Below, in pieces: positions 1 to 64,000 of a DNA stretch of 64,000 nucleotides (positions are counted from its first letter, which is position 1; each line of letters opens with the position of its first letter). Source of the DNA: Ignavibacteria bacterium (lineage in GTDB: Bacteria > Bacteroidota > Ignavibacteria > Kapaibacteriales > UBA2268); contig JAOADV010000001.1 in NCBI GenBank assembly GCA_026417135.1, forward strand, positions 186,001 to 250,000, written 5' to 3'. A program made the translations under genes and the position numbers. The notes below the pieces were generated by a model that worked only from the letters and a program-made list of their open reading frames with translations, searched no databases and was not told where the DNA came from.

Positions 1-1098
1 GCTTGTAATGCATCTGGTTCACGCACCTTTAAATATGGTACTATTAGAAATTTTGTGCTTGAACTAAGTGTAGTTCTTCCTAATGGTGAGTTACTTAATC
101 TTAAACGAGATAACAATTACAAAGTAACCTCTAAGTTCTCATTACTTACTCCGAACCAAACAAAAATTGAATTTCCAATCCCTAAAATTCCTTATCCAAA
201 AATCGATAAAAACACAGCTGGTTATTACCTTTTCCCCGGAATGGACTTTCTCGACATTTTTATCGGAAGCGAAGGAACATTAGGCATCATTGTCGCCACT
301 AAACTTAAAATTTATTCCAAACCAGAATCTGTTATCGGATTAATAATTTTCTTTGATGACCTAAACCGTGCTTTCGATTTCATTTCAGCAACAAGAACAG
401 AAAGCATTAAATCGTTCCAAGCTAGTCAGAAGAATATCGGAATTTCTGCTCGTTTAATCGAATTCTTCGATAAAAATTCTCTCAGCCTTTTGCGAAACGA
501 TTATCCACAAATCCTTAATAATATCGCTTGCGCAATCTGGGTCGAACAAGAATATAAAGTAGAACAGGAACAAGAAATACTAAATCTATGGCTCGAAAAT
601 ATTTCTGAATTTACAAAACTTTCGGATTCAACTTGGGTTGCCCTAACTGAAAAAGAACACAATAGATTAAGAGAATTTCGACATAAAATACCATTAAAAG
701 TTTTCGAAATTGTAGCTAAAAGTAAATTCAGCAAAATTGGTTCAGATGTTTCAGTTCCTAATCAATATTTTCGTAACTTCTACTTCGAAATTCTCGACAG
801 ACTTGAATCCTCGAACTTGCAATATTTCATTTGGGGACATTTCGGAAACTCGCATATACATTTAAATATTATTCCAGAAACCGAACTCGAAAATACATTA
901 GCAAAGCAAATCTACGATGAACATATAGAAAAAGCAATTAATATTGGCGGTACATATTCAGCAGAACACGGAACTGGAAAACTTAAAAAAAAGTATCTCG
1001 AAAAAATGTATGGAAAAAGGATAGTGGAAGAAATGAAAAGAATCAAAAAAATTTTCGACCCAAAGGACTTAATCGGACGAGGCAATCTTTTTCTTTAG
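1..1098 (+). CDS. FAD-linked oxidase (GlcD/D-lactate dehydrogenase-like), 5' partial
   Basis: The reading frame is open from base 1, so the gene begins upstream of the window. In-frame residues before the first internal start (GTG at 55) read ACNASGSRTFKYGTIRNFV, typical of the end of the FAD-binding domain of FAD-linked oxidases (glycolate oxidase GlcD, D-lactate dehydrogenase). The rest contains the C-terminal cap, with GSEGTLGI (substrate or FAD contact), the GHFGNSHIHLN metal/His segment and a terminal AEHGTGK motif, all usual in the FAD-oxidase C-terminal family. The protein would oxidise a 2-hydroxy acid and pass electrons to quinone or an Fe-S partner; the substrate cannot be told. The 3' end overlaps the convergent mltG by 30 bp. 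Family assignment is firm, exact reaction is not. Confidence 0.85.
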   Translation, partial: ACNASGSRTFKYGTIRNFVLELSVVLPNGELLNLKRDNNYKVTSKFSLLTPNQTKIEFPIPKIPYPKIDKNTAGYYLFPGMDFLDIFIGSEGTLGIIVATKLKIYSKPESVIGLIIFFDDLNRAFDFISATRTESIKSFQASQKNIGISARLIEFFDKNSLSLLRNDYPQILNNIACAIWVEQEYKVEQEQEILNLWLENISEFTKLSDSTWVALTEKEHNRLREFRHKIPLKVFEIVAKSKFSKIGSDVSVPNQYFRNFYFEILDRLESSNLQYFIWGHFGNSHIHLNIIPETELENTLAKQIYDEHIEKAINIGGTYSAEHGTGKLKKKYLEKMYGKRIVEEMKRIKKIFDPKDLIGRGNLFL

Positions 1099-2118
1099 AT
1101 TTCGCTTATAAATCTTTTTATTTTTCAAATGCTCCTTGTAGGTTTTAGAAAAGAAGTGCCGACCGCTTCCATCCCCAACAGATACAAAAAAAAGATAATC
1201 ATGCTCTTCTGGAAATAATGCGGATTCAATCGAATTAACACTTGGCGAACAAATTGGTCCCGGCGGCAAACCTTCGACTCTGTATGTATTAAATTCACTT
1301 TTTACTTGAAGGTCAAGCAATCTTAGCCTCCTTTTCGAATTAAGTGCATATTGAACCGTGGGGTCCGATTCTAGTCTCATTTTTCTGTGCAATCTATTGT
1401 AAAAAACACCACTTATCCTTTTCCTCTCTTCAACTAAAGGACTTTCTAACTCAATAATTGAAGCAAGGGTTGTTACAAAATGACGACTTAACCCCTTCTT
1501 TCGAGCAATAGAATCGAAATTTGAGTTCCAAACCCTTGTCTGCGTGTTAACAAGTTTTTCAATAATTTCCCGAGCACTAACACCATAAAAAAAATTATAA
1601 GTTTCTGGCATTAAATAGCCTTCGATGCTTTTGTTAGGAAAACTTAACTCCAACGCAAATTTTCTTGCTTCGGAAAGGAAGCTCGAAGTATCTATTCCCA
1701 ACTTTCTTTGTGCAATATTTGCGAAATCTTTTAAAGTAATTCCCTCGGGGAAAGTAACGGAAACCAGCCAGCGATTTCTACCAGTGTAAAGTGAATTTAA
1801 AACATCAAAATTATTAACAATTCCTTCGAAGCGATAAGTTCCGGACTTTGGTTCAAGAGACAAAACAATAGAACCAACTCGCATCAACGGAAGAAAAAAC
1901 TCCTTTGGGCGAAGAAAGCCTTCACGATTTAATATTTCTACAACTAACCTTGTAGATGCATTATTCGGAATTCTAAGGACAATGCCATTACTTTTAACCT
2001 TTTGACTCATAAAGTAAATTGAAAGCGATGCTAAGATTGTAATAAATCCAACGAAAAATATCAAAACACCAAACAATATGTTTCGAATTTTATTTTTTCT
2101 TTTTCGTTTCCTTCTCAT
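1069..2118 (-). CDS. mltG: Endolytic murein transglycosylase MltG (YceG-like)
   Basis: This 349-residue protein has a basic N-terminus (MRRKRKRKNK), one membrane helix at about residues 12-35 and a periplasmic YceG domain. The hallmark block from about 218, ASIIELES, then NRL, then LESDPTVQYAL, matches MltG. E223 sits where the catalytic glutamate of the E. coli enzyme lies. MltG cuts nascent peptidoglycan strands inside the chain and is thought to set glycan length. It is convergent with the FAD oxidase (30-bp overlap) and divergent from the OsmC gene. Length is normal for the family. The start is the first ATG after an AT-rich leader; no Shine-Dalgarno is evident. Confidence 0.93.
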   Translation of the reverse strand: MRRKRKRKNKIRNILFGVLIFFVGFITILASLSIYFMSQKVKSNGIVLRIPNNASTRLVVEILNREGFLRPKEFFLPLMRVGSIVLSLEPKSGTYRFEGIVNNFDVLNSLYTGRNRWLVSVTFPEGITLKDFANIAQRKLGIDTSSFLSEARKFALELSFPNKSIEGYLMPETYNFFYGVSAREIIEKLVNTQTRVWNSNFDSIARKKGLSRHFVTTLASIIELESPLVEERKRISGVFYNRLHRKMRLESDPTVQYALNSKRRLRLLDLQVKSEFNTYRVEGLPPGPICSPSVNSIESALFPEEHDYLFFVSVGDGSGRHFFSKTYKEHLKNKKIYKRNLKKKIASSD

Positions 2119-2201
2119 AAAATAATTATATTACCAAGTAGTCATATAATTTTTAAAATTTAACAAATTACAAATTTATCAACAAAAATGGAGTAAAAGG
2201 T

Positions 2202-2600
2202 ATGGGCATTAAAATAGTTTTTCCGGGTAACAAGAAAGTCGATGCAATACTTCCAAGCGGTTTCGTTGTCCACACCGACCAACCCGTTCGCGACGGAGGT
2301 GATGGAACTGCCCCAGCACCTTTTGAATTATTTCTTGCCTCGATAGGAACTTGTGCTGGAATTTACATTGTCGGATTCTGTGAAAGCAGAAATATACCTT
2401 ACGAAGATATAGAGATAAACCAAGAGTTATTTTACGACCCAGTTGCAAGAAGAATATCAAAAGTAAAACTAGAAATTAGAGTTCCAAAAGATTTTCCTGA
2501 AAAATATTACGATGCATTGATAAAATCGGCAAATATCTGTGCAGTAAAGAAAACTATTGAAAACGCACCAGAATTTGAAACAGTAACCGTAACAAAATAA
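2202..2600 (+). CDS. OsmC/Ohr family peroxiredoxin-like protein
   Basis: This 132-residue protein carries the OsmC fold signature. The first conserved cysteine is C51 in ASIGTCAG; the second is C113 in ANICAVKKTIE. In OsmC/Ohr enzymes this pair reduces organic hydroperoxides using a thiol donor. The N-terminal arm PVRDGGDGTAPAPFELFLAS is the standard lead-in to the first helix. It looks closer to the YhfA/OsmC-like branch than to true Ohr, but the subfamily is uncertain. A GGAG sits about ten bases before the ATG. It is a single gene, convergent with the DUF262 gene ten bases away, and probably cytoplasmic. Confidence 0.88.
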   Translation: MGIKIVFPGNKKVDAILPSGFVVHTDQPVRDGGDGTAPAPFELFLASIGTCAGIYIVGFCESRNIPYEDIEINQELFYDPVARRISKVKLEIRVPKDFPEKYYDALIKSANICAVKKTIENAPEFETVTVTK

Positions 2601-2610
2601 TTAGAAAGAG

Positions 2611-4407
2611 TTATAAAGAAGAAAAGTAGTTTCTGATTTTTTTAGCGATTAGTTTTCTCCTTTTCTCAAGAAATTCAAAATAATTCTCAACATCCATCTC
2701 GAATATATCTTCGGGAATACAATTCATTTTCAAATTTTCATAAAGTTCTTCCAAAGAAGTAATACTGCCAACTTTAATTCTACCTCCATTACATTGGTCA
2801 AGAACCTTTGACATATATGTCTTCGGTGGATTACTCCCAATAGCGAGGTTAATTTCCGTTTGGGTAATAACAAAATTGGCAAGTTGATTGTATTCTTTTT
2901 TTTGATAACCGTATTTTTTCAAATAATCCTTTGGAAAAATGTGGTGCAGGTCTCCCTTCTGAGAAACCAGGTCGTAAACAAGAATATTGCCGGAAAGAAA
3001 TCCTTTATCCTTTGCTTTAACTTGTGCAGCAAGATAAACGCTAAAAACAGGTGAACCCAAGTAAGTGCTTTCCAATCGTTGTGGTAAAGCATATTCCCAA
3101 AACCCATCGGTAAGTTCAGCCTTAATAGTATCTTCTAAATAGTTCAAAGGATTTTCATAAATCTTTGATATATCATTATCCATTACAGACTCGGGAGAAC
3201 CACCAGTATACCTGGCTGTTAAAACAGACATCACAAACCACTTGGAAACTAACGACTCAATTTGCGAAATTGAAAATTTTAGATCTTTCAAGGCTAAATA
3301 CAAAATGTATGCAAAATTTAAAGAGTTTTGACTTCTTATTAAGTATTTATCGATAAAACCTGCAGAACGAATTACCATCAATAGATTTTTAAAGTTACTT
3401 TCGTTAATAAATTCCAAAACTCCTTCTTCTAAAAGTTTGAAAGCTTGCTCCGATATTTCTTCTTCGTATTTTTTCGTTTCAAAATTTCGTCCCGACAAAA
3501 GAGCAACAAGGTCCTTTAATTTCCCTCTTTTAAACTTATAAACAAAAGCAACTCGAAGAACGTCGGAATATGTTGGGTCGTAAAGGTCATCCAGTTCATT
3601 TTTTAGCCACTTAATTTTCTTAAAGTAATGAGTTTCTACGAATTCCTTGTCTTTTTCAACAACTATGTTATAAAATTCTGGATGAACAGCCATATGTGAA
3701 AAATAATCTATAGCTTTACGCAATAGCCTTCCTCCATAAGTTTCATTAACTGCAATTTTCGACATAGCGAAGTCGGCCTGGCTTAGAATTACACCAGAAG
3801 CATTGATTCGAATAAAAATTTCAGTTACAACCTCGATATCTAAATCGGAATTCAACTCTATAACCCCTATTGGATTATTTAAAATGCTTCTCAGAAGGTC
3901 AAAGCTTTGATATACAAAATTTCTGTCGCAACCCTCGTTATTTTCAAGATAGTCCTCTACTGTGTCAAATAATTGAAAATCGGGAGAAAAAACCTCGGAA
4001 ATATCTTGAAACCAACTTTTATCTTTTGCTATAGCATAATTCCAAACCTCAAAAATCCTTTTAATAGGATGGAAGGAAATTTTGATTCTTTTCAAATTGT
4101 ACTCACTATCGAGAACTTCTTTACCTCTAACCGCAGTTAAAATTGCACTAATCCTTTGCTGTCCATCAATTACAATTCTTCTGCCAAATGAGGTCGTTCC
4201 ATCCTTAAGTTTTACATCCGGATTCCTCCAAATGATTATATATCCAACGGGAAAACCATTGAACAAAGAATCTAAAAAGTTTCTTACTTTTGTTGAATCC
4301 CAAACAAAAGGTCTTTGTATTTCTGGTATTGCAATTTCACCACTATCAATCCAAGTTAAAATCGTTTGTATTGGATATTGGTTTACAGAATATCGTTGAA
4401 TTATCAT
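2611..4407 (-). CDS. DUF262/DUF1524 (GmrSD-like) protein, solitary
   Basis: The N-terminal part is a DUF262 ParB-like domain: IPEIQRPFVW about 25 residues in, then a DGQQR motif near residue 85, which in GmrS-type proteins binds or hydrolyses nucleotide. The C-terminal part holds DLHHIFPKDYL followed by an N-x(n)-N-IG-x-P stretch, the HNH-nuclease signature of DUF1524/GmrD. Both are fused here, as in single-chain GmrSD type IV restriction enzymes, which cut modified phage DNA. The frame is open to a TTG at 4467, but I chose ATG 4407 because MIIQRYSVNQYPIQ is where DUF262 homology starts; that gives 598 residues. No methylase or other defence gene is adjacent. A defence role is inference; some DUF262 proteins have other or unknown roles. 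Confidence 0.82.
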   Translation of the reverse strand: MIIQRYSVNQYPIQTILTWIDSGEIAIPEIQRPFVWDSTKVRNFLDSLFNGFPVGYIIIWRNPDVKLKDGTTSFGRRIVIDGQQRISAILTAVRGKEVLDSEYNLKRIKISFHPIKRIFEVWNYAIAKDKSWFQDISEVFSPDFQLFDTVEDYLENNEGCDRNFVYQSFDLLRSILNNPIGVIELNSDLDIEVVTEIFIRINASGVILSQADFAMSKIAVNETYGGRLLRKAIDYFSHMAVHPEFYNIVVEKDKEFVETHYFKKIKWLKNELDDLYDPTYSDVLRVAFVYKFKRGKLKDLVALLSGRNFETKKYEEEISEQAFKLLEEGVLEFINESNFKNLLMVIRSAGFIDKYLIRSQNSLNFAYILYLALKDLKFSISQIESLVSKWFVMSVLTARYTGGSPESVMDNDISKIYENPLNYLEDTIKAELTDGFWEYALPQRLESTYLGSPVFSVYLAAQVKAKDKGFLSGNILVYDLVSQKGDLHHIFPKDYLKKYGYQKKEYNQLANFVITQTEINLAIGSNPPKTYMSKVLDQCNGGRIKVGSITSLEELYENLKMNCIPEDIFEMDVENYFEFLEKRRKLIAKKIRNYFSSL

Positions 4408-4701
4408 AAACAACCTAATTTTTTTGCAACTTTTTACAAAACTATAAAAAAATAAAAAAAGGTGCAATTTTTCATAATTTTGAATTTATTAGAAGTTAAC
4501 CAACAGTGTTTAATCTATTTTTTCTAACATCAGATAATCCTAAATCCTTGATTATTGGTATACAATATTATCTTGATGTTATACTTCAACTTTATGATTT
4601 TGTTATTTATTTAGAACAAAAGCTGATGTGTGAAATAAAAAAATTTTTATCTAATTAGGATTCTCGCTCAACCCAAGATTTAAGTTAAAAGGGAGATTTG
4701 T

Positions 4702-6210
4702 ATGAAATACATATTAACACCAGAAGAGATGAAATTGGCTGACCAAAATGCAATAGTAGATTATGGGATACCTTCAGCAATTCTGATGGAAAATGCTGCT
4801 CGTTCTTCTGCAATGATTATTGAAAAAATTTTGAAAGAAAATAATTTGAAAAACCCCAAAATAACGTTTTTCTGTGGCTCTGGTAATAATGGTGGCGATG
4901 GTTTTGCTTTAGCTCGCCATCTGTTCGAAAATTATGCACTCGAAATCTTTTGGGTTGGGGACGAAAAGAAAATGAGCGAAGAAACTCGAACAAATTTCCA
5001 AATAGCCCAAAAAATTGGGATTCCAATCGTTAAATTGGAAACGACGAACGACTTAAACTCTCTCGAGCTTAAAACCGATTGCATAATAGATGCTCTTATT
5101 GGAATAGGTGGAAGCGAAAATATTCACGGTATCGCATACGAAATCCTTAAAAAAATTAGTCAAGTAAATGTTCTGAAAATTGCATTAGATTGCCCTACTG
5201 GTTTAAATTCCTCTTCTGGTTTTGCAAACGAATTTTGCTTTAAAGCAAATGCAACAATTACAATGTTTGCAATTAAAACCGGTTTAGTTCTAAACGATGG
5301 CTTAAACTATTGTGGTAAAATTTATCTTGCTAATTTAGGTGCCCCCGAATTTATTGTGAAAAATTTAGCTCAAATTTTTTCACTCGAAGAAGAAGACATC
5401 AAGAACTTAATTCCCCGAAGAGAAAGAATCAGTTCCAAATTTGACTATGGTCGCGTTCTTGTCATAGCTGGCTCCGAAAGATATCCCGGGGCAGCTGCCC
5501 TTGTTGCTAATGCAACTGTTAAATCTGGTGCTGGTTTGACAATACTTGCAACTACGACATTTCATCCATCAATCTTCCCAGAAGTAATTCGATTTCCTCT
5601 GCCTCGCACCGACGAAGGTTCGATTGCCTTTTCCGCCTTGGACATTTTAAGAGTAGAATTGGAAAAAGCAGATTCCATTGCTATTGGTCCGGGCTTAACA
5701 GACAATCCAGAAACTTTAAATTTGGTGCGGAACATAATTCTCGAGTACAAAGACAAAAAGAAAATAATTGTCGATGCCGACGGGTTGAAATCTTTAGACA
5801 AAGATACAAAACTTTCGAAAAATATAGTTATTACTCCACATACTGGTGAATTTTCCATTTTAACTGGTATTGAAAGACAAGTTATAGAAAAAAATCATTT
5901 ATACTACGCAAAAGAATGGGCAAACAAATCAAATTGCATAGTCCATCTTAAATTTGTCCCCCCTATTACAACCAATGGAACTCAAACATATATCGACCTT
6001 GCGGGCAATCCGGGTTTAGCTACTGGAGGTAGCGGTGATGTTTTGACTGGAATTATAGCAAGCTTTTTGGCTCGAGGACTTGAACCACTTTCCGCATCTT
6101 CATTATCTGCCTTTGTTCATTCACTTGCAGGCGACAAATATGCTGAAAAATATGGAATGGAAACCTTATCGGCTTCCTCTATCATTGATTGCCTTAAAGA
6201 GGTTCTTTGA
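4702..6210 (+). CDS. nnr: Bifunctional NAD(P)HX epimerase/dehydratase
   Basis: This 502-residue protein has the two-domain architecture of bacterial Nnr (YjeF). The N-terminal epimerase domain (about 1-215) has the Rossmann motif CGSGNNGGDGFALARHL and DALIGIG. The C-terminal ADP-dependent dehydratase domain (about 235-500) has VIAGSERYPGAA and the ribokinase-like active-site loop TGGSGDVLTG, where the Asp is catalytic. It repairs hydrated NADH/NADPH. A GGGAG motif precedes the ATG. It begins a co-directional series with a vanZ-like gene, tgt, yajC, ribBA and an FKBP gene; its stop is two bases before the vanZ-like ATG, suggesting translational coupling. Confidence 0.95.
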   Translation: MKYILTPEEMKLADQNAIVDYGIPSAILMENAARSSAMIIEKILKENNLKNPKITFFCGSGNNGGDGFALARHLFENYALEIFWVGDEKKMSEETRTNFQIAQKIGIPIVKLETTNDLNSLELKTDCIIDALIGIGGSENIHGIAYEILKKISQVNVLKIALDCPTGLNSSSGFANEFCFKANATITMFAIKTGLVLNDGLNYCGKIYLANLGAPEFIVKNLAQIFSLEEEDIKNLIPRRERISSKFDYGRVLVIAGSERYPGAAALVANATVKSGAGLTILATTTFHPSIFPEVIRFPLPRTDEGSIAFSALDILRVELEKADSIAIGPGLTDNPETLNLVRNIILEYKDKKKIIVDADGLKSLDKDTKLSKNIVITPHTGEFSILTGIERQVIEKNHLYYAKEWANKSNCIVHLKFVPPITTNGTQTYIDLAGNPGLATGGSGDVLTGIIASFLARGLEPLSASSLSAFVHSLAGDKYAEKYGMETLSASSIIDCLKEVL

Positions 6211-6212
6211 TT

Positions 6213-6599
6213 ATGTCTTCGACAAAGTTCCTCTTAATTTTTCCTTCTGTATTTGTTGCCATCGTAATTTTTATAATCTCGCATATTCCTTCTGGTTTAA
6301 TCATTCCAAAAGCATTTGAGTTGCAAGATAAAATTTTTCATTTCATCATCTATTTCATCTTTGGGACTACTCTGATTGTGGCTTTTACAAGATACGAGAA
6401 AAAAAGTAAGGCAATCTTTTGGATAATTCTAATCGGCTTCCTTTATGCATTATCCGATGAAATCCATCAAAAGTTTGTCCCAGGCCGTTCTTTTGAATTT
6501 TTGGATTTAATCGCAGACTATATCGGAATTGCTACATCATTATTATTCCGCGAAAAAATCTGGAAGTACTTGCAGATAAAATACATTATAAATGAATGA
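6213..6599 (+). CDS. VanZ-like family membrane protein
   Basis: About 128 residues, with hydrophobic segments near residues 5-25, 40-58, 66-85 and 98-112. The VanZ signature is clear: KIFHFIIYFIFG, then SDEIHQKFVPGRSFEFLDLIAD. VanZ-like proteins are small inner-membrane proteins of mostly unknown function; VanZ itself gives low-level teicoplanin resistance, but housekeeping homologues are widespread and resistance should not be assumed. I start at ATG 6213 rather than TTG 6207, which overlaps the nnr stop. The 3' end overlaps tgt by 8 bp, so translation of the two is probably coupled. Confidence 0.85.
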   Translation: MSSTKFLLIFPSVFVAIVIFIISHIPSGLIIPKAFELQDKIFHFIIYFIFGTTLIVAFTRYEKKSKAIFWIILIGFLYALSDEIHQKFVPGRSFEFLDLIADYIGIATSLLFREKIWKYLQIKYIINE

Positions 6600-7728
6600 C
6601 TTTTATATTTTAGAAAAAGAAGATAGCGAAAGCAAAGCTCGAGCTGGAAGATTGTTTTTGAATGGAACCGAGGTCTTAACCCCAGTTTTTATGCCAGTCG
6701 GTACACAAGGAACGGTAAAAGCAATGCTCCATCGCTCGTTAACCGAGCTGGGGTATAAATTAATTCTATGTAATACCTACCATCTTTATTTGCGACCGGG
6801 CCTCGAAGTAATCAAGCATTTCGATGGTTTGCACAATTTTATTTCATGGAGAAATGGCATTTTAACAGATAGTGGTGGTTATCAAGTGTTTTCACTTCAA
6901 GAAATGAGAAAATTGACAGAAGAAGGAGTGGAATTCCGCTCCCATATAGATGGTTCATCTCATTTCTTTACCCCAGAGTTTGTAATAGAAATCCAAAAAG
7001 TATTAGGTTCAGACATTCTTATGTTACTCGATGAATGCACTTCATTTCCAGTTGACTTCCCCACAGCAAAAAAGTCTATGGAATTAACATTAAGATGGGC
7101 AGGCCGAGGTAAAAAGCATTTCGAAGAGTTTAAATCAACTATTGGTAAAACCCAATATCTTTTTGGCATTGTGCAAGGAAGTATTTACAAAGAACTAAGG
7201 AAAATATGCTTGTCGGAGCTATTAAACATTGGTTTCGACGGTTATGCCATTGGTGGACTTGCTGTTGGTGAACCAGAAGAACTTATGTACCAAACAACCG
7301 ACTTTTGTACAGACCACTTACCAAAGGACAGACCAAGATATTTGATGGGAGTTGGAACCCCAGAAAACATATTGAATTGTATCGAATTGGGAATAGATAT
7401 GTTCGATTGCGTTTTGCCTACAAGGAATGCAAGAAACGGACAACTATTTACTACAAGAGGTAAAATAAACATCAGAAATGCAAAATACAAATTTTCGAAA
7501 GAACTAATCGACGAAGGGCTAAGGAACTATGTAAGTCAAAACTTTACCTTAGGTTACTTACGACATCTGTTCCTTTCCCAAGAAATACTTGCAATTGAAC
7601 TCGCCACATTTCAAAACTTAGCATTTTACAATTGGCTCGTTACAACGGCGAGAGAAAAAATACTTGAAGGCAAATTCCGTCAATGGAAAAATTGCGTAAT
7701 TTTGAATTTTAAAAATAACAACAATTGA
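6592..7728 (+). CDS. tgt: tRNA-guanine transglycosylase (Tgt) lacking zinc ligands
   Basis: Tgt swaps guanine-34 of GUN-anticodon tRNAs for the queuosine precursor preQ1. The 378-residue protein has the whole catalytic barrel: LTDSGGYQVFSL (D93, general acid/base), LLDECTSFP, GIVQGS, YAIGGLAVGE, and FDCVLPTRNARNG (D272, nucleophile). The family's C-terminal zinc site, normally C-x-C-x2-C plus a later His, is absent. The equivalent stretch is DEGLRNYVSQNF, placing L310, N312 and S315 at the three Cys positions and Q341 at the His. Flanking conserved motifs stay in frame, so this is substitution, not a frameshift. The tgt-yajC order is a classic linkage. Confidence in family is high; activity is untested. 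Confidence 0.9.
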   Translation: MNDFYILEKEDSESKARAGRLFLNGTEVLTPVFMPVGTQGTVKAMLHRSLTELGYKLILCNTYHLYLRPGLEVIKHFDGLHNFISWRNGILTDSGGYQVFSLQEMRKLTEEGVEFRSHIDGSSHFFTPEFVIEIQKVLGSDILMLLDECTSFPVDFPTAKKSMELTLRWAGRGKKHFEEFKSTIGKTQYLFGIVQGSIYKELRKICLSELLNIGFDGYAIGGLAVGEPEELMYQTTDFCTDHLPKDRPRYLMGVGTPENILNCIELGIDMFDCVLPTRNARNGQLFTTRGKINIRNAKYKFSKELIDEGLRNYVSQNFTLGYLRHLFLSQEILAIELATFQNLAFYNWLVTTAREKILEGKFRQWKNCVILNFKNNNN

Positions 7729-7738
7729 AAGGTTGAAA

Positions 7739-8065
7739 ATGTTTCTTTCTTTAATGAATTTTTTCGCTTTTGTACCACCGCAAGGCAGTGGGGCTAAGGA
7801 CCCGGGAAGCGGAATGCTTTTCACTTTAATAATGATTATTTCAATATTCTTGATTATGTATTTTCTTATGATAAGACCTCAACAAAAAAGGCAACGTGAA
7901 CATCAGAAAATGCTTGAAAGCTTGAAAAAAGGAGATAAAGTAATAACTAGCGCTGGTATTCACGGCACTATAATCGATATGGATGGTCCTACGGTAACCT
8001 TGCAAGTATCTGACCATTGTAAAATACAATTCGAAAAACATGCTATAGTTGGGAAAAAACAATAA
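7739..8065 (+). CDS. yajC: Sec translocon accessory protein YajC
   Basis: About 108 residues: a short N-terminal tail, one membrane helix (around FTLIMIISIFLIMYFLMI), then the signature IRPQQKRQREHQKMLESLKK and a compact cytoplasmic domain with KGDKVITSAGIHGTI. YajC is a single-span subunit of the SecDF-YajC complex that assists protein export. The secD/secF genes are not in the window. I prefer ATG 7739, with GAAAGG about seven bases upstream, over TTG 7733. It lies 10 bp after tgt, the usual neighbour. Confidence 0.92.
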   Translation: MFLSLMNFFAFVPPQGSGAKDPGSGMLFTLIMIISIFLIMYFLMIRPQQKRQREHQKMLESLKKGDKVITSAGIHGTIIDMDGPTVTLQVSDHCKIQFEKHAIVGKKQ

Positions 8066-8080
8066 ACCCTACATTTCATA

Positions 8081-9283
8081 ATGAATACAATCGAAGAAGC
8101 ACTTAAAGACCTTGCCTCTGGGAAAATGGTTATTGTCGTCGACGACGAAGACAGAGAAAACGAAGGCGACCTTCTTGCTGCTTCGGAACTTTGCACACCC
8201 GAGATAATAAATTTTATGGCAACCTATGCACGTGGATTAATTTGCGTTGCAATCACCGAAGAGCGTGCAAACGAGCTTGAACTCGACACAATGGTACGAA
8301 ACAGCACTGGACTCCATGGGACAAATTTTACAGTATCTGTCGATTACATCCACGGTACGACTACTGGCATTTCTGCTTTCGACCGAGCTAAGACTGTTCG
8401 TGCCCTTGTCAACCCAAATACTAAACCAACAGATTTAGCACGCCCGGGACACATTTTCCCTTTGATTGCTGTCAAAGAAGGCGTCCTTAGGCGCGCTGGT
8501 CATACCGAAGCTGCGGTGGATTTAATGCGTCTTGCTGGATTGTATCCATCTGGTGTACTTTGCGAAATAATCAACAATGATGGGACTATGGCTCGTCGCG
8601 ATGACCTTGAAATTTTCGCAAAAGAGCATAATTTGAAAATGATAAGTGTATCCGATTTAATTGCATATCGTTTTAAAAGAGATAAATTAGTAAAATGTGT
8701 CGCAGAGGCAAATTTACCAACTAAATTCGGGGAATTTAAAATTAAAGTTTATCGAAATATAGTTGACAACAAAGAACATGTTGCCCTTATAAAAGGAGAC
8801 ATTAACTCTGACGAACCAGTTTTGGTTCGTGTCCATTCCGAATGCCTTACTGGCGACGTTTTCAACTCCCTTCGCTGTGATTGCGGGGACCAGCTCCGAG
8901 CTTCTTTGCGTAAAATCTCGGACGAAGGGAAAGGTGTTATACTTTATATGAGACAAGAAGGAAGAGACATTGGATTGGTGAATAAAATTAAAGCTTACTC
9001 TTTGCAAGAGTCTGGATACGACACTGTCGAAGCAAACATATTACTGGGTTTCAAACCCGACCCTCGCGATTATGGTATCGGGGCACAAATACTTGCCGAC
9101 ATCGGCATTCGAAAGATGAGATTATTGACTAACAATCCTAAAAAACGCGTTGGAATTTCAAGCTACGGACTTGAAGTCGTTGAACTTGTTCCGATTCAAA
9201 TTGAACCAAACGATATAAATTTCGACTATCTTTTAACAAAAAAAATAAAACTTGGCCATATTTTAGATAATATTAATGAATGA
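8081..9283 (+). CDS. ribBA: Bifunctional DHBP synthase / GTP cyclohydrolase II
   Basis: This 400-residue fusion catalyses both committed steps of riboflavin synthesis. Residues 1-200 are Rib[12 protein letters not shown] binds Mg and ribulose 5-phosphate, followed by [12 protein letters not shown] and [11 protein letters not shown]. Residues 205-400 are Rib[20 protein letters not shown] holds the three zinc-binding cysteines, then RQEGRDIGL and [12 protein letters not shown]. All key residues appear intact. No FMN riboswitch is seen in the 15 bp before the gene, which lies in the nnr-to-FKBP run, so it probably has no dedicated control here. Confidence 0.96.
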
Positions 9284-9298
9284 TTTTTAGGAGGTTTT

Positions 9299-10030
9299 AT
9301 GCAATTCCAATTATTTGTTCTAAAAGTAACACTCGTTTGCATTTTTTCAGCATTTCAAGTAAACGCCCAAGATATAAAATTCAAAACGGGCAATGATTCG
9401 CTTTCATATTCGACTGGCTATAATATAGGTATGAATGTATTAAATCAAATTGAGTTCGATTCTTTGCTCCTTAACGTCAATTTCCTACTCGATGGCTTTC
9501 AAGACGCTTTGCTACAAAAAAAAGCAAAGATTAGCGAGGCAAAAATGCAAGAGTTCCTTTCCGAATTACAAAAGACAATCGAAGAACGCCGACAAAAACA
9601 AATGGAAGCTCGCGAAAAAGAATTGAAGAAGCAAGGAGAAGAAAACTTAGCAAAAGCACAGAAATTCCTTAAAGAAAACAAAACTAATCCTTCTGTTGTC
9701 GAGACTTCATCGGGTTTACAGTACAAAGTAATTAAAATGGGCACTGGGAAAAAGCCAACTCTTGCAAACAAAGCAACTGTCCATTACAAAGGCACTCTTA
9801 TCGATGGAACCGTATTTGATGAATCGTATTCGCGGGGACAACCTTTGACATTTGAATTAGATAAAGTTATTCCGGGTTTCCAAGAAGGATTAACCTTAAT
9901 GCCCGAAGGTAGCAAATTTATTCTTTATATTCCTCCAAGCCTTGGTTATGGGGACAGAGCAGTTGGACAAATACCCCCAAATTCCCTTCTTATTTTCGAG
10001 GTTGAACTACTAAATATTTCCGACAAATAA
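9299..10030 (+). CDS. FKBP-type peptidyl-prolyl isomerase, exported (Mip/FkpA-like)
   Basis: 243 residues. A signal peptide covers about 1-24 (ending QVNA, cleavage before QDIKF). An FkpA-like N-terminal dimerisation region (about 30-135) is charged and helical, and a C-terminal FKBP domain (about 140-243) carries VHYKGTLIDGTVFDESYSRG, VIPGFQEGL and PPSLGYGDRA. The enzyme isomerises Xaa-Pro bonds and probably acts as a periplasmic or outer-membrane folding helper. A strong Shine-Dalgarno, AGGAGG at 9289-9294, sits five bases before the ATG, which is unusual in this window. It is the last gene of the run that starts at nnr. Confidence 0.92.
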   Translation: MQFQLFVLKVTLVCIFSAFQVNAQDIKFKTGNDSLSYSTGYNIGMNVLNQIEFDSLLLNVNFLLDGFQDALLQKKAKISEAKMQEFLSELQKTIEERRQKQMEAREKELKKQGEENLAKAQKFLKENKTNPSVVETSSGLQYKVIKMGTGKKPTLANKATVHYKGTLIDGTVFDESYSRGQPLTFELDKVIPGFQEGLTLMPEGSKFILYIPPSLGYGDRAVGQIPPNSLLIFEVELLNISDK

Positions 10031-10341
10031 AATAAAAATTAAACTATTTAAATTTGAACGCTATTGTTCTTCAGCGGTAAGATTTCGTCCTTTTAAGTAT
10101 TTTCACTTTATTAAATGAATTAAGAGATATAAATTCTTCCTATGATTTGCTATTATCGGAAGAATATAAAAAACATTCTTCAAAATTGTAAATTATTTTG
10201 AATCAACTAATAAACTCATCTTTGTAGTAGAAATAATGACATTTTTTTGTTAAAATTTTTGACTTTGAAGTAGTATAAAAAATTATTTTTTTTTTTAAAA
10301 AAAACTCCATTTTAGATTATAAAAAAATAATTGAGACCAAA
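10031..10341. other. Intergenic region with alternating inverted repeats and a T11A8 tract
   Basis: No gene is visible. ATTCTTCC (10133-10140) is mirrored by GGAAGAAT (10158-10165), and ATTCTTC recurs at 10175-10181. The middle element can therefore pair with either neighbour, giving two mutually exclusive hairpins. Further on, eleven T (10286-10296) are followed by eight A (10297-10304), about 38 bases before the next ATG. This is probably the promoter and leader of the cysteine-rich protein gene, possibly with the FKBP-run terminator. Confidence 0.5.
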
Positions 10342-10809
10342 ATGAAAAAGTTTTCTTGTGTGTTTTTCTTTACTTTGTTACTAATTACAAAGGACGTTTT
10401 TTGCACTACTGCAAATCCTCAAGAAAAGCCCTGCACACCTCCTTGTTGTGAAAGGGAGAAAAGAACTAAGCGATTTATTTATTTTTGTGCCCTTCACGAA
10501 ATAAGCTGTATTTATACTTGCTATGTGTGGTGTCGCCATCCAGATGTTCCGGGGTCTTTAATTAGACTGGATTGTGGTAATATTGAACGGGCCCCAGAAA
10601 TCAAATGTAAAAGGTTAGGTAGTGGTGAATACACTTACGAAGGTTGTATGGTCGTAGACCCAACTGAAACCTGCCCACAGGATTATTCATCAATATGTTA
10701 CACATTATGTGCATATAGGCTTTTAGAACCTTATATTTGTACAATTTATGGGGATGTTTTACATCGTATTAGAGTGTTAGCACCTGTTTTTATTATTTTA
10801 GGTACATAA
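10342..10809 (+). CDS. Cysteine-rich exported protein, unrecognised
   Basis: 155 residues with an N-terminal signal peptide (KKFSCVFFFTLLLITKDVFC). After likely cleavage about 14 cysteines remain in roughly 135 residues, in clusters such as CTPPCC and CIYTCYVWC and in pairs near the C-terminus (CYTLC). That pattern suggests disulfide bonds or metal binding outside the cytoplasm. The last stretch (VLAPVFIILGT) is hydrophobic. If the signal were cut at the second Cys it could be a lipoprotein, but FC-T-T is a poor lipobox. I do not recognise a family. It sits 13 bp before an exported T9SS-type protein that starts CPDCD, so the two are probably co-transcribed and might be partners; that is inference. 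Confidence 0.65.
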   Translation: MKKFSCVFFFTLLLITKDVFCTTANPQEKPCTPPCCEREKRTKRFIYFCALHEISCIYTCYVWCRHPDVPGSLIRLDCGNIERAPEIKCKRLGSGEYTYEGCMVVDPTETCPQDYSSICYTLCAYRLLEPYICTIYGDVLHRIRVLAPVFIILGT

Positions 10810-10822
10810 ATTAGAGGTAAAT

Positions 10823-12229
10823 ATGAAAAGGAAGAAATTTTTTTGCCTCTATTTGATTGTTTTTCTCGCCCTTGTGAATAACACAAATTCCAAAGCTTGC
10901 CCCGATTGCGATACAAGTAAATTTATTCTTGCTATTTATCCCGAAAACTTGCCATATCTTGTCTATGGGAATTTTATGAATGTTTTCGACACTTGTAATG
11001 TTTCTATGAAAATTGGCGAGTTTAGAATTAAGGACTCCTTTGGAACTTCGTCGAGACTGTTTCTGGAAATTGATTCAAATTTGCTTTCATTGGAACATCC
11101 CAATGTCTTTCTTGGAGAAGGTGGACAAGGTTATCTCTTAGGCGTAAGTCAACGCGGGGAAGACAGCATTCTTTCATCAGTTCTTAAAACCAATGTTTTC
11201 AAATACTCAGCAAATTCAAAACTATTGTTCTTTAGGCAATTAAGAGCAGGTATCAAATGTTTAGAAGAACCTGAACAGCAAGATACAACTCTACATCGAT
11301 GTCCAGATATTCCCCCATTATTTCTATTAAACAAATATTGTATTCACGACACCAGCGAGTGGGTTGTGCAACTTATCGATGCAAGTAACCACCACCTGCT
11401 TGCCGTTCTCGACAGCGTTGGTTTTCTTCCAAATGGCGAATGTCCTTATGGCATAGCCTATGGAACAAATCCATATAGAATGAACCAAGAAAGAAGCTTG
11501 CCCAATGAATTTGCAAACAAGGATGTTTACATTAAAATTTCTGTCCGTAGATTTGGACCGACCCTGTATGGTATGTTGTTCAATATTATTGTCTCTCGGC
11601 TTAATTTCTCTTCAATCTACGAGTATAATGAATTATGTGATTTCCTTCAATATTCTTGTAAATTCGACTTAAAATGGTTCGACAATTTCTATTTTAATAA
11701 AGTAATTAGCTACTTAGATAGTATTGTTTCAGTTAACAATAGGCCACCTTACCAAGATGAATTGCCTTTATGGTATTTCTTCGACATCGACAGCAATTAC
11801 ACAACGAGGATTTATAATCGATACTATCCTTTCGATTCGTCTGTAGGCGGGTGGGTTATTCCACCAAGAATGGACCAAATCAATATTGGAAAAGCAAATT
11901 TTAATGATTTCAATACAAATACTAAAAGTAAGATAATTTTGAGTGAGGTAAAATCCCGTTTGATTAACAATCATATTAATTTGGAGTTGCATTTTAAATT
12001 CAAGCCCTCGCTACCATCGTCCGAATTTAAACTCCAAAAACCCAAAGTTGAGATATATAACTTAACTGGGCAGATTGTTTATTCGGCAAATTTTGAAGAT
12101 ACCATAATTTTACCCTACAATCCATTAAATATAAAGTTGGATAAAATTTTACCAAAAGGAAGTTACCTCCTTGTCATCTCAACAAGTGATTTGGAAAAAC
12201 CCCTATCAAAAACATTCTTGTTGAGATAG
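10823..12229 (+). CDS. Exported protein with T9SS-type C-terminal sorting domain
   Basis: 468 residues. The signal peptide (MKRKKFFCLYLIVFLALVNN) ends before KACPDCD. The central 350 residues match no family I know; they hold several cysteines and many aromatic residues. The C-terminal 75 residues form a beta-rich module, with VEIYNLTGQIVYS, then LPKGSYLLVISTSD and a final KTFLLR, the pattern of the Por-secretion type A sorting domain. This implies export across the outer membrane by T9SS, the domain being removed or anchored at the surface. It follows the cysteine-rich gene by 13 bp. Function of the passenger is unknown. Confidence 0.8.
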   Translation: MKRKKFFCLYLIVFLALVNNTNSKACPDCDTSKFILAIYPENLPYLVYGNFMNVFDTCNVSMKIGEFRIKDSFGTSSRLFLEIDSNLLSLEHPNVFLGEGGQGYLLGVSQRGEDSILSSVLKTNVFKYSANSKLLFFRQLRAGIKCLEEPEQQDTTLHRCPDIPPLFLLNKYCIHDTSEWVVQLIDASNHHLLAVLDSVGFLPNGECPYGIAYGTNPYRMNQERSLPNEFANKDVYIKISVRRFGPTLYGMLFNIIVSRLNFSSIYEYNELCDFLQYSCKFDLKWFDNFYFNKVISYLDSIVSVNNRPPYQDELPLWYFFDIDSNYTTRIYNRYYPFDSSVGGWVIPPRMDQINIGKANFNDFNTNTKSKIILSEVKSRLINNHINLELHFKFKPSLPSSEFKLQKPKVEIYNLTGQIVYSANFEDTIILPYNPLNIKLDKILPKGSYLLVISTSDLEKPLSKTFLLR

Positions 12230-12467
12230 TTAAATATAGGATGCTGAAATTCTAATTGCCTGAGAGAAAACAAATTCTCAACAGGAAAAAAGTAAAAACA
12301 AAATCAAAATAATAGTTCTAACAAATATCTCGTATAGAGTTCTAATTCCATTTTGAGCTTTGCAAGTTTTTAAGCTTAAACTTTTAGTCAAAGCAAATTG
12401 ACCATCAAGATCGATACAAATTTCAACACTATTAACTTACCTCTATGGATTCAAAAAGCAAGGAACG

Positions 12468-12483
12468 AAGTTTAATAAAACTT
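12468..12483. terminator. Small hairpin in convergent gap
   Basis: AAGTTT-AATA-AAACTT forms a perfect 6-bp stem with a 4-base loop, followed on the + strand by TTT. It lies 22 bases beyond the end of the minus-strand barrel gene and 240 bases after the + gene. A second palindromic stretch (TTTAAGCTTAAA) lies at about 12368-12379. Both are AT-rich and weak, so terminator function is tentative. Confidence 0.3.
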
Positions 12484-12504
12484 TTTACAAAAAAACTTAA
12501 TATT

Positions 12505-14448
12505 TTAAAATTTATATTTAAAATCAATTTGCCCAAGTAAGAAGTTTCTAACATTTGATTTTTGATCGTAAAAATACATTAAATGTAAATTAAGTCCTTC
12601 GACAATCTTAAGATTTCCCCAGGCTGAAAAACGAAAATTCTTTTGATAAAATGGAATACTATACATAAATTCTGGAGCAAAAACCTGAAATACATAAATA
12701 GCAGAATTATAACTATCTGTTATACAATAATTTAAACGAGTCCCCAACTCGAAAAATCCAAATTGATTGGTCTTTAGTTCGATAAAAGAATGAATACCAC
12801 TTTCGTTAGGCAAATAATTAGCATTGTGTAAAAATACATAATCTAATCGCCACCTAAGTTGAAAACTGTTACCTATTTTGAAAAAGTTATCTAATAGAAA
12901 TCTATAGATTACTTTTTGAAAAGGTATTTGCTGTGTTTTTTGAATGTTATAAGTATAGTCGGTTTTCTCTTTTCTTTGCAAACGAATCTTATTTGTCAAC
13001 CAATTTAACGGGTTAGCCACTAATTGAACAAAAAAATCTGTTCCTTTAAACGGAACTTGGAGAAGAAAAGTTGGTCCTAAAGATCGAAAGAAATCAGCAT
13101 AAAAGTCAAATTCCAAATTTTTCGAACTGAATTCAAGCCCGAAGAAAATACCAAATTCATTGTTAGGATATGAGTTTTCTCCGAAGGTAGTTCCAAACGG
13201 AGAACGAAAATCTAAAGAGAAATACCTTACGTTTAAAGTCGAAACAATTTGCCTCAGTGAAAAATTTAAAGCGAATATTGTAGCAATATCGTTTTTCTTC
13301 GAAAGATTAAATTCCCAAGCTAACTTTACATTCTCCAGAATTCTACTTTTCAGAAGAAAAGAATGAAACGAAGCGTCCTTCCCAGAAATAAATTTTTTAG
13401 ATAAAGTCTGAATTGGTTTATTGTAAGACAAATTCAGAAAGGAATAACTCAATTCGGCTTCTCCGAAGCCAATTGTGGTCGAAAAGAAGTATGTTCTTTC
13501 TTTCAAAATATTCCTCTTTTTCAAACTATTTGAATCAGAATAATAATCTACTGTGTAAATTGAGGTAACAACATCTAAAGCAGTATCATAGTTGCCCGAG
13601 CGATTTGTTTGAGATATAAAACCCAGTATGTTAAAATACCCTCCGAACAAGTCGAAACTCGACGAAAAACACAAACCATTAAAAACGCCATACTCAGCTG
13701 AGCTTGTTGTCGGCAAAATTTTATTCTTTGTACCAAAAGAACTAAGAGCCGGATTCTGTCCTTTGAATTTCGACTGCGGGGACCACAAAATTGTTCCGAA
13801 ATTATTTTGTGCAATAAATTTGCCTAAAACTAATTCGTTTCCAGCAAACTTAAATGAAGCAAAGTACTTTTGATTGTCGAGCAACGACACTTCACCAGCA
13901 TCTTTCGAAACTGAGCCCCCCACAAGAAAAGTAGGAGAAGAAAAATATACTTTGTGATATGAATCTACTGGCGAACCAAGATAACCAGTATCGCTTGGGA
14001 TGTAAGAATACAACCTTGACTTTAACATTAAACTGTAATCTTCGTCGCTCTTCCTTGAAACTTCTCTAACTTTAGTCTTTTGACTCAAATTTTCGGATTT
14101 TTTCGTGAAAATCTTCAACAATTTGCATTGACTTGGCAGGAGAAGCAAAGAATCACACACTTCGTCGAATGTAAAACCTTGTTCCACCATCAAAATTATC
14201 TTTTTTGCCACTTCTTTGTCGACGTAAAGCAATTCGGAAATCTGCTTAATTGCATTTCTTTCTAAAATTATGGGATTTTGACTCAGAAATTGAAGTTCAT
14301 CTATTGTTATGTTTTTTCCAGTTTCCTCGTAAAAACGTTCTAAAAGTTCCTCGTATTCAACCCCGGGTATCTCTTGTGCAAACGTTATAACAACATCCAA
14401 AAAGATTATCGAAAATAAAAAAAGAAAGAATTTAACTTTGCTGAACAA
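12505..14448 (-). CDS. Helix-hairpin-helix N-domain outer-membrane beta-barrel protein
   Basis: 647 residues. The signal peptide ends TFAQ (about residue 25). Residues 45-115 read like tandem helix-hairpin-helix/ComEA-type units (TIDELQFLSQNPIILERNAIKQISELLYVD). The remaining 500 residues are repeated amphipathic strands rich in aromatics, ending QIDFKYKF with a C-terminal Phe, as in outer-membrane barrels. This combination is a family seen in Bacteroidota/Chlorobi; I know no proven function. The start is TTG, one base after the stop of the upstream barrel gene (14450-15232), so translation is almost certainly coupled. The pair is divergent from porD, which suggests an envelope or T9SS role, by context only. 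Confidence 0.75.
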   Translation of the reverse strand: MFSKVKFFLFLFSIIFLDVVITFAQEIPGVEYEELLERFYEETGKNITIDELQFLSQNPIILERNAIKQISELLYVDKEVAKKIILMVEQGFTFDEVCDSLLLLPSQCKLLKIFTKKSENLSQKTKVREVSRKSDEDYSLMLKSRLYSYIPSDTGYLGSPVDSYHKVYFSSPTFLVGGSVSKDAGEVSLLDNQKYFASFKFAGNELVLGKFIAQNNFGTILWSPQSKFKGQNPALSSFGTKNKILPTTSSAEYGVFNGLCFSSSFDLFGGYFNILGFISQTNRSGNYDTALDVVTSIYTVDYYSDSNSLKKRNILKERTYFFSTTIGFGEAELSYSFLNLSYNKPIQTLSKKFISGKDASFHSFLLKSRILENVKLAWEFNLSKKNDIATIFALNFSLRQIVSTLNVRYFSLDFRSPFGTTFGENSYPNNEFGIFFGLEFSSKNLEFDFYADFFRSLGPTFLLQVPFKGTDFFVQLVANPLNWLTNKIRLQRKEKTDYTYNIQKTQQIPFQKVIYRFLLDNFFKIGNSFQLRWRLDYVFLHNANYLPNESGIHSFIELKTNQFGFFELGTRLNYCITDSYNSAIYVFQVFAPEFMYSIPFYQKNFRFSAWGNLKIVEGLNLHLMYFYDQKSNVRNFLLGQIDFKYKF

Positions 14449-14449
14449 A

Positions 14450-15232
14450 CTAAAACCTATAATTCAATCCAAAAGTTTGTGTTAATTGTAAATTATTATT
14501 GTAATTTAAGAATAGCAGAAATTGGTATTCATTAATATTCAACAAGAATCCTAAGGTAATTTCTGGTGGTAGCGTATTAGTATGCACTGTAATCGTTAAA
14601 TCGTTCATTAGTTCAAATAAGCAATACAAGGAAAGAGTTGTAAACTTACCCAAATTTTGATTAATATCCATACCTAATACAAAGCTTGGGATAATATCGT
14701 ATTGAATACCAAGTCCGACAATTGAATTTTTTTCTCGCATTAGTGTAAACATATTTTGATATTTAAATCCAATAACCAAAGGTTCGTATGCAAAATATTG
14801 AGCCCATAAATTTATTTCGCCCGATAACCTAAAACCAAAATCTCTAACCTGAAACATATTGAGAGAAAAAGATGAAGCACCAGAAAAGTTGTCAAAAATT
14901 TCTCTTTGAATTGAAGCATTGAAAGAAGAGATAGAAAAAATTTCTGAACCCAAATAGTTTAAACCTACTGCACCATAAAATTTCATTGGAAGGATAAAAG
15001 CAAACGAAACTCCAGCAGAGTTTAGCTCCTTCATTAAGAATTTCGAAGGGGTAACATAAATTCCTAAGGTTGCTCCATCCAAATTTTGCAATGTCTGTGG
15101 GTTACTCCTCCAAAGCGGGAACTTTAGTCCCCGATTTGAACAGATAAATTCTGGAAATGCTGTAAAGACCTCTGAGCAAATTAAACTACCGATTACCAAA
15201 ATATTAACAAGACAAAATATAGCAAATTTCAT
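14450..15232 (-). CDS. Small outer-membrane beta-barrel protein
   Basis: 260 residues with a signal peptide (KFAIFCLVNILVIGSLIC, cleaved near residue 24). It has about ten predicted amphipathic strands and a C-terminal GLNYRF ending in Phe, the barrel-assembly signal. It resembles the PorV/PorQ style of small barrel in size and layout, but I cannot confirm that family. It is the first gene of a two-gene operon with the helix-hairpin-helix barrel gene and is divergent from porD, 68 bp away. Confidence 0.65.
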   Translation of the reverse strand: MKFAIFCLVNILVIGSLICSEVFTAFPEFICSNRGLKFPLWRSNPQTLQNLDGATLGIYVTPSKFLMKELNSAGVSFAFILPMKFYGAVGLNYLGSEIFSISSFNASIQREIFDNFSGASSFSLNMFQVRDFGFRLSGEINLWAQYFAYEPLVIGFKYQNMFTLMREKNSIVGLGIQYDIIPSFVLGMDINQNLGKFTTLSLYCLFELMNDLTITVHTNTLPPEITLGFLLNINEYQFLLFLNYNNNLQLTQTFGLNYRF

Positions 15233-15260
15233 TTGCTAATTCATTTTTATTTTTTAAATT

Positions 15261-15278
15261 AATTAAATCTATTTAATT
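15261..15278. promoter_or_regulatory. AT-rich dyad between divergent barrel operon and porD
   Basis: AATTAAAT-CT-ATTTAATT is a perfect 8+8 inverted repeat in the 68-bp gap between the two divergent units. Its position would suit a shared operator, or two overlapping -10 elements. In such AT-rich DNA it may also be chance. Confidence 0.3.
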
Positions 15279-15300
15279 TAACTTTTTAAAAGAAAAAATA

Positions 15301-16218
15301 ATGACAAAAATAATTTTAATAATAGTTCTTTTAATCCTAAACAAATCGCTTTTATACTCTCAAGAAATCAAAGCAACAGTAACCGTTAATACCGAACTTT
15401 TATCTTACGAGGTAAGACAATATGTCTCAACTTTGAAAGACGACTTGGAGCGCTATATCAACAATCAAAAGTTCACGGATTTAGAATGGGAAGGAAATCC
15501 AATCCCCGTGGATATTAACATATACTTTACCTCTGGTAGAAACAACTTATATACTGCCAAGATGGTCATCGTAGCACGACGCTTTTTGGACAATCCTTCA
15601 AACGACTTAAACACGACGATACCTACTCTGATGATAACTGAAACAAATTGGAAGTTCGAGTATTCCTATGGTGCTAATTTGTCCTTCAATCCCACAAGAT
15701 TTGATAGATTTACATCAGTTATAGACTTTTATATGTTTCTTGTAATTGGCTTCGATTTGGACAGCTACGAAGAAATAGGTGGCCAAATATTATTCGAAAA
15801 AGCTAAAAACTTAGTCCAACTTGGAGCAACTCACCAAATAGAAGGTTTCGAAACATTTGTTGAACCCGGAACATATTCGAAGTATAACATTGTACGCGAA
15901 TTGACCGACCCACGCTACTATCCACTCCGCAAACTGTTTTTTTCATTTTACGTCGATGGAATGGACAAATTACATTTCAACCGCGTGGAATCACTTAAAA
16001 AAATCGAACAAATCGTAGAAGAAATGGCAAACTTTAAGCAAAACAAAATGGTTGAATCAAGTATTCTCCTCCAATTATTTTTCGATACTCATTCCCAAAA
16101 TTTAGCTGTATTATTTAATAACTATCCAAGTAAACAACTTTTTCAAAATTTAATGTATCTTGACCCTGGTCATAGTATGCTATATAGAGACTCAATGGAC
16201 GGGAAAATTAACAATTAG
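15301..16218 (+). CDS. porD: Type IX secretion protein PorD (DUF4835)
   Basis: 305 residues with a signal peptide ending LLYSQ (about residue 21). The body carries the DUF4835 pattern: TLKDDLERYINNQKFTDLEW near residue 45, an aromatic NWKFEYSYGANLSFNP segment, then VIDFYMFLVIGFDLDSYEEIGGQ. PorD is needed for gliding/type IX secretion in Bacteroidota, though its biochemical role is not settled. Eleven bases separate it from a T9SS cargo gene. This is the clearest direct T9SS marker in the window. Confidence 0.85.
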   Translation: MTKIILIIVLLILNKSLLYSQEIKATVTVNTELLSYEVRQYVSTLKDDLERYINNQKFTDLEWEGNPIPVDINIYFTSGRNNLYTAKMVIVARRFLDNPSNDLNTTIPTLMITETNWKFEYSYGANLSFNPTRFDRFTSVIDFYMFLVIGFDLDSYEEIGGQILFEKAKNLVQLGATHQIEGFETFVEPGTYSKYNIVRELTDPRYYPLRKLFFSFYVDGMDKLHFNRVESLKKIEQIVEEMANFKQNKMVESSILLQLFFDTHSQNLAVLFNNYPSKQLFQNLMYLDPGHSMLYRDSMDGKINN

Positions 16219-16229
16219 GATAAATAATT

Positions 16230-18173
16230 ATGAAAAACTATATTTTCCTTCTGTTTTTCTTTACAACAACATATTTATTTGGGCAAACATTAATTTGGCA
16301 AAGCACAAATCCGCAACTTTCGGGCAATACTACTGTTGTTCATTTAGCCCCAAATGGATGGTTATTTGCAGGTAGTTTTGCCAATGGCGTTTATGTATCC
16401 TCCGACAAAGGCAAATCTTGGGTTACTCGGAATAAAGGGCTAACAAGCACACAAATCTTCGCTTTCCTTAATGTTAGAGATACGATGTATGTTGGAACAC
16501 TTAACGGTGTATATAAATCCACTAACTTAGGCACCGACTGGTTCTCGGTAAATAACGGACTAACGGATAATTTCATCAACACTCTTGCAGTTACACGCGA
16601 TAGAAGGTTACTTGCTGGCACCTTATATTCTGGGCTTTTTATCTCTGCCGACTATGGCAATTCTTGGACACAAATGAAAAACGATTTCCAAAACAAAAGT
16701 GTGAATTGCATACTCACAAAACCCGATGGTTTCGTATTAGTTGGAACAACTTCTGGGTTGTATCGTGCAACTCTTTTATTCGATTTCTGGGGAAAGGTTG
16801 ACGCCGATTTTAAAAATAATAACAATATTAATACATTGGCTTTAGATTCTTCGGGCAACATCTACGCCGGAACTAACAACGGGATGATATTCAAATCCAC
16901 AAATAATGGTGTAAATTGGACAATGGTTGTCGAAATTCCCAACACATCAATTTATCGTATTATTTCAACCCCTTACAATTCTATCTTCGCCGCTACATAT
17001 GGAAAAGGGGTTTTTCGTTCGACAAACTTTGGTGCTACTTGGGAAGAAGTAAACGATGGATTAAATAATCCATACACAACTTGTATCGTATCTTTACCAA
17101 CTCGCGAATACTTTGTTAGCACTTGGGGTTCTGGAGTCTTTTATGGGCAAGAATTTACTATTTCTACATCAATCGAAGGCGAATATTGCACTGGAAGCGA
17201 AGTTTTAATAAATTACTATGTAACGCAAGAGTTTAATCCCGATAACTATTTTGTTGCTCAACTATCCGACAATAATGGCTCATTTGCCAATCCAACAGAA
17301 CTTGGTAGAATTCAGAGCCGAACAAGTGGGACTATTGTCGGGAGAATCCCAACTACCGTACCGTCGGGCATTTTATATAGAATTCGAGTAGTTTCAACAA
17401 GCCCAAGTATCGTTGGTTCAGACAATCGAAAAAATATACGAATATACAAAGGGCTAGCACCAACAATCAACGGAAACAATAATGTCTGCCAAGAAGATAT
17501 TATTACTTACGAAGGGTCCATTAAACCTGGCGTTATTTCTATTTGGTACATTTCCAACGGAGAAATACTTAATATTGATACAGTTAACAATAAAATAACT
17601 ATCAAATGGAACTCCGTAGGTGATGGTGAAGTTATGCTCCTACAAAAGTTGAGCGATGGAAAATGCCCAGACTCAACAAAGATAACGGTAAGAGTGAACC
17701 CCAAACCAGAAAAACCAACTATTACTCGAAGAGGTTATTTTCTCTACTCAAGCTCCAAAACTGGGAATCAGTGGTTTTTATTCAACAACCCTATCCCAAA
17801 TGCAACAGCAGACTCTATCCTTTTGAATGAACCGGGCATTTATTACGTTCAAGTAACTAACCAGTTTGGCTGCAAATCGGATTTATCCGATGGTTACGAC
17901 TTTTACTTCAATATCGCAGAAGATGTAGAAAGTAACAAATTCCAAATCTTCCCAAACCCCACAAGCAATTTTGTCAAAGCTTACTATCCCGATAATTCTT
18001 TCTCATTAGTTGTTACCGATATTCTCGGTAATGAAAGAATCCAAATAAATCTTTCTCCAACTTCTCCCAATCCAATAACACTCTCATTAAACAATTTGCA
18101 TAGCGGGACATACTTTGTAACTGTGAAAACTTTAAATGGTTATACAACTCGTAAGTTAGTTATTTTGCAATAG
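16230..18173 (+). CDS. T9SS-sorted BNR/YCF48-type beta-propeller protein
   Basis: 647 residues. The signal peptide ends YLFGQ (about 19). Residues 25-310 contain five or six repeats with the Asp-box/sortilin pattern, such as VYVSSDKGKSWVTR, VYKSTNLGTDWFSV and VFRSTNFGATWEEV, giving a propeller. Residues 315-560 look Ig- or PKD-like, with cysteines in EGEYCTGSE and NNVCQED. The C-terminal 80 residues are a type A sorting domain: FQIFPNPTSNFVKAYY, VVTDILGNERI, LHSGTYFVTVKT, RKLVILQ. It is an exported surface or extracellular protein, probably adhesive or binding. It is co-transcribed with porD. Confidence 0.87.
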   Translation: MKNYIFLLFFFTTTYLFGQTLIWQSTNPQLSGNTTVVHLAPNGWLFAGSFANGVYVSSDKGKSWVTRNKGLTSTQIFAFLNVRDTMYVGTLNGVYKSTNLGTDWFSVNNGLTDNFINTLAVTRDRRLLAGTLYSGLFISADYGNSWTQMKNDFQNKSVNCILTKPDGFVLVGTTSGLYRATLLFDFWGKVDADFKNNNNINTLALDSSGNIYAGTNNGMIFKSTNNGVNWTMVVEIPNTSIYRIISTPYNSIFAATYGKGVFRSTNFGATWEEVNDGLNNPYTTCIVSLPTREYFVSTWGSGVFYGQEFTISTSIEGEYCTGSEVLINYYVTQEFNPDNYFVAQLSDNNGSFANPTELGRIQSRTSGTIVGRIPTTVPSGILYRIRVVSTSPSIVGSDNRKNIRIYKGLAPTINGNNNVCQEDIITYEGSIKPGVISIWYISNGEILNIDTVNNKITIKWNSVGDGEVMLLQKLSDGKCPDSTKITVRVNPKPEKPTITRRGYFLYSSSKTGNQWFLFNNPIPNATADSILLNEPGIYYVQVTNQFGCKSDLSDGYDFYFNIAEDVESNKFQIFPNPTSNFVKAYYPDNSFSLVVTDILGNERIQINLSPTSPNPITLSLNNLHSGTYFVTVKTLNGYTTRKLVILQ

Positions 18174-18306
18174 TTGCCCAATCGTTTAATTCTTTCAAAA
18201 ATTTTAAACATTGAATACTACAAAATGTGGTATTTTATTGCGTTTTTACTAAATTTGTAATCACATTTTTTATTTAAGGATATAATAAGTTATTGGAAAA
18301 TAAAAC

Positions 18307-19746
18307 TTGAATTTTAGACCTTCGAAAAGTGTAAAGCCCAAAAGTATATTTGAAAGATTTCCGAAAAACTCACCCGTTGTATTTGAATTAATTTTCGATA
18401 TCTTTGCTATCACATTAAGTTACATTATTCACTTTCTGATTCGTTTCGAATCCGGATTATTCGAAACAGATGTACAACCCACATTTTTCGATGCATTTTT
18501 GACTGGATTAATTCTATTGATATACTGGCTTATTGCCTTCTTTTTCTCTGGTTTATATCGCGATTGGTTTGTTCGTTCACCTTTCGATGAATTTTTCTCT
18601 GTTATAAAGACCTCATTCTTTTTTAATTTTATTTTATTTTTCTTCGTATTTCTCGATAGTTCCACACGACCAAGACTTCTTTTTCTCGTGTACTTCGTTA
18701 ATATGACTTTTTTCGTTTTGGTTGGTCGCTTTATATCCCGCAGAGTACAAAAACATTTAAGAGAAAAAAGAATTATCCAAATACCCGTAGTTCTTTTTGG
18801 TTCAAGCAAGGAAGTCGAAAGTTTACTGAAAAAAGTTGAACTTCATCCAGAATGGGGTTACAATATCAAAGCTCTAATTTTAACCGACGAAGCAAAATTC
18901 ACCGAGGCAATTCATTTGCCAATTTATTCAGCAGACGAACTTGAAGAAGCTCTTTTGAAAGAGAAACCATTCGAATTATTCATTGCAATAGATAACCCTA
19001 ACCACGAATATCTTTTACAAATAGCTAATAAATGTGCAAATCAACAAATTAAAGTAAAAATTGTCCCCGATTTGTATGATGTTCTGACTGGTTTAGTGAA
19101 AACTTTCCCCTTATATTCAATTCCATTGATAGAAATTTCTACCCAACTTCTTAGACCTTGGGAAGCCTTCCTTAAAAGAATGTTAGATATAATTGTTAGC
19201 CTTTTCGTTCTAATTGTCGGATTACCTCTTTGGATAATTACAGCAATATTAATTAAGCTCGACTCGAAGGGACCAATATTTTATAAACAAGAAAGAGTTG
19301 GCAAAGATGGTAAAATATTTACTTGCTATAAATTTCGTTCAATGTATGTCGACGCCGAAAAGACTGGACCTAAAACTACTGTAATAAACGACCCAAGAGT
19401 TACACGCATTGGACAAATTCTCCGACGGACTCATATCGACGAAGTTCCCCAATTTTGGAATGTCTTAAAAGGAGAAATGAGCCTTGTCGGTCCGCGTCCC
19501 GAACGACCAATCTTTTTAGAGCATTACAGCAAAATTTTACCAATGTTTCGGCGACGAAACATAGTCCGCCCCGGGATAACTGGATGGAACCAAGTTAATT
19601 CCCCCCTATTTGAAATAACCCCAGAGCATTTAAAGAATCGCTTAAAAGACGATTTTTATTACATCGAGAATATGTCCCTAAAACTTGATATAGAAATAAT
19701 TTTACGCACAATTTACTTAGTCCTCCGTGGAAAAGGACAAGCATAA
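18307..19746 (+). CDS. Polyprenyl glycosylphosphotransferase (exopolysaccharide initiation)
   Basis: 479 residues: four N-terminal membrane helices (about 20-130), a cytosolic Rossmann-like region (about 150-260, starting IPVVLFGSSKEVESLL), then one helix and the sugar transferase domain. The catalytic part has RMLDIIVSLFVLIVGLP, GPIFYKQERVGKDGK, CYKFRSM, RTHIDEVPQFWNVLKGEMSLVGPRP and RPGITGWNQVN, as in WcaJ/WbaP enzymes. It loads the first sugar-phosphate on undecaprenyl phosphate for exopolysaccharide or O-antigen. The start is TTG 18307. Overlapping radC by 20 bp makes coupling likely. No other polysaccharide genes are adjacent. Confidence 0.92.
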   Translation: MNFRPSKSVKPKSIFERFPKNSPVVFELIFDIFAITLSYIIHFLIRFESGLFETDVQPTFFDAFLTGLILLIYWLIAFFFSGLYRDWFVRSPFDEFFSVIKTSFFFNFILFFFVFLDSSTRPRLLFLVYFVNMTFFVLVGRFISRRVQKHLREKRIIQIPVVLFGSSKEVESLLKKVELHPEWGYNIKALILTDEAKFTEAIHLPIYSADELEEALLKEKPFELFIAIDNPNHEYLLQIANKCANQQIKVKIVPDLYDVLTGLVKTFPLYSIPLIEISTQLLRPWEAFLKRMLDIIVSLFVLIVGLPLWIITAILIKLDSKGPIFYKQERVGKDGKIFTCYKFRSMYVDAEKTGPKTTVINDPRVTRIGQILRRTHIDEVPQFWNVLKGEMSLVGPRPERPIFLEHYSKILPMFRRRNIVRPGITGWNQVNSPLFEITPEHLKNRLKDDFYYIENMSLKLDIEIILRTIYLVLRGKGQA

Positions 19747-20470
19747 ATCAAAATCCAATTTCAATCCCGATAATTCTTATAAACCCATACGAGAATGGCG
19801 ATTAGATGACCGCCCAAGAGAAAAACTAATAAAGAACGGTGCTAATACCTTGTCGGACTCAGAATTGCTTGCCATTTTAATTTCGACAGGCACTAAAAGT
19901 CTTACTGCTCTCGATTTAGCAAAATTGCTGTTGGATAAGTACCAAAATCTGTATGAACTTTCGACCAGGGATATAAGTGAACTTAAAAGCATAAAAGGGA
20001 TTGGACTAGCTAAATCTGTTACTCTTTCGGCAGCATTTGAACTTTCAAGGCGAATACAATCTACCCAACTCGACCAGAATTCCATAATTCGTTCCCCATC
20101 CGATATTGCCAACTATTTTATTCCATTACTTAAAGGAATAAAACAAGAAAGATTTTATGTAGTTTTACTAAATTCAAGCAATAAGATTATTCGAATCAAA
20201 GCTATCACAGAAGGCACACTGAATGCAAGTTTAATCCACCCTCGTGAAGTTTTCCGCTTTGCAATAACAGAATCTTCTGCCTCGATAATTCTCGTCCATA
20301 ACCATCCTTCTGGGAATCCTACCCCTTCGAACGAGGATATCGAAGTTACTAAAAAGCTAATGAAAGCAAGTCAGTATATTGAAATTCCAATTCTCGACCA
20401 TATAATAATAGCTGGAAACAATTACACAAGTCTTGCAAATCTTGGAGTAATTGGAACAAAAGAATATTAA
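19727..20470 (+). CDS. radC: RadC/JAB-domain protein
   Basis: 247 residues starting at GTG 19727, inside the end of the preceding transferase gene. Residues 30-115 hold a UPF0758 helix-hairpin-helix part (LKSIKGIGLAKSVTL). Residues 125-245 hold the JAB metalloprotease-like domain with HPREVFRFAI and the metal motif LVHNHPSGNPTPSNED. The family is called DNA repair protein RadC, but the repair role is disputed and its substrate is unknown. Full length, with key residues intact. Confidence 0.93.
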   Translation: MEKDKHKSKSNFNPDNSYKPIREWRLDDRPREKLIKNGANTLSDSELLAILISTGTKSLTALDLAKLLLDKYQNLYELSTRDISELKSIKGIGLAKSVTLSAAFELSRRIQSTQLDQNSIIRSPSDIANYFIPLLKGIKQERFYVVLLNSSNKIIRIKAITEGTLNASLIHPREVFRFAITESSASIILVHNHPSGNPTPSNEDIEVTKKLMKASQYIEIPILDHIIIAGNNYTSLANLGVIGTKEY

Positions 20471-20523
20471 ATTTTAATAAACCCTGTCCCGCAAAAGATA
20501 CAATAAAAGTCAGATGTGATTAT

Positions 20524-20925
20524 TTAACTTTCTTTCTCTTTTTCGCTTTGTTTCTTTTTGGCTTCTTCACGTTTTTTTCTAAGCTCTTTTCTTCTAAAAT
20601 ACCTTGCAAGTACAATTTCTTTATGCTTTTGGACTAACTCGTCGATTTCTTCCTTACTTTTTCCTAACCGAAGAAGATGTCTATAAAGTAGTATACCTTG
20701 ATAAGACAATAAATTTCTCACGACGTCTGTCGGTTGAGCCCCAACGTCGAGCCAATGCAAAGCGCGGTCGCTATCGATAACAATTGTCGAGGGAGAAGTA
20801 TTTGGGTCGTAATAACCGAGTCGTTCAATATAATTGCCATCTCTTTTCACTCTGCTATCGACAACAACAATATCGTAGAATGGATAATGCTTTTTGCCTT
20901 TTCGTCTTAGCCTTATTTTTACCAT
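20524..20925 (-). CDS. rpsP: 30S ribosomal protein S16
   Basis: The start ATG 20925 gives [20 protein letters not shown], the standard S16 N-terminus; the open frame extends eight codons further to 20949 without support. Core motifs [20 protein letters not shown] and [12 protein letters not shown] follow. The protein (133 residues) is longer than typical S16 because of a highly charged Lys/Glu tail. No Shine-Dalgarno is visible. It lies 28 bp after ffh, an established linkage, but rimM, trmD and rplS, which usually follow, are absent: radC is convergent downstream. Confidence 0.96.
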
Positions 20926-20953
20926 AATTACAATACATTTATTTAACAAATTA

Positions 20954-22291
20954 TTATCTAAAGCCTTGCGGCAAATTAAAACCGCGTGGAAAAGGTATTT
21001 TCCCGCTTCTCGAAACTGTCTTCATCATTTTAGTCATATCTTCGAATTGCTTAATAAATCGATTAACTTCTTGGATAGAAGTTCCACTCCCGTCGGCTAT
21101 TCTTCGTCGTCTCGAACCATTCAAAATCTTCGGGTTCTGTCGCTCTTCCTTAGTCATCGAAAGGATAATAGCTTCGACACGCGAAAATTGCTTGTCGTCG
21201 ATATTCACACTTCTCAAAGCTTTATCCATACCGGGCAACAAACCCAGAAGGTCTCGCAAAGAACCCATTTTTTTTATTAAACGAAGTTGTTCGAGAAAAT
21301 CTTCAAAGGTAAATTGATTCTTTCTAATTTTTTCCTCGAGTTTTTGGGCTTGCCGCTCGTCGAACTCCTGCTCTGCTTTTTCGACAAGCGATACGATGTC
21401 CCCCATACCCAAAATTCTCGAAGCGATTCGTTCTGGGTGAAATGGTTCAAGTGCATCAATTTTTTCTCCTACACTTGCGAACTTTATTGGCTTCCCAGTA
21501 ACTGTAAGTACCGACAAAGCTGCACCACCACGAGTATCGCCATCAAGCTTCGTCAAGACTACACCGGTCAAAGGCAACCTTTCGTCAAAAGCCTTTGCAG
21601 TAGCGACCGCATCTTGACCAATCATAGCGTCGCAAACAAACAATGTTTCAGTTGGTTGTATTAATTTGGCGAGATTAGATACTTCTTGCATCATCTCTTC
21701 GTCAATTGTGGTGCGACCAGCAGTATCGAATATTACTACATCTCGGGAAAATTTTTTCGCGTAAACCAAGGCTTCGTTGGCAATCCGAAGTGCGTCCCTT
21801 TCACCTTCAACCGAAAACACGGGCACATTAGCTTGATAACCTAACTGCTTGAGCTGTTCAATAGCAGCTGGTCGCCGAACATCGCAAGCAACCAAAAGTG
21901 GTTGTCTCCCCCTTTTCTTAACGTTTTTTCCAAGCTTAGCACAAAAAGTGGTTTTTCCCGAACCTTGCAAACCAGCAACAAGCACCTTAGTCGGGGGTGT
22001 TGGGGAAAAGACAATATCGGAATGTTTAGTCCCTAAAAAGCTAACAAGTTCATCGTAAACAAATTTGACAATAACTTGCTCTGGGAGTAACTTACCCTTA
22101 ACTTGCGTTCCTAAAGCCTTTTCCTTAACATCCTCGACAAATTTTTTTGCAACAGAAAAGTGAACATCGGCTTCAATTAAGGCTCGGCGAATCTCCCTTA
22201 GAGCATCTTCTATGTTAGACTCAGTTATAAAGGCTTGGCCTTTGAGTCGTTTTATTGCTTGTTCAAGTTTATCTTGTAAGCTTTCGAACAT
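20954..22291 (-). CDS. ffh: Signal recognition particle protein Ffh
   Basis: 445 residues with the N-helical bundle, the NG GTPase domain (P-loop [35 protein letters not shown]-like [16 protein letters not shown]) and the M-domain with [20 protein letters not shown], which binds 4.5S RNA. It targets nascent membrane and secreted proteins to FtsY at the inner membrane. The C-terminus is short ([10 protein letters not shown]). It is transcribed with rpsP and divergent from glnS. Confidence 0.97.
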
Positions 22292-22392
22292 TCCAAAATT
22301 GAATGATAAAAAAATACAAAGTTACTTCAAATTTGGATATTTACCAAAAATTAATGAATTTGGAATTTTTTAGATTTCAAAAGTTTACATAT

Positions 22393-24120
22393 ATGGATAC
22401 AAAACTTTATGAAAATTGGAGCGAAGAAGAGAAAGAAAAGCGAATTTCGAACAATTTCATTCGCCAAATCATTATCGACGATTTAAAAACAAATAAATGG
22501 GGCGGTCGAGTACATACCAGATTCCCCCCCGAACCTAACGGTTATTTACACATTGGCCACGCCAAAAGTATTTGTTTAAATTTCGGTCTTGCTCTCGAAT
22601 TTGGTGGCTTATGTAATCTCCGTTTCGATGATACAAACCCGACAAAAGAGGATGAAGAATATGTCAAAGCAATAATCGAAGATGTTCGTTGGCTTGGTTT
22701 CGACTGGGAAGATAGGCTTTACTTTGCATCCGATTATTTCGAACAATTATACGACTATGCAGTTCAATTGATAAAAAAAGGTAAAGCCTACGTTTGCGAT
22801 TTATCGCAGGATGAAATTCGTGAAACAAGAGGCACTTTAACTGAACCCGGAATTGAAAGTCCATATAGAAATCGAAGTGTCGAAGAAAATCTCGATTTGT
22901 TCGAAAGAATGCGAAAAGGTGAATTTCCCGACGGTGCAAGAACTTTACGTGCCAAAATCGATATGGCTTCCCCTAACTTGAATATGCGAGACCCAGTTAT
23001 TTATCGAATCAAGCACGCAAGCCATCACCGGACTGGAAACAAATGGTGTATTTATCCTATGTATGATTTCACCCACTGCTTATCTGATTCTATCGAAAGA
23101 ATAACTCATTCGATTTGCACTTTAGAATTCGAAGACCACAGACCACTTTACGACTGGTTTCTCGACGAACTTGGAGTTTATCATCCGCAACAAATTGAAT
23201 TTGCAAGACTTAACCTTTCGTATACGGTACTTAGCAAGCGAAAGTTGTTAGAATTAGTCAAAAACGGTATTGTCGACGGTTGGGATGACCCACGAATGCC
23301 AACAATTCACGGACTGCGTCGCCGAGGTTACACACCCGAAGCAATAAGGGAATTTGCCGAAATAATTGGAGTATCAAAGAAAGAAAGTTTAGTAGATATT
23401 GCAGTTTTGGAGCATTGCATTAGAGACGACCTAAATAAAAGAGCACAAAGAGCCTTTTGTGTACTGAACCCACTTAAAGTTGTTATAGACAATTATCCCG
23501 ATGATTTAGTTGAAGAAATAGATGCTTTAAACAATCCCGAAGATTTATCAATGGGAACCAGAAAAGTGCCTTTTTCTAAGGTAATATACATTGAACGCGA
23601 CGACTTTATGGAAAACCCCCCACCAAAGTATTACAGACTGGCTCCCGGAAAGGAGGTCAGACTTCGATATGCCTATTACATTACTTGCACCGATGTTGTA
23701 AAAGACCCAAACACTGGCGAGATAGTGGAGCTACATTGCACTTATGACCCAACAACTCGCGGAGGACAATCTGCCGACGGTCGCAAAGTATTAGGCACAA
23801 TACACTGGGTTTCGGCTAAGCATTGTTTTGAAGCAGAATTAAGATTATACGACCGCTTGTTCTTAAAGGAAAATCCTAACGAAGTTGAAGAAGGGAAAAG
23901 TTGGCTCGACTATGTAAATCCAAACTCACTTGTTATAACCAAAGGGCTTTGCGAACCTTTTTTAAGGAACGCTAAACCAGAGGAAAAATTCCAATTCGAA
24001 AGATTGGGTTATTTTTGTGTGGATTCAAAACTATCGAAACCAAATGTTCCAATTTTTAATCGAACAATTACATTAAAAGATTCGTGGTCAAAGATTTTAA
24101 AAAATTTGCAAAACAGTTAA
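22393..24120 (+). CDS. glnS: Glutaminyl-tRNA synthetase
   Basis: A class I synthetase charging tRNA-Gln directly. HIGH motif within [15 protein letters not shown], the KMSKS equivalent VLSKRK, and [27 protein letters not shown] and [18 protein letters not shown] are all intact; the C-terminal anticodon-binding barrels follow. I choose ATG 22393 (MDTKLYENW; 575 residues) because the frame upstream to 22303 has no homology and would intrude on the ffh promoter. A C7 run at 22524-22530 lies in the coding sequence. GlnRS presence is common in Bacteroidota, where it replaces the GatCAB route for Gln. Confidence 0.96.
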
Positions 24121-24161
24121 CGTTTTTATAAAAAATTTTTATCGTTAATTTCGATTTGACT

Positions 24162-24407
24162 ATGGAAACAGAGGACGAAAAACTATATCAAGAAGTCCTA
24201 TCAGTCATCAATAAGGAAATCAAGCCTTTTATTGAAGCAGACGGTGGGAAAATTGAACTTAAAACCGTTTCCGAAGGTGTTGTTTATGTAAGATTGTCTG
24301 GCGCTTGTGCGGGGTGCCCAGGTTCGACAATGACCCTGCGTGGGGGAGTAGAAAGAATTTTGAAAATGAAAGTTAAGGGAATAAAATCCGTTAAGCTTGC
24401 CTACTAA
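24162..24407 (+). CDS. NifU C-terminal domain Fe-S scaffold protein
   Basis: About 81 residues, consisting only of the NifU-like C-terminal (Nfu) domain: IKPFIEADGGKIELKTVSEG, then GACAGCPGSTMTLRGGVE with the CxxC pair that holds a labile 4Fe-4S cluster for delivery to apoproteins. I use ATG 24162, not TTG 24156. It is 41 bp after glnS and overlaps the convergent miaB by 4 bp. MiaB is itself an Fe-S enzyme, but convergent layout gives no evidence of a link. Confidence 0.93.
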   Translation: METEDEKLYQEVLSVINKEIKPFIEADGGKIELKTVSEGVVYVRLSGACAGCPGSTMTLRGGVERILKMKVKGIKSVKLAY

Positions 24408-25717
24408 ACCAGTTCACCAAAGAGAGTTGCAGAAGTCGAACTCAATATTTTTATTCTGACAATCTTCCCGACTTTTACCTCTTCGTTTGGCTGGAAAATA
24501 ACAACTTTGTTTGTATCGGATCTTCCTTGCCATTTCTGTTTGTTCTTTTTCGATGGACCTTCGACAAGCACTTCGTGAACCTTACCGTGTTCTGTTAAGT
24601 TAATTGTTTTTGAAATTCGATTTTGTAATTCAATAATCTCATTCAAACGATAAATCTTTTCCTGTTCGGGAACGTCATCCCCCAATTTATAAGCTTTTGT
24701 ATTTTCTCGTGGTGAATATTTAAACATATATGCACCATCAAATCGAATTTCCTCCAATGCTTGTAGAGTTTTCTTGTGGTCTTCGAGTGTCTCGGTGGGA
24801 AAACCAGCAATAATATCCGTGGACAAAGCACAATCGGGGATTAGTGAACGAATATAACTTATTCTTTCAGTAAAATGTTCGACAGTGTAGTTTCGGTTCA
24901 TCAAGGCAAGAATTCGATTAGAACCACTTTGTAAAGGTAGATGTATATATTTGCAAATGTTTTTGTGGCTTGCTATTGTTTCGATTAGCTTATTGCTCAT
25001 ATCTTGTGGATGTGAAGTAACAAAGCGGATACGCATATTTGGTACGGCATTAGCACAAGAAGATAGTAAATCGGCAAAATCTGAACTCGTTTCCGGACAT
25101 CTATAACTATTAACATTTTGACCAAGAAGAGTAACTTCTTTAAATCCGTCGTCCCAAAGCTTTACAACTTCGTCAACGATAGACTTCAAAGTCCGTGAAC
25201 GTTCTCGCCCCCTTGTGAAAGGGACAACACAAAAGGAACAAAACTTATCGCAACCACGCATAACAGCAAGCCAAGCAGAAATCCCTTCCTTTCGCAATGG
25301 TTCAATATCATCATAAGTTTCGACACGAGAAAGTTTGACAGCAATACCCTTTTCGCCGGTAAACGCCTTGCGAATAAGTTCGGGAACTTTTCGATATTCA
25401 TCGGGACCCACCGCCAAATCCACAATATCATTCTCATCTATTAATTTGCTTCTCATCCTTTCTGCCATACACCCAAGAATTCCGATGACATTGAGCTGAC
25501 TGCTTTTTTTGAACTTTTTCAACGAGGAAAGCCTTTCAAAAATCTTTCGCTCCGCATTCTCTCGAACTGAACAAGTATTTAAAAGAACAACATTCGCATT
25601 CTTTGGGGAAGATACAATTTCGTAGCCGGCATCTTGAATAATTCGAGAAACAACTTCGCTGTCGCTCACGTTCATTTGGCAACCATAAGTTTCGATATAT
25701 ACAGAAAACTTTTCCAC
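24404..25717 (-). CDS. miaB: tRNA methylthiotransferase MiaB
   Basis: 437 residues, GTG start. The N-terminal UPF0004 domain has the three auxiliary-cluster cysteines C13 (YGCQMN), C49 (NTCSVRE) and C83 (LGCMAER). The radical SAM core has C156, C160 and C163 in RGCDKFCSFCVVPFTRGRE, followed by LLGQNVNSY and HLPLQSGSN. A TRAM domain fills about 370-437. It adds a methylthio group to i6A37 in tRNA. Residues match MiaB rather than MtaB or RimO, judged from these motifs. Confidence 0.94.
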   Translation of the reverse strand: MEKFSVYIETYGCQMNVSDSEVVSRIIQDAGYEIVSSPKNANVVLLNTCSVRENAERKIFERLSSLKKFKKSSQLNVIGILGCMAERMRSKLIDENDIVDLAVGPDEYRKVPELIRKAFTGEKGIAVKLSRVETYDDIEPLRKEGISAWLAVMRGCDKFCSFCVVPFTRGRERSRTLKSIVDEVVKLWDDGFKEVTLLGQNVNSYRCPETSSDFADLLSSCANAVPNMRIRFVTSHPQDMSNKLIETIASHKNICKYIHLPLQSGSNRILALMNRNYTVEHFTERISYIRSLIPDCALSTDIIAGFPTETLEDHKKTLQALEEIRFDGAYMFKYSPRENTKAYKLGDDVPEQEKIYRLNEIIELQNRISKTINLTEHGKVHEVLVEGPSKKNKQKWQGRSDTNKVVIFQPNEEVKVGKIVRIKILSSTSATLFGELV

Positions 25718-25861
25718 GTTAAAACTTAGATTAAATCAAATTACAAAATTACGAAAAGAAGTCATTACTAAAAAGTTCTTTAAGATAGACTAATAAATAG
25801 ACAATTTCATACAATATTAAAGGATTTTATACTTCGTTCCAAATTATTTTTGTAAATAAAA

Positions 25862-26671
25862 ATGGAAAATAATAAAGTAGAAATACCAAGAGCCTCGGAT
25901 CCAAACAATCTTGCAGAGGCATTTCTAATTCTTGTTGAAATTGTGAAGCTTTTACGAAAACATTGTCCTTGGGATAGAAAACAAACGAATGAAAGCATTG
26001 CTCCTTTGTTAATTGAAGAAGCATACGAAACAATTTCGGCAATAGAAACAAAAAATGATAACGAATTCCAAAGTGAATTAGGTGACTTACTTCTCCACAT
26101 CATTATGCATAGCATAATGGCCGAAGAGCGTAATTCTTTTAATTTATTGGATGTAATAAACAAAATACAAGAAAAACTTATTTTTCGGCATCCTCACGTT
26201 TTTTCATCAACTATTGTAACTTGCGAAGAAGACGTGGTCCGAAATTGGGAAGAGCTAAAAAAGTCAGAAGGTAAAACTTCGGCACTCGATGGCGTCCCAA
26301 TAAATTTACCTTCGTTATTAAGAGCAGAAAGAATACAACATAAAGCTTCGCGTGTAGGCTTCGATTGGGAAAAAGCCCAAGATGTTTGGAATAAAGTTTT
26401 AGAGGAATTAAATGAACTTCAAAAAGCAGTTCAAGAGAAAGAACAACATCACAGAATTGAAGAAGAGCTCGGCGACCTTCTTTTTGCAATTGTAAATTAT
26501 GCAAGATTTCTTGGAGTTTGCCCAGAATATGCTTTACAGAAGACAAATAATAAATTCATACAAAGGTTCCAAGCTATCGAAGCCTACGCAAAAGAGCAAA
26601 ACAAGCCACTCACCGAGATGACACTCGAAGAGATGGACAAAGTTTGGAACAAAGCTAAAAACAACCCTTAA
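25862..26671 (+). CDS. mazG: Nucleoside triphosphate pyrophosphohydrolase MazG
   Basis: 269 residues with two MazG repeats. The first has LLRKHCPWDRKQTNESIAPL and the metal-binding EEAYETISAIE...ELGDLLLHI. The second has ELNELQKAVQ...EEELGDLLFAIVNYAR and NNKFIQRFQAIE. It hydrolyses non-canonical NTPs to NMP and PPi. Standalone, with a 144-bp gap after the miaB start; convergent with a lipoprotein gene nine bases away. Confidence 0.95.
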   Translation: MENNKVEIPRASDPNNLAEAFLILVEIVKLLRKHCPWDRKQTNESIAPLLIEEAYETISAIETKNDNEFQSELGDLLLHIIMHSIMAEERNSFNLLDVINKIQEKLIFRHPHVFSSTIVTCEEDVVRNWEELKKSEGKTSALDGVPINLPSLLRAERIQHKASRVGFDWEKAQDVWNKVLEELNELQKAVQEKEQHHRIEEELGDLLFAIVNYARFLGVCPEYALQKTNNKFIQRFQAIEAYAKEQNKPLTEMTLEEMDKVWNKAKNNP

Positions 26672-26680
26672 AGCCTACTT

Positions 26681-27430
26681 TTATAAGTTAGAGGGCCAAA
26701 TTTCAATCTTAAACTTTTTGCCATCAAGATTTTGATATTCCAACCCTACCACCCCAAACTTATGATTAGTGTAGTAGATTAATTTACCAAAAAAATTCTT
26801 GTACGGACCGTCCGTTATTGTTTCTTCGACTTTTATAACCTTAATGTACCAAAAAGCAATTGGATAATCATCCGTTGTTGACCGATAGGTTACTTCACGA
26901 ACGAACTTGTTCCCTTCTTTATCGGTAAACTCATACTTATCCCCAACTTTTGCGTCGTATTTTACCAAAGTAAACGGTTTACTTAAATCTCCTTCGCTAT
27001 GAATAAAGTCTTGCATCCCTTTCGATGTAATTTTACTTCGTATAACAAAGTCTATTTTGATATTCTTCTTATCGGATGAATCAACCTTTGCATCGAACAT
27101 CCGTATTAATTTTTCTCTAATTGCTTTTTTGACTTGGGGTGGCAACGAAGCTGTTCCGAGCGTTGTGTCAACCTTCCTTGTTATCGAAGTATCAGTTGAA
27201 AGAGAGCCCTTAGAAACAACGGTACCATTGTTATTTTCGGTAACTCCTATATCCACAGAGATATATTTGCCTACTAAACCAATATCTTTAAAATCGAAAA
27301 AAACTGTGGTGGTATCCCCAACATTGGAAAACTCAGTTTTAGGGTCACCACCCAATTCATTTGGACCTTCGGTTTGGCAAGCTAAGAAAATAACAAAAAA
27401 GAAAAATGGAAAAAAACGATGGAATTTCAT
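26681..27430 (-). CDS. Putative lipoprotein, unrecognised
   Basis: 249 residues. The lipoprotein signal ends IFLAC (Cys about 18), followed by a Gln and charged linker, consistent with membrane anchoring. The mature part is hydrophilic and beta-rich, with a DxTDxSITRKVDTT region and a FVREVTYRSTTDDYPIAFWYIKV segment; no known domain. It is divergent from the giant subtilase gene (89-bp gap), so the two might share control, but nothing proves it. Confidence 0.75.
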   Translation of the reverse strand: MKFHRFFPFFFFVIFLACQTEGPNELGGDPKTEFSNVGDTTTVFFDFKDIGLVGKYISVDIGVTENNNGTVVSKGSLSTDTSITRKVDTTLGTASLPPQVKKAIREKLIRMFDAKVDSSDKKNIKIDFVIRSKITSKGMQDFIHSEGDLSKPFTLVKYDAKVGDKYEFTDKEGNKFVREVTYRSTTDDYPIAFWYIKVIKVEETITDGPYKNFFGKLIYYTNHKFGVVGLEYQNLDGKKFKIEIWPSNL

Positions 27431-27519
27431 TTATGTCTCCAAAAAGAAACAAAAATAACAAATAAATTTAATATTGGGTTTATATTTTCGTTAATTTTAT
27501 CTTAAAACAAAACAATTTT

Positions 27520-30500
27520 ATGAAACTTGTTGCCTTTATTTTCTTTTCGTTACACTTTTCGTTGAACATTTTTGCTAAAACCTATATAATAAAATTCAAC
27601 AACGAAAAAAATAAACAAACTTTTCAAAATTTATTCTCGGCGAAAGAACACAAAAATCTTATTGAAATTAATGAACCAGACTATGTTGTTCAACTTAACT
27701 CAGCAATCAAAAAAGGCGATATAACATTACTAAACAATATCAATTTAGTTGAACCATTAAGAAATTATCTACTTGTTACTTTTTTGGATTCCACAAACAT
27801 CTCATCATATGTTAAAATTTTTTCAAACGAAGGTATAGAATTTGTCGAAGAAAACATTGTTTTCACGCTCGACCAAGCAAAACTGCAAGATAACCTAAAA
27901 GAAATGCAATGGCACTTAAACGATGTAAAGATTTTCGATGCCTGGAAGAAAGCAACGGGAAAAGGGATACGCATTGGTGTGGTCGATACTGGAATCGACT
28001 TTCGCCACGAAGACTTAAAATCTCAAATTTGGATAAATCCATTGGAGGACATCAACAGAAACGGTACTTTTGAACCTTGGCCCGATACACTTGTTTATAA
28101 TTCTTTAAAAGGCGACCTAAATGGAATCGACGACGACGCAAACGGATATATCGATGATGTGATTGGATATGATTTTGTTAACCAAACCTTTGGTAATTTC
28201 GGTGATTTTTCTCAAATAGACCCAATTCCACTGGATGCTCTTGGACATGGAACGAGCGTTGCTGGTGTTATTGCAAGTTCACGAAACGATATGGGCACGG
28301 TTGGCGTTGCGCCAGATGCAAAAATTGTTGTGCTTCGCGCTTTCGATTTGTCCGGTAATGGAGAATTAAAAGACATTGTGTCTGCGATAATCTATGCTGC
28401 ATTGAACAGAGTAAATTTGCTTAACTTTTCCTTTGGTTCACAACAAAATTCCCGCTTTCTGCACGACGCTATAAAGTTCGCAAACTCTATGGGCTGTATA
28501 ATGGTCGCATCTTCTGGCAACGATGGAACAATAATCGACCATTACCCTTCCGACTTCCCAGAAGTTCTTTCCGTTGGTGCTTCAACTCGAAATGGAAACA
28601 TAGGAAGAAGTAGTAACTTCGGACCAAAAGTCGATATTTTTGCTCCGGGCTACGAAATTTTTACTACATCGCCAAACAATTCATACAACTCTGTTTCGGG
28701 AACATCGCTCTCTGCTCCCATAATTACTGGTATCGCTGCCTTATTGCTTGAACTTGAACCAACTCTAAATTTGGATGATTTAAGAAGTATTTTGAAATCG
28801 ACCCAAAGAAAATTTATAAGAGAGAAAAAAAGTTTCGACCAAGGAATAGTAAATGCTTTCGATGCTGTACACTTTATAGGTTCGAGTATTTTCAAAATAA
28901 TTTACCCACCCGATGGCTCGGAATTAAATAAAACCATACATAAAAAAATCAGTTCAAAGTTCAAAATTTATTCCCCTTTTTTTTCAAAATACAATCTCAG
29001 ATTATTCAGAAATGATACAACTTTAATTCAAAATATCATTGAAAATCGCTCCGTTCAGTTCCAAATCGATTCGGTCGGTATAGATATCTCAAATTTAGAA
29101 AATGGAATTTATAGTCTAAACTTATCTGTTGAATTGACAAATGGAAATTTTGTAAATATCCATTCAAAATTCACAATTTACGATGATGAAACAAGTTTGG
29201 AAATCATCAAAAAAAATGTAATTCCAACAGTTTTCGAAAATAAAAGCATACCAATACCCATTCTCGAAACTAATTTGCCTTGTTATTGTAATATCACTAT
29301 TTACAAAAACGGCAAACCTTTGGAGAAGCTTTCAAACGAGTTTTATTCTAAATCTCATTTTATTCCAATTTGGAATCACTCCAACATTTTAAGAGAACCA
29401 GAGAATACCCATTTGCTAATTGAATGCTTTACTAAATCTGGTCTGACTACCCTCGATACTTTGGAAATTACGAAGTTGCCCTTTATCGAGTTTAATCCTT
29501 TTAAAACCAAATTCAAACCTTTACCAAGGTCTTACTTATGTCCCAAGCCATTGATTTCTGACAACATAAATAAACGAGGTATATTACTCAATCCTTATAA
29601 AACCCAAGATAAAGGATTAGATTGGGGCTCTCTTTCTTTCTTTTCTTTTCGCGATGGTAATTTTTATCAAGAACAGATTTACCATAGTCCATTAATTGCT
29701 CTTGACGTTGGCGACTCGAATGGAGACGGAATCCAAGAAATATTGACCACAAGCTTTGGTTCGACAACCCTTTTTCAACCAGAAAGATATTCCATATACG
29801 CCAATGTTCTTTTTCAATCTAAACCCACCGAAGAACTTTGGGCTTCTCAATTTTACGATTTAAACTCTGATGGTAAAGATGAAATAATTTGCTTTGATTC
29901 AAAGACTATAAAAATTTACGAAAACTTAGAAGCTACCTATATTGTTAAAAATAAAATTACCCCAGAAGACACATTTGGCTTAGTCGGCACAAAACCAAAT
30001 TTGCAAATTGGAGATTTCGATGGGGACAATAACCTTGAATTAGCGTTTTTTACTACAAAAGGCTATTTCTTAGTTTACCAATATAACAAGACTTCGAACA
30101 ACTTTGAACTCGAATTCAACTTTAAGATTGTAGGCGACCAATTTTCGATATCTTCCACGAAAGGAAAAATGAAAAATCCCACAAAGATGCATTTCTTCTT
30201 CATTGTTGCTCGATATCCAATCAAAGATGAAAACAACTCGGAATACAGTCAAATTTGGACATTGTACGAAACCTCGTCCCCCGAGCCAAATAACTACCAA
30301 ATTTCAGAGTTAGTAAGCTTTTGGGGCGTGCGAACTGGTGCTACACCAGAAGGAACCTTCTACCGAAATGGGATTGTCTCTGGAAATATAGATAGTGATG
30401 AAAACGATGAGCTACTTGTCTCGCTTTTCCCAAATTTCTATGTCTTTAAATACGACCCAATTTACCAAAATATGAAAATTACATTTTGGCAACCCTTTGT

Positions 30501-31767
30501 GTATACTAATTCTGCAATCGTTTATGATTTTGACACCAATGGAATTAAGGAATTTGGAATATCTTTTTGGGATGGTTTGAAGTTTTTCGAACTTGACACA
30601 AGTTGGAAGCTTAAGAGTCCAGCATATTTGGATGGATGGGTCGATAACGAGCATAAAATATTTCTTGTCTGGTCGACTGTCGAAAATGCAAATGCCTACG
30701 AAATTTACGAATATTTCCCAGCAACAAAGGATTATATTTATTTGACAACAACTTCGTACAACTATTTAGAGTTTGACAAGGGGACTGGCATTCGTGAATT
30801 TATTGTTCGCGCTGTTGATACACTAAACAAATTCAACCCAAGCGACTTTACAGATGCTATCCGCATTTTCACAGACTTAAGGACATATCCAATTGAAATA
30901 AAAGTGAAAAGCAATTACCAGTTGAAGGTAATTTTCTCTGGAAAACTTCCGGAAACATTTCGGAACCACGAATTCATCGCAATAACAAACACAACACAAA
31001 ACCGATATTTACAAGTTTCTTCGATTAATAAACTAAACGATTCAAGTCTTTTAGTAACCATTTCCGAAAATTTAGTCGAAGGAGAATACATTTTAAAAGT
31101 AGGAAAATTTCGCGACTTTTACAGAAATTTTTCTATTGAAAAAGAACTTGCCTTTAAATTCCAAACTACAATGCAACCCGATTCACACTTGCTTTTTAAG
31201 AAAGTAACCTTTGTTAATCGCTACGAAATTGAAATAGAATTTCCAGAAGACCTTGATATTCCGTCTGCTACTCGTTTGGAAAACTACACCATAGTTCCAT
31301 TTGGTAAAATCGATGAGGTTAGCCTTTCAAGCCAAAACAAAATCTACTTGCGTTTATCGAGTTCTCCCAACATCTTTTCGTTAGGCAAAGATTTCTTCCT
31401 TATTCTTAAAAACATTTATAATAAAGACTCTTCAAAGGTTACACAGCCCCCCTATAACACAATTGCTTTAACACGAGAAGTAGAAGAGATTTTCGATGCA
31501 TTCGTATATCCTAATCCATTCGAATTAAAGAAATCGCAAGAACTATACTTTTCAAACATTCCAAAGTATGCATTAATAGAAATTTTCGATACCGAGTTTA
31601 GAAAGATACTTGAACTAACCAACGAAAGCTGGAAGGGGGGGGTTCAACTATCGCCTAATTTCCTAAATTATTTAAATTACTCTGGAATTTATTATTTTCG
31701 TGTTTCAAAGCAAATTGGGACGGTGTGGGTTACCTCAACCTTAAAAAAATTTGTTGTCATAAGATAA
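27520..31767 (+). CDS. T9SS-sorted subtilisin-like (S8) protease with FG-GAP-type repeats
   Basis: 1415 residues. The signal peptide ends LNIFAK (about 20); an I9-like prodomain region runs to about 135. The S8 domain (about 145-455) has the catalytic triad D156 (VVDTGIDFRHEDL), H243 (GHGTSVAGV) and S396 (SGTSLSAP), plus oxyanion Asn in ASSGND. Residues 680-1020 have repeated Ca-loop blocks (GDSNGDGIQE, DLNSDGKDE, GDFDGDNNLE, NIDSDENDE, DFDTNGIKE) like FG-GAP/VCBS propellers. A fibronectin-like and Big-like region follows. The C-terminus, with FVYPNPFELKKSQELYFSNI and a final KKFVVIR, is a T9SS sorting domain. It would digest proteins at or beyond the surface. A G8 run at 31635-31642 sits in the sorting-domain coding region. 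Confidence 0.92.
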   Translation: MKLVAFIFFSLHFSLNIFAKTYIIKFNNEKNKQTFQNLFSAKEHKNLIEINEPDYVVQLNSAIKKGDITLLNNINLVEPLRNYLLVTFLDSTNISSYVKIFSNEGIEFVEENIVFTLDQAKLQDNLKEMQWHLNDVKIFDAWKKATGKGIRIGVVDTGIDFRHEDLKSQIWINPLEDINRNGTFEPWPDTLVYNSLKGDLNGIDDDANGYIDDVIGYDFVNQTFGNFGDFSQIDPIPLDALGHGTSVAGVIASSRNDMGTVGVAPDAKIVVLRAFDLSGNGELKDIVSAIIYAALNRVNLLNFSFGSQQNSRFLHDAIKFANSMGCIMVASSGNDGTIIDHYPSDFPEVLSVGASTRNGNIGRSSNFGPKVDIFAPGYEIFTTSPNNSYNSVSGTSLSAPIITGIAALLLELEPTLNLDDLRSILKSTQRKFIREKKSFDQGIVNAFDAVHFIGSSIFKIIYPPDGSELNKTIHKKISSKFKIYSPFFSKYNLRLFRNDTTLIQNIIENRSVQFQIDSVGIDISNLENGIYSLNLSVELTNGNFVNIHSKFTIYDDETSLEIIKKNVIPTVFENKSIPIPILETNLPCYCNITIYKNGKPLEKLSNEFYSKSHFIPIWNHSNILREPENTHLLIECFTKSGLTTLDTLEITKLPFIEFNPFKTKFKPLPRSYLCPKPLISDNINKRGILLNPYKTQDKGLDWGSLSFFSFRDGNFYQEQIYHSPLIALDVGDSNGDGIQEILTTSFGSTTLFQPERYSIYANVLFQSKPTEELWASQFYDLNSDGKDEIICFDSKTIKIYENLEATYIVKNKITPEDTFGLVGTKPNLQIGDFDGDNNLELAFFTTKGYFLVYQYNKTSNNFELEFNFKIVGDQFSISSTKGKMKNPTKMHFFFIVARYPIKDENNSEYSQIWTLYETSSPEPNNYQISELVSFWGVRTGATPEGTFYRNGIVSGNIDSDENDELLVSLFPNFYVFKYDPIYQNMKITFWQPFVYTNSAIVYDFDTNGIKEFGISFWDGLKFFELDTSWKLKSPAYLDGWVDNEHKIFLVWSTVENANAYEIYEYFPATKDYIYLTTTSYNYLEFDKGTGIREFIVRAVDTLNKFNPSDFTDAIRIFTDLRTYPIEIKVKSNYQLKVIFSGKLPETFRNHEFIAITNTTQNRYLQVSSINKLNDSSLLVTISENLVEGEYILKVGKFRDFYRNFSIEKELAFKFQTTMQPDSHLLFKKVTFVNRYEIEIEFPEDLDIPSATRLENYTIVPFGKIDEVSLSSQNKIYLRLSSSPNIFSLGKDFFLILKNIYNKDSSKVTQPPYNTIALTREVEEIFDAFVYPNPFELKKSQELYFSNIPKYALIEIFDTEFRKILELTNESWKGGVQLSPNFLNYLNYSGIYYFRVSKQIGTVWVTSTLKKFVVIR

Positions 31768-32246
31768 TATTCATCACGCTTTTACTTAATCTTTTAACTT
31801 TTTCTTGCTACGAAGGCTTAGACCCAACGAAAGAAATTTCAGAATCATTTGTTAAAGGAAAAGTTATTGTTACCTCTGGGAAATCGAGCTGGTACGCCCC
31901 AGATTCAGCTTATGAACTTCGAGTTGTAGGCTTTAAAAAATATCCTCCAACAGATATTTTAGGCGAAATATTAACTGGCAACGCTTTCTTTACCGATACT
32001 CTCCCCCGTTTTTTAGATACAATTCCGTTTAACATAAAATTCCAAAAGCCACCACTCGAAATTCAATACCTTGTTGCAGCATTAAGATACGATACTTCTA
32101 TTTTCAAATGGAAAGTCATTGGAGTTTTTTCGGACGACACAAGTTTCGAAAGAACACCACGAAAACTTTTTATCGAAAAAGGAAAGATAATCGAAAATGT
32201 AGTGATTTATGTAGATTTTAGAAGATTACCAAAGCAACCTTTTTAA
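31725..32246 (+). CDS. Small lipoprotein overlapping the protease gene
   Basis: 173 residues starting at GTG 31725, 43 bases inside the end of the subtilase gene in another frame; no later start exists before the signal peptide. The lipobox is LLTFSC (Cys about 28). The mature part is beta-rich and ends KGKIIENVVIYVDFRRLPKQPF, similar in style to carboxypeptidase-like or transthyretin-like modules, but I cannot name it. The TonB receptor begins two bases after its stop. The overlap on one side and the near-contact on the other strongly suggest one operon: protease - lipoprotein - receptor. Confidence 0.75.
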   Translation: MGYLNLKKICCHKIIFITLLLNLLTFSCYEGLDPTKEISESFVKGKVIVTSGKSSWYAPDSAYELRVVGFKKYPPTDILGEILTGNAFFTDTLPRFLDTIPFNIKFQKPPLEIQYLVAALRYDTSIFKWKVIGVFSDDTSFERTPRKLFIEKGKIIENVVIYVDFRRLPKQPF

Positions 32247-32247
32247 A

Positions 32248-34422
32248 ATGAAAGCAATTATTTTAACTTGTTTATTTCTTGTTATTCCAACAATATTATT
32301 TTCAAATGAAATTATCGGATTTATTTCGGATTCAATAGACAATAAACCTCTTGCTGGTGCAACAATTAGACTTGAAGGTACAAATTTTGGAACAATCTCC
32401 GACAAAACTGGATATTTTCGATTAAGCAGAATACCAAAAGGAAATTATTATATTATCGTATCATTCATAGGGTATTCAAGTTTAAGGCAAAAAGTCGCTG
32501 TCCCAACAATCGACACATTAAAAATAAAACTCAACCCCAAAGTTATCAAGACAAATGAATTAATTATTACAGCTACCAAAAGACTTCAAACAGTTCAAGA
32601 AGTTCCAGTAAGCATTCACATCGTAGGCGAAGAAATATTCTCTAAAAAGAACTATGTAAAACTCGACGAAGCCTTACGCTTCGTTCCCGGAGTAGTAATT
32701 AACAAAGACAACATAAGTATTCGTGGCTCATCGGGATTTTCCTTTGGTGTTGGTTCACGGACGGCATATTTGCTCGACGGGATACCGATGCTCTCGGGGG
32801 ATAACGGAGATGCAAAGTACGATATCATACCTACCGAGCTAATTTCGAGAGTTGAAGTTGTAAAAGGTGCTGGTTCGAGCCTATACGGGACAAGTGCTAT
32901 CGGCGGGGTTGTAAATCTTATCTCACGTGAACCAAGTGATTCCCTAAATTTCATCCTTTCTCTTCAAAGTGGAATTTACACAAAACCAAAATACTCGCAA
33001 TGGCACTACACTAATTCATTAACTACGAAAAGCATTTTTTCTGGCTATATTAGTGGTAATTTAAACTTTTCCAAAGCATTAATTGGATTTAATCTTGTTA
33101 ATGATGAAAGTTATCGACAATTCGATAAAAGCTTTCGTGGGAATGTATTTCTTAAACTCACCAAAGACTTTGCTAATTATGGTAAAATTACTCTTACTGG
33201 ATTCTTTAGTTCAGATAAACGAAACGACTGGGTTTTTTGGAATAGTTTAGATAGTGCAACAAAACCTCCACCACGAACTGACCTTGGCCGCTACCTTATT
33301 TCGAATAAAGCTAATCTTTCGCTTTCAACCTTGTTTATCATTTCTCCAAAGACATTTGCAAATATTAAGACATCAATATATAATACATTTTTAGACAACA
33401 AATTACCACCAAACGACCCGGAATATCGAAGAACTTTTGCAAATAGTTTCAATAGCGAAATTCAATTATCCACAAACTTGTTTGAAAACTTACTTTTAAC
33501 TTACGGACTTAATTTTACTGCAAATTGGGTCAATTCCAACATTTATGGTCGGCACAAGCAAAATCTTGTTTCAGCTTATTCGCAAATTGAACTGACAAGA
33601 TTTTGGAATTCGACAATTACTCTTGGGTCGAGATTTGATATTGAAAAGAGCGATTCTTCGAAAACTTATTTAGAGTTGTCGCCAAAATTAGGCTGGACTT
33701 TTTTTGTCGACCCCAAAAAAAGCATACGTTTTTCAATTGGGCGTGGATTTCGTAGCCCAAATCTTGCTGAACGCTTCGCTTCGATTAAGTATAGTGGATT
33801 CGAGGTTATTCCCAACTTCAACTTAAAATCCGAACATTCTTGGTCAACAGAACTTGGGGCATTGATGGAATTTACCAAAACTCCATTGCCGTTTATTCTG
33901 GATTTTTCTCTCTTCTATTCTTATTACAAAGACTTTATCGAACCAAATTTTGTTCAGCAGCAAGCAAAAATTAAATTCGACAATATCACTAAAGCAAGAA
34001 TTCTTGGTTTCGAACTTTCTTGCAACACACTATTTTTCAAGAAAATTCCTTATACACTTAGCATCTTGTATATCGACCCAAAAGATTTAAACGATAACAA
34101 AATATTAAAATATCGTTCTAAATGGACAATACTCAACTCTTTAACAATACCATACAAGGTTTTTACTATTACCGCCGATTTTCGTTACATAAGTAAAATT
34201 GAACGAATTGATGATATGTTAAGTTTACAGGTTGAAGATTATGATGCTCGCGTTCCAATTTATGTCTTAGACTTACACTTTGGACTTGACCTCAAAAAAT
34301 TTCGTATTCCAATTACATTGAATCTAAGCGTTACGAACGCACTGGACTATTATTATGTTGAAATTGTAGGAAATCTTGCCCCAACAAGATTAGTTTCCTT
34401 AAAGCTTCAATACGCCTATTAA
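32248..34422 (+). CDS. TonB-dependent outer-membrane receptor
   Basis: 724 residues. The signal peptide ends LFSNE (about 22). Residues 22-100 form a carboxypeptidase-like regulatory domain (GFISDSIDNKPLAGATIRLEG). The plug (about 115-225) has VPVSIHIVGEE, SIRGSSGFSFG, YLLDGIPML and RVEVVKGAGSSLYGTSAIGG, close to the BtuB/CirA plug pattern. The 22-strand barrel ends LVSLKLQYAY with a terminal aromatic. It imports a ligand across the outer membrane with TonB energy; no vitamin or siderophore gene nearby reveals which. Being third in an operon after a secreted protease suggests peptide or peptide-bound metal uptake, as inference. Confidence 0.92.
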   Translation: MKAIILTCLFLVIPTILFSNEIIGFISDSIDNKPLAGATIRLEGTNFGTISDKTGYFRLSRIPKGNYYIIVSFIGYSSLRQKVAVPTIDTLKIKLNPKVIKTNELIITATKRLQTVQEVPVSIHIVGEEIFSKKNYVKLDEALRFVPGVVINKDNISIRGSSGFSFGVGSRTAYLLDGIPMLSGDNGDAKYDIIPTELISRVEVVKGAGSSLYGTSAIGGVVNLISREPSDSLNFILSLQSGIYTKPKYSQWHYTNSLTTKSIFSGYISGNLNFSKALIGFNLVNDESYRQFDKSFRGNVFLKLTKDFANYGKITLTGFFSSDKRNDWVFWNSLDSATKPPPRTDLGRYLISNKANLSLSTLFIISPKTFANIKTSIYNTFLDNKLPPNDPEYRRTFANSFNSEIQLSTNLFENLLLTYGLNFTANWVNSNIYGRHKQNLVSAYSQIELTRFWNSTITLGSRFDIEKSDSSKTYLELSPKLGWTFFVDPKKSIRFSIGRGFRSPNLAERFASIKYSGFEVIPNFNLKSEHSWSTELGALMEFTKTPLPFILDFSLFYSYYKDFIEPNFVQQQAKIKFDNITKARILGFELSCNTLFFKKIPYTLSILYIDPKDLNDNKILKYRSKWTILNSLTIPYKVFTITADFRYISKIERIDDMLSLQVEDYDARVPIYVLDLHFGLDLKKFRIPITLNLSVTNALDYYYVEIVGNLAPTRLVSLKLQYAY

Positions 34423-34733
34423 CCCACAATCAAAAAATGGAGAAAAATTCCAATTAATATTTTCTTCTTAGAATTTTTCCAAATATTAAACAAATTGAGA
34501 CAAACAAAAATTAGCAAAAGAAAATCTCAATCCTAACAATGTTAAAGAAAGAGAATACTATAAAATAGTCAAAAATATTTTAAATGATTATCAATTTTGA
34601 GGATTTGCCAACGATAAAGGCTATCGTAATAATAAACAAGCCCCAAACTTTTGTAAATAACAAGAATTTAGCTTCAGTTACTGTTTTACGAAAAAATAAT
34701 TTTAATTCAAAAATTTATTCTGATAGATTTAGA
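34423..34733. other. Convergent intergenic region
   Basis: 311 bp between the TonB receptor and pckG 3' ends. No gene is seen apart from a poor frame overlapping pckG. It contains the bulged hairpin listed at 34438-34481 and a perfect 6-bp hairpin, ACGATA-AAGGC-TATCGT, at 34611-34627, either of which could help end transcription. Confidence 0.45.
34438..34481. terminator. Candidate terminator hairpin after TonB receptor gene
   Basis: AAAAATTC (34443-34450) pairs with GAATTTTT (34471-34478), and flanking TGG (34438-34440) with CCA (34479-34481) across a two-base AG bulge, giving an 11-bp stem and a 20-base loop. It begins 16 bases after the receptor stop. No clear T-run follows. Confidence 0.35.
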
Positions 34734-36620
34734 TTAATCGACGATTTCAAACATCTCGGGCGAAATATAATCTCCAAACTTTGCTTGTGCTTCGATAAGT
34801 CTTTGTTTTTGGGCATCAAGAACATCTGTGATTTCGCTTGGTGCTTTTGCTTCGTTTGCCCAAAATCTTTTTACTCTTTCGATTTTAGCTAAGTTCTCTG
34901 GAACCCGAATTGTAAATTGTTTGATATAGTCTTCCTTTGTATAATCTTTATTTAATAGAGTTTTGAAAATACCGACCAAATCTTCATATAGTGGAATAAG
35001 CCCAGTTGGTGTCTTTCGCGCACGAACGTCGTTGTTTACTCGCAATTCCATCCACTTAACCCAAACGTGTTTATCTCGACGAGAATTCAAGAAATTGCCA
35101 GTTTCCAAATCTCTCAAAAAGTAATTCACACCGAAAATGGAAGGTGCTTTGGTTAGCTTATTACCGAACACTATGTAATTCTTTACATAGTCACCTAAAG
35201 GTATAGCCACGAAATCTTGGATACTCATAACGTTAATTTCATATTTTCCTTCTTGCCCAACAATTGCGAAAGTTGTCTCGGTCTCGAGTGCAGCTCCATA
35301 AGCAACAACCCCGTGCGTCCAATCGAAACTTTGTTGAACTGGGACGTAACCTCGGTAATCGCGACCTCCGAACATTATACCAGAAAGCACAATTCCTTCG
35401 GGATTTTCTAATTCCTCGTCGCAATTTGGCAGAGCCGTTAGTGCAACTGTATATCTTGCATTTTTGTGTGCTGGAAGAATTTCTGCACCAGTTTCGTCTT
35501 TCTTCCCTTTGAACCAATAGCCACTGTAATTCATTCCCTCGTTAGGTAAATCGCAACCCATACCAAGCCACCAAGTTCGACCGTCTTTGACAAGGACATT
35601 GCTAAAAATTACCTCACCTGGGGAAGTCAAGGTTTGCCAAATTAACGGGTCATCGTTTGGATTTACATCTTGAATAATACCAAAAATTCCTTTTTCTACA
35701 TTAACTGCTCGACACTCGCCATCGATATTTTTCACATACATCAAGTCGTCGGCTAAAATAGTTTCGCCGGGAAGCATAGCAGTCGAAGTTTTTCCACAAG
35801 CCGAAGGGAAAGCTCCAGCCAGATAGGTTTTTCTATTGTTTGGTCCTTTGACACCAATTGCCATAAAATGTTCGGCAAGCCACCCTTCTTTGTGAGCTTT
35901 ACGAATCGCCAATCTTAATGCAAGCTTTTTGAAACCAACAGAATTCCCTGCATATTGAACGTTGACACTATATACCGTGTTAGTAACGTAATCCATATAA
36001 ATCCGTTTCTTGTCGTAATCAATACTCACCATATTTTCGTCAACTCTTCCAGCAGAATGTAGAGTTTTGAAAAATTCCTGTTCTCCTTTAATCTTGCAGA
36101 AGAAATCGTACCCTTTTCTATACAATAAGTCAACGCTATGAGCAACATACCAAGAATCTGTGCATTCCATACAAGGTATTGTAAAAACCGAATCAGATGG
36201 ACCAAGCGTCAAGAAACGAACAATCATAGTCTTGCCAGCCATCGAACCTTTCAAAAGACCAAGAACTTCTTCCAAACCCTCGTCTCTATCAATTTGGTTT
36301 AATGCTGGGCTCAAATAATCTCCCTTTGGTACAAGGAATTTTGTAACTTCTCTATCTCTACCTTGGTCTTGGGGTCCATCGAAATGGAAAGTGTGGCCCG
36401 GGATAAGTAATGCAGCAGACTCTTCGCGGGAAACAATTGCCATATTTTTAATGTACGCAATTTCATCGGGGGTATCGGAACAAATGAACACATCATTAGG
36501 CGTGCAAAGTTCAATCGAGGAAAGAATGAATTTGTGTACCTCTTCGTTTTCAATTTTTGACAATTTAGCAAACTCGTTCTCTTTCAAATATTGTCTTAAA
36601 GATTCAAGGTAACTATTCAT
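34734..36620 (-). CDS. pckG: Phosphoenolpyruvate carboxykinase (GTP)
   Basis: 628 residues, the length of the GTP-dependent class. Key motifs: FPSACGKTSTAML (kinase-1a P-loop with mobile Cys), ILADDLMYVKN (metal-binding Asp), GYWFKGKKDETG-like lid region, and RDYRGYVPVQQSFDWTHGVVA. It interconverts oxaloacetate and PEP with GTP in gluconeogenesis or anaplerosis. The leader has an exceptionally strong Shine-Dalgarno (36628-36637), suggesting high expression. Divergent from the carboxyltransferase gene across a 379-bp gap. Confidence 0.96.
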   Translation of the reverse strand: MNSYLESLRQYLKENEFAKLSKIENEEVHKFILSSIELCTPNDVFICSDTPDEIAYIKNMAIVSREESAALLIPGHTFHFDGPQDQGRDREVTKFLVPKGDYLSPALNQIDRDEGLEEVLGLLKGSMAGKTMIVRFLTLGPSDSVFTIPCMECTDSWYVAHSVDLLYRKGYDFFCKIKGEQEFFKTLHSAGRVDENMVSIDYDKKRIYMDYVTNTVYSVNVQYAGNSVGFKKLALRLAIRKAHKEGWLAEHFMAIGVKGPNNRKTYLAGAFPSACGKTSTAMLPGETILADDLMYVKNIDGECRAVNVEKGIFGIIQDVNPNDDPLIWQTLTSPGEVIFSNVLVKDGRTWWLGMGCDLPNEGMNYSGYWFKGKKDETGAEILPAHKNARYTVALTALPNCDEELENPEGIVLSGIMFGGRDYRGYVPVQQSFDWTHGVVAYGAALETETTFAIVGQEGKYEINVMSIQDFVAIPLGDYVKNYIVFGNKLTKAPSIFGVNYFLRDLETGNFLNSRRDKHVWVKWMELRVNNDVRARKTPTGLIPLYEDLVGIFKTLLNKDYTKEDYIKQFTIRVPENLAKIERVKRFWANEAKAPSEITDVLDAQKQRLIEAQAKFGDYISPEMFEIVD

Positions 36621-36627
36621 AAATTAT

Positions 36628-36637
36628 CTCCTCCTTT
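36628..36637 (-). promoter_or_regulatory. Strong Shine-Dalgarno of pckG
   Basis: On the minus strand the bases read AAAGGAGGAG, seven bases before the ATG at 36620. It is close to a full anti-16S complement, while most genes here have no visible motif. It also fixes the pckG start. Confidence 0.8.
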
Positions 36638-36999
36638 CGATTTTTATGTTAGACAAAAAGTTCTCTCTAAAAAAACAAAGCTAAATACATTAACCTAACT
36701 AAATTGAAAATAAACAAAAAATGAACTTTATATAAATTTTACGAAAAATCAAATTTAATAAAAAAAAATCACCAAGATTAAATTTTTTTCTGGCTGTATA
36801 AAAATTGTAGTTTATTAAATAACCTAAGTATGCTCTTTAAAATTAGAAACTTATCTCGAATAAAGTTGTATAAATACAGAATATTAACATACCTAAACAA
36901 AAAAATTTCACTTCTCTTATGCCAATGGCTTCTCGTAATCCCTAAAATTCTTGCTTTTTTTATTAATTTGATTTTTATTACTCATAAAAAATTGAAAAA
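36638..36999. other. Divergent intergenic region pckG / carboxyltransferase
   Basis: Very AT-rich, with no gene; the best frame is only 35 codons from ATG 36831 and has no ribosome site. It must hold promoters for both flanking genes. I could not fix a convincing -33/-7 or -35/-10 pair. Confidence 0.4.
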
Positions 37000-38571
37000 A
37001 TGATGTCAGATTCCAATAAGTTACAAATCGAATCAAAATTAAATCTGCTCAACGATTTAAAGAAAAAAGCTTACAAGGGCGGCGGAACGGAACGGATTGA
37101 AGCACAACATAAAAAAGGTAAGTTAACTGCAAGAGAAAGAATCAACCTTTTACTCGACCAAGGAAGTTTTTACGAAATTGACACATTGGTTCACCATCAC
37201 TCTACTGATTTTGGCCTCGATAAACAAGTGTTCTTTGGGGACGGTGTTGTAACAGGTTATGGAACTATCGATGGGCGCAAAGTTTTCGTGTTCTCGCAAG
37301 ATTTTACAGTACTTGGCGGAAGCCTTGCAGCCGAGCACGGCAAAAAAATTTGCAAAATTATGGATATGGCAATGAAGGTTGGTTGCCCAGTTATAGGTCT
37401 AAACGATAGTGGTGGCGCCCGAGTTCAAGAGGGAGTTATTTCGCTTGGTGCTTATGCCGATATTTTCCTTCGTAACACGCTTGCCTCTGGGGTTATTCCG
37501 CAAATTTCCGTAATAATGGGTCCTTGTGCTGGTGGAGCAGTTTATTCGCCAGCTATAACAGACTTCATAATTATGGTCGAAAAAACTTCGTATATGTTTG
37601 TAACTGGACCTAAAGTCGTTAAAACCGTACTACACGAAGAATTTACTTCCGAAGAATTAGGTGGAGCAGAAGTCCACGCAACCAAAAGTGGGGTTGCCCA
37701 TTTTACTGCCAAAAACGACCTCGAGGCTCTTCAACTTGTCCGTAAGCTAATGTCCTACTTACCTTTAAACAACAGCGACGAGCCACCATACATACCAAAC
37801 GACGACCCAATCGATAGAGAAAACGAAGAATTAAATTACATTGTTCCAGCTAATCCAAATCAGCCCTACGATATGAAAGAAATCATTTGCAAAATTGCCG
37901 ACAATGGAGAATTTCTCGAAGTACATAAAAATTGGGCTCCCAACTTAATTGTTGGATTTATAAGATTAGGGGGCTACCCCGTGGGAGTTGTAGCAAATCA
38001 ACCAGCAGTTTTAGCAGGAGTGCTCGATATAAATTCTTCCCGCAAGGGCGCTCGATTTGTCAGATTCTGCGACGCCTTCAACATTCCTTTATTAGTTTTC
38101 GAAGATGTGCCCGGATTTATGCCCGGAGCAGACCAAGAATGGGGCGGTATAATAACAAATGGAGCAAAGTTACTTTATGCGTTTTGCGAAGCAACTGTTC
38201 CAAGAATTACCGTTATCACACGTAAGGCTTACGGAGGTGCTTACGATGTTATGAACAGCAAACATATACGAGGTGACTTTAACTTTGCTTGGCCCACAGC
38301 AGAAATTGCTGTTATGGGACCAAAAGGTGCTGTCGAAATAATATTCAAAAAAGAAATCGAAACTGCCGAAGACCAAGCTAAAAAAGAAGAAGAATTAGTA
38401 GAAATGTTTAATCAAAAATTTGCAAATCCATACATTGCTGCGTCGTATGGATATCTGGACGATGTTATCGAACCAAAACAAACTCGAAAGATTCTAATTA
38501 AAGCTTTTAGGTTACTCGAATCAAAAGTAGATTCCAATCCGCCAAGAAAGCATGGAAATATTCCACTATAA
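37000..38571 (+). CDS. Acyl-CoA carboxylase carboxyltransferase (propionyl/methylmalonyl-CoA type)
   Basis: 523 residues with the two crotonase-like halves of biotin-dependent carboxyltransferases. The N-terminal half has [26 protein letters not shown] and [13 protein letters not shown]. The C-terminal half has [43 protein letters not shown] and [16 protein letters not shown]. The closest groups are PCC-beta and the MmdA carboxyltransferase of sodium-pumping methylmalonyl-CoA decarboxylase. It moves carboxyl between biotin and propionyl-CoA. No biotin carrier or carboxylase gene lies next to it, so which complex it joins is open. A second ATG at 37003 is an equally possible start. Confidence 0.92.
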
Positions 38572-38585
38572 ATAAAAGGCCTTAT

Positions 38586-39032
38586 ATGAGCAAAGGAAAA
38601 GTTTTGAAAGAACCGAAGCCGAAAGGATGCTCCAAAATTGCTCATATATTCCATATCGTATTTTGCTTTTTTTTGTTTCTTGGTGTAACTCAGAACGTAG
38701 GAAATAGACTCGATTGGTTCGACGCATTAGCTTTTATCTATTCAATTTTAGGAATTGGATACAGTTCCTTTAGGATTGTGAAAATTCACAAATTTGAGAA
38801 ACAACAGCAATTCATTCAACAATCTCGTGAACTTGATTCTAAAGTATTAAGCTTAGCAAAATTAAACAAAGGCGTTCTTACTCCAGCTACCCTATCCATA
38901 CAAGCAATCATTAGTATTGAAGAAGCAAAGAAAATATTAGAGAGCTATGTCGAACGTGGTATTGCACAAGTCGACGTTACCGAAGAAGGTGTTGTAGTAT
39001 ATGTTTTTCCTGACCTAAAAAAATTGGATTAG
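38586..39032 (+). CDS. Small membrane protein with C-terminal winged-helix-like domain
   Basis: 148 residues with two membrane helices near 20-38 and 45-63, a charged helical linker (KIHKFEKQQQFIQQSRELD) and a C-terminal region of about 60 residues reading like a winged helix (LTPATLSIQAIISIEEAKKI, then ESYVERGIAQVDVTEEG and VVVYVFPDL). Such membrane-tethered HTH-like proteins are known as uncharacterised families. Fourteen bases after the carboxyltransferase gene, it is probably co-transcribed. Function unknown; DNA binding is not shown. Confidence 0.65.
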   Translation: MSKGKVLKEPKPKGCSKIAHIFHIVFCFFLFLGVTQNVGNRLDWFDALAFIYSILGIGYSSFRIVKIHKFEKQQQFIQQSRELDSKVLSLAKLNKGVLTPATLSIQAIISIEEAKKILESYVERGIAQVDVTEEGVVVYVFPDLKKLD

Positions 39033-39350
39033 GCAATTGCATTTTCTAATTTAGTTCGAATTATGGCCTCGAAAAATTAATCATATAGTAAATCCTATAA
39101 TCTCTTTTAAACTCTCTAAAGCTTTGATAAAAAATAAAGATATTCTAATAATTATCTCGTAAATATTTGTTTCTACTAATAAAAATCATACTTTCTCTCT
39201 GCGAGGTTACTAAAACATCCCTATATTCGAGTAAGACAAAGCTTCGACAAAGAAAAAAAACAATAAAGAATCAAAATAAAACAATCCAAATTTTAACGGA
39301 TATCAATAGAAATATTAAAAAAGGAATTTAAATTTCGAATTAAACGTTTG
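39033..39350. other. Convergent intergenic region
   Basis: 318 bp between the small membrane protein gene and the YCF48-like gene, both ending here. I see no gene, no tRNA and no strong hairpin; ATTAG/CTAAT at 39028-39050 is only a 5-bp stem. Confidence 0.4.
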
Positions 39351-41594
39351 CTAATCGACAAGGATTTTCTTTGTAACTAAACTCTGTCCTTCTGTTACTT
39401 GTATTAAGTAAAGACCGCTTGTTAATCGAAATGGGAAAATAACGAAATCTTGAAATTTAGAATTAAAAAGAGGTAATTCCGTTTCAAATTCTAATTGACC
39501 TAATATATTAAAAAGCCTAAGAACAATCTTGTCGTAGTTATTTTTTGGTGACTTGTAGTCAAGAAACAAACTATTGTTCCCCGGCAAAACGAAGGCTTTA
39601 AGCAAAGATTCGGAGTTACCGTGAATTTCGGAAGCTGTTAAAGGATAATCAAGTACGAACAATCCAGCTTCTGTTGCCATAAAAAGCATTTCCCTTCCCT
39701 GGTTTTCATAATAATATGCTCGCCACATATTAGCGCGTGGACCAGAGCCACCAGCAAGAGGAGCCCAAAAATTTCCCAAATCGGCAGCCAAAAGTAAAGT
39801 CGCATATTGTCCAGCAAGAAATAGGCTGTCGCCAGAAAAAACCATTGCATTCATAATTCTATTCGAAACTAATCTTTGTTTTTTCCAACTTTCTCCACCG
39901 TCGGTAGTTTGTAAAAAGTATGGTTGTTTTCCAGAAACAAAACCAACGAAATCATTGTAAAATGCAACGGATGTCGGATTAAATGTATTATCTTCGTATA
40001 ACTTGCGAAACGATATAAAATCGTATGTCGAAAAAATCTTTCCCGAATTCGTAATCACAATGAACTTGCCGCTTGGTAGTCGTTCAATTCCTTTAATCTC
40101 TTCGTTGGATAAAGTAGCAACTTTTAACCAACTCGCTCCCATATCTTTAGATAGTAAAACTTCCCCTTTGCTACCCCAAACTATAAGTGAATCGTTTACC
40201 CGTTTAATACCTTTAATATCAATTAATGTTTCTAAACTAATAGGCACCCAAGTTTCTCCGCCGTTAATTGTCTTATAAATACTACTTTTATCTCCAACGA
40301 CTAAACCAACATCGGAATTTAAAAATACAATACCATAAAGATTCGAATTAGTCTTTAAATCTATTTTCCTCCAACTAAAACCACCATTAGTCGTTTTCAG
40401 CAATGCTCCATTATAACCACATACAAATCCAACTTTTGAATTATGAAAATATGAGCCGCGAATGTTAACCCATTCATCGAGATTATTGATACTAAAAAAT
40501 CTCCCCCTATTGTATGATAACTTAAACACCCCATTATCTCCGAATGCATAAATGGTATCGTAATTAATACATTGTATTGTGTAAAAATCAGAATTTCCAC
40601 GAATACTATGAATAACCCAATCTACCTTATCATCGAAATTTAGCCAAGTCAGACCACCATCTGTGGATATACGTACAATTCCAACACCCGGTACAAGATT
40701 AGTGTCCAAGTTCCAAAAATCTTCTGTATAGCCACCAATGAAAATTTCATCAACACTTCCACGAGATTTAACTGCTAACGCCCAAATGCTAGTATCGGGA
40801 AAAGCAAGCAAATCCCAATTGTAGCCTCCGTCTGTTGTTTTATGTAACCCTCCATTGTTTTTATTTGCAGAGAAAAGATAAGTTACAACTGCATAACCGA
40901 CTCTTGGGTCCCTTTGAGAAAATTCAATTCGAGTAATTTCCACATCTCTTTGCAAAGAGTCGGGTTTACGCAAATAATCGGCAAATTTCCAAGTTTTACC
41001 CGTATCAGTTGAAACGAAGATACCACCATAGATACTGCCCACAAGCAAAATATTTGTGCTGTCCTCGCGAATACCGAGTGAACAAATTTCTTCGGGCACG
41101 GTGGAAATCGAATCCCAAGTTCGACCATTATCAGTACTACGATAAATTATCGACCATTTAAAATCCCCCGCAAAAACTACATTTGGCTCGTCGGGTTTAT
41201 AAAGCATAGCCTTCCCATTCAAATCGATTGCATATTCCTTTGCAAGAACTACGCTCCAAGTTTTACCTTGGTCGGTTGAACGAACAATATTCCCAAAATT
41301 CAAGCCACCTACGAGCAAAACGTTAGTATCGTTTGGTAAAATTAAAACATTATTCAAGCGAGAAGCGTAAAGTCGTGCAAATATTACCAAAGTATCCCAA
41401 GTTCGTCCAGCATCATACGAACGATACACAACATTACCTTCGCCTCCAACAAAAATTGTGTTTATATTGTGTGGGTTTACAGCAACGTCAAAAGTCGGAA
41501 CAGGTAGAAGAAGTCGCCATCGCGAACTTTGAGAAAGACAAAAATTGGTTAATATGGCAATACATAATAGAGTAAAAATAATTTTTTTTGCCAT
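39351..41594 (-). CDS. T9SS-sorted YCF48/BNR-repeat beta-propeller protein
   Basis: I start at ATG 41594 (MAKKIIFTLLCIAILTNFCL, a signal peptide ending CLSQ), with TGAGGT upstream; the frame is open further, to 41717, without support. The protein has 747 residues with repeats of the photosystem-assembly YCF48/Asp-box type: VYRSYDAGRTWDT, IYRSTDNGRTWDS, IFVSTDTGKTWKF, LLKTTNGGFSWRK, IYKTINGGETWVP and FLQTTDGGESWKK. Probably two seven-bladed propellers. The C-terminal 80 residues (LRLFNILGQLEFE, TSGLYLIQVTEG, KKILVD) form a type A sorting domain. An exported binding or structural protein, similar in design to the product at 16230-18173. It follows the unknown gene at 41611-42096 by 16 bp. Confidence 0.87.
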   Translation of the reverse strand: MAKKIIFTLLCIAILTNFCLSQSSRWRLLLPVPTFDVAVNPHNINTIFVGGEGNVVYRSYDAGRTWDTLVIFARLYASRLNNVLILPNDTNVLLVGGLNFGNIVRSTDQGKTWSVVLAKEYAIDLNGKAMLYKPDEPNVVFAGDFKWSIIYRSTDNGRTWDSISTVPEEICSLGIREDSTNILLVGSIYGGIFVSTDTGKTWKFADYLRKPDSLQRDVEITRIEFSQRDPRVGYAVVTYLFSANKNNGGLHKTTDGGYNWDLLAFPDTSIWALAVKSRGSVDEIFIGGYTEDFWNLDTNLVPGVGIVRISTDGGLTWLNFDDKVDWVIHSIRGNSDFYTIQCINYDTIYAFGDNGVFKLSYNRGRFFSINNLDEWVNIRGSYFHNSKVGFVCGYNGALLKTTNGGFSWRKIDLKTNSNLYGIVFLNSDVGLVVGDKSSIYKTINGGETWVPISLETLIDIKGIKRVNDSLIVWGSKGEVLLSKDMGASWLKVATLSNEEIKGIERLPSGKFIVITNSGKIFSTYDFISFRKLYEDNTFNPTSVAFYNDFVGFVSGKQPYFLQTTDGGESWKKQRLVSNRIMNAMVFSGDSLFLAGQYATLLLAADLGNFWAPLAGGSGPRANMWRAYYYENQGREMLFMATEAGLFVLDYPLTASEIHGNSESLLKAFVLPGNNSLFLDYKSPKNNYDKIVLRLFNILGQLEFETELPLFNSKFQDFVIFPFRLTSGLYLIQVTEGQSLVTKKILVD

Positions 41595-41610
41595 TAATAC
41601 CTCAAAAATA

Positions 41611-42096
41611 TTAAGATAAAATAATATCGCCTTCGGCAAGCTTAAATCTGAAACGATAAATGGCTTCGGAATATGGAATTTCGACCTCGCGTTTAAGGAC
41701 TTTCCCTCTATCGTCAATTACGTCGCAAACAACAGTATCGAAAGGTGATTTGTTAGATTTAAATAAAACAAAAACATATATCCCAGCAGTGAACTCAACA
41801 TTATCCGGTATTACTTCTATGTAACTGTTTTTGCTATAATCTTTATAATGAAAACCATATTTTGGCAGTGGGGGAACAAAGTTATGCTTTTTCTCCATAT
41901 AAGTTTCAATCTTGGGCAGAACCAAAATTTCGAACAGCGACTCGCAAATATTATCAAACAAGTCGATTTCTTCAAGCTGCTTTAAAGTGATACCAGACCT
42001 TTCGAAATATGGTATCAAAGCAAGAAGAGAATCTCGAAATATGCTCAGCAAACCAGTAACGCCACCAATATTCTTTCGACTTTTTTCTTCGTTCAT
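41611..42096 (-). CDS. Conserved-looking hypothetical protein
   Basis: 161 residues, no signal peptide or membrane helix. The N-terminal half is helical (FRDSLLALIPYFERSGITLKQLEEIDLFDNI), the C-terminal half beta-rich, with YRFRFKLAEGDIIL at the end. I recognise no family. Coding is supported by good codon pattern, absence of a competing frame, and its 16-bp spacing to the T9SS cargo gene, of which it is probably the operon leader. It is presumably cytoplasmic. Confidence 0.6.
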   Translation of the reverse strand: MNEEKSRKNIGGVTGLLSIFRDSLLALIPYFERSGITLKQLEEIDLFDNICESLFEILVLPKIETYMEKKHNFVPPLPKYGFHYKDYSKNSYIEVIPDNVEFTAGIYVFVLFKSNKSPFDTVVCDVIDDRGKVLKREVEIPYSEAIYRFRFKLAEGDIILS

Positions 42097-42237
42097 AAGA
42101 AATACAATTCAATAATCAATTGCAAAATTATTAACTTTTTCCTAAAAACGACTAACTTTGTTAAGAATTAAAATTTTCATACAAAATTTATCCCAATTTT
42201 TAAATAATTTTGATGTTTTAATCAAATTTACAATAAT

Positions 42238-43386
42238 ATGTTTGCAAATAGACTTCGAGGTATCGAAGACTCAATTTTTGGATTAATGAGCGCTCTTGCC
42301 GCTGAATACAAGGCGGTTAACCTTGGCCAAGGATTTCCCGATTTTAGTGGTCCAGACTGGCTTATCGAAGCCTTTAATAAAGCAATGAAAGATGGAAAAA
42401 ATCAATATGCACCGCCACAAGGTATTCACTCATTAAGAAAGATTATTTCCGATACCTATCTTAAATTTTACGAATGTAGGATCGACCCAGAAAATGAAAT
42501 TACAATAACAGCGGGAGCAACCGAAGCCTTATTTTCGACAATTTTGGCTTTAATTAATCCGGGAGATGAAGTAATTATTTTTGAACCCTTCTACGATGCT
42601 TATTACTCCGATATTATTTTGGCTGGTGGAATTCCAAAATTCGTTACTTTACATAAACCCAACTTCGATTTCGACTTCGAGGAATTAATTATTCAAGTAA
42701 CTCCAAGGACAAAAGCAATAATAATAAACAATCCTCATAATCCTACTGGAAAAGTCTATAGCAAAAATGAATTAGAATTTATTTTTGAAACAGCAAACAA
42801 ACATAATTTGTATATTGTTTCCGACGAAGTTTACGAATTTCTTACCTACGATAATTTAAAACATATCTCTATTCTAAACATAGACAAACATTTAACAAGA
42901 AGTATTATGATATCTTCTGCTGGAAAGACATTCAGTATGACTGGTTGGAAAATAGGCTGGGCAATAGCAAACCCTAAAATTTCTGATGCAATCCGAAAAG
43001 TTCACCAATGGACAACATTTACCGTAAATACACCTGGCCAACACGCGGTCGCCTTTGGATTTACCAAATTGGACGAATACCTACCAATTTTTAAAGAAGA
43101 ATATCAGTACCGTAGGGACTTAATTTATTCTGAATTAGTTAAAACGAAATTCACACCCCATAAACCATTTGGAAGTTACTTTATTATGGTCGATATACCC
43201 ACTCTCGAAAAAGATGATATCGAAATTGCCAAAGAGCTAACTGTCGATTACAAAGTTGCTACAATTCCACCATCTGTTTTCTATAGAAATTCCGACGAAG
43301 GGAAAAAAATGTTAAGAATTTGTTTCGCAAAAACTCCCAGAACAATAATCGAAGGCATTGAAAATTTAAAAAAATACAAAGCATAA
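42238..43386 (+). CDS. PLP-dependent aminotransferase class I/II (methionine/kynurenine type)
   Basis: 382 residues with fold-type I features: VNLGQGFPDF, ITITAGATEALF, INNPHNPTGK, SDEVYEFLTY and SSAGKTFSMTGWKIGW, where K230 forms the Schiff base. The pattern is closest to YbdL methionine aminotransferase and kynurenine aminotransferase; substrate preference is not determinable. It is followed nine bases later by an SDR gene. An imperfect dyad TTTGAT...ATCAAA at 42209-42226 precedes the ATG. Confidence 0.92.
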   Translation: MFANRLRGIEDSIFGLMSALAAEYKAVNLGQGFPDFSGPDWLIEAFNKAMKDGKNQYAPPQGIHSLRKIISDTYLKFYECRIDPENEITITAGATEALFSTILALINPGDEVIIFEPFYDAYYSDIILAGGIPKFVTLHKPNFDFDFEELIIQVTPRTKAIIINNPHNPTGKVYSKNELEFIFETANKHNLYIVSDEVYEFLTYDNLKHISILNIDKHLTRSIMISSAGKTFSMTGWKIGWAIANPKISDAIRKVHQWTTFTVNTPGQHAVAFGFTKLDEYLPIFKEEYQYRRDLIYSELVKTKFTPHKPFGSYFIMVDIPTLEKDDIEIAKELTVDYKVATIPPSVFYRNSDEGKKMLRICFAKTPRTIIEGIENLKKYKA

Positions 43387-43394
43387 AAATTAAT

Positions 43395-44156
43395 ATGAAA
43401 AAAATTCTGATTACTGGAGCATCGCAAGGCATTGGAAAGGCAATAGCAATTGAATACAGCAAAAGAGAAAAGAACATATTCTCTCTAATTTCGAGAAATG
43501 AATCTGCATTGTTAGAAGTGAAATCAATTGTTGAAAAGAATGGCTCGAGTGCATTTATATTCCCCTGCGATATACGCAACATCGATTCTTACCTTGAAAC
43601 ATTAAAAAAATCGAATGATTTGTTAAATGGTATCGACTTAGCTTTTTTGAATGCTGGCATTAGTCAAAACCACTTCGTAAGCGAAACTGATTATTATAGT
43701 TCTTTCGAAAACACATACAAAGTTAACGTTTTTCCAATTGCAGCGTCGTTGGAATTTTTTGCAAAAACGATGAAAAAAAATAAAGGGAAGATTGTCATTG
43801 TTAGTTCTCTCGCTGATATTCGCGGGTTCCCTTCAAGTAGTGCTTATTCTTCAAGTAAATCCGCATTAACTCGTTTAGCCGAAGCTGCAAGAGTTGAACT
43901 AAAAAATGACAACATTAAAGTAATAACAGTGCGACCCGGTTTTATCGAAACTAATATGACCGCTAAGAATAAGTTTCCAATGCCATTTCTTATGAAACCA
44001 GAGAAAGCTGCGAAAATAATTATCAAAGGAATTGAAAAAGATAAAACAAGAATTTATTTTCCTTTTCCAATGGTAGTTCTAACCAAAACTATATCAATGC
44101 TCCCAGATTTTTTATATGAATATCTTGTCTCCTTTTACAAAAAATATGACATCTAA
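43395..44156 (+). CDS. Short-chain dehydrogenase/reductase
   Basis: 253 residues. TGASQGIGKAIA binds NAD(P), LNAGISQ is the NAG motif, SSLADIRG gives the catalytic Ser, and YSSSKSALTRL gives Tyr-x3-Lys. Classical SDR; the C-terminal region with a hydrophobic segment (VLTKTISMLPDFLYEYL) recalls membrane-associated or DHRS7-like SDRs. Substrate unknown. Co-transcribed with the aminotransferase and overlapping the DUF123 gene by 11 bp. Confidence 0.9.
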   Translation: MKKILITGASQGIGKAIAIEYSKREKNIFSLISRNESALLEVKSIVEKNGSSAFIFPCDIRNIDSYLETLKKSNDLLNGIDLAFLNAGISQNHFVSETDYYSSFENTYKVNVFPIAASLEFFAKTMKKNKGKIVIVSSLADIRGFPSSSAYSSSKSALTRLAEAARVELKNDNIKVITVRPGFIETNMTAKNKFPMPFLMKPEKAAKIIIKGIEKDKTRIYFPFPMVVLTKTISMLPDFLYEYLVSFYKKYDI

Positions 44157-44547
44157 CCTATATCAGATTTTCATACGACTTAATAGGGACGAAAGAGTTG
44201 TGATTTCCAAATTTGGCGAAATATTACTAACCAAAGGAATTTATGTATATACTGGTAGAGCACAAAGAAATCTTAAACAAAGAATTCTAAGACATTTCCG
44301 AAAAAATAAAGTAAAGTTCTGGCACATCGATTACCTTTCGACACTAAATAGTGCTAAAATTATCTTAGTAAAAATCTTTCGCGACCAAGAACTAACCGAG
44401 TGCAAATTGGTCGAGAGGACAATGATTCAATTTAAAAGCCAGATTCCCATCAAAGGATTTGGGGCGAGCGATTGTAGGACTTGTAGTTCACATCTTATCA
44501 AAATAGAATCAACGAACCTTGAAGGTTGTCATAGTTATAATTGCTAA
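44146..44547 (+). CDS. DUF123 (GIY-YIG-like) domain protein
   Basis: About 133 residues from ATG 44146; an earlier ATG at 44116 would lengthen the overlap with the SDR. Signature: LLTKGIYVYTGRAQRNLKQRI, then KVKFWHIDYLSTL, and near the end IKGFGASDCRTCSSHL. DUF123 occurs alone or fused to endonuclease III and is a GIY-YIG-like fold; function unknown. The 3' end overlaps the convergent mraY by 39 bp. Confidence 0.88.
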   Translation: MTSNLYQIFIRLNRDERVVISKFGEILLTKGIYVYTGRAQRNLKQRILRHFRKNKVKFWHIDYLSTLNSAKIILVKIFRDQELTECKLVERTMIQFKSQIPIKGFGASDCRTCSSHLIKIESTNLEGCHSYNC

Positions 44548-45639
44548 GATTATTGCCACGATATAAAATCGAGAAACTATTTTAGATTCGTGATATCCTT
44601 TCTTTTCGAAATGATGATGTAAAGGGGCAACAAGAAAAATTCTTCGTCCTTGTTTATATTTCTTTTTCGTATACTTGAAATAAGCAACCTGAATTATTAC
44701 CGATAAAGTTTCAGCAAAAAAGATGCCTCCAAGAATTGGCAAGAGGAATTCTTTTTTCACCAAAATCATCATTACACCCAAAGCTCCACCAAGAGCAAGC
44801 GAGCCGGTATCTCCAAGAAAAACTTGTGCTGGGTAGGCATTATACCAGAGAAAACCTAAAGCAGCCCCAACAAGTGAAGCACAAAAAATAGTTAGTTCAC
44901 CAGTACCTTTTAAATAAATTATGTTAAGGTAATCGGAGAAAATCACGTTTCCAGTTACATAAGTAATGATAGAAACAGCAAGGAATGATATCCCAACGGT
45001 ACCAATTGCAAGCCCGTCCAATCCATCAGTTAAATTTACTGCATTTGAAGTTGCTGTTATGATAAACACAACGATTGGAATATAAAAAAACGAGAAATCA
45101 AAATTTATATCTTTTGCAAAAGGCACAGTAGTGTATGTTTTGATGCTTTCAAAGGAATCTGAAAAGAAATGTGGGAAGAAAAAAAGTGTACCACCAACAA
45201 AAATACCAAGAGCAATTTGCCCTGCAAGTTTCCACCGGGCAATTAAACCCTTTTCTTTCTTTTTGACAACCTTAAGATAGTCATCGACAAAACCAACTAA
45301 ACCCATCCACAATGTTGAGATGATAATTACCAAGACATATGCATTTTGTATGTCGCCCCAAAGTAAAGTAGGAATTAAAACAGCACACAAGATAATGATA
45401 CCTCCCATAGTAGGAGTTCCAGCTTTTTGAGAGTGACTGCCAATTCCATTTAACTCAATTTTGTGATTCTCTTTAATTTGTTTCTTTTTCAAGAATTCAA
45501 TTATCCTTGGACCGGCAATGAAACAAATCAAAAGTGCAGTAATAGCGGAAGCTGCAGAGCGAAAAGTAATATATTGAAAAACGCCAAAGCCCGGCGGGTC
45601 GAACAAATCGTTAATCCACAAAGCGAGATAGTATAACAT
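44509..45639 (-). CDS. mraY: Phospho-MurNAc-pentapeptide transferase
   Basis: 376 residues, ten hydrophobic helices. Conserved loops: QKAGTPTMGG, GFVDDYLKV, NAVNLTDGLDGLA and LHHHFEKKG, holding the Mg-binding aspartates. It makes lipid I from UDP-MurNAc-pentapeptide and undecaprenyl phosphate at the inner membrane. It lies seven bases after murF; the rest of the division and cell wall cluster is not in the window, so this is a split dcw cluster. Confidence 0.96.
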   Translation of the reverse strand: MLYYLALWINDLFDPPGFGVFQYITFRSAASAITALLICFIAGPRIIEFLKKKQIKENHKIELNGIGSHSQKAGTPTMGGIIILCAVLIPTLLWGDIQNAYVLVIIISTLWMGLVGFVDDYLKVVKKKEKGLIARWKLAGQIALGIFVGGTLFFFPHFFSDSFESIKTYTTVPFAKDINFDFSFFYIPIVVFIITATSNAVNLTDGLDGLAIGTVGISFLAVSIITYVTGNVIFSDYLNIIYLKGTGELTIFCASLVGAALGFLWYNAYPAQVFLGDTGSLALGGALGVMMILVKKEFLLPILGGIFFAETLSVIIQVAYFKYTKKKYKQGRRIFLVAPLHHHFEKKGYHESKIVSRFYIVAIILAIITMTTFKVR

Positions 45640-45646
45640 TATTCTT

Positions 45647-47038
45647 TTATAATAGTTTCACAAATCTCTGAAGAACTTCCTCGCACTTCATTCCTCTCGA
45701 ATCTTTGAAAAGGACTACGGTTTCGTTCTCCGCCAAATCCAAAAGTGCATCAACAATGTCAAATTTGTTTTCAAAATGAATCAATCTGTGTTTTTCGGAA
45801 TTAATCGATTGGAAAGCTTCGAGCATCCTCTCCCCATAAACAAAGACTTTATTACAAACTTCCAGAGCATTAAGAATTGCATTTATGTGTTCTTGGTGTG
45901 AACTTTCCCCGAGTTCAAGCATATCCCCCAAAACGGCAATCTTCTTTCGAGGAACACTAATTTTTGATAGGGTTTCCAAAGCTAACAACATAGAAGAAGG
46001 ATTTGAATTGTAAGTATCATTGATAATCAAAACATTTTTGTAATTCTCTATCAACATCCTTCCTGCTGATGTTGTCGAATGTAGCTCAAATGAAGACAAT
46101 GCGTTGACTAAATCATCCACGGCCAAACCATATTTTAATCCAACAGCAACAGCCGGCAAGCTTGCATATGCCACTGCCAACCCACGATTTCTAAGTTTAA
46201 CTGAGAATTTAATCTCATCATACACAAATTCGACTTTTGGAAAAAGCTCCCTATCGAACTCTATCTTTGCACGAAGTTGGGCAGTCTCGTTTTGTCCAAA
46301 AGTCATACAATTTTCAATAATTTTCGAATACCTTGCAAGCCTTGGGTCATCCGAATTAATGAAAATAAAACCGTTATGTTTCATCAAATAACCAAAAAGA
46401 CTAGTTTCTTCGAGTTCGACACCATCGAGGTCAATAAAATATTCGAGATGTTCCTTTCCTATGTTCGTAACAATTCCGTCGGTAGGTTCAGCTATCTCAC
46501 AAAGGCGATGGATTTCGCCCGGAGTATTGGTTCCAAGCTCAATTACTGCTATTTGGTAATTTTTTGAAAGATTGAACAAAGTAAGCGGAACTCCAATTTG
46601 ATTATTAAAATTCCCTTCGGTTTTTAAGACATTATACTTGTAAGACAACAAATGGGCAATAAAATCTTTCGTGGTAGTTTTCCCATTCGAACCAGCTACA
46701 GCAATAATTGGAATCTCGAATTGTCTGCGGTAGAGATTAGCAATTTCGCCCAAGGAATATAAAGTGTCGGAAACAGCAAGCAAGGGAATTTTTAAGTCTC
46801 CTTGGTTCTTCAACCAGTCTTTTTCTACAATACAAAAACTAGCTCCCCGTTCGATAGCCTCGTTTAGAAAACTGTGCCCATCGTATCTTTCACCTTTTAA
46901 TGCAAAAAAAACTTCTCCAGGGTTAATTTTTCTGGTATCGGTGGAAATTCCAGTTATCAGCGGTTTCGAAGGAATATTAATAATTTCTGGACTATCAAGA
47001 TAATTCAAAACAGAGTCGAAATCTAAGGCAAAGTCCAT
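45647..47038 (-). CDS. murF: UDP-MurNAc-tripeptide--D-Ala-D-Ala ligase
   Basis: 463 residues of the Mur ligase fold: N-terminal GISTDTRKINPGEVFFALKG, ATP loop AGSNGKTTTKDFIAHLL, TNIGKEHLEYF, and C-terminal INDTYNSNPSSML and VLGDMLELGE. It adds D-Ala-D-Ala to UDP-MurNAc-tripeptide. First gene of the murF-mraY pair and divergent from the MltB-like gene. In the 171-bp gap TTTGGGT (47081-47087) and ACCCAAA (47119-47125) are inverted copies, a possible operator. Confidence 0.96.
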   Translation of the reverse strand: MDFALDFDSVLNYLDSPEIINIPSKPLITGISTDTRKINPGEVFFALKGERYDGHSFLNEAIERGASFCIVEKDWLKNQGDLKIPLLAVSDTLYSLGEIANLYRRQFEIPIIAVAGSNGKTTTKDFIAHLLSYKYNVLKTEGNFNNQIGVPLTLFNLSKNYQIAVIELGTNTPGEIHRLCEIAEPTDGIVTNIGKEHLEYFIDLDGVELEETSLFGYLMKHNGFIFINSDDPRLARYSKIIENCMTFGQNETAQLRAKIEFDRELFPKVEFVYDEIKFSVKLRNRGLAVAYASLPAVAVGLKYGLAVDDLVNALSSFELHSTTSAGRMLIENYKNVLIINDTYNSNPSSMLLALETLSKISVPRKKIAVLGDMLELGESSHQEHINAILNALEVCNKVFVYGERMLEAFQSINSEKHRLIHFENKFDIVDALLDLAENETVVLFKDSRGMKCEEVLQRFVKLL

Positions 47039-47209
47039 TGTTAAAAAAATAAATTACAAAATTAACAATACTGAAAGAACTTTGGGTTATTTTCCTTAAA
47101 TGTTTAGACATAAAGTTTACCCAAACAATTTTAATTTATTCGTCGAAATCTGAAATTTTGTTTTTTACTTTAAGAAATGTTAAGTTAAAATTGACCTTAA
47201 AGAAAAAAT

Positions 47210-48127
47210 ATGAAAGCTTATAACTTTTTCGATAAATTTAAGTTCACTTTTGTTTCGTTTTGCTTTTTTCTCTTTTCCATATATCCTATAGCTTACCCTT
47301 CGGATTACCACTATAAAAAATCAAAGTTGGAAGTCTTTAAACCAGTTATCGATTCATTAGTTTCAAAAGGTATCGATACCGAATCTGTCTTGAGACTTAT
47401 TTACGACAAAAGAACAACAATTAGCGAAAAATATGCAAGAATCAACATATTTAATCGACCCAAGCTGGAATTTGAAAATATAATAACTCAAAAAAATGTT
47501 GAAAAAATTGAAAAATTTATCAATCAATATAGAGAAATACTTTCGCAAGCAGAAAAAAAGTTTTCGGTAAGTAAGGAAGTAATTGCAACTATATTATTTT
47601 TAGAAACCCGACTTGGGAAAAATTTAGGACAACACCATATAATTACTGTGTTTTTAAATGTTGCTATTGGAAATAACCCAAAATACGTAGAAAATTATCT
47701 AAAAGAGGAAGAAAAAAATATAGTATCGATTGACTCTTTAAGGAATTTAATTTCCGAGCGTTCTACACTCAAAGCTAAGAATGCTCTTTCTGAACTTCTC
47801 GCTTTAATACAAATGCAAAAAGAGTTTCAAATCGACATCCTTAGCATACACGGTTCATTTTCTGGTGCGTTTGGAATTTGTCAATTTTTACCAACAAGCT
47901 ACATCTCGTTCGGGTACGATGGTAACAAAGACGGGAAAATCGATTTATTTAGCTACGAAGATGCAATTTTCAGCGTATCTAACTATCTAACGAAAAATGG
48001 ATGGGACGAAAAAGATAGCATAGCCCAATTCAATGCTTTGTTTAAATACAATAGAAGTAAAGCTTATGTTGAAGCAATACTCCGAATAAGCAGAAATTTA
48101 ATTATAAAGAAACCACTAAAAAATTAA
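47210..48127 (+). CDS. Lytic murein transglycosylase, MltB/SLT_2 type
   Basis: 305 residues with a hydrophobic N-terminus (residues 14-30), signal or anchor; no lipobox. The domain has TILFLETRLGKNLGQ (catalytic Glu of the ETxxG type), then GSFSGAFGICQFLPTSY, GYDGNKDGKIDLFSYEDAIFS and a final NGW, the MltB pattern. The usual C-terminal putative peptidoglycan-binding part is missing, so it is a short form. It cleaves glycan strands to anhydro ends. Convergent with the thioredoxin gene. Confidence 0.87.
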   Translation: MKAYNFFDKFKFTFVSFCFFLFSIYPIAYPSDYHYKKSKLEVFKPVIDSLVSKGIDTESVLRLIYDKRTTISEKYARINIFNRPKLEFENIITQKNVEKIEKFINQYREILSQAEKKFSVSKEVIATILFLETRLGKNLGQHHIITVFLNVAIGNNPKYVENYLKEEEKNIVSIDSLRNLISERSTLKAKNALSELLALIQMQKEFQIDILSIHGSFSGAFGICQFLPTSYISFGYDGNKDGKIDLFSYEDAIFSVSNYLTKNGWDEKDSIAQFNALFKYNRSKAYVEAILRISRNLIIKKPLKN

Positions 48128-48134
48128 ATTTTGA

Positions 48135-48173
48135 CCTTTAAATAATCCAATGAATTTATGGGGTAATTAAAGG
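48135..48173. terminator. Bidirectional terminator-like hairpin
   Basis: CCTTTAAATAATCC (48135-48148) pairs with GGGGTAATTAAAGG (48160-48173) in 12 of 14 positions, one a G-T pair, with an 11-base loop. It lies between the convergent MltB-like and thioredoxin genes and runs into the last codons of the latter. Confidence 0.4.
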
Positions 48174-48527
48174 CTTCTTGATATTAAAAATATCCTCAAT
48201 AGCTTTTTCGTACACTTCTTTCGAATATGCTCCGACAGCAATTTGAGGGTCGCCGTCGACTGGGACAAACAAAGTAGTTGGTATAGAATGAATTCCAAAA
48301 ATTTGAGTAAGTTCAAGTTCCGCTTCGGTATCAACCTTATAAAAATCGATTAATCCTTTGTATTCTTTATCAAGTTCTTCTAAAATCGGACTTAAAGCTC
48401 TACAAGGTCCACACCAATCGGCATAAAAATCGATAATTGCTGGTTTGCTTCCCAGATAAGCCCATTCTTGATTTTCCTCGTAATCGAAAATTTTTTGACG
48501 AAAGCTTTCTGATGTTAAATTTTGCAT
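48156..48527 (-). CDS. trxA: Thioredoxin
   Basis: 123 residues. The redox site is DFYADWCGPCRALSP and the cis-proline loop is HSIPTTLF. No signal peptide, so cytoplasmic. It reduces protein disulfides. Slightly longer at both ends than E. coli thioredoxin. It has its own upstream region of about 300 bp and is convergent with the transglycosylase. Confidence 0.92.
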   Translation of the reverse strand: MQNLTSESFRQKIFDYEENQEWAYLGSKPAIIDFYADWCGPCRALSPILEELDKEYKGLIDFYKVDTEAELELTQIFGIHSIPTTLFVPVDGDPQIAVGAYSKEVYEKAIEDIFNIKKPLITP

Positions 48528-48834
48528 ATTAAACCTTTAAAAAATTAAATAAACGATAAGGAATATTTTTTATTTTAGATTAGGAAATTAATGTTGGTTC
48601 AGTAATATAGGAGAAAAAACCTTTTCAAAGAATTAGACAAATATCAAAGAAATTTACATAATTCATACCAGCAACAGCTAATTATCTTCTACTAACGGAG
48701 AATTTTAGATTTTTCAAAAAACCTTTAATGGAAACGAAGCTTATGATTGTGTAAATAATCGATATATAAAGATGTCCAGAAAGATTAGCATTTAGTTTAA
48801 TATTTCCTAATTTTGAATAAAAAAGATAATAAAA
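48528..48834. other. Divergent intergenic region
   Basis: 307 bp between the starts of thioredoxin and the YchF-like gene. It should hold both promoters. I see no gene, riboswitch or strong repeat. Confidence 0.4.
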
Positions 48835-49917
48835 ATGAAAATTGGAATTGTAGGGTTACCATTTTCTGGTAAAACGACTTTCTTCAAATCAATAGTTATT
48901 CGGCAAAGGTTAAGTACTGAAGAAAACCATCGTCATAAAAGCGTAGCTGCTATCATAAACGTCCCCGATGAAAGGCTGGATTTTATTGAAAAAACACTTA
49001 ATCTACCCATTAAAATTAATGCAACTCTTGAAATCGATGACTTTATGGGTAGTTCCAATCCAGAAATTCAAACATACAACTCGAAATTTTCAATACAAGC
49101 AAAGCTTTACGACTGCTACATTTTAGTTGTTCGTGGATTTATCGATGACCGTGTCCCACACATTCTGAACACAATCGATATCGAGCGAGACATTAAATTA
49201 TTTCAAGAAGACATAACATTGTTCGACTTATCGTTTCTCGAAAATCGTCTCGAAAAAATCGAAAAAGAAATCCAAAGAGCGAAAAACAAAAGTGAATTAC
49301 AGAAAGAAAAAAGTATATTATCGTATTGGCATAAATCATTAGAAAATGGTCTGCCATTAAGGGAATTAGTCCTATCAAAAGAAGAAGAGTTGTTGCAAAG
49401 GAACTACCTATTGCTAACAATGAAACCACTTTTAATTGCTATTAATCTTTCCGACTGCGATATTGGAAGTTCCCAAGATAGAATTAATTATTTGAGGCAA
49501 AAATTTAAAGGGGGAAAAGTTAATATCGAGCCATTCTTTGCAAAGATTGAAATGGAATTGAGCGAACTACCCGAAGAAGACCGAAAAGTTTATATGAATG
49601 AGTTTGGAATACAAGATTCAGCACTAACAAGGTTGCTACGAAGCGCCTACAATCTACTCGGCTTAGAGACTTTTTTCACTATGAAAGAGAACGAATGTCG
49701 TGCTTGGACAATTAAAAAAGGAGCTACAGTTCACGAAGCTGCTGGGGTTATCCATACCGACTTTTATTCCAAATTTATCCGAGCAGAAGTTATCCATTTC
49801 GAAGATTTCAAGACTTATAAGTCTATTTCAAAATGTAAAGAAAAAGGAGTAGTTCACCTCGAAGGAAAAGAATATATTGTTCAGGATGGAGATATAATTT
49901 ATATCCGCCACAATTAG
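48835..49917 (+). CDS. Divergent YchF/Obg-type P-loop NTPase with TGS-like C-terminus
   Basis: 360 residues. The P-loop is GIVGLPFSGKTTFF; standard YchF has GLPNVGKST. The coiled helical arm (about 135-175) and the C-terminal DUF933/TGS region (RAWTIKKGATVHEAAGVIHTDF, then EYIVQDGDIIYIRHN) are YchF-like. The G3 motif DIAGLV is missing: that place reads LEIDDFMGSSN. The specificity region reads LIAINLSD in place of the N-x-x-E pattern. It may bind nucleotide but hydrolyse differently or not at all. True YchF binds ribosomes and responds to oxidative stress; carrying that over is inference. Confidence 0.8.
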   Translation: MKIGIVGLPFSGKTTFFKSIVIRQRLSTEENHRHKSVAAIINVPDERLDFIEKTLNLPIKINATLEIDDFMGSSNPEIQTYNSKFSIQAKLYDCYILVVRGFIDDRVPHILNTIDIERDIKLFQEDITLFDLSFLENRLEKIEKEIQRAKNKSELQKEKSILSYWHKSLENGLPLRELVLSKEEELLQRNYLLLTMKPLLIAINLSDCDIGSSQDRINYLRQKFKGGKVNIEPFFAKIEMELSELPEEDRKVYMNEFGIQDSALTRLLRSAYNLLGLETFFTMKENECRAWTIKKGATVHEAAGVIHTDFYSKFIRAEVIHFEDFKTYKSISKCKEKGVVHLEGKEYIVQDGDIIYIRHN

Positions 49918-51246
49918 TTATCTTTTTTCGACCAAATATTCGGCACTCAGTCTTTTCCCGTGCACAACATTTGGTGCAACAAACTCTCTCGATGGCTTTA
50001 CCCTTTTTTCAAATTCACTACGGAATTTTGTTAGAAAACCTCGTACGGGCCAAGCCGCTGCATCGCCAAGAGCACAAATTGTATTTCCCTCTATATTATT
50101 AGCAATGGATAAAAGAATATCTAAATCTTTAGTAGTACCGTTTCCTTCGTAGATTCTTTTTAAAACCTTTTCCATCCAACCACAACCCTCGCGACAAGGT
50201 GTACATTGACCACAAGACTCGTGGTGATAGAAATGAGCAATTCTATATGTTACCTTGACAATATCTGTATCTTCGTCCATTACAATGATGCCACCAGTCC
50301 CAATATGTGTTCCAAATTGTTGTAGCGACTCTTCATCCATTAAAGCAACTTCTGCTTCTTCTGCGGTTAAAGGAGGCATCGAAGAGCCCCCGGGAATTAC
50401 TGCCTTAAGACTTTTATTGTTACGAACTCCCCCACATATCTCGTAAATAATTTCCTTCAATGGAATTCCAGTCGGTAGTTCGTAAACCCCAGGTTTATTT
50501 ACGTGACCACTGACACCAAAAAGAAGTGTACCCGGATGTCTTTCCGCACCAATTCTCGAATATTCAGTTCCGCCCATTTTAATGATTGGAGGAACAGATG
50601 CAATAGTCTCAACGTTGTTAATTGTCGTTGGATAACCCCAAAGTCCTCTTTGTGCTGGAAATGGTGGTTTAAATCTTGGATAACCTCTTTCGCCTTGGAT
50701 CGAGTTCATCAAAGCAGTTTCTTCTCCGCAAATGTAAGCCCCAGCACCTTTGTGGATGAATATGTCGAGGAAATAATCACTTCCAAAGGTATGTGTCATT
50801 CGTTTCCCGACAAAACCATAAGCATAGGCATCATCCAAGGCTTTTTGCATCAAATTAATCCATTTATGGTATTCACCTCGAATGTATATATAGGCTGTCT
50901 TTATGCCCATTGCATAACCAGCAATTAATATACCTTCGATTAACTGATGTGGATTGAACTCGAAAATTTGTCTATCCTTAAATGAACCGGGTTCAGACTC
51001 ATCTCCGTTTACACAAAGATATTTCGGGACATCATTCGATTTAGGCATAAATGACCACTTTAATCCAGTCGGAAAACAGGCCCCACCACGACCCCTTAGA
51101 CCAGACTTCCTCACCTCATTAATTACATCATCTGGGGTCATTTTTAAAGCTTTTCTATAAGCTTCGTATCCACCATTCGACAAATACACATCGATTTGAT
51201 TTAAATCCGGGATATCTGGCAACAAAAGCTTTGGATAATTTCCCAT
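49918..51246 (-). CDS. nuoF: NADH-quinone oxidoreductase subunit F
   Basis: 442 residues with the FMN/NADH site (SGLRGRGGACFPTGLKWSFM, GAGAYICGEETALMNSIQGE) and the 4Fe-4S motif CGQCTPCREGCGWMEKVL. NuoF oxidises NADH in complex I. No nuoE or nuoG is beside it; it lies alone, end to end with the YchF-like gene (no gap) and divergent from nfeD. It could serve complex I encoded elsewhere or a soluble NADH-using complex such as a hydrogenase or formate dehydrogenase; the single SLBB and C-terminal CxxCxxC fit both. Confidence 0.92.
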   Translation of the reverse strand: MGNYPKLLLPDIPDLNQIDVYLSNGGYEAYRKALKMTPDDVINEVRKSGLRGRGGACFPTGLKWSFMPKSNDVPKYLCVNGDESEPGSFKDRQIFEFNPHQLIEGILIAGYAMGIKTAYIYIRGEYHKWINLMQKALDDAYAYGFVGKRMTHTFGSDYFLDIFIHKGAGAYICGEETALMNSIQGERGYPRFKPPFPAQRGLWGYPTTINNVETIASVPPIIKMGGTEYSRIGAERHPGTLLFGVSGHVNKPGVYELPTGIPLKEIIYEICGGVRNNKSLKAVIPGGSSMPPLTAEEAEVALMDEESLQQFGTHIGTGGIIVMDEDTDIVKVTYRIAHFYHHESCGQCTPCREGCGWMEKVLKRIYEGNGTTKDLDILLSIANNIEGNTICALGDAAAWPVRGFLTKFRSEFEKRVKPSREFVAPNVVHGKRLSAEYLVEKR

Positions 51247-51273
51247 ATTTCATCAAAAAAATACTAATTTAAC

Positions 51274-51296
51274 ACAAGCACTTGTTTTGACAAAAC
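51274..51296. promoter_or_regulatory. Overlapping palindromes upstream of nuoF
   Basis: ACAAG-CA-CTTGT (51274-51285) overlaps GTTTT-GAC-AAAAC (51284-51296), 28 bases before the nuoF start and in the divergent gap with nfeD. A regulator-binding dyad is possible; no factor can be named. Confidence 0.3.
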
Positions 51297-51375
51297 CAAA
51301 ACCAAAAAACTAATTTTTATATTTTATAACTAAAATTTATTAATTTGTAATTGAATTACTTTTCTAATTAACATT

Positions 51376-52650
51376 ATGTTTAAGTACATTGTAATTTTTC
51401 TACATTTCTTCTTACTTGCTTATGGTAGCGAAACAAAGGAAGTTATTCTTATCAAAATTCACTCGGCGATAACCCCTTCAAGTAGTTCACAGATTAAAAA
51501 AGCAGTTGAATTTGCAAAAGAGAAAAACGCCGAAGCTGTGGTAATTGAATTGAATACTCCCGGAGGTTTGCTCGAGTCCACCAGAGAAATAGTTCAAACA
51601 ATTCTAAATTCTCCAATTCCAGTAATTGTTTATGTAGCACCAAGTGGAGCAAGAGCAGCTTCGGCTGGGGTTTTCATAACACTTTCTGCCCATATCGCAG
51701 CAATGGCTCCGGGAACTAACATCGGAGCAGCCCATCCCGTAGGTCTTCAAGGAGACTCCGACACAAATACAATAAATGAAAAAGTGGTAAACGACGCTGC
51801 TGCTTTCATTCGTTCAATCGCCGAACAAAGACAAAAGAATGTTGAATGGGCTGAAAGAACAGTTCGCGAAAGCATCTCATCAACAGAAAAAGAGGCGCTC
51901 GAAGAAAATGCAATCGATTTAATTGCTCCAACCATTGATTCATTATTGCAAGCAATCGATGGCCGAGAAATTAAAACCACCTTTGGACTTAAAACTTTAA
52001 GAACAAAAAATTCCAAAGTAACCGAATATGAATTAGGTTGGAGAGATAAGTTTTTGGATTTTATCTCGAATCCAAATGTTGCTTATATTTTACTTATGAT
52101 AGGAATTTATGGAATACTTTTCGAACTTTACAATCCCGGAAGCATTTTCCCCGGTGTAATTGGAGCTCTTTCTTTGCTACTTGCTGCCTATTCATTGCAA
52201 ATGCTTCCCATCAACCTGGCTGGACTTGCTCTAATACTACTATCTATAATACTTTTCATACTTGAAATTAAAGTAGTAAGTTATGGAATGTTGACAATCG
52301 CTGGTCTTATTTCACTTTTCCTTGGTTCTTTAATGTTAATTGATGCACCGGGTGAGTTTATGAGAATATCATTAAGTTTAATTCTTACAACTGTAATCTT
52401 TTCTTTTATCTTCTTTACATTCATTATAACTTTAGGAATAAAAGCTCAATTTCGTCGAAAAACATTAGGGTTCGATGAGTTAATTGGAACCGAAGCTAAA
52501 GTAGTCGAAAAAATAAGACCTAATGAAAAAGGAAGGATAATGTTAAAAGGTGAACTTTGGTTTGCCACTTCGGACGAAGAAATACCAGAAGGAACAATTG
52601 TTACAATACAAAAAGCTGATTCTTTCACATTGTTTGTTAAACCAAAATAG
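51376..52650 (+). CDS. NfeD-type membrane-bound serine protease
   Basis: 424 residues. Short signal; a ClpP-class protease domain (about 25-220) with [26 protein letters not shown] (catalytic Ser) and [14 protein letters not shown] (catalytic Lys); four or five membrane helices (about 235-360); and a cytosolic or periplasmic OB-fold C-terminus ([20 protein letters not shown]). Long NfeD proteins cleave the C-terminal tail of partner stomatins. The slipin gene begins seven bases later, the established operon partner. Confidence 0.92.
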
Positions 52651-52657
52651 GTGTTTT

Positions 52658-53410
52658 ATGCCAGCCATTGTATTAATTATCATCATTGCTTTGATTCTCT
52701 TTTCTGCAATTAAAATCTTGAATGAATACGAACGAGCAGTCATTTTCCGACTTGGTCGCTACGTTGGCTCGAAAGGACCGGGACTAATTATCCTAATTCC
52801 ATTTATCGATAAAATGGTTCGTGTCAGTTTGCGAACAGTAACACTCGACGTTCCACCACAAGATGTTATTACAAAAGACAATGTTTCGATTAAGGTCAGT
52901 GCTGTTGTTTATTTCCGTGTTATGAATGCTGGTAGAGCTATAATTGAGGTAGAAAACTACCTTTTTGCTACAAGTCAAATTGCTCAGACAACCTTGCGAA
53001 GTATTCTTGGCCAATCCGACCTCGACGAAATACTGGCTGAACGAGAAGCCATCAACAAACGATTGCAAGCAATAATCGACGAACATACTGAACCTTGGGG
53101 GATAAAAGTTTCTGCAGTAGAAATCAAACAAGTCGACCTTCCGATTGAAATGCAACGAGCAATGGCACGACAAGCCGAAGCCGAACGTGAACGTAGGTCG
53201 AAAATCATTAACGCCGATGGTGAATTCCAAGCTGCTCAAAAGTTAAAGGAAGCTGCAGCTATGATTCAAGAATATCCCGTTGCTTTACAATTGCGATATT
53301 TACAGACTCTTTCCGATATTGCAACGGAAAAGAACTCTACTACAATTTTCCCGATACCAATTGACTTAATCACCCCTTTCTTAAACAAAGGTAAAGATAA
53401 AGAAGCTTAA
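52658..53410 (+). CDS. Slipin (stomatin/SPFH domain protein)
   Basis: 250 residues from ATG 52658; the frame is open upstream into nfeD but homology starts at [15 protein letters not shown], an N-terminal membrane anchor. The SPFH domain has [40 protein letters not shown] and a coiled-coil tail. It forms membrane scaffolds. Paired with the NfeD protease, which is known to cleave such partners at a C-terminal hydrophobic site (here [11 protein letters not shown]). The gene ends 4 bp inside convergent pdxA. Confidence 0.93.
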
Positions 53411-54414
53411 CCATTCTTCGCCTTCCTTCTTTTCGCTATTTGAATGGCAAGGATTATGCTATTTATAAGACTGGTCGCAGTTGCAATTCCTTTACCAGCA
53501 ATGTCGTAGGCTGTTCCGTGGTCGGGGGAGGTCCTTACGATAGGTAAATTTGCAGTGTAGTTTATTCCAGAATTATTGGACAAAATTTTAAAAGCGACCA
53601 ACCCTTGGTCGTGGTAAGGGGAAAGGATGCCATCAAACTTTCGATAAATCTTATTGGCGAAGAAACCATCAGCTGGAAAAGGACCACTTATGTTTATCTT
53701 ATTTTTCAACCGTTCCATTGCGGGAGTAAAAATTTCGACTTCTTCTCTACCAATTGTTCCATTCTCTCCGGAATGTGGATTTAAACCTAATAATGCTATT
53801 TTTGGATAGCGTATCCCAAAATCCTCCTTCAAAGTATTGTTTAATATCAAAGCTTTTTCTTGCAATAAATCTACCGAAATACTTTCGGGAACATCTAACA
53901 AAGGTATATGCGTCGTAACTAAGCCGACTTTCAATCTTTTAAAAACAAAGAGCATAAACGGGTTACTGACATTGCACATTTCAGCAATTTTTTCAGTATG
54001 TCCATAAAATTTAAAACCAGCAAGGCTTATTCCATATTTGGACACGGGCAAAGTAACAATGCAATCGATTTCTTTTGACAAAGCACTTTCGACCGCCTTT
54101 TCTATCGAATGAATAGCCAGTTTAGCGGATTCATAACTTTCCTTGCCAAATTCTATGGCGACAGCTTCGGCTTGTATATCTTTTACTTCAACAACTTTCT
54201 CGTTTATCACCTTTTCGATAAGATTTCTATACTTTTGAAGCGTTTTTGTTGCTTCGAAATATCTAATTATTGTTTCGAAATTGCCGTAAAGGACAAATTT
54301 TGCTACTCGCGCAACGTGTTTAAATGTCTTGGAATTTAGAAATTTTGCAAAAACCTCCAGCCCAATCCCATTAACATCGCCAATTGTAACACCTATCTTC
54401 AAAAGATTTTTCAT
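53407..54414 (-). CDS. pdxA: 4-hydroxythreonine-4-phosphate dehydrogenase
   Basis: 335 residues. Motifs: [32 protein letters not shown] (metal-binding His), [14 protein letters not shown] and [12 protein letters not shown] (second and third His). It oxidises 4-phosphohydroxy-threonine in vitamin B6 synthesis. Full length. No pdxJ is next to it. Divergent from the YncE-like lipoprotein gene with a 37-bp gap, so the promoters overlap. Confidence 0.95.
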
Positions 54415-54451
54415 AATTTAAACTTTAGCTTAAAATGAATTCAAAATTAAA

Positions 54452-55537
54452 ATGAAAATCAAAAAGTATATATCAATTTACCTTTTGCTATTAATTTTCT
54501 TTTCTTGTGGAAGGACAGAAATAAACAACCCTTTCGATAAAAACGATACAAGTCGAACAAATGTTGCTCTAATACTTTGCGAAGGTCTATGGGGCTACAA
54601 CAATACAACTATAAGTAAATTAAATTTGGTAGATTTGTCGGTCCAAAACGATTTCACAAGCATAACAAATCCAAATTTCAAAATTGGCGATACTGGAAAT
54701 GATATATATATCAAAGGGGATACATTTTTTGTGGTTGTAACGACTTCCAAAGCATTAGAGTTTTTCGATATTTCCTCTGGAAAACTCATTGGACTTTTAA
54801 CTTTCGAAGGAAACTCTGCTCCAAGAAATATTGCTTTCGTTAACGATAGTATCTGTTGCGTAACAGACTTATACCAAGACTGCGTACACATCGTCAATCT
54901 CAACCAAAAAAGGGTTGTGGATAAAGTAAAAGTTGGTCCAGCACCAGAATACATACTTCATATCAATGATTATTTGATAGTTACCAACTCTGGATATGGC
55001 GATTACCGTACCAATGAACCAAAGGCAAATACAATTTCTATAATCAACACCAAAAACTGGAAAGAAGAACGTACAATACCAGTTGGTCCAAATCCAATTG
55101 AATTAGTTCACTCAAAAAAACATAATCTTCTGATTGTATCGTACAATCATTTGCCCTCGAAAAAAGACTCAATTGGCGGAATCTTAATCTTCAATTTACC
55201 ATCATTTACAAAAGTAAAGGAATTCAAAACAAGTTGCCGTTCAATGTTACTCGATGAAACAACCAATTCATTATTTTTTATCTCCGATAGTACAATTAAG
55301 AATCTTAATCTCACAAGTTTCGAAATAAAGGAAGTTCTTAAAAACCCTAAGCCAAATGAAATATGGTACTCAATAGGCATAGACAATTCGTTTGATTATC
55401 TTCTTGTTGGAAATGCGAAAAACTATGTAACAGAAGGCGAAGTAATTATATACGAGATAAAATCAAATCCCATAAGATTAGTCAAAAAAATAGCCGTTGG
55501 GGTCAATCCTTCTAAAATACGAATCAAAAAAAATTAA
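54452..55537 (+). CDS. YncE-like beta-propeller lipoprotein
   Basis: 361 residues. Lipobox IFFSC (Cys about 19) after a hydrophobic signal. Repeats of about 45 residues, with VDLSVQND, FDISSGKLIG, VNLNQKRVVDKVKVGPAPEYIL, INTKNWKEERTIPVGPNPIELV and a final VKKIAVGVNPSKI, give a seven-bladed YncE/surface-antigen-type propeller. It is likely anchored in the outer membrane; the substrate is unknown. In Bacteroidota such proteins sometimes lie beside corrinoid receptors, but none is here. A GC-rich hairpin follows. Confidence 0.82.
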   Translation: MKIKKYISIYLLLLIFFSCGRTEINNPFDKNDTSRTNVALILCEGLWGYNNTTISKLNLVDLSVQNDFTSITNPNFKIGDTGNDIYIKGDTFFVVVTTSKALEFFDISSGKLIGLLTFEGNSAPRNIAFVNDSICCVTDLYQDCVHIVNLNQKRVVDKVKVGPAPEYILHINDYLIVTNSGYGDYRTNEPKANTISIINTKNWKEERTIPVGPNPIELVHSKKHNLLIVSYNHLPSKKDSIGGILIFNLPSFTKVKEFKTSCRSMLLDETTNSLFFISDSTIKNLNLTSFEIKEVLKNPKPNEIWYSIGIDNSFDYLLVGNAKNYVTEGEVIIYEIKSNPIRLVKKIAVGVNPSKIRIKKN

Positions 55538-55552
55538 CAACAATACTTGCAC

Positions 55553-55574
55553 AAAACTCCCTTAGGGGAGATTT
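55553..55574 (+). terminator. GC-rich hairpin after YncE-like gene
   Basis: CTCCC (55557-55561), loop TTAG, GGGAG (55566-55570); three A:T pairs outside a single A/A mismatch extend the stem to eight pairs. It starts 16 bases after the stop and stands out in AT-rich DNA. Only a short T-rich tail follows. Confidence 0.45.
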
Positions 55575-55633
55575 CCAATATACCAACCAACCGACATTTT
55601 TTTTAATTTTTTATTTTTCTTTAAGAGGAATAT

Positions 55634-57631
55634 ATGTTCGAACAAATAATCTTTGCAATTATTACCTTCTTTGCTTTTGGCTATCTAATTAGAAACTTCT
55701 ATATATTTAAGAGCATTTTAAACTTATCGAACAAAGACAATAGAAGCGATAGATTTGGGAAACGTTTAAAAAATACAATAAAAATTGCTTTACTGCAAAG
55801 TAAAATACTTCGTGAACCTCTCGCGGGATTGGTGCATATTGCAATTTTTTGGGGCTTTCTCGCTCTTCTTTTTTCCGCAGCTGAATCAGTTTTTCAAGGT
55901 TTTTACCCAGAGTTCTCTTGGAATTTTCTCGGACCTTTTTTTACCTTAATATCTCTATCAAACGACATTTTCTGTGTGGCAGTTGCTATTGCAGTTTTTA
56001 TAGCAATAGCCCGAAGATATATTTTTAAGATAAAGCGTTTACAAGGCGATAAAAGTGAAAAAACTGATGCCCTTATTGTTCTTTTAAGCATATTAATTGT
56101 TGTTATTTCGTTACTCCTTCAAAATTCGTCGAAAATCGCATTCAAAGGAAACGAAAGTTATGCCCTTATGCCTTTTGCTAATCTGTTAAGTTCAATTTTT
56201 TCACCAACAAATTCAAGCCTTTACTATAAAGTGTTCTGGTGGATACACATACTTTGGATTTATTTCTTTATGAATTATCTATTTTACTCGAAACATTTCC
56301 ACGTTTTTACCTCGATACAAAATGTTTTCTTTCGTGAACCCGAGAAATTCTTTAAACCTACAAGAATAAATTTCGAAGACGAAAAGATAGAAAAATACGG
56401 TGTGGTTGACTTTGAGGATTTATCTTGGAAATCAATATTCGATGGATTTAGTTGCACTCATTGTGGCCGTTGCGATAGCGTCTGCCCAGCTAATCTAACT
56501 GGTAAACAGCTAAGTCCAAAGAATATTATTGTCGAAATTCGACATCGTGCAACAGAAAAAGGCTGCATCTTGTTGAAATCTCGGAATAATGAAAATCAAA
56601 ATCTTAGCGAAAAAGAAAGTAACATTTTGCAGAAGAAATTCATTGGCGAATACGAAAATATCGAGGCATTATGGCAATGTACAACTTGCGGAGCTTGTAT
56701 GACGGAATGTCCAATTTCCATCGAGCATTTGCACCCAATAATAGGAATGCGTCGTTCGCTCGTCTTGATGGAAGCCAATTTCCCTCATCTACTTCAAAGT
56801 GCTTTTTCGAATATGGAAAACAACGGGGCACCTTGGCAATTTCCAAACTCCGATAGGGCTTTGTGGGCCGAAGGACTTGATATTAAAATTGCCAGCGAAT
56901 ATCCAGATTTTGAATACCTATTCTGGGTTGGGTGTGCTGGAAGTTTCGACAACAGAGCTAAAAAAATCTCGGTAGCTTTTTCAAAAATATTGAAAATTGC
57001 AAACGTCGATTTCGCAATACTTGGTACCGAGGAATTATGCAACGGAGACCTTGCAAGACGAACTGGAAACGAATATCTCGCTGAATATTTGATTAAAACT
57101 AACATCGACAATTTCAAAAAGTATAATGTTAAAAAAATTCTTACGATTTGTCCACACTGTTATAACATATTTAAAAATGAATATCCAGAATATGGTTTTC
57201 AATGCGAAGTACTTCACCATACCGAATTTATATCTATGCTTGTTTCACAAGGAAAGATAAAGTTAAAAACAAACAATTTCAAAATCACATATCACGATTC
57301 TTGTTATCTTGGTCGATACAATTGCATTTACGAACCGCCAAGAACAATCTTGAAAAGTATTTTTGGCAAAAATTTCATTGAACCTTTGCGTACGAAGGAT
57401 AAAGGGTTATGCTGTGGGGCAGGTGGTGGTATGATGTTCCTCGAAGAAACACAAGGTAAAAGAGTTAACATCGAGCGAACGGAAGAGCTCCTTTCGACTG
57501 GCGCCGAAATTCTTGTTTCCAATTGCCCTTTTTGTATGACTATGATTACCGACGGTATTAAGTCGAAAGAACAAGATGATAAAGTTTCTTCGAAGGATTT
57601 AGCGGAAATTGTTTTAGAAAATTTAAAATGA
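55634..57631 (+). CDS. Membrane (Fe-S)-binding oxidoreductase (HdrDE-like fusion)
   Basis: 665 residues. The N-terminal half (1-240) has five or so membrane helices like the nitrate reductase gamma/HdrE heme b domain. Then come two 4Fe-4S clusters: CTHCGRCDSVCPANLTGK and CTTCGACMTECPISIEH. The C-terminal part has two CCG domains, WVGCAGSFDNRA...CPHCYNIF and DSCYLGRYN...GLCCGAGGGMMF, as in HdrB/HdrD and GlpC-type enzymes. It moves electrons between the quinone pool and a soluble partner. In many bacteria this family is coupled to electron-transfer flavoprotein, but no etf genes adjoin. A GAGG motif lies shortly before the ATG. Confidence 0.9.
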   Translation: MFEQIIFAIITFFAFGYLIRNFYIFKSILNLSNKDNRSDRFGKRLKNTIKIALLQSKILREPLAGLVHIAIFWGFLALLFSAAESVFQGFYPEFSWNFLGPFFTLISLSNDIFCVAVAIAVFIAIARRYIFKIKRLQGDKSEKTDALIVLLSILIVVISLLLQNSSKIAFKGNESYALMPFANLLSSIFSPTNSSLYYKVFWWIHILWIYFFMNYLFYSKHFHVFTSIQNVFFREPEKFFKPTRINFEDEKIEKYGVVDFEDLSWKSIFDGFSCTHCGRCDSVCPANLTGKQLSPKNIIVEIRHRATEKGCILLKSRNNENQNLSEKESNILQKKFIGEYENIEALWQCTTCGACMTECPISIEHLHPIIGMRRSLVLMEANFPHLLQSAFSNMENNGAPWQFPNSDRALWAEGLDIKIASEYPDFEYLFWVGCAGSFDNRAKKISVAFSKILKIANVDFAILGTEELCNGDLARRTGNEYLAEYLIKTNIDNFKKYNVKKILTICPHCYNIFKNEYPEYGFQCEVLHHTEFISMLVSQGKIKLKTNNFKITYHDSCYLGRYNCIYEPPRTILKSIFGKNFIEPLRTKDKGLCCGAGGGMMFLEETQGKRVNIERTEELLSTGAEILVSNCPFCMTMITDGIKSKEQDDKVSSKDLAEIVLENLK

Positions 57632-57672
57632 TATTATTACAGATCTCTAATTTTTTTCTTTAAACTTTCTAA

Positions 57673-57891
57673 AAAATATCAATTTTATTCAAAAAGAGAT
57701 TTTATCAATACCACAAAGTTAAGTTCGAAGCAGAATTTAAAGATGCTCTATTAAAAGGAAATGATTACTTTTGCTCCTCACTTGTCGAAAATAACCCTAA
57801 AAAACGCGTTCAATCAATTATTTTGAGAAGGAATTTAGCACAAAGATTTGAAAAAACTAAACTACTCGAAATTTGGCACATTAGTTGTTAA
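57673..57891 (+). pseudogene. Possible gene remnant (72 codons, no start codon)
   Basis: In the 306-bp gap at 57632-57937 one frame is open from just after a TAA (57670) to a TAA at 57889. It reads like coding sequence (RFYQYHKVKFEAEFKDALLK, then NDYFCSSLVENNPKKRVQSI), with local codon habits, but has no ATG, GTG or early TTG start. It may be the decayed end of a gene or chance. I recognise no family. Nothing else is seen in the gap. Confidence 0.3.
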
Positions 57892-57937
57892 TCTTGTTCA
57901 TATATTTGTATTTTGAAACATTTAATTTACTTTTGAA

Positions 57938-59116
57938 ATGAAGACAAGTATTCTTTTTGTTGTAAAATCGAAGGAAATTCTTACGGAGCTAATCAAGTCT
58001 ATGGTGCCATTACACGGTAAATTTGACTTTTTTTTCTCAGAAAGTGGAGAAAAAGCACTTCAAATATTAGCAAACAATAGAATTGATTTAGTTTTTTCAG
58101 ACGCAAATATTATTTTAGATACTGGTGCAAATCTACTAAATGAAGTTAAAAAAATTTCGCCCGAAACTATAAGATTTGCATTAGTTCCTAATCTCGAAAA
58201 TCAGACCATTGCCCAAATAACCCAATTTGTTCATCAGTTGGTAACTCCTCCATATACAGCAGAAAATATCGAAAACCGTATCGAAAGAACTTTAAAGCTT
58301 CAAAATATTTTAAAAAATGAAAAAGTAATCGAACTTGTCAAAAATACAACCTCGCTACCTTCATTGCCAGAAATCTATATACAAATCGAACAAGAAATAA
58401 CAAAGCCAGATTTTTCGATGACCAAAATTTCAAACCTAATTTCGAAAGACCCAAATTTAACAACTAAGGTTCTGCAAATTGTTAACTCCGCTTTCTTTGG
58501 ATTACAACGAGAAATCACCAACATTAATTTCGCTTTATCTTACTTGGGGATAAATATAATAAAGTCGTTAATCTTTTACATCCACTTATTCTCGAATTTT
58601 AAGGTGAGAGGCGAACAGAAAAAGTATCTTGAACAATTATGGCAACATAGTCTTATTGTTGCATCAACTACTTACAAAATAGCACAAAAATACCTTCCTA
58701 ATAAATTCGAAGTTGAAAGTTCTTACACTATTGGGGTTTTGCACGATGTAGGAAAATTTATTCTTTTAAATACATATACCTACCCACAAAATGTTACTTC
58801 ACATTCAGAAAAACTATTTGTCGAAAACATAGACGCCGAGCTGGAGATATATGGTTGCACCCACGCCGAAATTGGGGCTTATTTGCTTGGGCTGTGGGGT
58901 TTCCCACTGGCAATTGTCGAAGGCGTAGCATACCACCACAAGCCTTCACTTTTCGAAAAATCAACTTTCAATCTTGCAACTGCGGTCCATATCGCAAATC
59001 TAATGTATTACATTCCATCAATTGATTACCAGCATTTTAAAGAGCTAAACTTTGAAAAAGAATTTTTCGATATTGTTTGTAATTTTACAACGCTAAAAAA
59101 AATAACTTTAAAATAA
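57938..59116 (+). CDS. HDOD-domain protein with degenerate receiver domain
   Basis: 392 residues. Residues 1-120 fold as a response-regulator receiver: FVVKSKEILTELIK and RIDLVFSDAN place D55 as phospho-acceptor. The conserved Lys is replaced (LVTPPYTAEN, Pro104 in the KPF position) and the Thr before it is also lost (FALVPN). Residues 135-340 are an HDOD domain with SLPSLPEIY, DPNLTTKVLQIVNSAFFG and GVLHDVGKF (H269, D270). HDOD proteins act in signalling, often for motility or c-di-GMP. Six bases separate it from the PilM-like gene, so it may set that protein's activity. Probably cytoplasmic. Confidence 0.82.
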   Translation: MKTSILFVVKSKEILTELIKSMVPLHGKFDFFFSESGEKALQILANNRIDLVFSDANIILDTGANLLNEVKKISPETIRFALVPNLENQTIAQITQFVHQLVTPPYTAENIENRIERTLKLQNILKNEKVIELVKNTTSLPSLPEIYIQIEQEITKPDFSMTKISNLISKDPNLTTKVLQIVNSAFFGLQREITNINFALSYLGINIIKSLIFYIHLFSNFKVRGEQKKYLEQLWQHSLIVASTTYKIAQKYLPNKFEVESSYTIGVLHDVGKFILLNTYTYPQNVTSHSEKLFVENIDAELEIYGCTHAEIGAYLLGLWGFPLAIVEGVAYHHKPSLFEKSTFNLATAVHIANLMYYIPSIDYQHFKELNFEKEFFDIVCNFTTLKKITLK

Positions 59117-59122
59117 AAGAGT

Positions 59123-60049
59123 ATGAATAACACATTAGCAATTTCTTGTTGCCTTGAAAGGCTATATATCGCTCTTGTTTCTCAAGAGGAAAAGGGTTAC
59201 GATTTAAAATATCTTGCGACAACAAAAAACCCATTAGATTTAGAGTTTATAAATAATCCGTTGAACGAGCAAAGCCTCGACGAATTATTTACTTTGATTA
59301 ATCAATGTCCATACAATTTCGATAGTGTTACCTTTTCCATACCAGTGGAAAATGCAATTATTACAAAAATTCCTACTCAAAATATTACAACAACTGATGT
59401 AATAAGCCTAATTGAAATGGAGATAAAGCAAATTTATTCTCAATACAACCCATCTGAATTTCCGACCTATTTATACAATATGAAATCGAGCAGCAAAGAC
59501 ATTTCTTGGTCACTTGCAATAATAATCCCTAAAATTATTTTTCAACAAACAAAAGCAATTTCAAAGAAATTAGGGATAATTGTAAAGCGTATAGAAATCT
59601 GTCAAATTTGCGCACATAATTCATTACTTTACAATTACCCGGAAGACTTCGACAAACTTGTAGCATTGGTGAACATCGCCGAAAAATTTGCAGATTTCAG
59701 CTGTTTGAAAGGTAGAGATTTATATTTCTACACATTAATAAAATTCAACGATGAATCAGAATTAATACAAAAAACAAATGAAACAATTAGGAAATTAACC
59801 GAAGAATTTAACTCACCAATTTCTTCAGTTTACCTTTTTGGACCATCACTGACAAGGATAACTTTACGTAATTTCCAATCTAACTTATCTTTGGAGAGTG
59901 GAGCAATCAAACGACTAAATCCACTGCGATATTTCACCACCTCGCTCGATGAAGGGGGAGCACAAATCGCTGCGAGAATCGCCCATCTTTTGCCCCCCTG
60001 TATTGGTTCTGCCATTCCAAATTATCACGAAAGAACTAAGATAATTTAA
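59123..60049 (+). CDS. PilM-like actin-fold protein (tentative)
   Basis: 308 residues, no signal or membrane helix. It shows the two-lobe pattern of PilM/FtsA-like proteins: a short phosphate-1-like start (LAISCCLERLYIALVSQEEKG), a conserved-looking FDSVTFSIPVENAIITKIPT strand with the SHS2-type VISLIEMEIKQI, a second phosphate segment VALVNIAEKFADFSCL, then ISSVYLFGPSLTRITL and RLNPLRYF near the end. PilM docks on the inner face of type IV pilus machines. No other pil genes are near. The glycine residues of the ATP sites are poor, so it may not bind ATP. Its stop overlaps rsmD by one base. Confidence 0.5.
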   Translation: MNNTLAISCCLERLYIALVSQEEKGYDLKYLATTKNPLDLEFINNPLNEQSLDELFTLINQCPYNFDSVTFSIPVENAIITKIPTQNITTTDVISLIEMEIKQIYSQYNPSEFPTYLYNMKSSSKDISWSLAIIIPKIIFQQTKAISKKLGIIVKRIEICQICAHNSLLYNYPEDFDKLVALVNIAEKFADFSCLKGRDLYFYTLIKFNDESELIQKTNETIRKLTEEFNSPISSVYLFGPSLTRITLRNFQSNLSLESGAIKRLNPLRYFTTSLDEGGAQIAARIAHLLPPCIGSAIPNYHERTKII

Positions 60050-60615
60050 TGAGAATTATAGGTGGCAAGTTTAAAGGTCATTCTTTTCACCATAAAATCA
60101 ATAACAAAATACGGCCAACAACAGACTTTGTCCGAGAGGCAATTTTCAACATTATACAAAATCGTATAGAACTACACGGGGTAAAAGTTTTGGATTTATT
60201 TGCTGGAACTGGAATACTTGGCATCGAAGCCTTAAGCAGAGGTGCCGGCTTTTGTCATTTTGTCGATAAAAGTCAAAATTCTACCAAATTAATTTCACAA
60301 TTTTTATACGAATTGAATGTTGACAAAAGTAGGTATAAAATAACTAAATCGGATGTTTTTAGTTTCCTCAAGACAAATACAGCCCAGACTACTTTCGACA
60401 TTATTTTTTCCGACCCACCTTATTCAAGCAAATTAAACCAAAGGTTAATGAAAACAGAAGAAATATTTAAAATTTCTCGTGAAGGAACTTTATTAATCGC
60501 TGAAAGTTCAAATAGGGAAATTTTGGAAGCAAACGAAAACTTTACTTTGATACAAAAAAAAGAATATGGGACCACAAATATCTTTATTTTTATGTTAAGT
60601 TTAAATATGAGGTAA
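60049..60615 (+). CDS. rsmD: 16S rRNA (guanine-966-N2) methyltransferase
   Basis: 188 residues. MRIIGGKFKG start, IRPTTDFVREAIFNII, SAM site LDLFAGTGILGIEALSRGA, and catalytic FSDPPYS. It methylates G966 of 16S rRNA. Frame overlap TAATG with the PilM-like gene gives coupling, and ppk2 starts four bases after its stop. Confidence 0.94.
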   Translation: MRIIGGKFKGHSFHHKINNKIRPTTDFVREAIFNIIQNRIELHGVKVLDLFAGTGILGIEALSRGAGFCHFVDKSQNSTKLISQFLYELNVDKSRYKITKSDVFSFLKTNTAQTTFDIIFSDPPYSSKLNQRLMKTEEIFKISREGTLLIAESSNREILEANENFTLIQKKEYGTTNIFIFMLSLNMR

Positions 60616-60618
60616 CAA

Positions 60619-61452
60619 ATGAAAAACAAAAACCACAACAACGATGATGAAACATTCCCAAAGTACAACGAGAAAGGGCGTCTGCACAAAAAATTTTATA
60701 TGAAAGAACTAGCTAAATTGCAAGAAGAACTTGTAAAGCTTCAGTATTGGGTTAAAGCCAAAGGTTTAAAAGTTGTTATAATTTTCGAAGGCCGCGATGC
60801 AGCTGGAAAAGGCAGTACCATCAAAAGATTAACCGAAGCATTAAACCCGAGAGGTGCGAGAGTTGTTGCTTTGGAAAAACCCACTGAAACGGAGCGAACG
60901 CAGTGGTATTTCCAAAGATATGTAGCACATTTACCTCGTGCTGGGGAAATTGTAATTTTCGACAGAAGTTGGTACACTCGTGCAACCGTCGAAAGAGTAA
61001 TGGGATTTTGCACCGACGAGCAATATTGGGAATTTCTTCGCTCTTGTCCAGAATTTGAAAATATGCTTATCCGTTCTGGAATTATACTCATAAAATATTG
61101 GTTTTCAATTAGCGACGAAGAGCAAGAAAAAAGATTACGCGAAAGAGCGACCAATCCAATGAAAAGGTGGAAATTATCGGATATCGACTTAGCACTTTGG
61201 CACAAATGGGACGAAATTTCCAGAGCAAAAGACGAAATGTTTAAATACACAGATACCAAAACATCTCCTTGGTATTGCGTCAACGGAGACGATAAAAGAA
61301 AAGCAAGACTCAACTGCATCGCACATATTCTTTCCAAAATTCCATACCAAGACTTGATACCTAAACCTATTGACTTGCCTCCAAGAAAGATTGATTTGAG
61401 CTACGTTCGACCACCAATTCAAAACTTTACATATATTCCCGAAATATATTAA
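60619..61452 (+). CDS. ppk2: Polyphosphate kinase 2
   Basis: 277 residues, one PPK2 domain (class I size). Walker A is FEGRDAAGKGSTIKRL, the lid and Walker B regions are EKPTETERTQWYFQRYV and IFDRSWYTRATVERVMGF, and KRWKLSDIDL follows. It makes GTP/ATP from NDP and polyphosphate. In many PPK2 proteins the Walker B reads YDRSWYNRAGVE; here Thr and Thr replace Asn and Gly, probably tolerable. Fourth in the run. Confidence 0.95.
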   Translation: MKNKNHNNDDETFPKYNEKGRLHKKFYMKELAKLQEELVKLQYWVKAKGLKVVIIFEGRDAAGKGSTIKRLTEALNPRGARVVALEKPTETERTQWYFQRYVAHLPRAGEIVIFDRSWYTRATVERVMGFCTDEQYWEFLRSCPEFENMLIRSGIILIKYWFSISDEEQEKRLRERATNPMKRWKLSDIDLALWHKWDEISRAKDEMFKYTDTKTSPWYCVNGDDKRKARLNCIAHILSKIPYQDLIPKPIDLPPRKIDLSYVRPPIQNFTYIPEIY

Positions 61453-61459
61453 TTTCGGT

Positions 61460-62257
61460 ATGACAACCTACCACAAAATTTTACAATTACAGAAGGAAAA
61501 GAAAACCAGACTTACCATTGGATTAGATGTGCATCTGGAAAAGCTTCCTAAAGGATTTCGAAAAAATATTCTTGGCTTTTTCGAGTATAATAAAAAAATT
61601 ATCGAATTAACAAATCAAATGGTATGTGCATATAAATTCAACCTTGCTTTTTTCGAAGTGTTTGGGTCGAAAGGACTTAGAGTTTTAGAACGACTCTTAG
61701 AATCACTACCAGAAGATGTTGCAACAATCGCAGATGCAAAACGTTCGGATATCAGTTCAAGCTCGCGTTTTTATGCAAAAGCAATTTTTGAACATTACAA
61801 ATTCGATTCGGCGACTTTAAATCCTTTATTAGGAAGAGACTCGTTAGAACCATTCTTCGAATACGTCTCTAAATTAAACTTTGTTCTTGTTCTAACATCA
61901 AATTCCGGAGCAAAAGACTTTCAAAAGATTAAGGTTAAAAGAAAACCATATTACCAAATTATACTCGAAAATTTACTTCAATGGTTTCCAACTAAAAATT
62001 TAGGTTTTGTGGTTGGTGCAACCAATCCCAAAGAATTTAAACATATAAGGTCTTTATCGAGTAATAACTTCATTCTAACCCCAGGTATCGGAACTCAAGG
62101 CGGAGAATTAACTAAGATATTAAAAGAAAATGGTAATTGTCCTCTACTTGTCAACGTTTCTCGAGATATTATTTTTGCAGAAGATACAGAAAATTTCGAA
62201 GAGTACATTCAAGAAAAGACTAAAACATATTACCAAAAACTTCAAGTAAGCGAATAA
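61460..62257 (+). CDS. pyrF: Orotidine-5'-phosphate decarboxylase (type 2)
   Basis: 265 residues. GLDVHLEKLPKG near the start, catalytic region IADAKRSDISS and TLNPLLGRDSLEPF, and GFVVGATNP plus TPGIGTQGGE at the phosphate-binding end. The pattern is the PyrF subfamily 2, usual in Bacteroidota. It makes UMP, ending pyrimidine synthesis. Overlaps the DUF2851 ATG by one base. Confidence 0.94.
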   Translation: MTTYHKILQLQKEKKTRLTIGLDVHLEKLPKGFRKNILGFFEYNKKIIELTNQMVCAYKFNLAFFEVFGSKGLRVLERLLESLPEDVATIADAKRSDISSSSRFYAKAIFEHYKFDSATLNPLLGRDSLEPFFEYVSKLNFVLVLTSNSGAKDFQKIKVKRKPYYQIILENLLQWFPTKNLGFVVGATNPKEFKHIRSLSSNNFILTPGIGTQGGELTKILKENGNCPLLVNVSRDIIFAEDTENFEEYIQEKTKTYYQKLQVSE

Positions 62258-63246
62258 TGAAAGAATCGCCAAAAGAAATTTCATTGCAAAAGAAAGTTTA
62301 CAGATTTATTTCAGACCCATCGAAGGTATTTTCCACAACTTCTGGAAAACGACTGCAAATACTTTCTCCCGGTCAACTTAATAGGAATGAAGGTCCAGAT
62401 TTCTTAGATACCGCATTATTGTTAAATGGTACTATTTTAATCTGCGATGCTGAATTCCACAGCAAAGCTTCCGACTGGGATTTACATCAGCACTTGCAAA
62501 ATCCAAACTATCGCAATGTCGGCTTACATATTGTAATCGAAAATGATAAAAAAATTGATTTCCCTTTCGAAACTTTAGTTATCAAAACCAGCGATTTGAA
62601 GGACATAGATTATTCAACAAACGCCGGTTCGTTCGAAGTTATCGAATCCTACGAAGAAATTCAAAATTATGCGCTATTTCGTTTGCTCCGCAAAACTGCC
62701 GAAGCAAAAATTATAGTCGAAAATATGAATTTAGAGCAATCGTTCGCAACTCTTATTAAAAATTTTCTCTACAGATATTTCTCCAAGCGCCATCGCCCAA
62801 TATATGAAAAAATTGATATAGAAAAATTCGTCAAAGATTTCACCGAATCCGAGATGACTGTTTTCCTAAGAAATATACAAGTGGGTTTAAACTTCAATGT
62901 ATCTGAACAAATATTCAAGTTGATGAAGACAAAAATTTCTACCGAAGGTAATCACCTTCGGCGGGAAATAATTTTGAATTGTCTTTTACCCCTATCACTT
63001 GCTATCGCAAACGAAGAGCAAAGAATTTCTTTGTTTGTTTGGTTCTGGTCGACCCCTTCGCTGAACTCTTACGGTGTTTTGAAAAGAAAATTCAAGAATT
63101 TACCTCAAAACTTCCTTTGGCAACAGCAAGGGTTGTTGGAAATTCTTCAGGAGTATGGAAAGAAATCGGCAGGAAATACTCCGAAAAATTTAAAAATTGG
63201 TGAAGTTTTGAACTTTTTCGTAGTTGGCAATCCACCATTTAAATAA
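62257..63246 (+). CDS. DUF2851 family protein
   Basis: 329 residues. LSPGQLNRNEGPDFLDTALL, CDAEFHSKASDWDLHQH and NPNYRNVGLHIV are the DUF2851 hallmark, with a possible metal-binding set of Glu, His and Asp residues. Family members are often about 400 residues, so this is short, chiefly in the middle. Function unknown; the conserved residues look nuclease-like, but that is a guess. Last gene before the origin-like region. Confidence 0.85.
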   Translation: MKESPKEISLQKKVYRFISDPSKVFSTTSGKRLQILSPGQLNRNEGPDFLDTALLLNGTILICDAEFHSKASDWDLHQHLQNPNYRNVGLHIVIENDKKIDFPFETLVIKTSDLKDIDYSTNAGSFEVIESYEEIQNYALFRLLRKTAEAKIIVENMNLEQSFATLIKNFLYRYFSKRHRPIYEKIDIEKFVKDFTESEMTVFLRNIQVGLNFNVSEQIFKLMKTKISTEGNHLRREIILNCLLPLSLAIANEEQRISLFVWFWSTPSLNSYGVLKRKFKNLPQNFLWQQQGLLEILQEYGKKSAGNTPKNLKIGEVLNFFVVGNPPFK

Positions 63247-63332
63247 GTTATTTTATTTTATAAAGTTTAACAATTTATTTGAAAAAAGTAAATAAAAAAG
63301 AAAAACGGCATAAATTCAAGAATAAACTAAAC

Positions 63333-63341
63333 TTATCCACG
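63333..63341 (+). promoter_or_regulatory. DnaA box
   Basis: TTATCCACG differs from the consensus TTATCCACA by one base. No second good match on either strand was found in the gap. Confidence 0.55.
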
Positions 63342-63448
63342 AAATCTAACAAGTTTACATTGGCTTTAATTTAATTCATACTTATGTTTAGAAATATCAA
63401 TAAAAAAAAACAAACAAGTCTTTTTTTGTTAATTTTTAGAAAATTTCG

Positions 63449-63463
63449 CTTGAAAATTTCAAG
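63449..63463. repeat. 15-bp palindrome in dnaA upstream region
   Basis: CTTGAAA-A-TTTCAAG is perfect except for the central base. With the GAAAATTTC direct repeat it forms a compact repeated element about 90 bases before dnaA. Confidence 0.45.
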
Positions 63464-63486
63464 AAAAAAATACAATTTAGTTTAAC

Positions 63487-63521
63487 AAGGTAAATCAATA
63501 TCAATATTTTTGATTTACCTT
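63487..63521. promoter_or_regulatory. 12-bp perfect inverted repeat 30 bp upstream of dnaA
   Basis: AAGGTAAATCAA (63487-63498) and TTGATTTACCTT (63510-63521) are exact complements with an 11-base spacer. After one mismatch the pairing continues outward for two or three more pairs. It ends 16 bases before the GGAGG ribosome site of dnaA. It could be an operator for a dimeric regulator or an mRNA stem-loop. No T-run follows, so an ordinary terminator is unlikely. Confidence 0.65.
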
Positions 63522-63551
63522 CTTGTGAATTAACTATGGAGGTTGGTCTGA

Positions 63552-64000
63552 ATGAATTCGAACGATTTATTTTCTAACGATTTGATTTTAACTAAAACAA
63601 TAGACGATAAAGAATTTGAAGAACCCAACCAAACATTGCAAAAACGATGGAAGCAATTGCTAAAGTTTGTCAAAAGCAATGTTAGCTCAAGTTCGTTTAG
63701 AACTTGGTTCTTACCTTTAAAACCAATTTCAATAACAAAAACTGAGCTTGTGGTCGAAGTCCCATCTCAGTTTTATTGTGAGTGGTTGGACCAGCATTAC
63801 TATTCATTGCTTCGAACTTGTATCCAAAAGTTTTTTGGGGAAGAGGTAACATTAAAATACCAAGTTGTTGTAGATAATTCGAATTCGGAGAAAATTAATA
63901 TTAAACTACCCAGCCAAAATTCGCAAAAACTTGAACAGATACGAGCAAACTTCATTCAAAAGCTCGAATACGACCCAAACCTCGTAAAACACTTCAATTT
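63552..64000 (+). CDS. dnaA: Chromosomal replication initiator DnaA, 3' partial
   Basis: The first 149 codons are visible and the frame runs off the window. The N-terminal domain I has RWKQLLKFVKSNVSSSSFRTW, LPLKPISITKTELVVEVPSQ and FYCEWLDQHYYSLL, as in DnaA, followed by a variable linker (domain II). ATG 63552 has GGAGG at 63538-63542, a clear ribosome site. A long acidic N-terminal extension of about 30 residues precedes domain I. Identification rests on domain I and the origin context; the AAA+ part lies outside. Confidence 0.9.
   Translation, partial: MNSNDLFSNDLILTKTIDDKEFEEPNQTLQKRWKQLLKFVKSNVSSSSFRTWFLPLKPISITKTELVVEVPSQFYCEWLDQHYYSLLRTCIQKFFGEEVTLKYQVVVDNSNSEKINIKLPSQNSQKLEQIRANFIQKLEYDPNLVKHFN

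What the first reader, a model, noticed from the sequence alone, without database searches (positions are those of the whole stretch)
6592..7728. Tgt with all four zinc ligands substituted
Bacterial Tgt uses three Cys and one His for structural zinc. Aligning by the flanking KIRNAKY and Y-L-x-HL blocks, this protein has L310, N312, S315 and Q341 in those places, while both catalytic aspartates (D93, D272) are kept. Zinc loss with intact catalysis would be a structural novelty, or the enzyme could have changed substrate.
Basis: partly seen in the sequence, partly recalled or inferred. Interest (0 to 1): 0.6.

Follow-up and report, generated by a model that had tools for sequence, protein, structure and literature searches.

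The report
Zinc-free Tgt common in this lineage
This tRNA-modifying enzyme really has lost all four amino acids that hold its textbook zinc atom, but the same loss is found throughout its order and in most of the wider phylum examined, so it is a widespread, probably still working, zinc-free version of a known enzyme rather than an oddity of this genome.

Summary
The ORF at 6592-7728 is a complete Tgt that aligns without gaps to zinc-bearing Tgts over the C-terminal region; L310, N312, S315 and Q341 stand where Cys, Cys, Cys and His belong, and no other Cys cluster replaces them. The loss is not peculiar to this genome: 62 of 62 genomes read in its order lack the site, as do 107 of 111 in other classes of the phylum, against 1 of 27 in sister orders of its class. 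Outgroups keep it (45 of 46 and 15 of 15); the one exception is an independent loss. A change of substrate is not supported: catalytic, base-recognition and dimer hot-spot residues are kept, it is the genome's only Tgt, and QueC, QueD-family, QueF, QueA and QueG genes are present. The predicted fold matches Z. mobilis Tgt (Z 52), with the former zinc subdomain at pLDDT 94-98. In 173 of 173 zinc-site-less genomes the former His is His or Gln (one named locus has Asn), suggesting polar packing in place of the metal. QueC and RibBA keep their Cys motifs, so general zinc avoidance is unlikely. Ten text searches found no description. New variant of a known kind; metal content and activity are untested.

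The parts
6592..7728 (+). tgt, tRNA-guanine(34) transglycosylase, 378 aa, lacking the CXCXXC...H zinc site
   Evidence: fold match to solved Tgt structures
7519..7536 (+). codons 310-315, L-R-N-Y-V-S, in place of the C-X-C-X-X-C zinc motif
   Evidence: ungapped alignment to E. coli and Z. mobilis Tgt and to 93 CCCH Tgts; coordinates computed from the ORF start
7612..7614 (+). codon 341, Gln in place of the fourth ligand His
   Evidence: the 173 distinct zinc-site-less genomes have His (89) or Gln (84) here; among 75 zinc-site-less named loci one, L038, has Asn
7543..7566 (+). codons 318-325, F-T-L-G-Y-L-R-H, holding the equivalents of the Z. mobilis dimer hot-spot residues Trp326, Tyr330 and His333
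   Evidence: Y322 and H325 in 174 of 174 zinc-site-less and 93 of 93 zinc-type rows (the 174 include one duplicate genome)
6868..6870 (+). codon 93, catalytic Asp (Z. mobilis Asp102 equivalent)
7405..7407 (+). codon 272, nucleophile Asp (Z. mobilis Asp280 equivalent)
7733..8065 (+). yajC, the downstream neighbour; the listed TTG start lies 4 bases after the tgt stop, an in-frame ATG at 7739
   Evidence: Pfam YajC 107.8 bits; sequence
6207..6599 (+). VanZ-like gene upstream whose end overlaps the tgt start by 8 bases

Best explanation
An ordinary, functional housekeeping Tgt of a Candidatus Kapabacteria-type bacterium: a homodimeric TIM-barrel enzyme that exchanges G34 of GUN-anticodon tRNAs for preQ1, with D272 as nucleophile and D93 as general acid/base. 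Its C-terminal subdomain, which carries part of the dimer interface, folds without the structural zinc. Shown: the ligands are gone, the loss is lineage-wide, the catalytic and interface residues and most of the pathway are kept, and the predicted fold is unchanged. Inferred: the protein binds no zinc, the gap is filled by a hydrophobic residue at 310 plus a polar pair at 315/341 (mostly Ser, Cys or Asp with Gln or His), the enzyme is a dimer and it is active.
For: Family scores; ungapped alignment; sole Tgt in a 98.15% complete genome; 62 of 62 genomes read in the order lack the site; D272, R278, R281, Y322, H325, E331 and N342 in 174 of 174 zinc-site-less rows, and Cys149, Gln195, Gly221, Gly222, Val225 in 172 of 172 rows that cover them; position 341 His or Gln in 173 of 173 zinc-site-less genomes; AlphaFold2 pLDDT 90.2 overall, 94-98 for the ten-residue blocks from 301 to 350; Z 52.5 and rmsd 1.7 A over 374 residues to 1q2r, Z 52.0 to 1pud; QueC, QueD-family, QueF, QueA and QueG in the same genome; tight placing between a VanZ-like gene and yajC.
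Against: No measurement of metal or activity. AlphaFold2 models no metal and often keeps the fold of an emptied site, so the model cannot prove stability without zinc. 32 of 174 zinc-site-less rows keep two ligands and might bind a metal weakly; the window's protein keeps none. One named locus, L038, has Met315 and Asn341, so the polar pair is not universal. QueE and the tRNA genes were not searched in the genome. PMC9508795 (passages read) lists TGT among enzymes that require zinc for activity.
Confidence: 0.86

Rival explanations
1. The protein has changed substrate (another base, another RNA or DNA), and zinc was lost with the old function.
For: A structural element kept by most solved relatives is missing.
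Against: Base-recognition residues are those of preQ1-type bacterial Tgt; the TIGR00430 equivalog score is 154 bits over its cut-off; archaeal TgtA (TIGR00432) scores 121.4 bits against a cut-off of 350; no other Tgt was found that could serve the QueC/QueF/QueA/QueG set of the genome. Zinc-site-less relatives lie in dozens of genera with a single Tgt each (in one search three genomes show two fragments of a split gene).
Confidence: 0.04
2. Still a metal protein: another site, or non-canonical ligands at the same place, binds zinc.
For: Some relatives keep Cys315 and His341 (for example family f29, F-S-C-H).
Against: The window's protein has no Cys between 273 and 368 and no His after 242 other than H325; in the 62 own-order rows no column of residues 285-378 holds Cys or His in 20% or more, apart from H325 and column 341.
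Confidence: 0.05
3. Zinc sparing: the lineage dispenses with zinc in many proteins and Tgt is one of them.
For: Loss of a structural zinc site in a housekeeping enzyme fits such a story; a Zur-controlled QueD2 is predicted in the same pathway of some bacteria (PMC9508795 passage).
Against: The same genome's QueC keeps C-X7-C-X2-C-X2-C, and RibBA, the second gene downstream, keeps C-X10-C-X-C in its GTP cyclohydrolase II domain (sequence, domain; that these two motifs are the zinc ligands is recalled). The loss is constitutive, with no zinc-type Tgt as partner. Only these two proteins were looked at.
Confidence: 0.08
4. Decaying gene or sequencing artefact.
For: None found.
Against: Intact frame, identical L-N-S-Q in four same-genus genomes, catalytic residues kept.
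Confidence: 0.01

Closest known systems
Bacterial tRNA-guanine transglycosylase (Tgt; TIGR00430; Z. mobilis and E. coli enzymes)
   Same: Whole-length homology, 44-46% identity in the structural alignments to Z. mobilis entries, catalytic Asp pair, preQ1-type pocket residues, dimer hot-spot Tyr and His, fold.
   Different: All four zinc ligands replaced by L, N, S, Q.
Tgt of other Bacteroidota, Balneolota and Rhodothermota (for example Flavobacterium G-T-D-H, Sphingobacterium S-L-D-H)
   Same: Zinc site broken at the same columns with the rest of the enzyme kept.
   Different: Replacement residues differ by lineage; many keep His341 and some also Cys315.
Zinc-type Tgt of sister orders in the same class (26 genomes, for example L118, L120, L193-L199)
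   Same: Same enzyme at 50-58% identity.
   Different: Intact C-X-C-X-X-C...H in 26 of 27 genomes read.
Eukaryotic QTRT1/QTRT2
   Same: Fold, and the catalytic residues of QTRT1.
   Different: Both keep the zinc site (passages of PMC6165067, and PMC8092309) and the enzyme takes queuine; the window's protein keeps the bacterial Cys149 and Val225.

Membership tests
Bacterial Tgt (TIGR00430) | Score above the equivalog cut-off over the whole length | tested here: met
   461 against 306.75 bits, residues 12-367
Bacterial Tgt (TIGR00430) | Catalytic Asp pair (Z. mobilis Asp102, Asp280) | tested here: met
   D93 and D272
Bacterial Tgt (TIGR00430) | preQ1-type pocket (Cys158 and Val233 of Z. mobilis) | tested here: met
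   C149 and V225; role of the two residues in passages of PMC3660597
Bacterial Tgt (TIGR00430) | Structural zinc site C-X-C-X-X-C...H | tested here: not met
   L310, N312, S315, Q341. Described as a hallmark of TGTs, but missing in 173 of 266 distinct genomes read whose best match is otherwise a Tgt of this kind, so I treat it as typical and not as defining; the filing as Tgt rests on the other rows
Bacterial Tgt (TIGR00430) | TIM-barrel fold with C-terminal subdomain | tested here: met
   Z 52.5, rmsd 1.7 A, 374 residues to 1q2r; Z 52.0 to 1pud, on a predicted model
Bacterial Tgt (TIGR00430) | Homodimer hot spot (Phe92, Trp326, Tyr330, His333 of Z. mobilis) | tested here: met
   By alignment: F83, F318 (Trp to Phe), Y322, H325 (residues named in a passage of PMC5395182). 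Dimerisation itself not testable here
Bacterial Tgt (TIGR00430) | Exchange of G34 for preQ1 in GUN tRNAs | not testable with these tools
   Needs the purified enzyme
Archaeal TgtA / archaeosine enzymes | Score above the TIGR00432 cut-off | tested here: not met
   121.4 against 350 bits
Eukaryotic-type queuine-inserting Tgt | Val and Gly in place of bacterial Cys158 and Val233 | tested here: not met
   C149, V225

The most novel reading that the evidence does not exclude
Tgt, held up as a zinc enzyme in all domains of life, is a metal-free enzyme across a whole order and most of the Bacteroidota-type phylum, the zinc having been lost at least twice (once more in an unrelated phylum, genome G237), with the dimer hot spot kept and the fourth ligand narrowed almost wholly to His or Gln, so that a polar side-chain contact takes over the job of the metal. 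A bolder extension, not excluded but untested, is that the metal-free subdomain alters dimer stability or the number of tRNAs bound.
Probability: 0.68. Interest if true: 0.55.

Novelty: new variant of a known kind. Interest (0 to 1): 0.45.

Why it matters
Papers on the family call the zinc domain a hallmark of TGTs or its residues highly conserved, and one lists Tgt among enzymes that need zinc (passages). A lineage-wide natural experiment in which only the metal site goes, while catalytic residues, dimer contacts and predicted fold stay, makes the question of what the zinc is for directly testable by comparing sister orders with and without it. It also warns that annotation which assigns zinc binding to every Tgt would be wrong for most of the genomes read in this phylum, and gives a contrast for inhibitor design aimed at the interface that the zinc subdomain helps to build.

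Tried and rejected
Displaced ligands: Cys and His positions were listed for the window's protein and the own-order rows; no alternative cluster. Second, normal Tgt in the genome: one match only with PF01702 and with the protein itself. Change of substrate, archaeal-type or eukaryotic-type specificity: not supported. General zinc avoidance: QueC and RibBA keep their Cys motifs; no other protein was checked.

One loss or several inside the phylum: not settled. The tree made without the zinc columns (94 rows that I picked by hand from the 263 aligned) needs at least 4 changes, but holding the 63 zinc-site-less rows (without L127) as one clade is not rejected (p-AU 0.315), nor all 64 (p-AU 0.106). 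The deep forks are open. The taxonomy codes point to separate losses, since 26 of 27 genomes in sister orders of the class keep the site, but that rests on the taxonomy and not on this gene tree. The case outside the phylum (G237, L349) is clearer: its twelve best matches are all CCCH-type Tgts of the same outside sample. In that call the labels with a space were cut by BLAST, so its second list (meant as best zinc-site-less rows) also shows a CCCH row, G180.

Against a strict rule at position 341: L038 (Chitinophagales, S-C-M-N) has Asn there and Met at 315. Covariation of 315 with 341 was tabulated but not tested against ancestry; I claim no statistics for it.

Literature: ten searches of the held open library listed no paper that by title or abstract start is about a Tgt without zinc; seven papers were opened, passages only. 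Subscription papers are not in that library, and the E. coli zinc-ligand mutagenesis paper (Chong 1995) was seen only in a reference list. No tRNA gene lies in the window; tRNAs of the rest of the genome, and QueE, were not searched. The second structure job was not used.

Rows dropped before counts: L001 (the own gene again); G216, a second copy of the genome G003 (same place and score), left out of the 266 and of the 173; L273-L275, second, distant Tgt-like proteins of three outgroup genomes (all CCCH), left out of the genome table. The 80 named loci are counted apart except for eight whose genomes got G handles; L032 is the same gene as L006. Unread: 2 of 60 genomes and 2 of 158 have no match; of the 117 matching genomes in other classes of the phylum 111 were read (six had no coordinates listed); of 59 matching genomes of G217's phylum 46 were read, those with the best scores, so that sample leans towards relatives of the query. 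Four own-order rows (G005, G054, G056, G057) are fragments that cover the ligand columns. Two named loci titled Pseudomonadota stand out: L100 (CCCH) and L082 (titled Rhizobium, G-T-D-H like Flavobacterium, perhaps a misplaced contig).

Full report
What is there. The ORF 6592-7728 on the + strand is intact, 378 residues. It matches Pfam TGT with 479.1 bits and the equivalog TIGR00430 with 461 bits against a cut-off of 306.75. It is the only Tgt found in the genome, which has 2,238,018 bases in 63 contigs and is 98.15% complete. It lies in a tight gene string: its start overlaps the end of a VanZ-like gene by 8 bases, and the listed TTG start of yajC lies 4 bases after its stop (an in-frame ATG at 7739), followed by ribBA and an FKBP gene. 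The genome G216 that holds L032, titled Candidatus Kapabacteria, has its Tgt at the same place and score as the same-genus genome G003, so the window comes from that kind of organism.

The ligands. In the phmmer alignments to E. coli and Z. mobilis Tgt there is no gap across the C-terminal region. L310, N312 and S315 stand at the three Cys and Q341 at the His. MAFFT alignments with all loci give the same columns. The protein has no Cys between 273 and 368 and no His after 242 except H325, which is an interface residue and not a ligand.

How widespread. Distinct genomes were read at the four columns. In the window's own order 62 of 62 (own, 4 same genus, 29 same family, 28 same order) lack the set. 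In other orders of the same class 26 of 27 keep it; the exception, G147 (L127, F-S-N-H), has a relative in its own family that keeps it. In other classes of the phylum 107 of 111 lack it; the four that keep it are all of family f18. Among the 80 named loci, 5 have CCCH: three 'Bacteroidetes' genomes without a class name (L033, L034, L036), one Latescibacterota and one titled Dyella; none of the loci labelled Flavobacteriia, Bacteroidia, Sphingobacteriia, Chitinophagia, Cytophagia, Saprospiria, Balneolia or Rhodothermia has it (NCBI names; the last two classes have one locus each). Outside the phylum, 15 of 15 matching genomes in the phylum of L058 (Latescibacterota) and 45 of 46 read in the phylum of L100's genome keep it. 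The single exception there, G237 (L349, L-C-S-H), is nearest in sequence to CCCH Tgts of that same sample, 63% identity to L350, so it is an independent loss.

How many losses. A tree of 94 chosen rows built without the zinc columns needs at least four changes, with the own order as a supported clade of 30 rows (100/95). The data do not reject a single clade of zinc-site-less rows (p-AU 0.315 without L127; 0.106 with it). At least two losses are supported (phylum of the window, and G237); more inside the phylum are likely from the taxonomy but not proven by this gene.

Does it still work. Among the zinc-site-less rows D272, R278, R281, Y322, H325, E331 and N342 are the same in 174 of 174, and Cys149, Gln195, Gly221, Gly222 and Val225 in 172 of 172 rows that cover them (the 174 include the duplicate G216). 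C149 and V225 are the Z. mobilis Cys158 and Val233 equivalents: exchanging Cys158 lowers preQ1 affinity, and a Gly at 233 is needed to make room for queuine in a productive pose (passages of PMC3660597, and PMC6165067). F83, Y322 and H325 correspond to the interface hot spot Phe92, Tyr330, His333, with F318 for Trp326 (residues named in a passage of PMC5395182; equivalence by my alignment). Most of the rest of the route to queuosine is present: QueC, two QueD-family genes, QueF (one over the cut-off), two QueA-family genes and QueG; QueE was not searched. This fits an enzyme that makes preQ1-tRNA for QueA.

Structure. AlphaFold2 with 48 relatives gives pLDDT 90.2 and pTM 0.91; the ten-residue blocks from 301 to 350 score 94-98. 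The model superposes on Tgt crystal structures with Z 52.5, rmsd 1.7 A over 374 residues (1q2r) and Z 52.0 for Z. mobilis 1pud (Foldseek agrees). The low-confidence stretch 96-101 lies just after the catalytic D93, not in the former zinc subdomain. AlphaFold2 builds no metals, so the model says only that the sequence is compatible with the same fold.

What replaces the zinc (inference). Position 310 is F, L, I or V in 145 of 174 zinc-site-less rows, 315 is Ser (85), Cys (54) or Asp (25), and 341 is only His (89) or Gln (85, of which 84 in distinct genomes). Of the named loci one, L038, departs with Met315 and Asn341. The narrow choice at 341 next to Asn342, the same in every row, suggests that this side chain still makes a fixed hydrogen bond, possibly to 315. 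In 58 full own-order rows the emptied loop 303-318 is less conserved (41.5% mean pairwise identity) than residues 15-302 (62.6%), more so than in the 27 rows of the sister orders, of which 26 are zinc-type (55.6 against 69.0%), as expected if the metal no longer constrains it.

Not zinc avoidance in general. QueC of the same genome keeps C-X7-C-X2-C-X2-C and RibBA keeps C-X10-C-X-C (translation). A passage of PMC9508795 lists QueC among zinc-requiring enzymes; that these particular motifs are the ligands is recalled knowledge. No wider survey was made.

Known or not. The papers whose passages I read describe the zinc domain as a hallmark of TGTs or its residues as highly conserved (PMC6165067; PMC4425180), or list TGT as needing zinc (PMC9508795); the E. 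coli cryo-EM paper PMC13416341 does not use the word zinc in its main text. Ten searches of the open library brought up no account of a Tgt without the site. This is weak evidence of novelty, since sequence curators may have noted it and subscription papers are not held.

Verdict. New variant of a known kind; moderate interest, mainly because the phylum offers natural pairs for testing what the structural zinc does.

Noticed in passing
own genome G000:C55:28698-29729 and C4:14584-15789: Two QueA-family proteins in frames of 350 and 423 residues; 20 of 20 genomes searched carry at least two matches, 19 of them exactly two. The role of the longer one was not studied.
   Followed up: no
own genome G000:C22:9707-10371 and C44:63391-64400: QueF lies next to one PTPS/QueD-family gene; the second PTPS gene lies next to a weak QueF-like match below the cut-off, possibly GTP cyclohydrolase I.
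   Followed up: no
G003:C1:57543-58457: The QueG match of this same-genus genome contains one TAG and one TAA, either decay or an assembly fault.
   Followed up: no
window 2611-4467 (-): 618-residue protein with a GmrSD N-terminal domain (101.6 bits), perhaps a type IV restriction enzyme.
   Followed up: no
L273, L274, L275: Three genomes of the Latescibacterota-type phylum hold a second, distant Tgt-like protein (34-36% identity) that keeps the zinc site.
   Followed up: no
L349 (G237): One genome outside the phylum has lost the zinc site independently (L-C-S-H).
   Followed up: partly
L082: A locus titled Rhizobium sp. MAG carries a Flavobacterium-type zinc-site-less Tgt (G-T-D-H), perhaps a misplaced contig.
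   Followed up: no
G097 and G199: Two genomes of the phylum sample, listed as 99% complete, show no Tgt match at all, so the enzyme can be lost altogether in this phylum.
   Followed up: no
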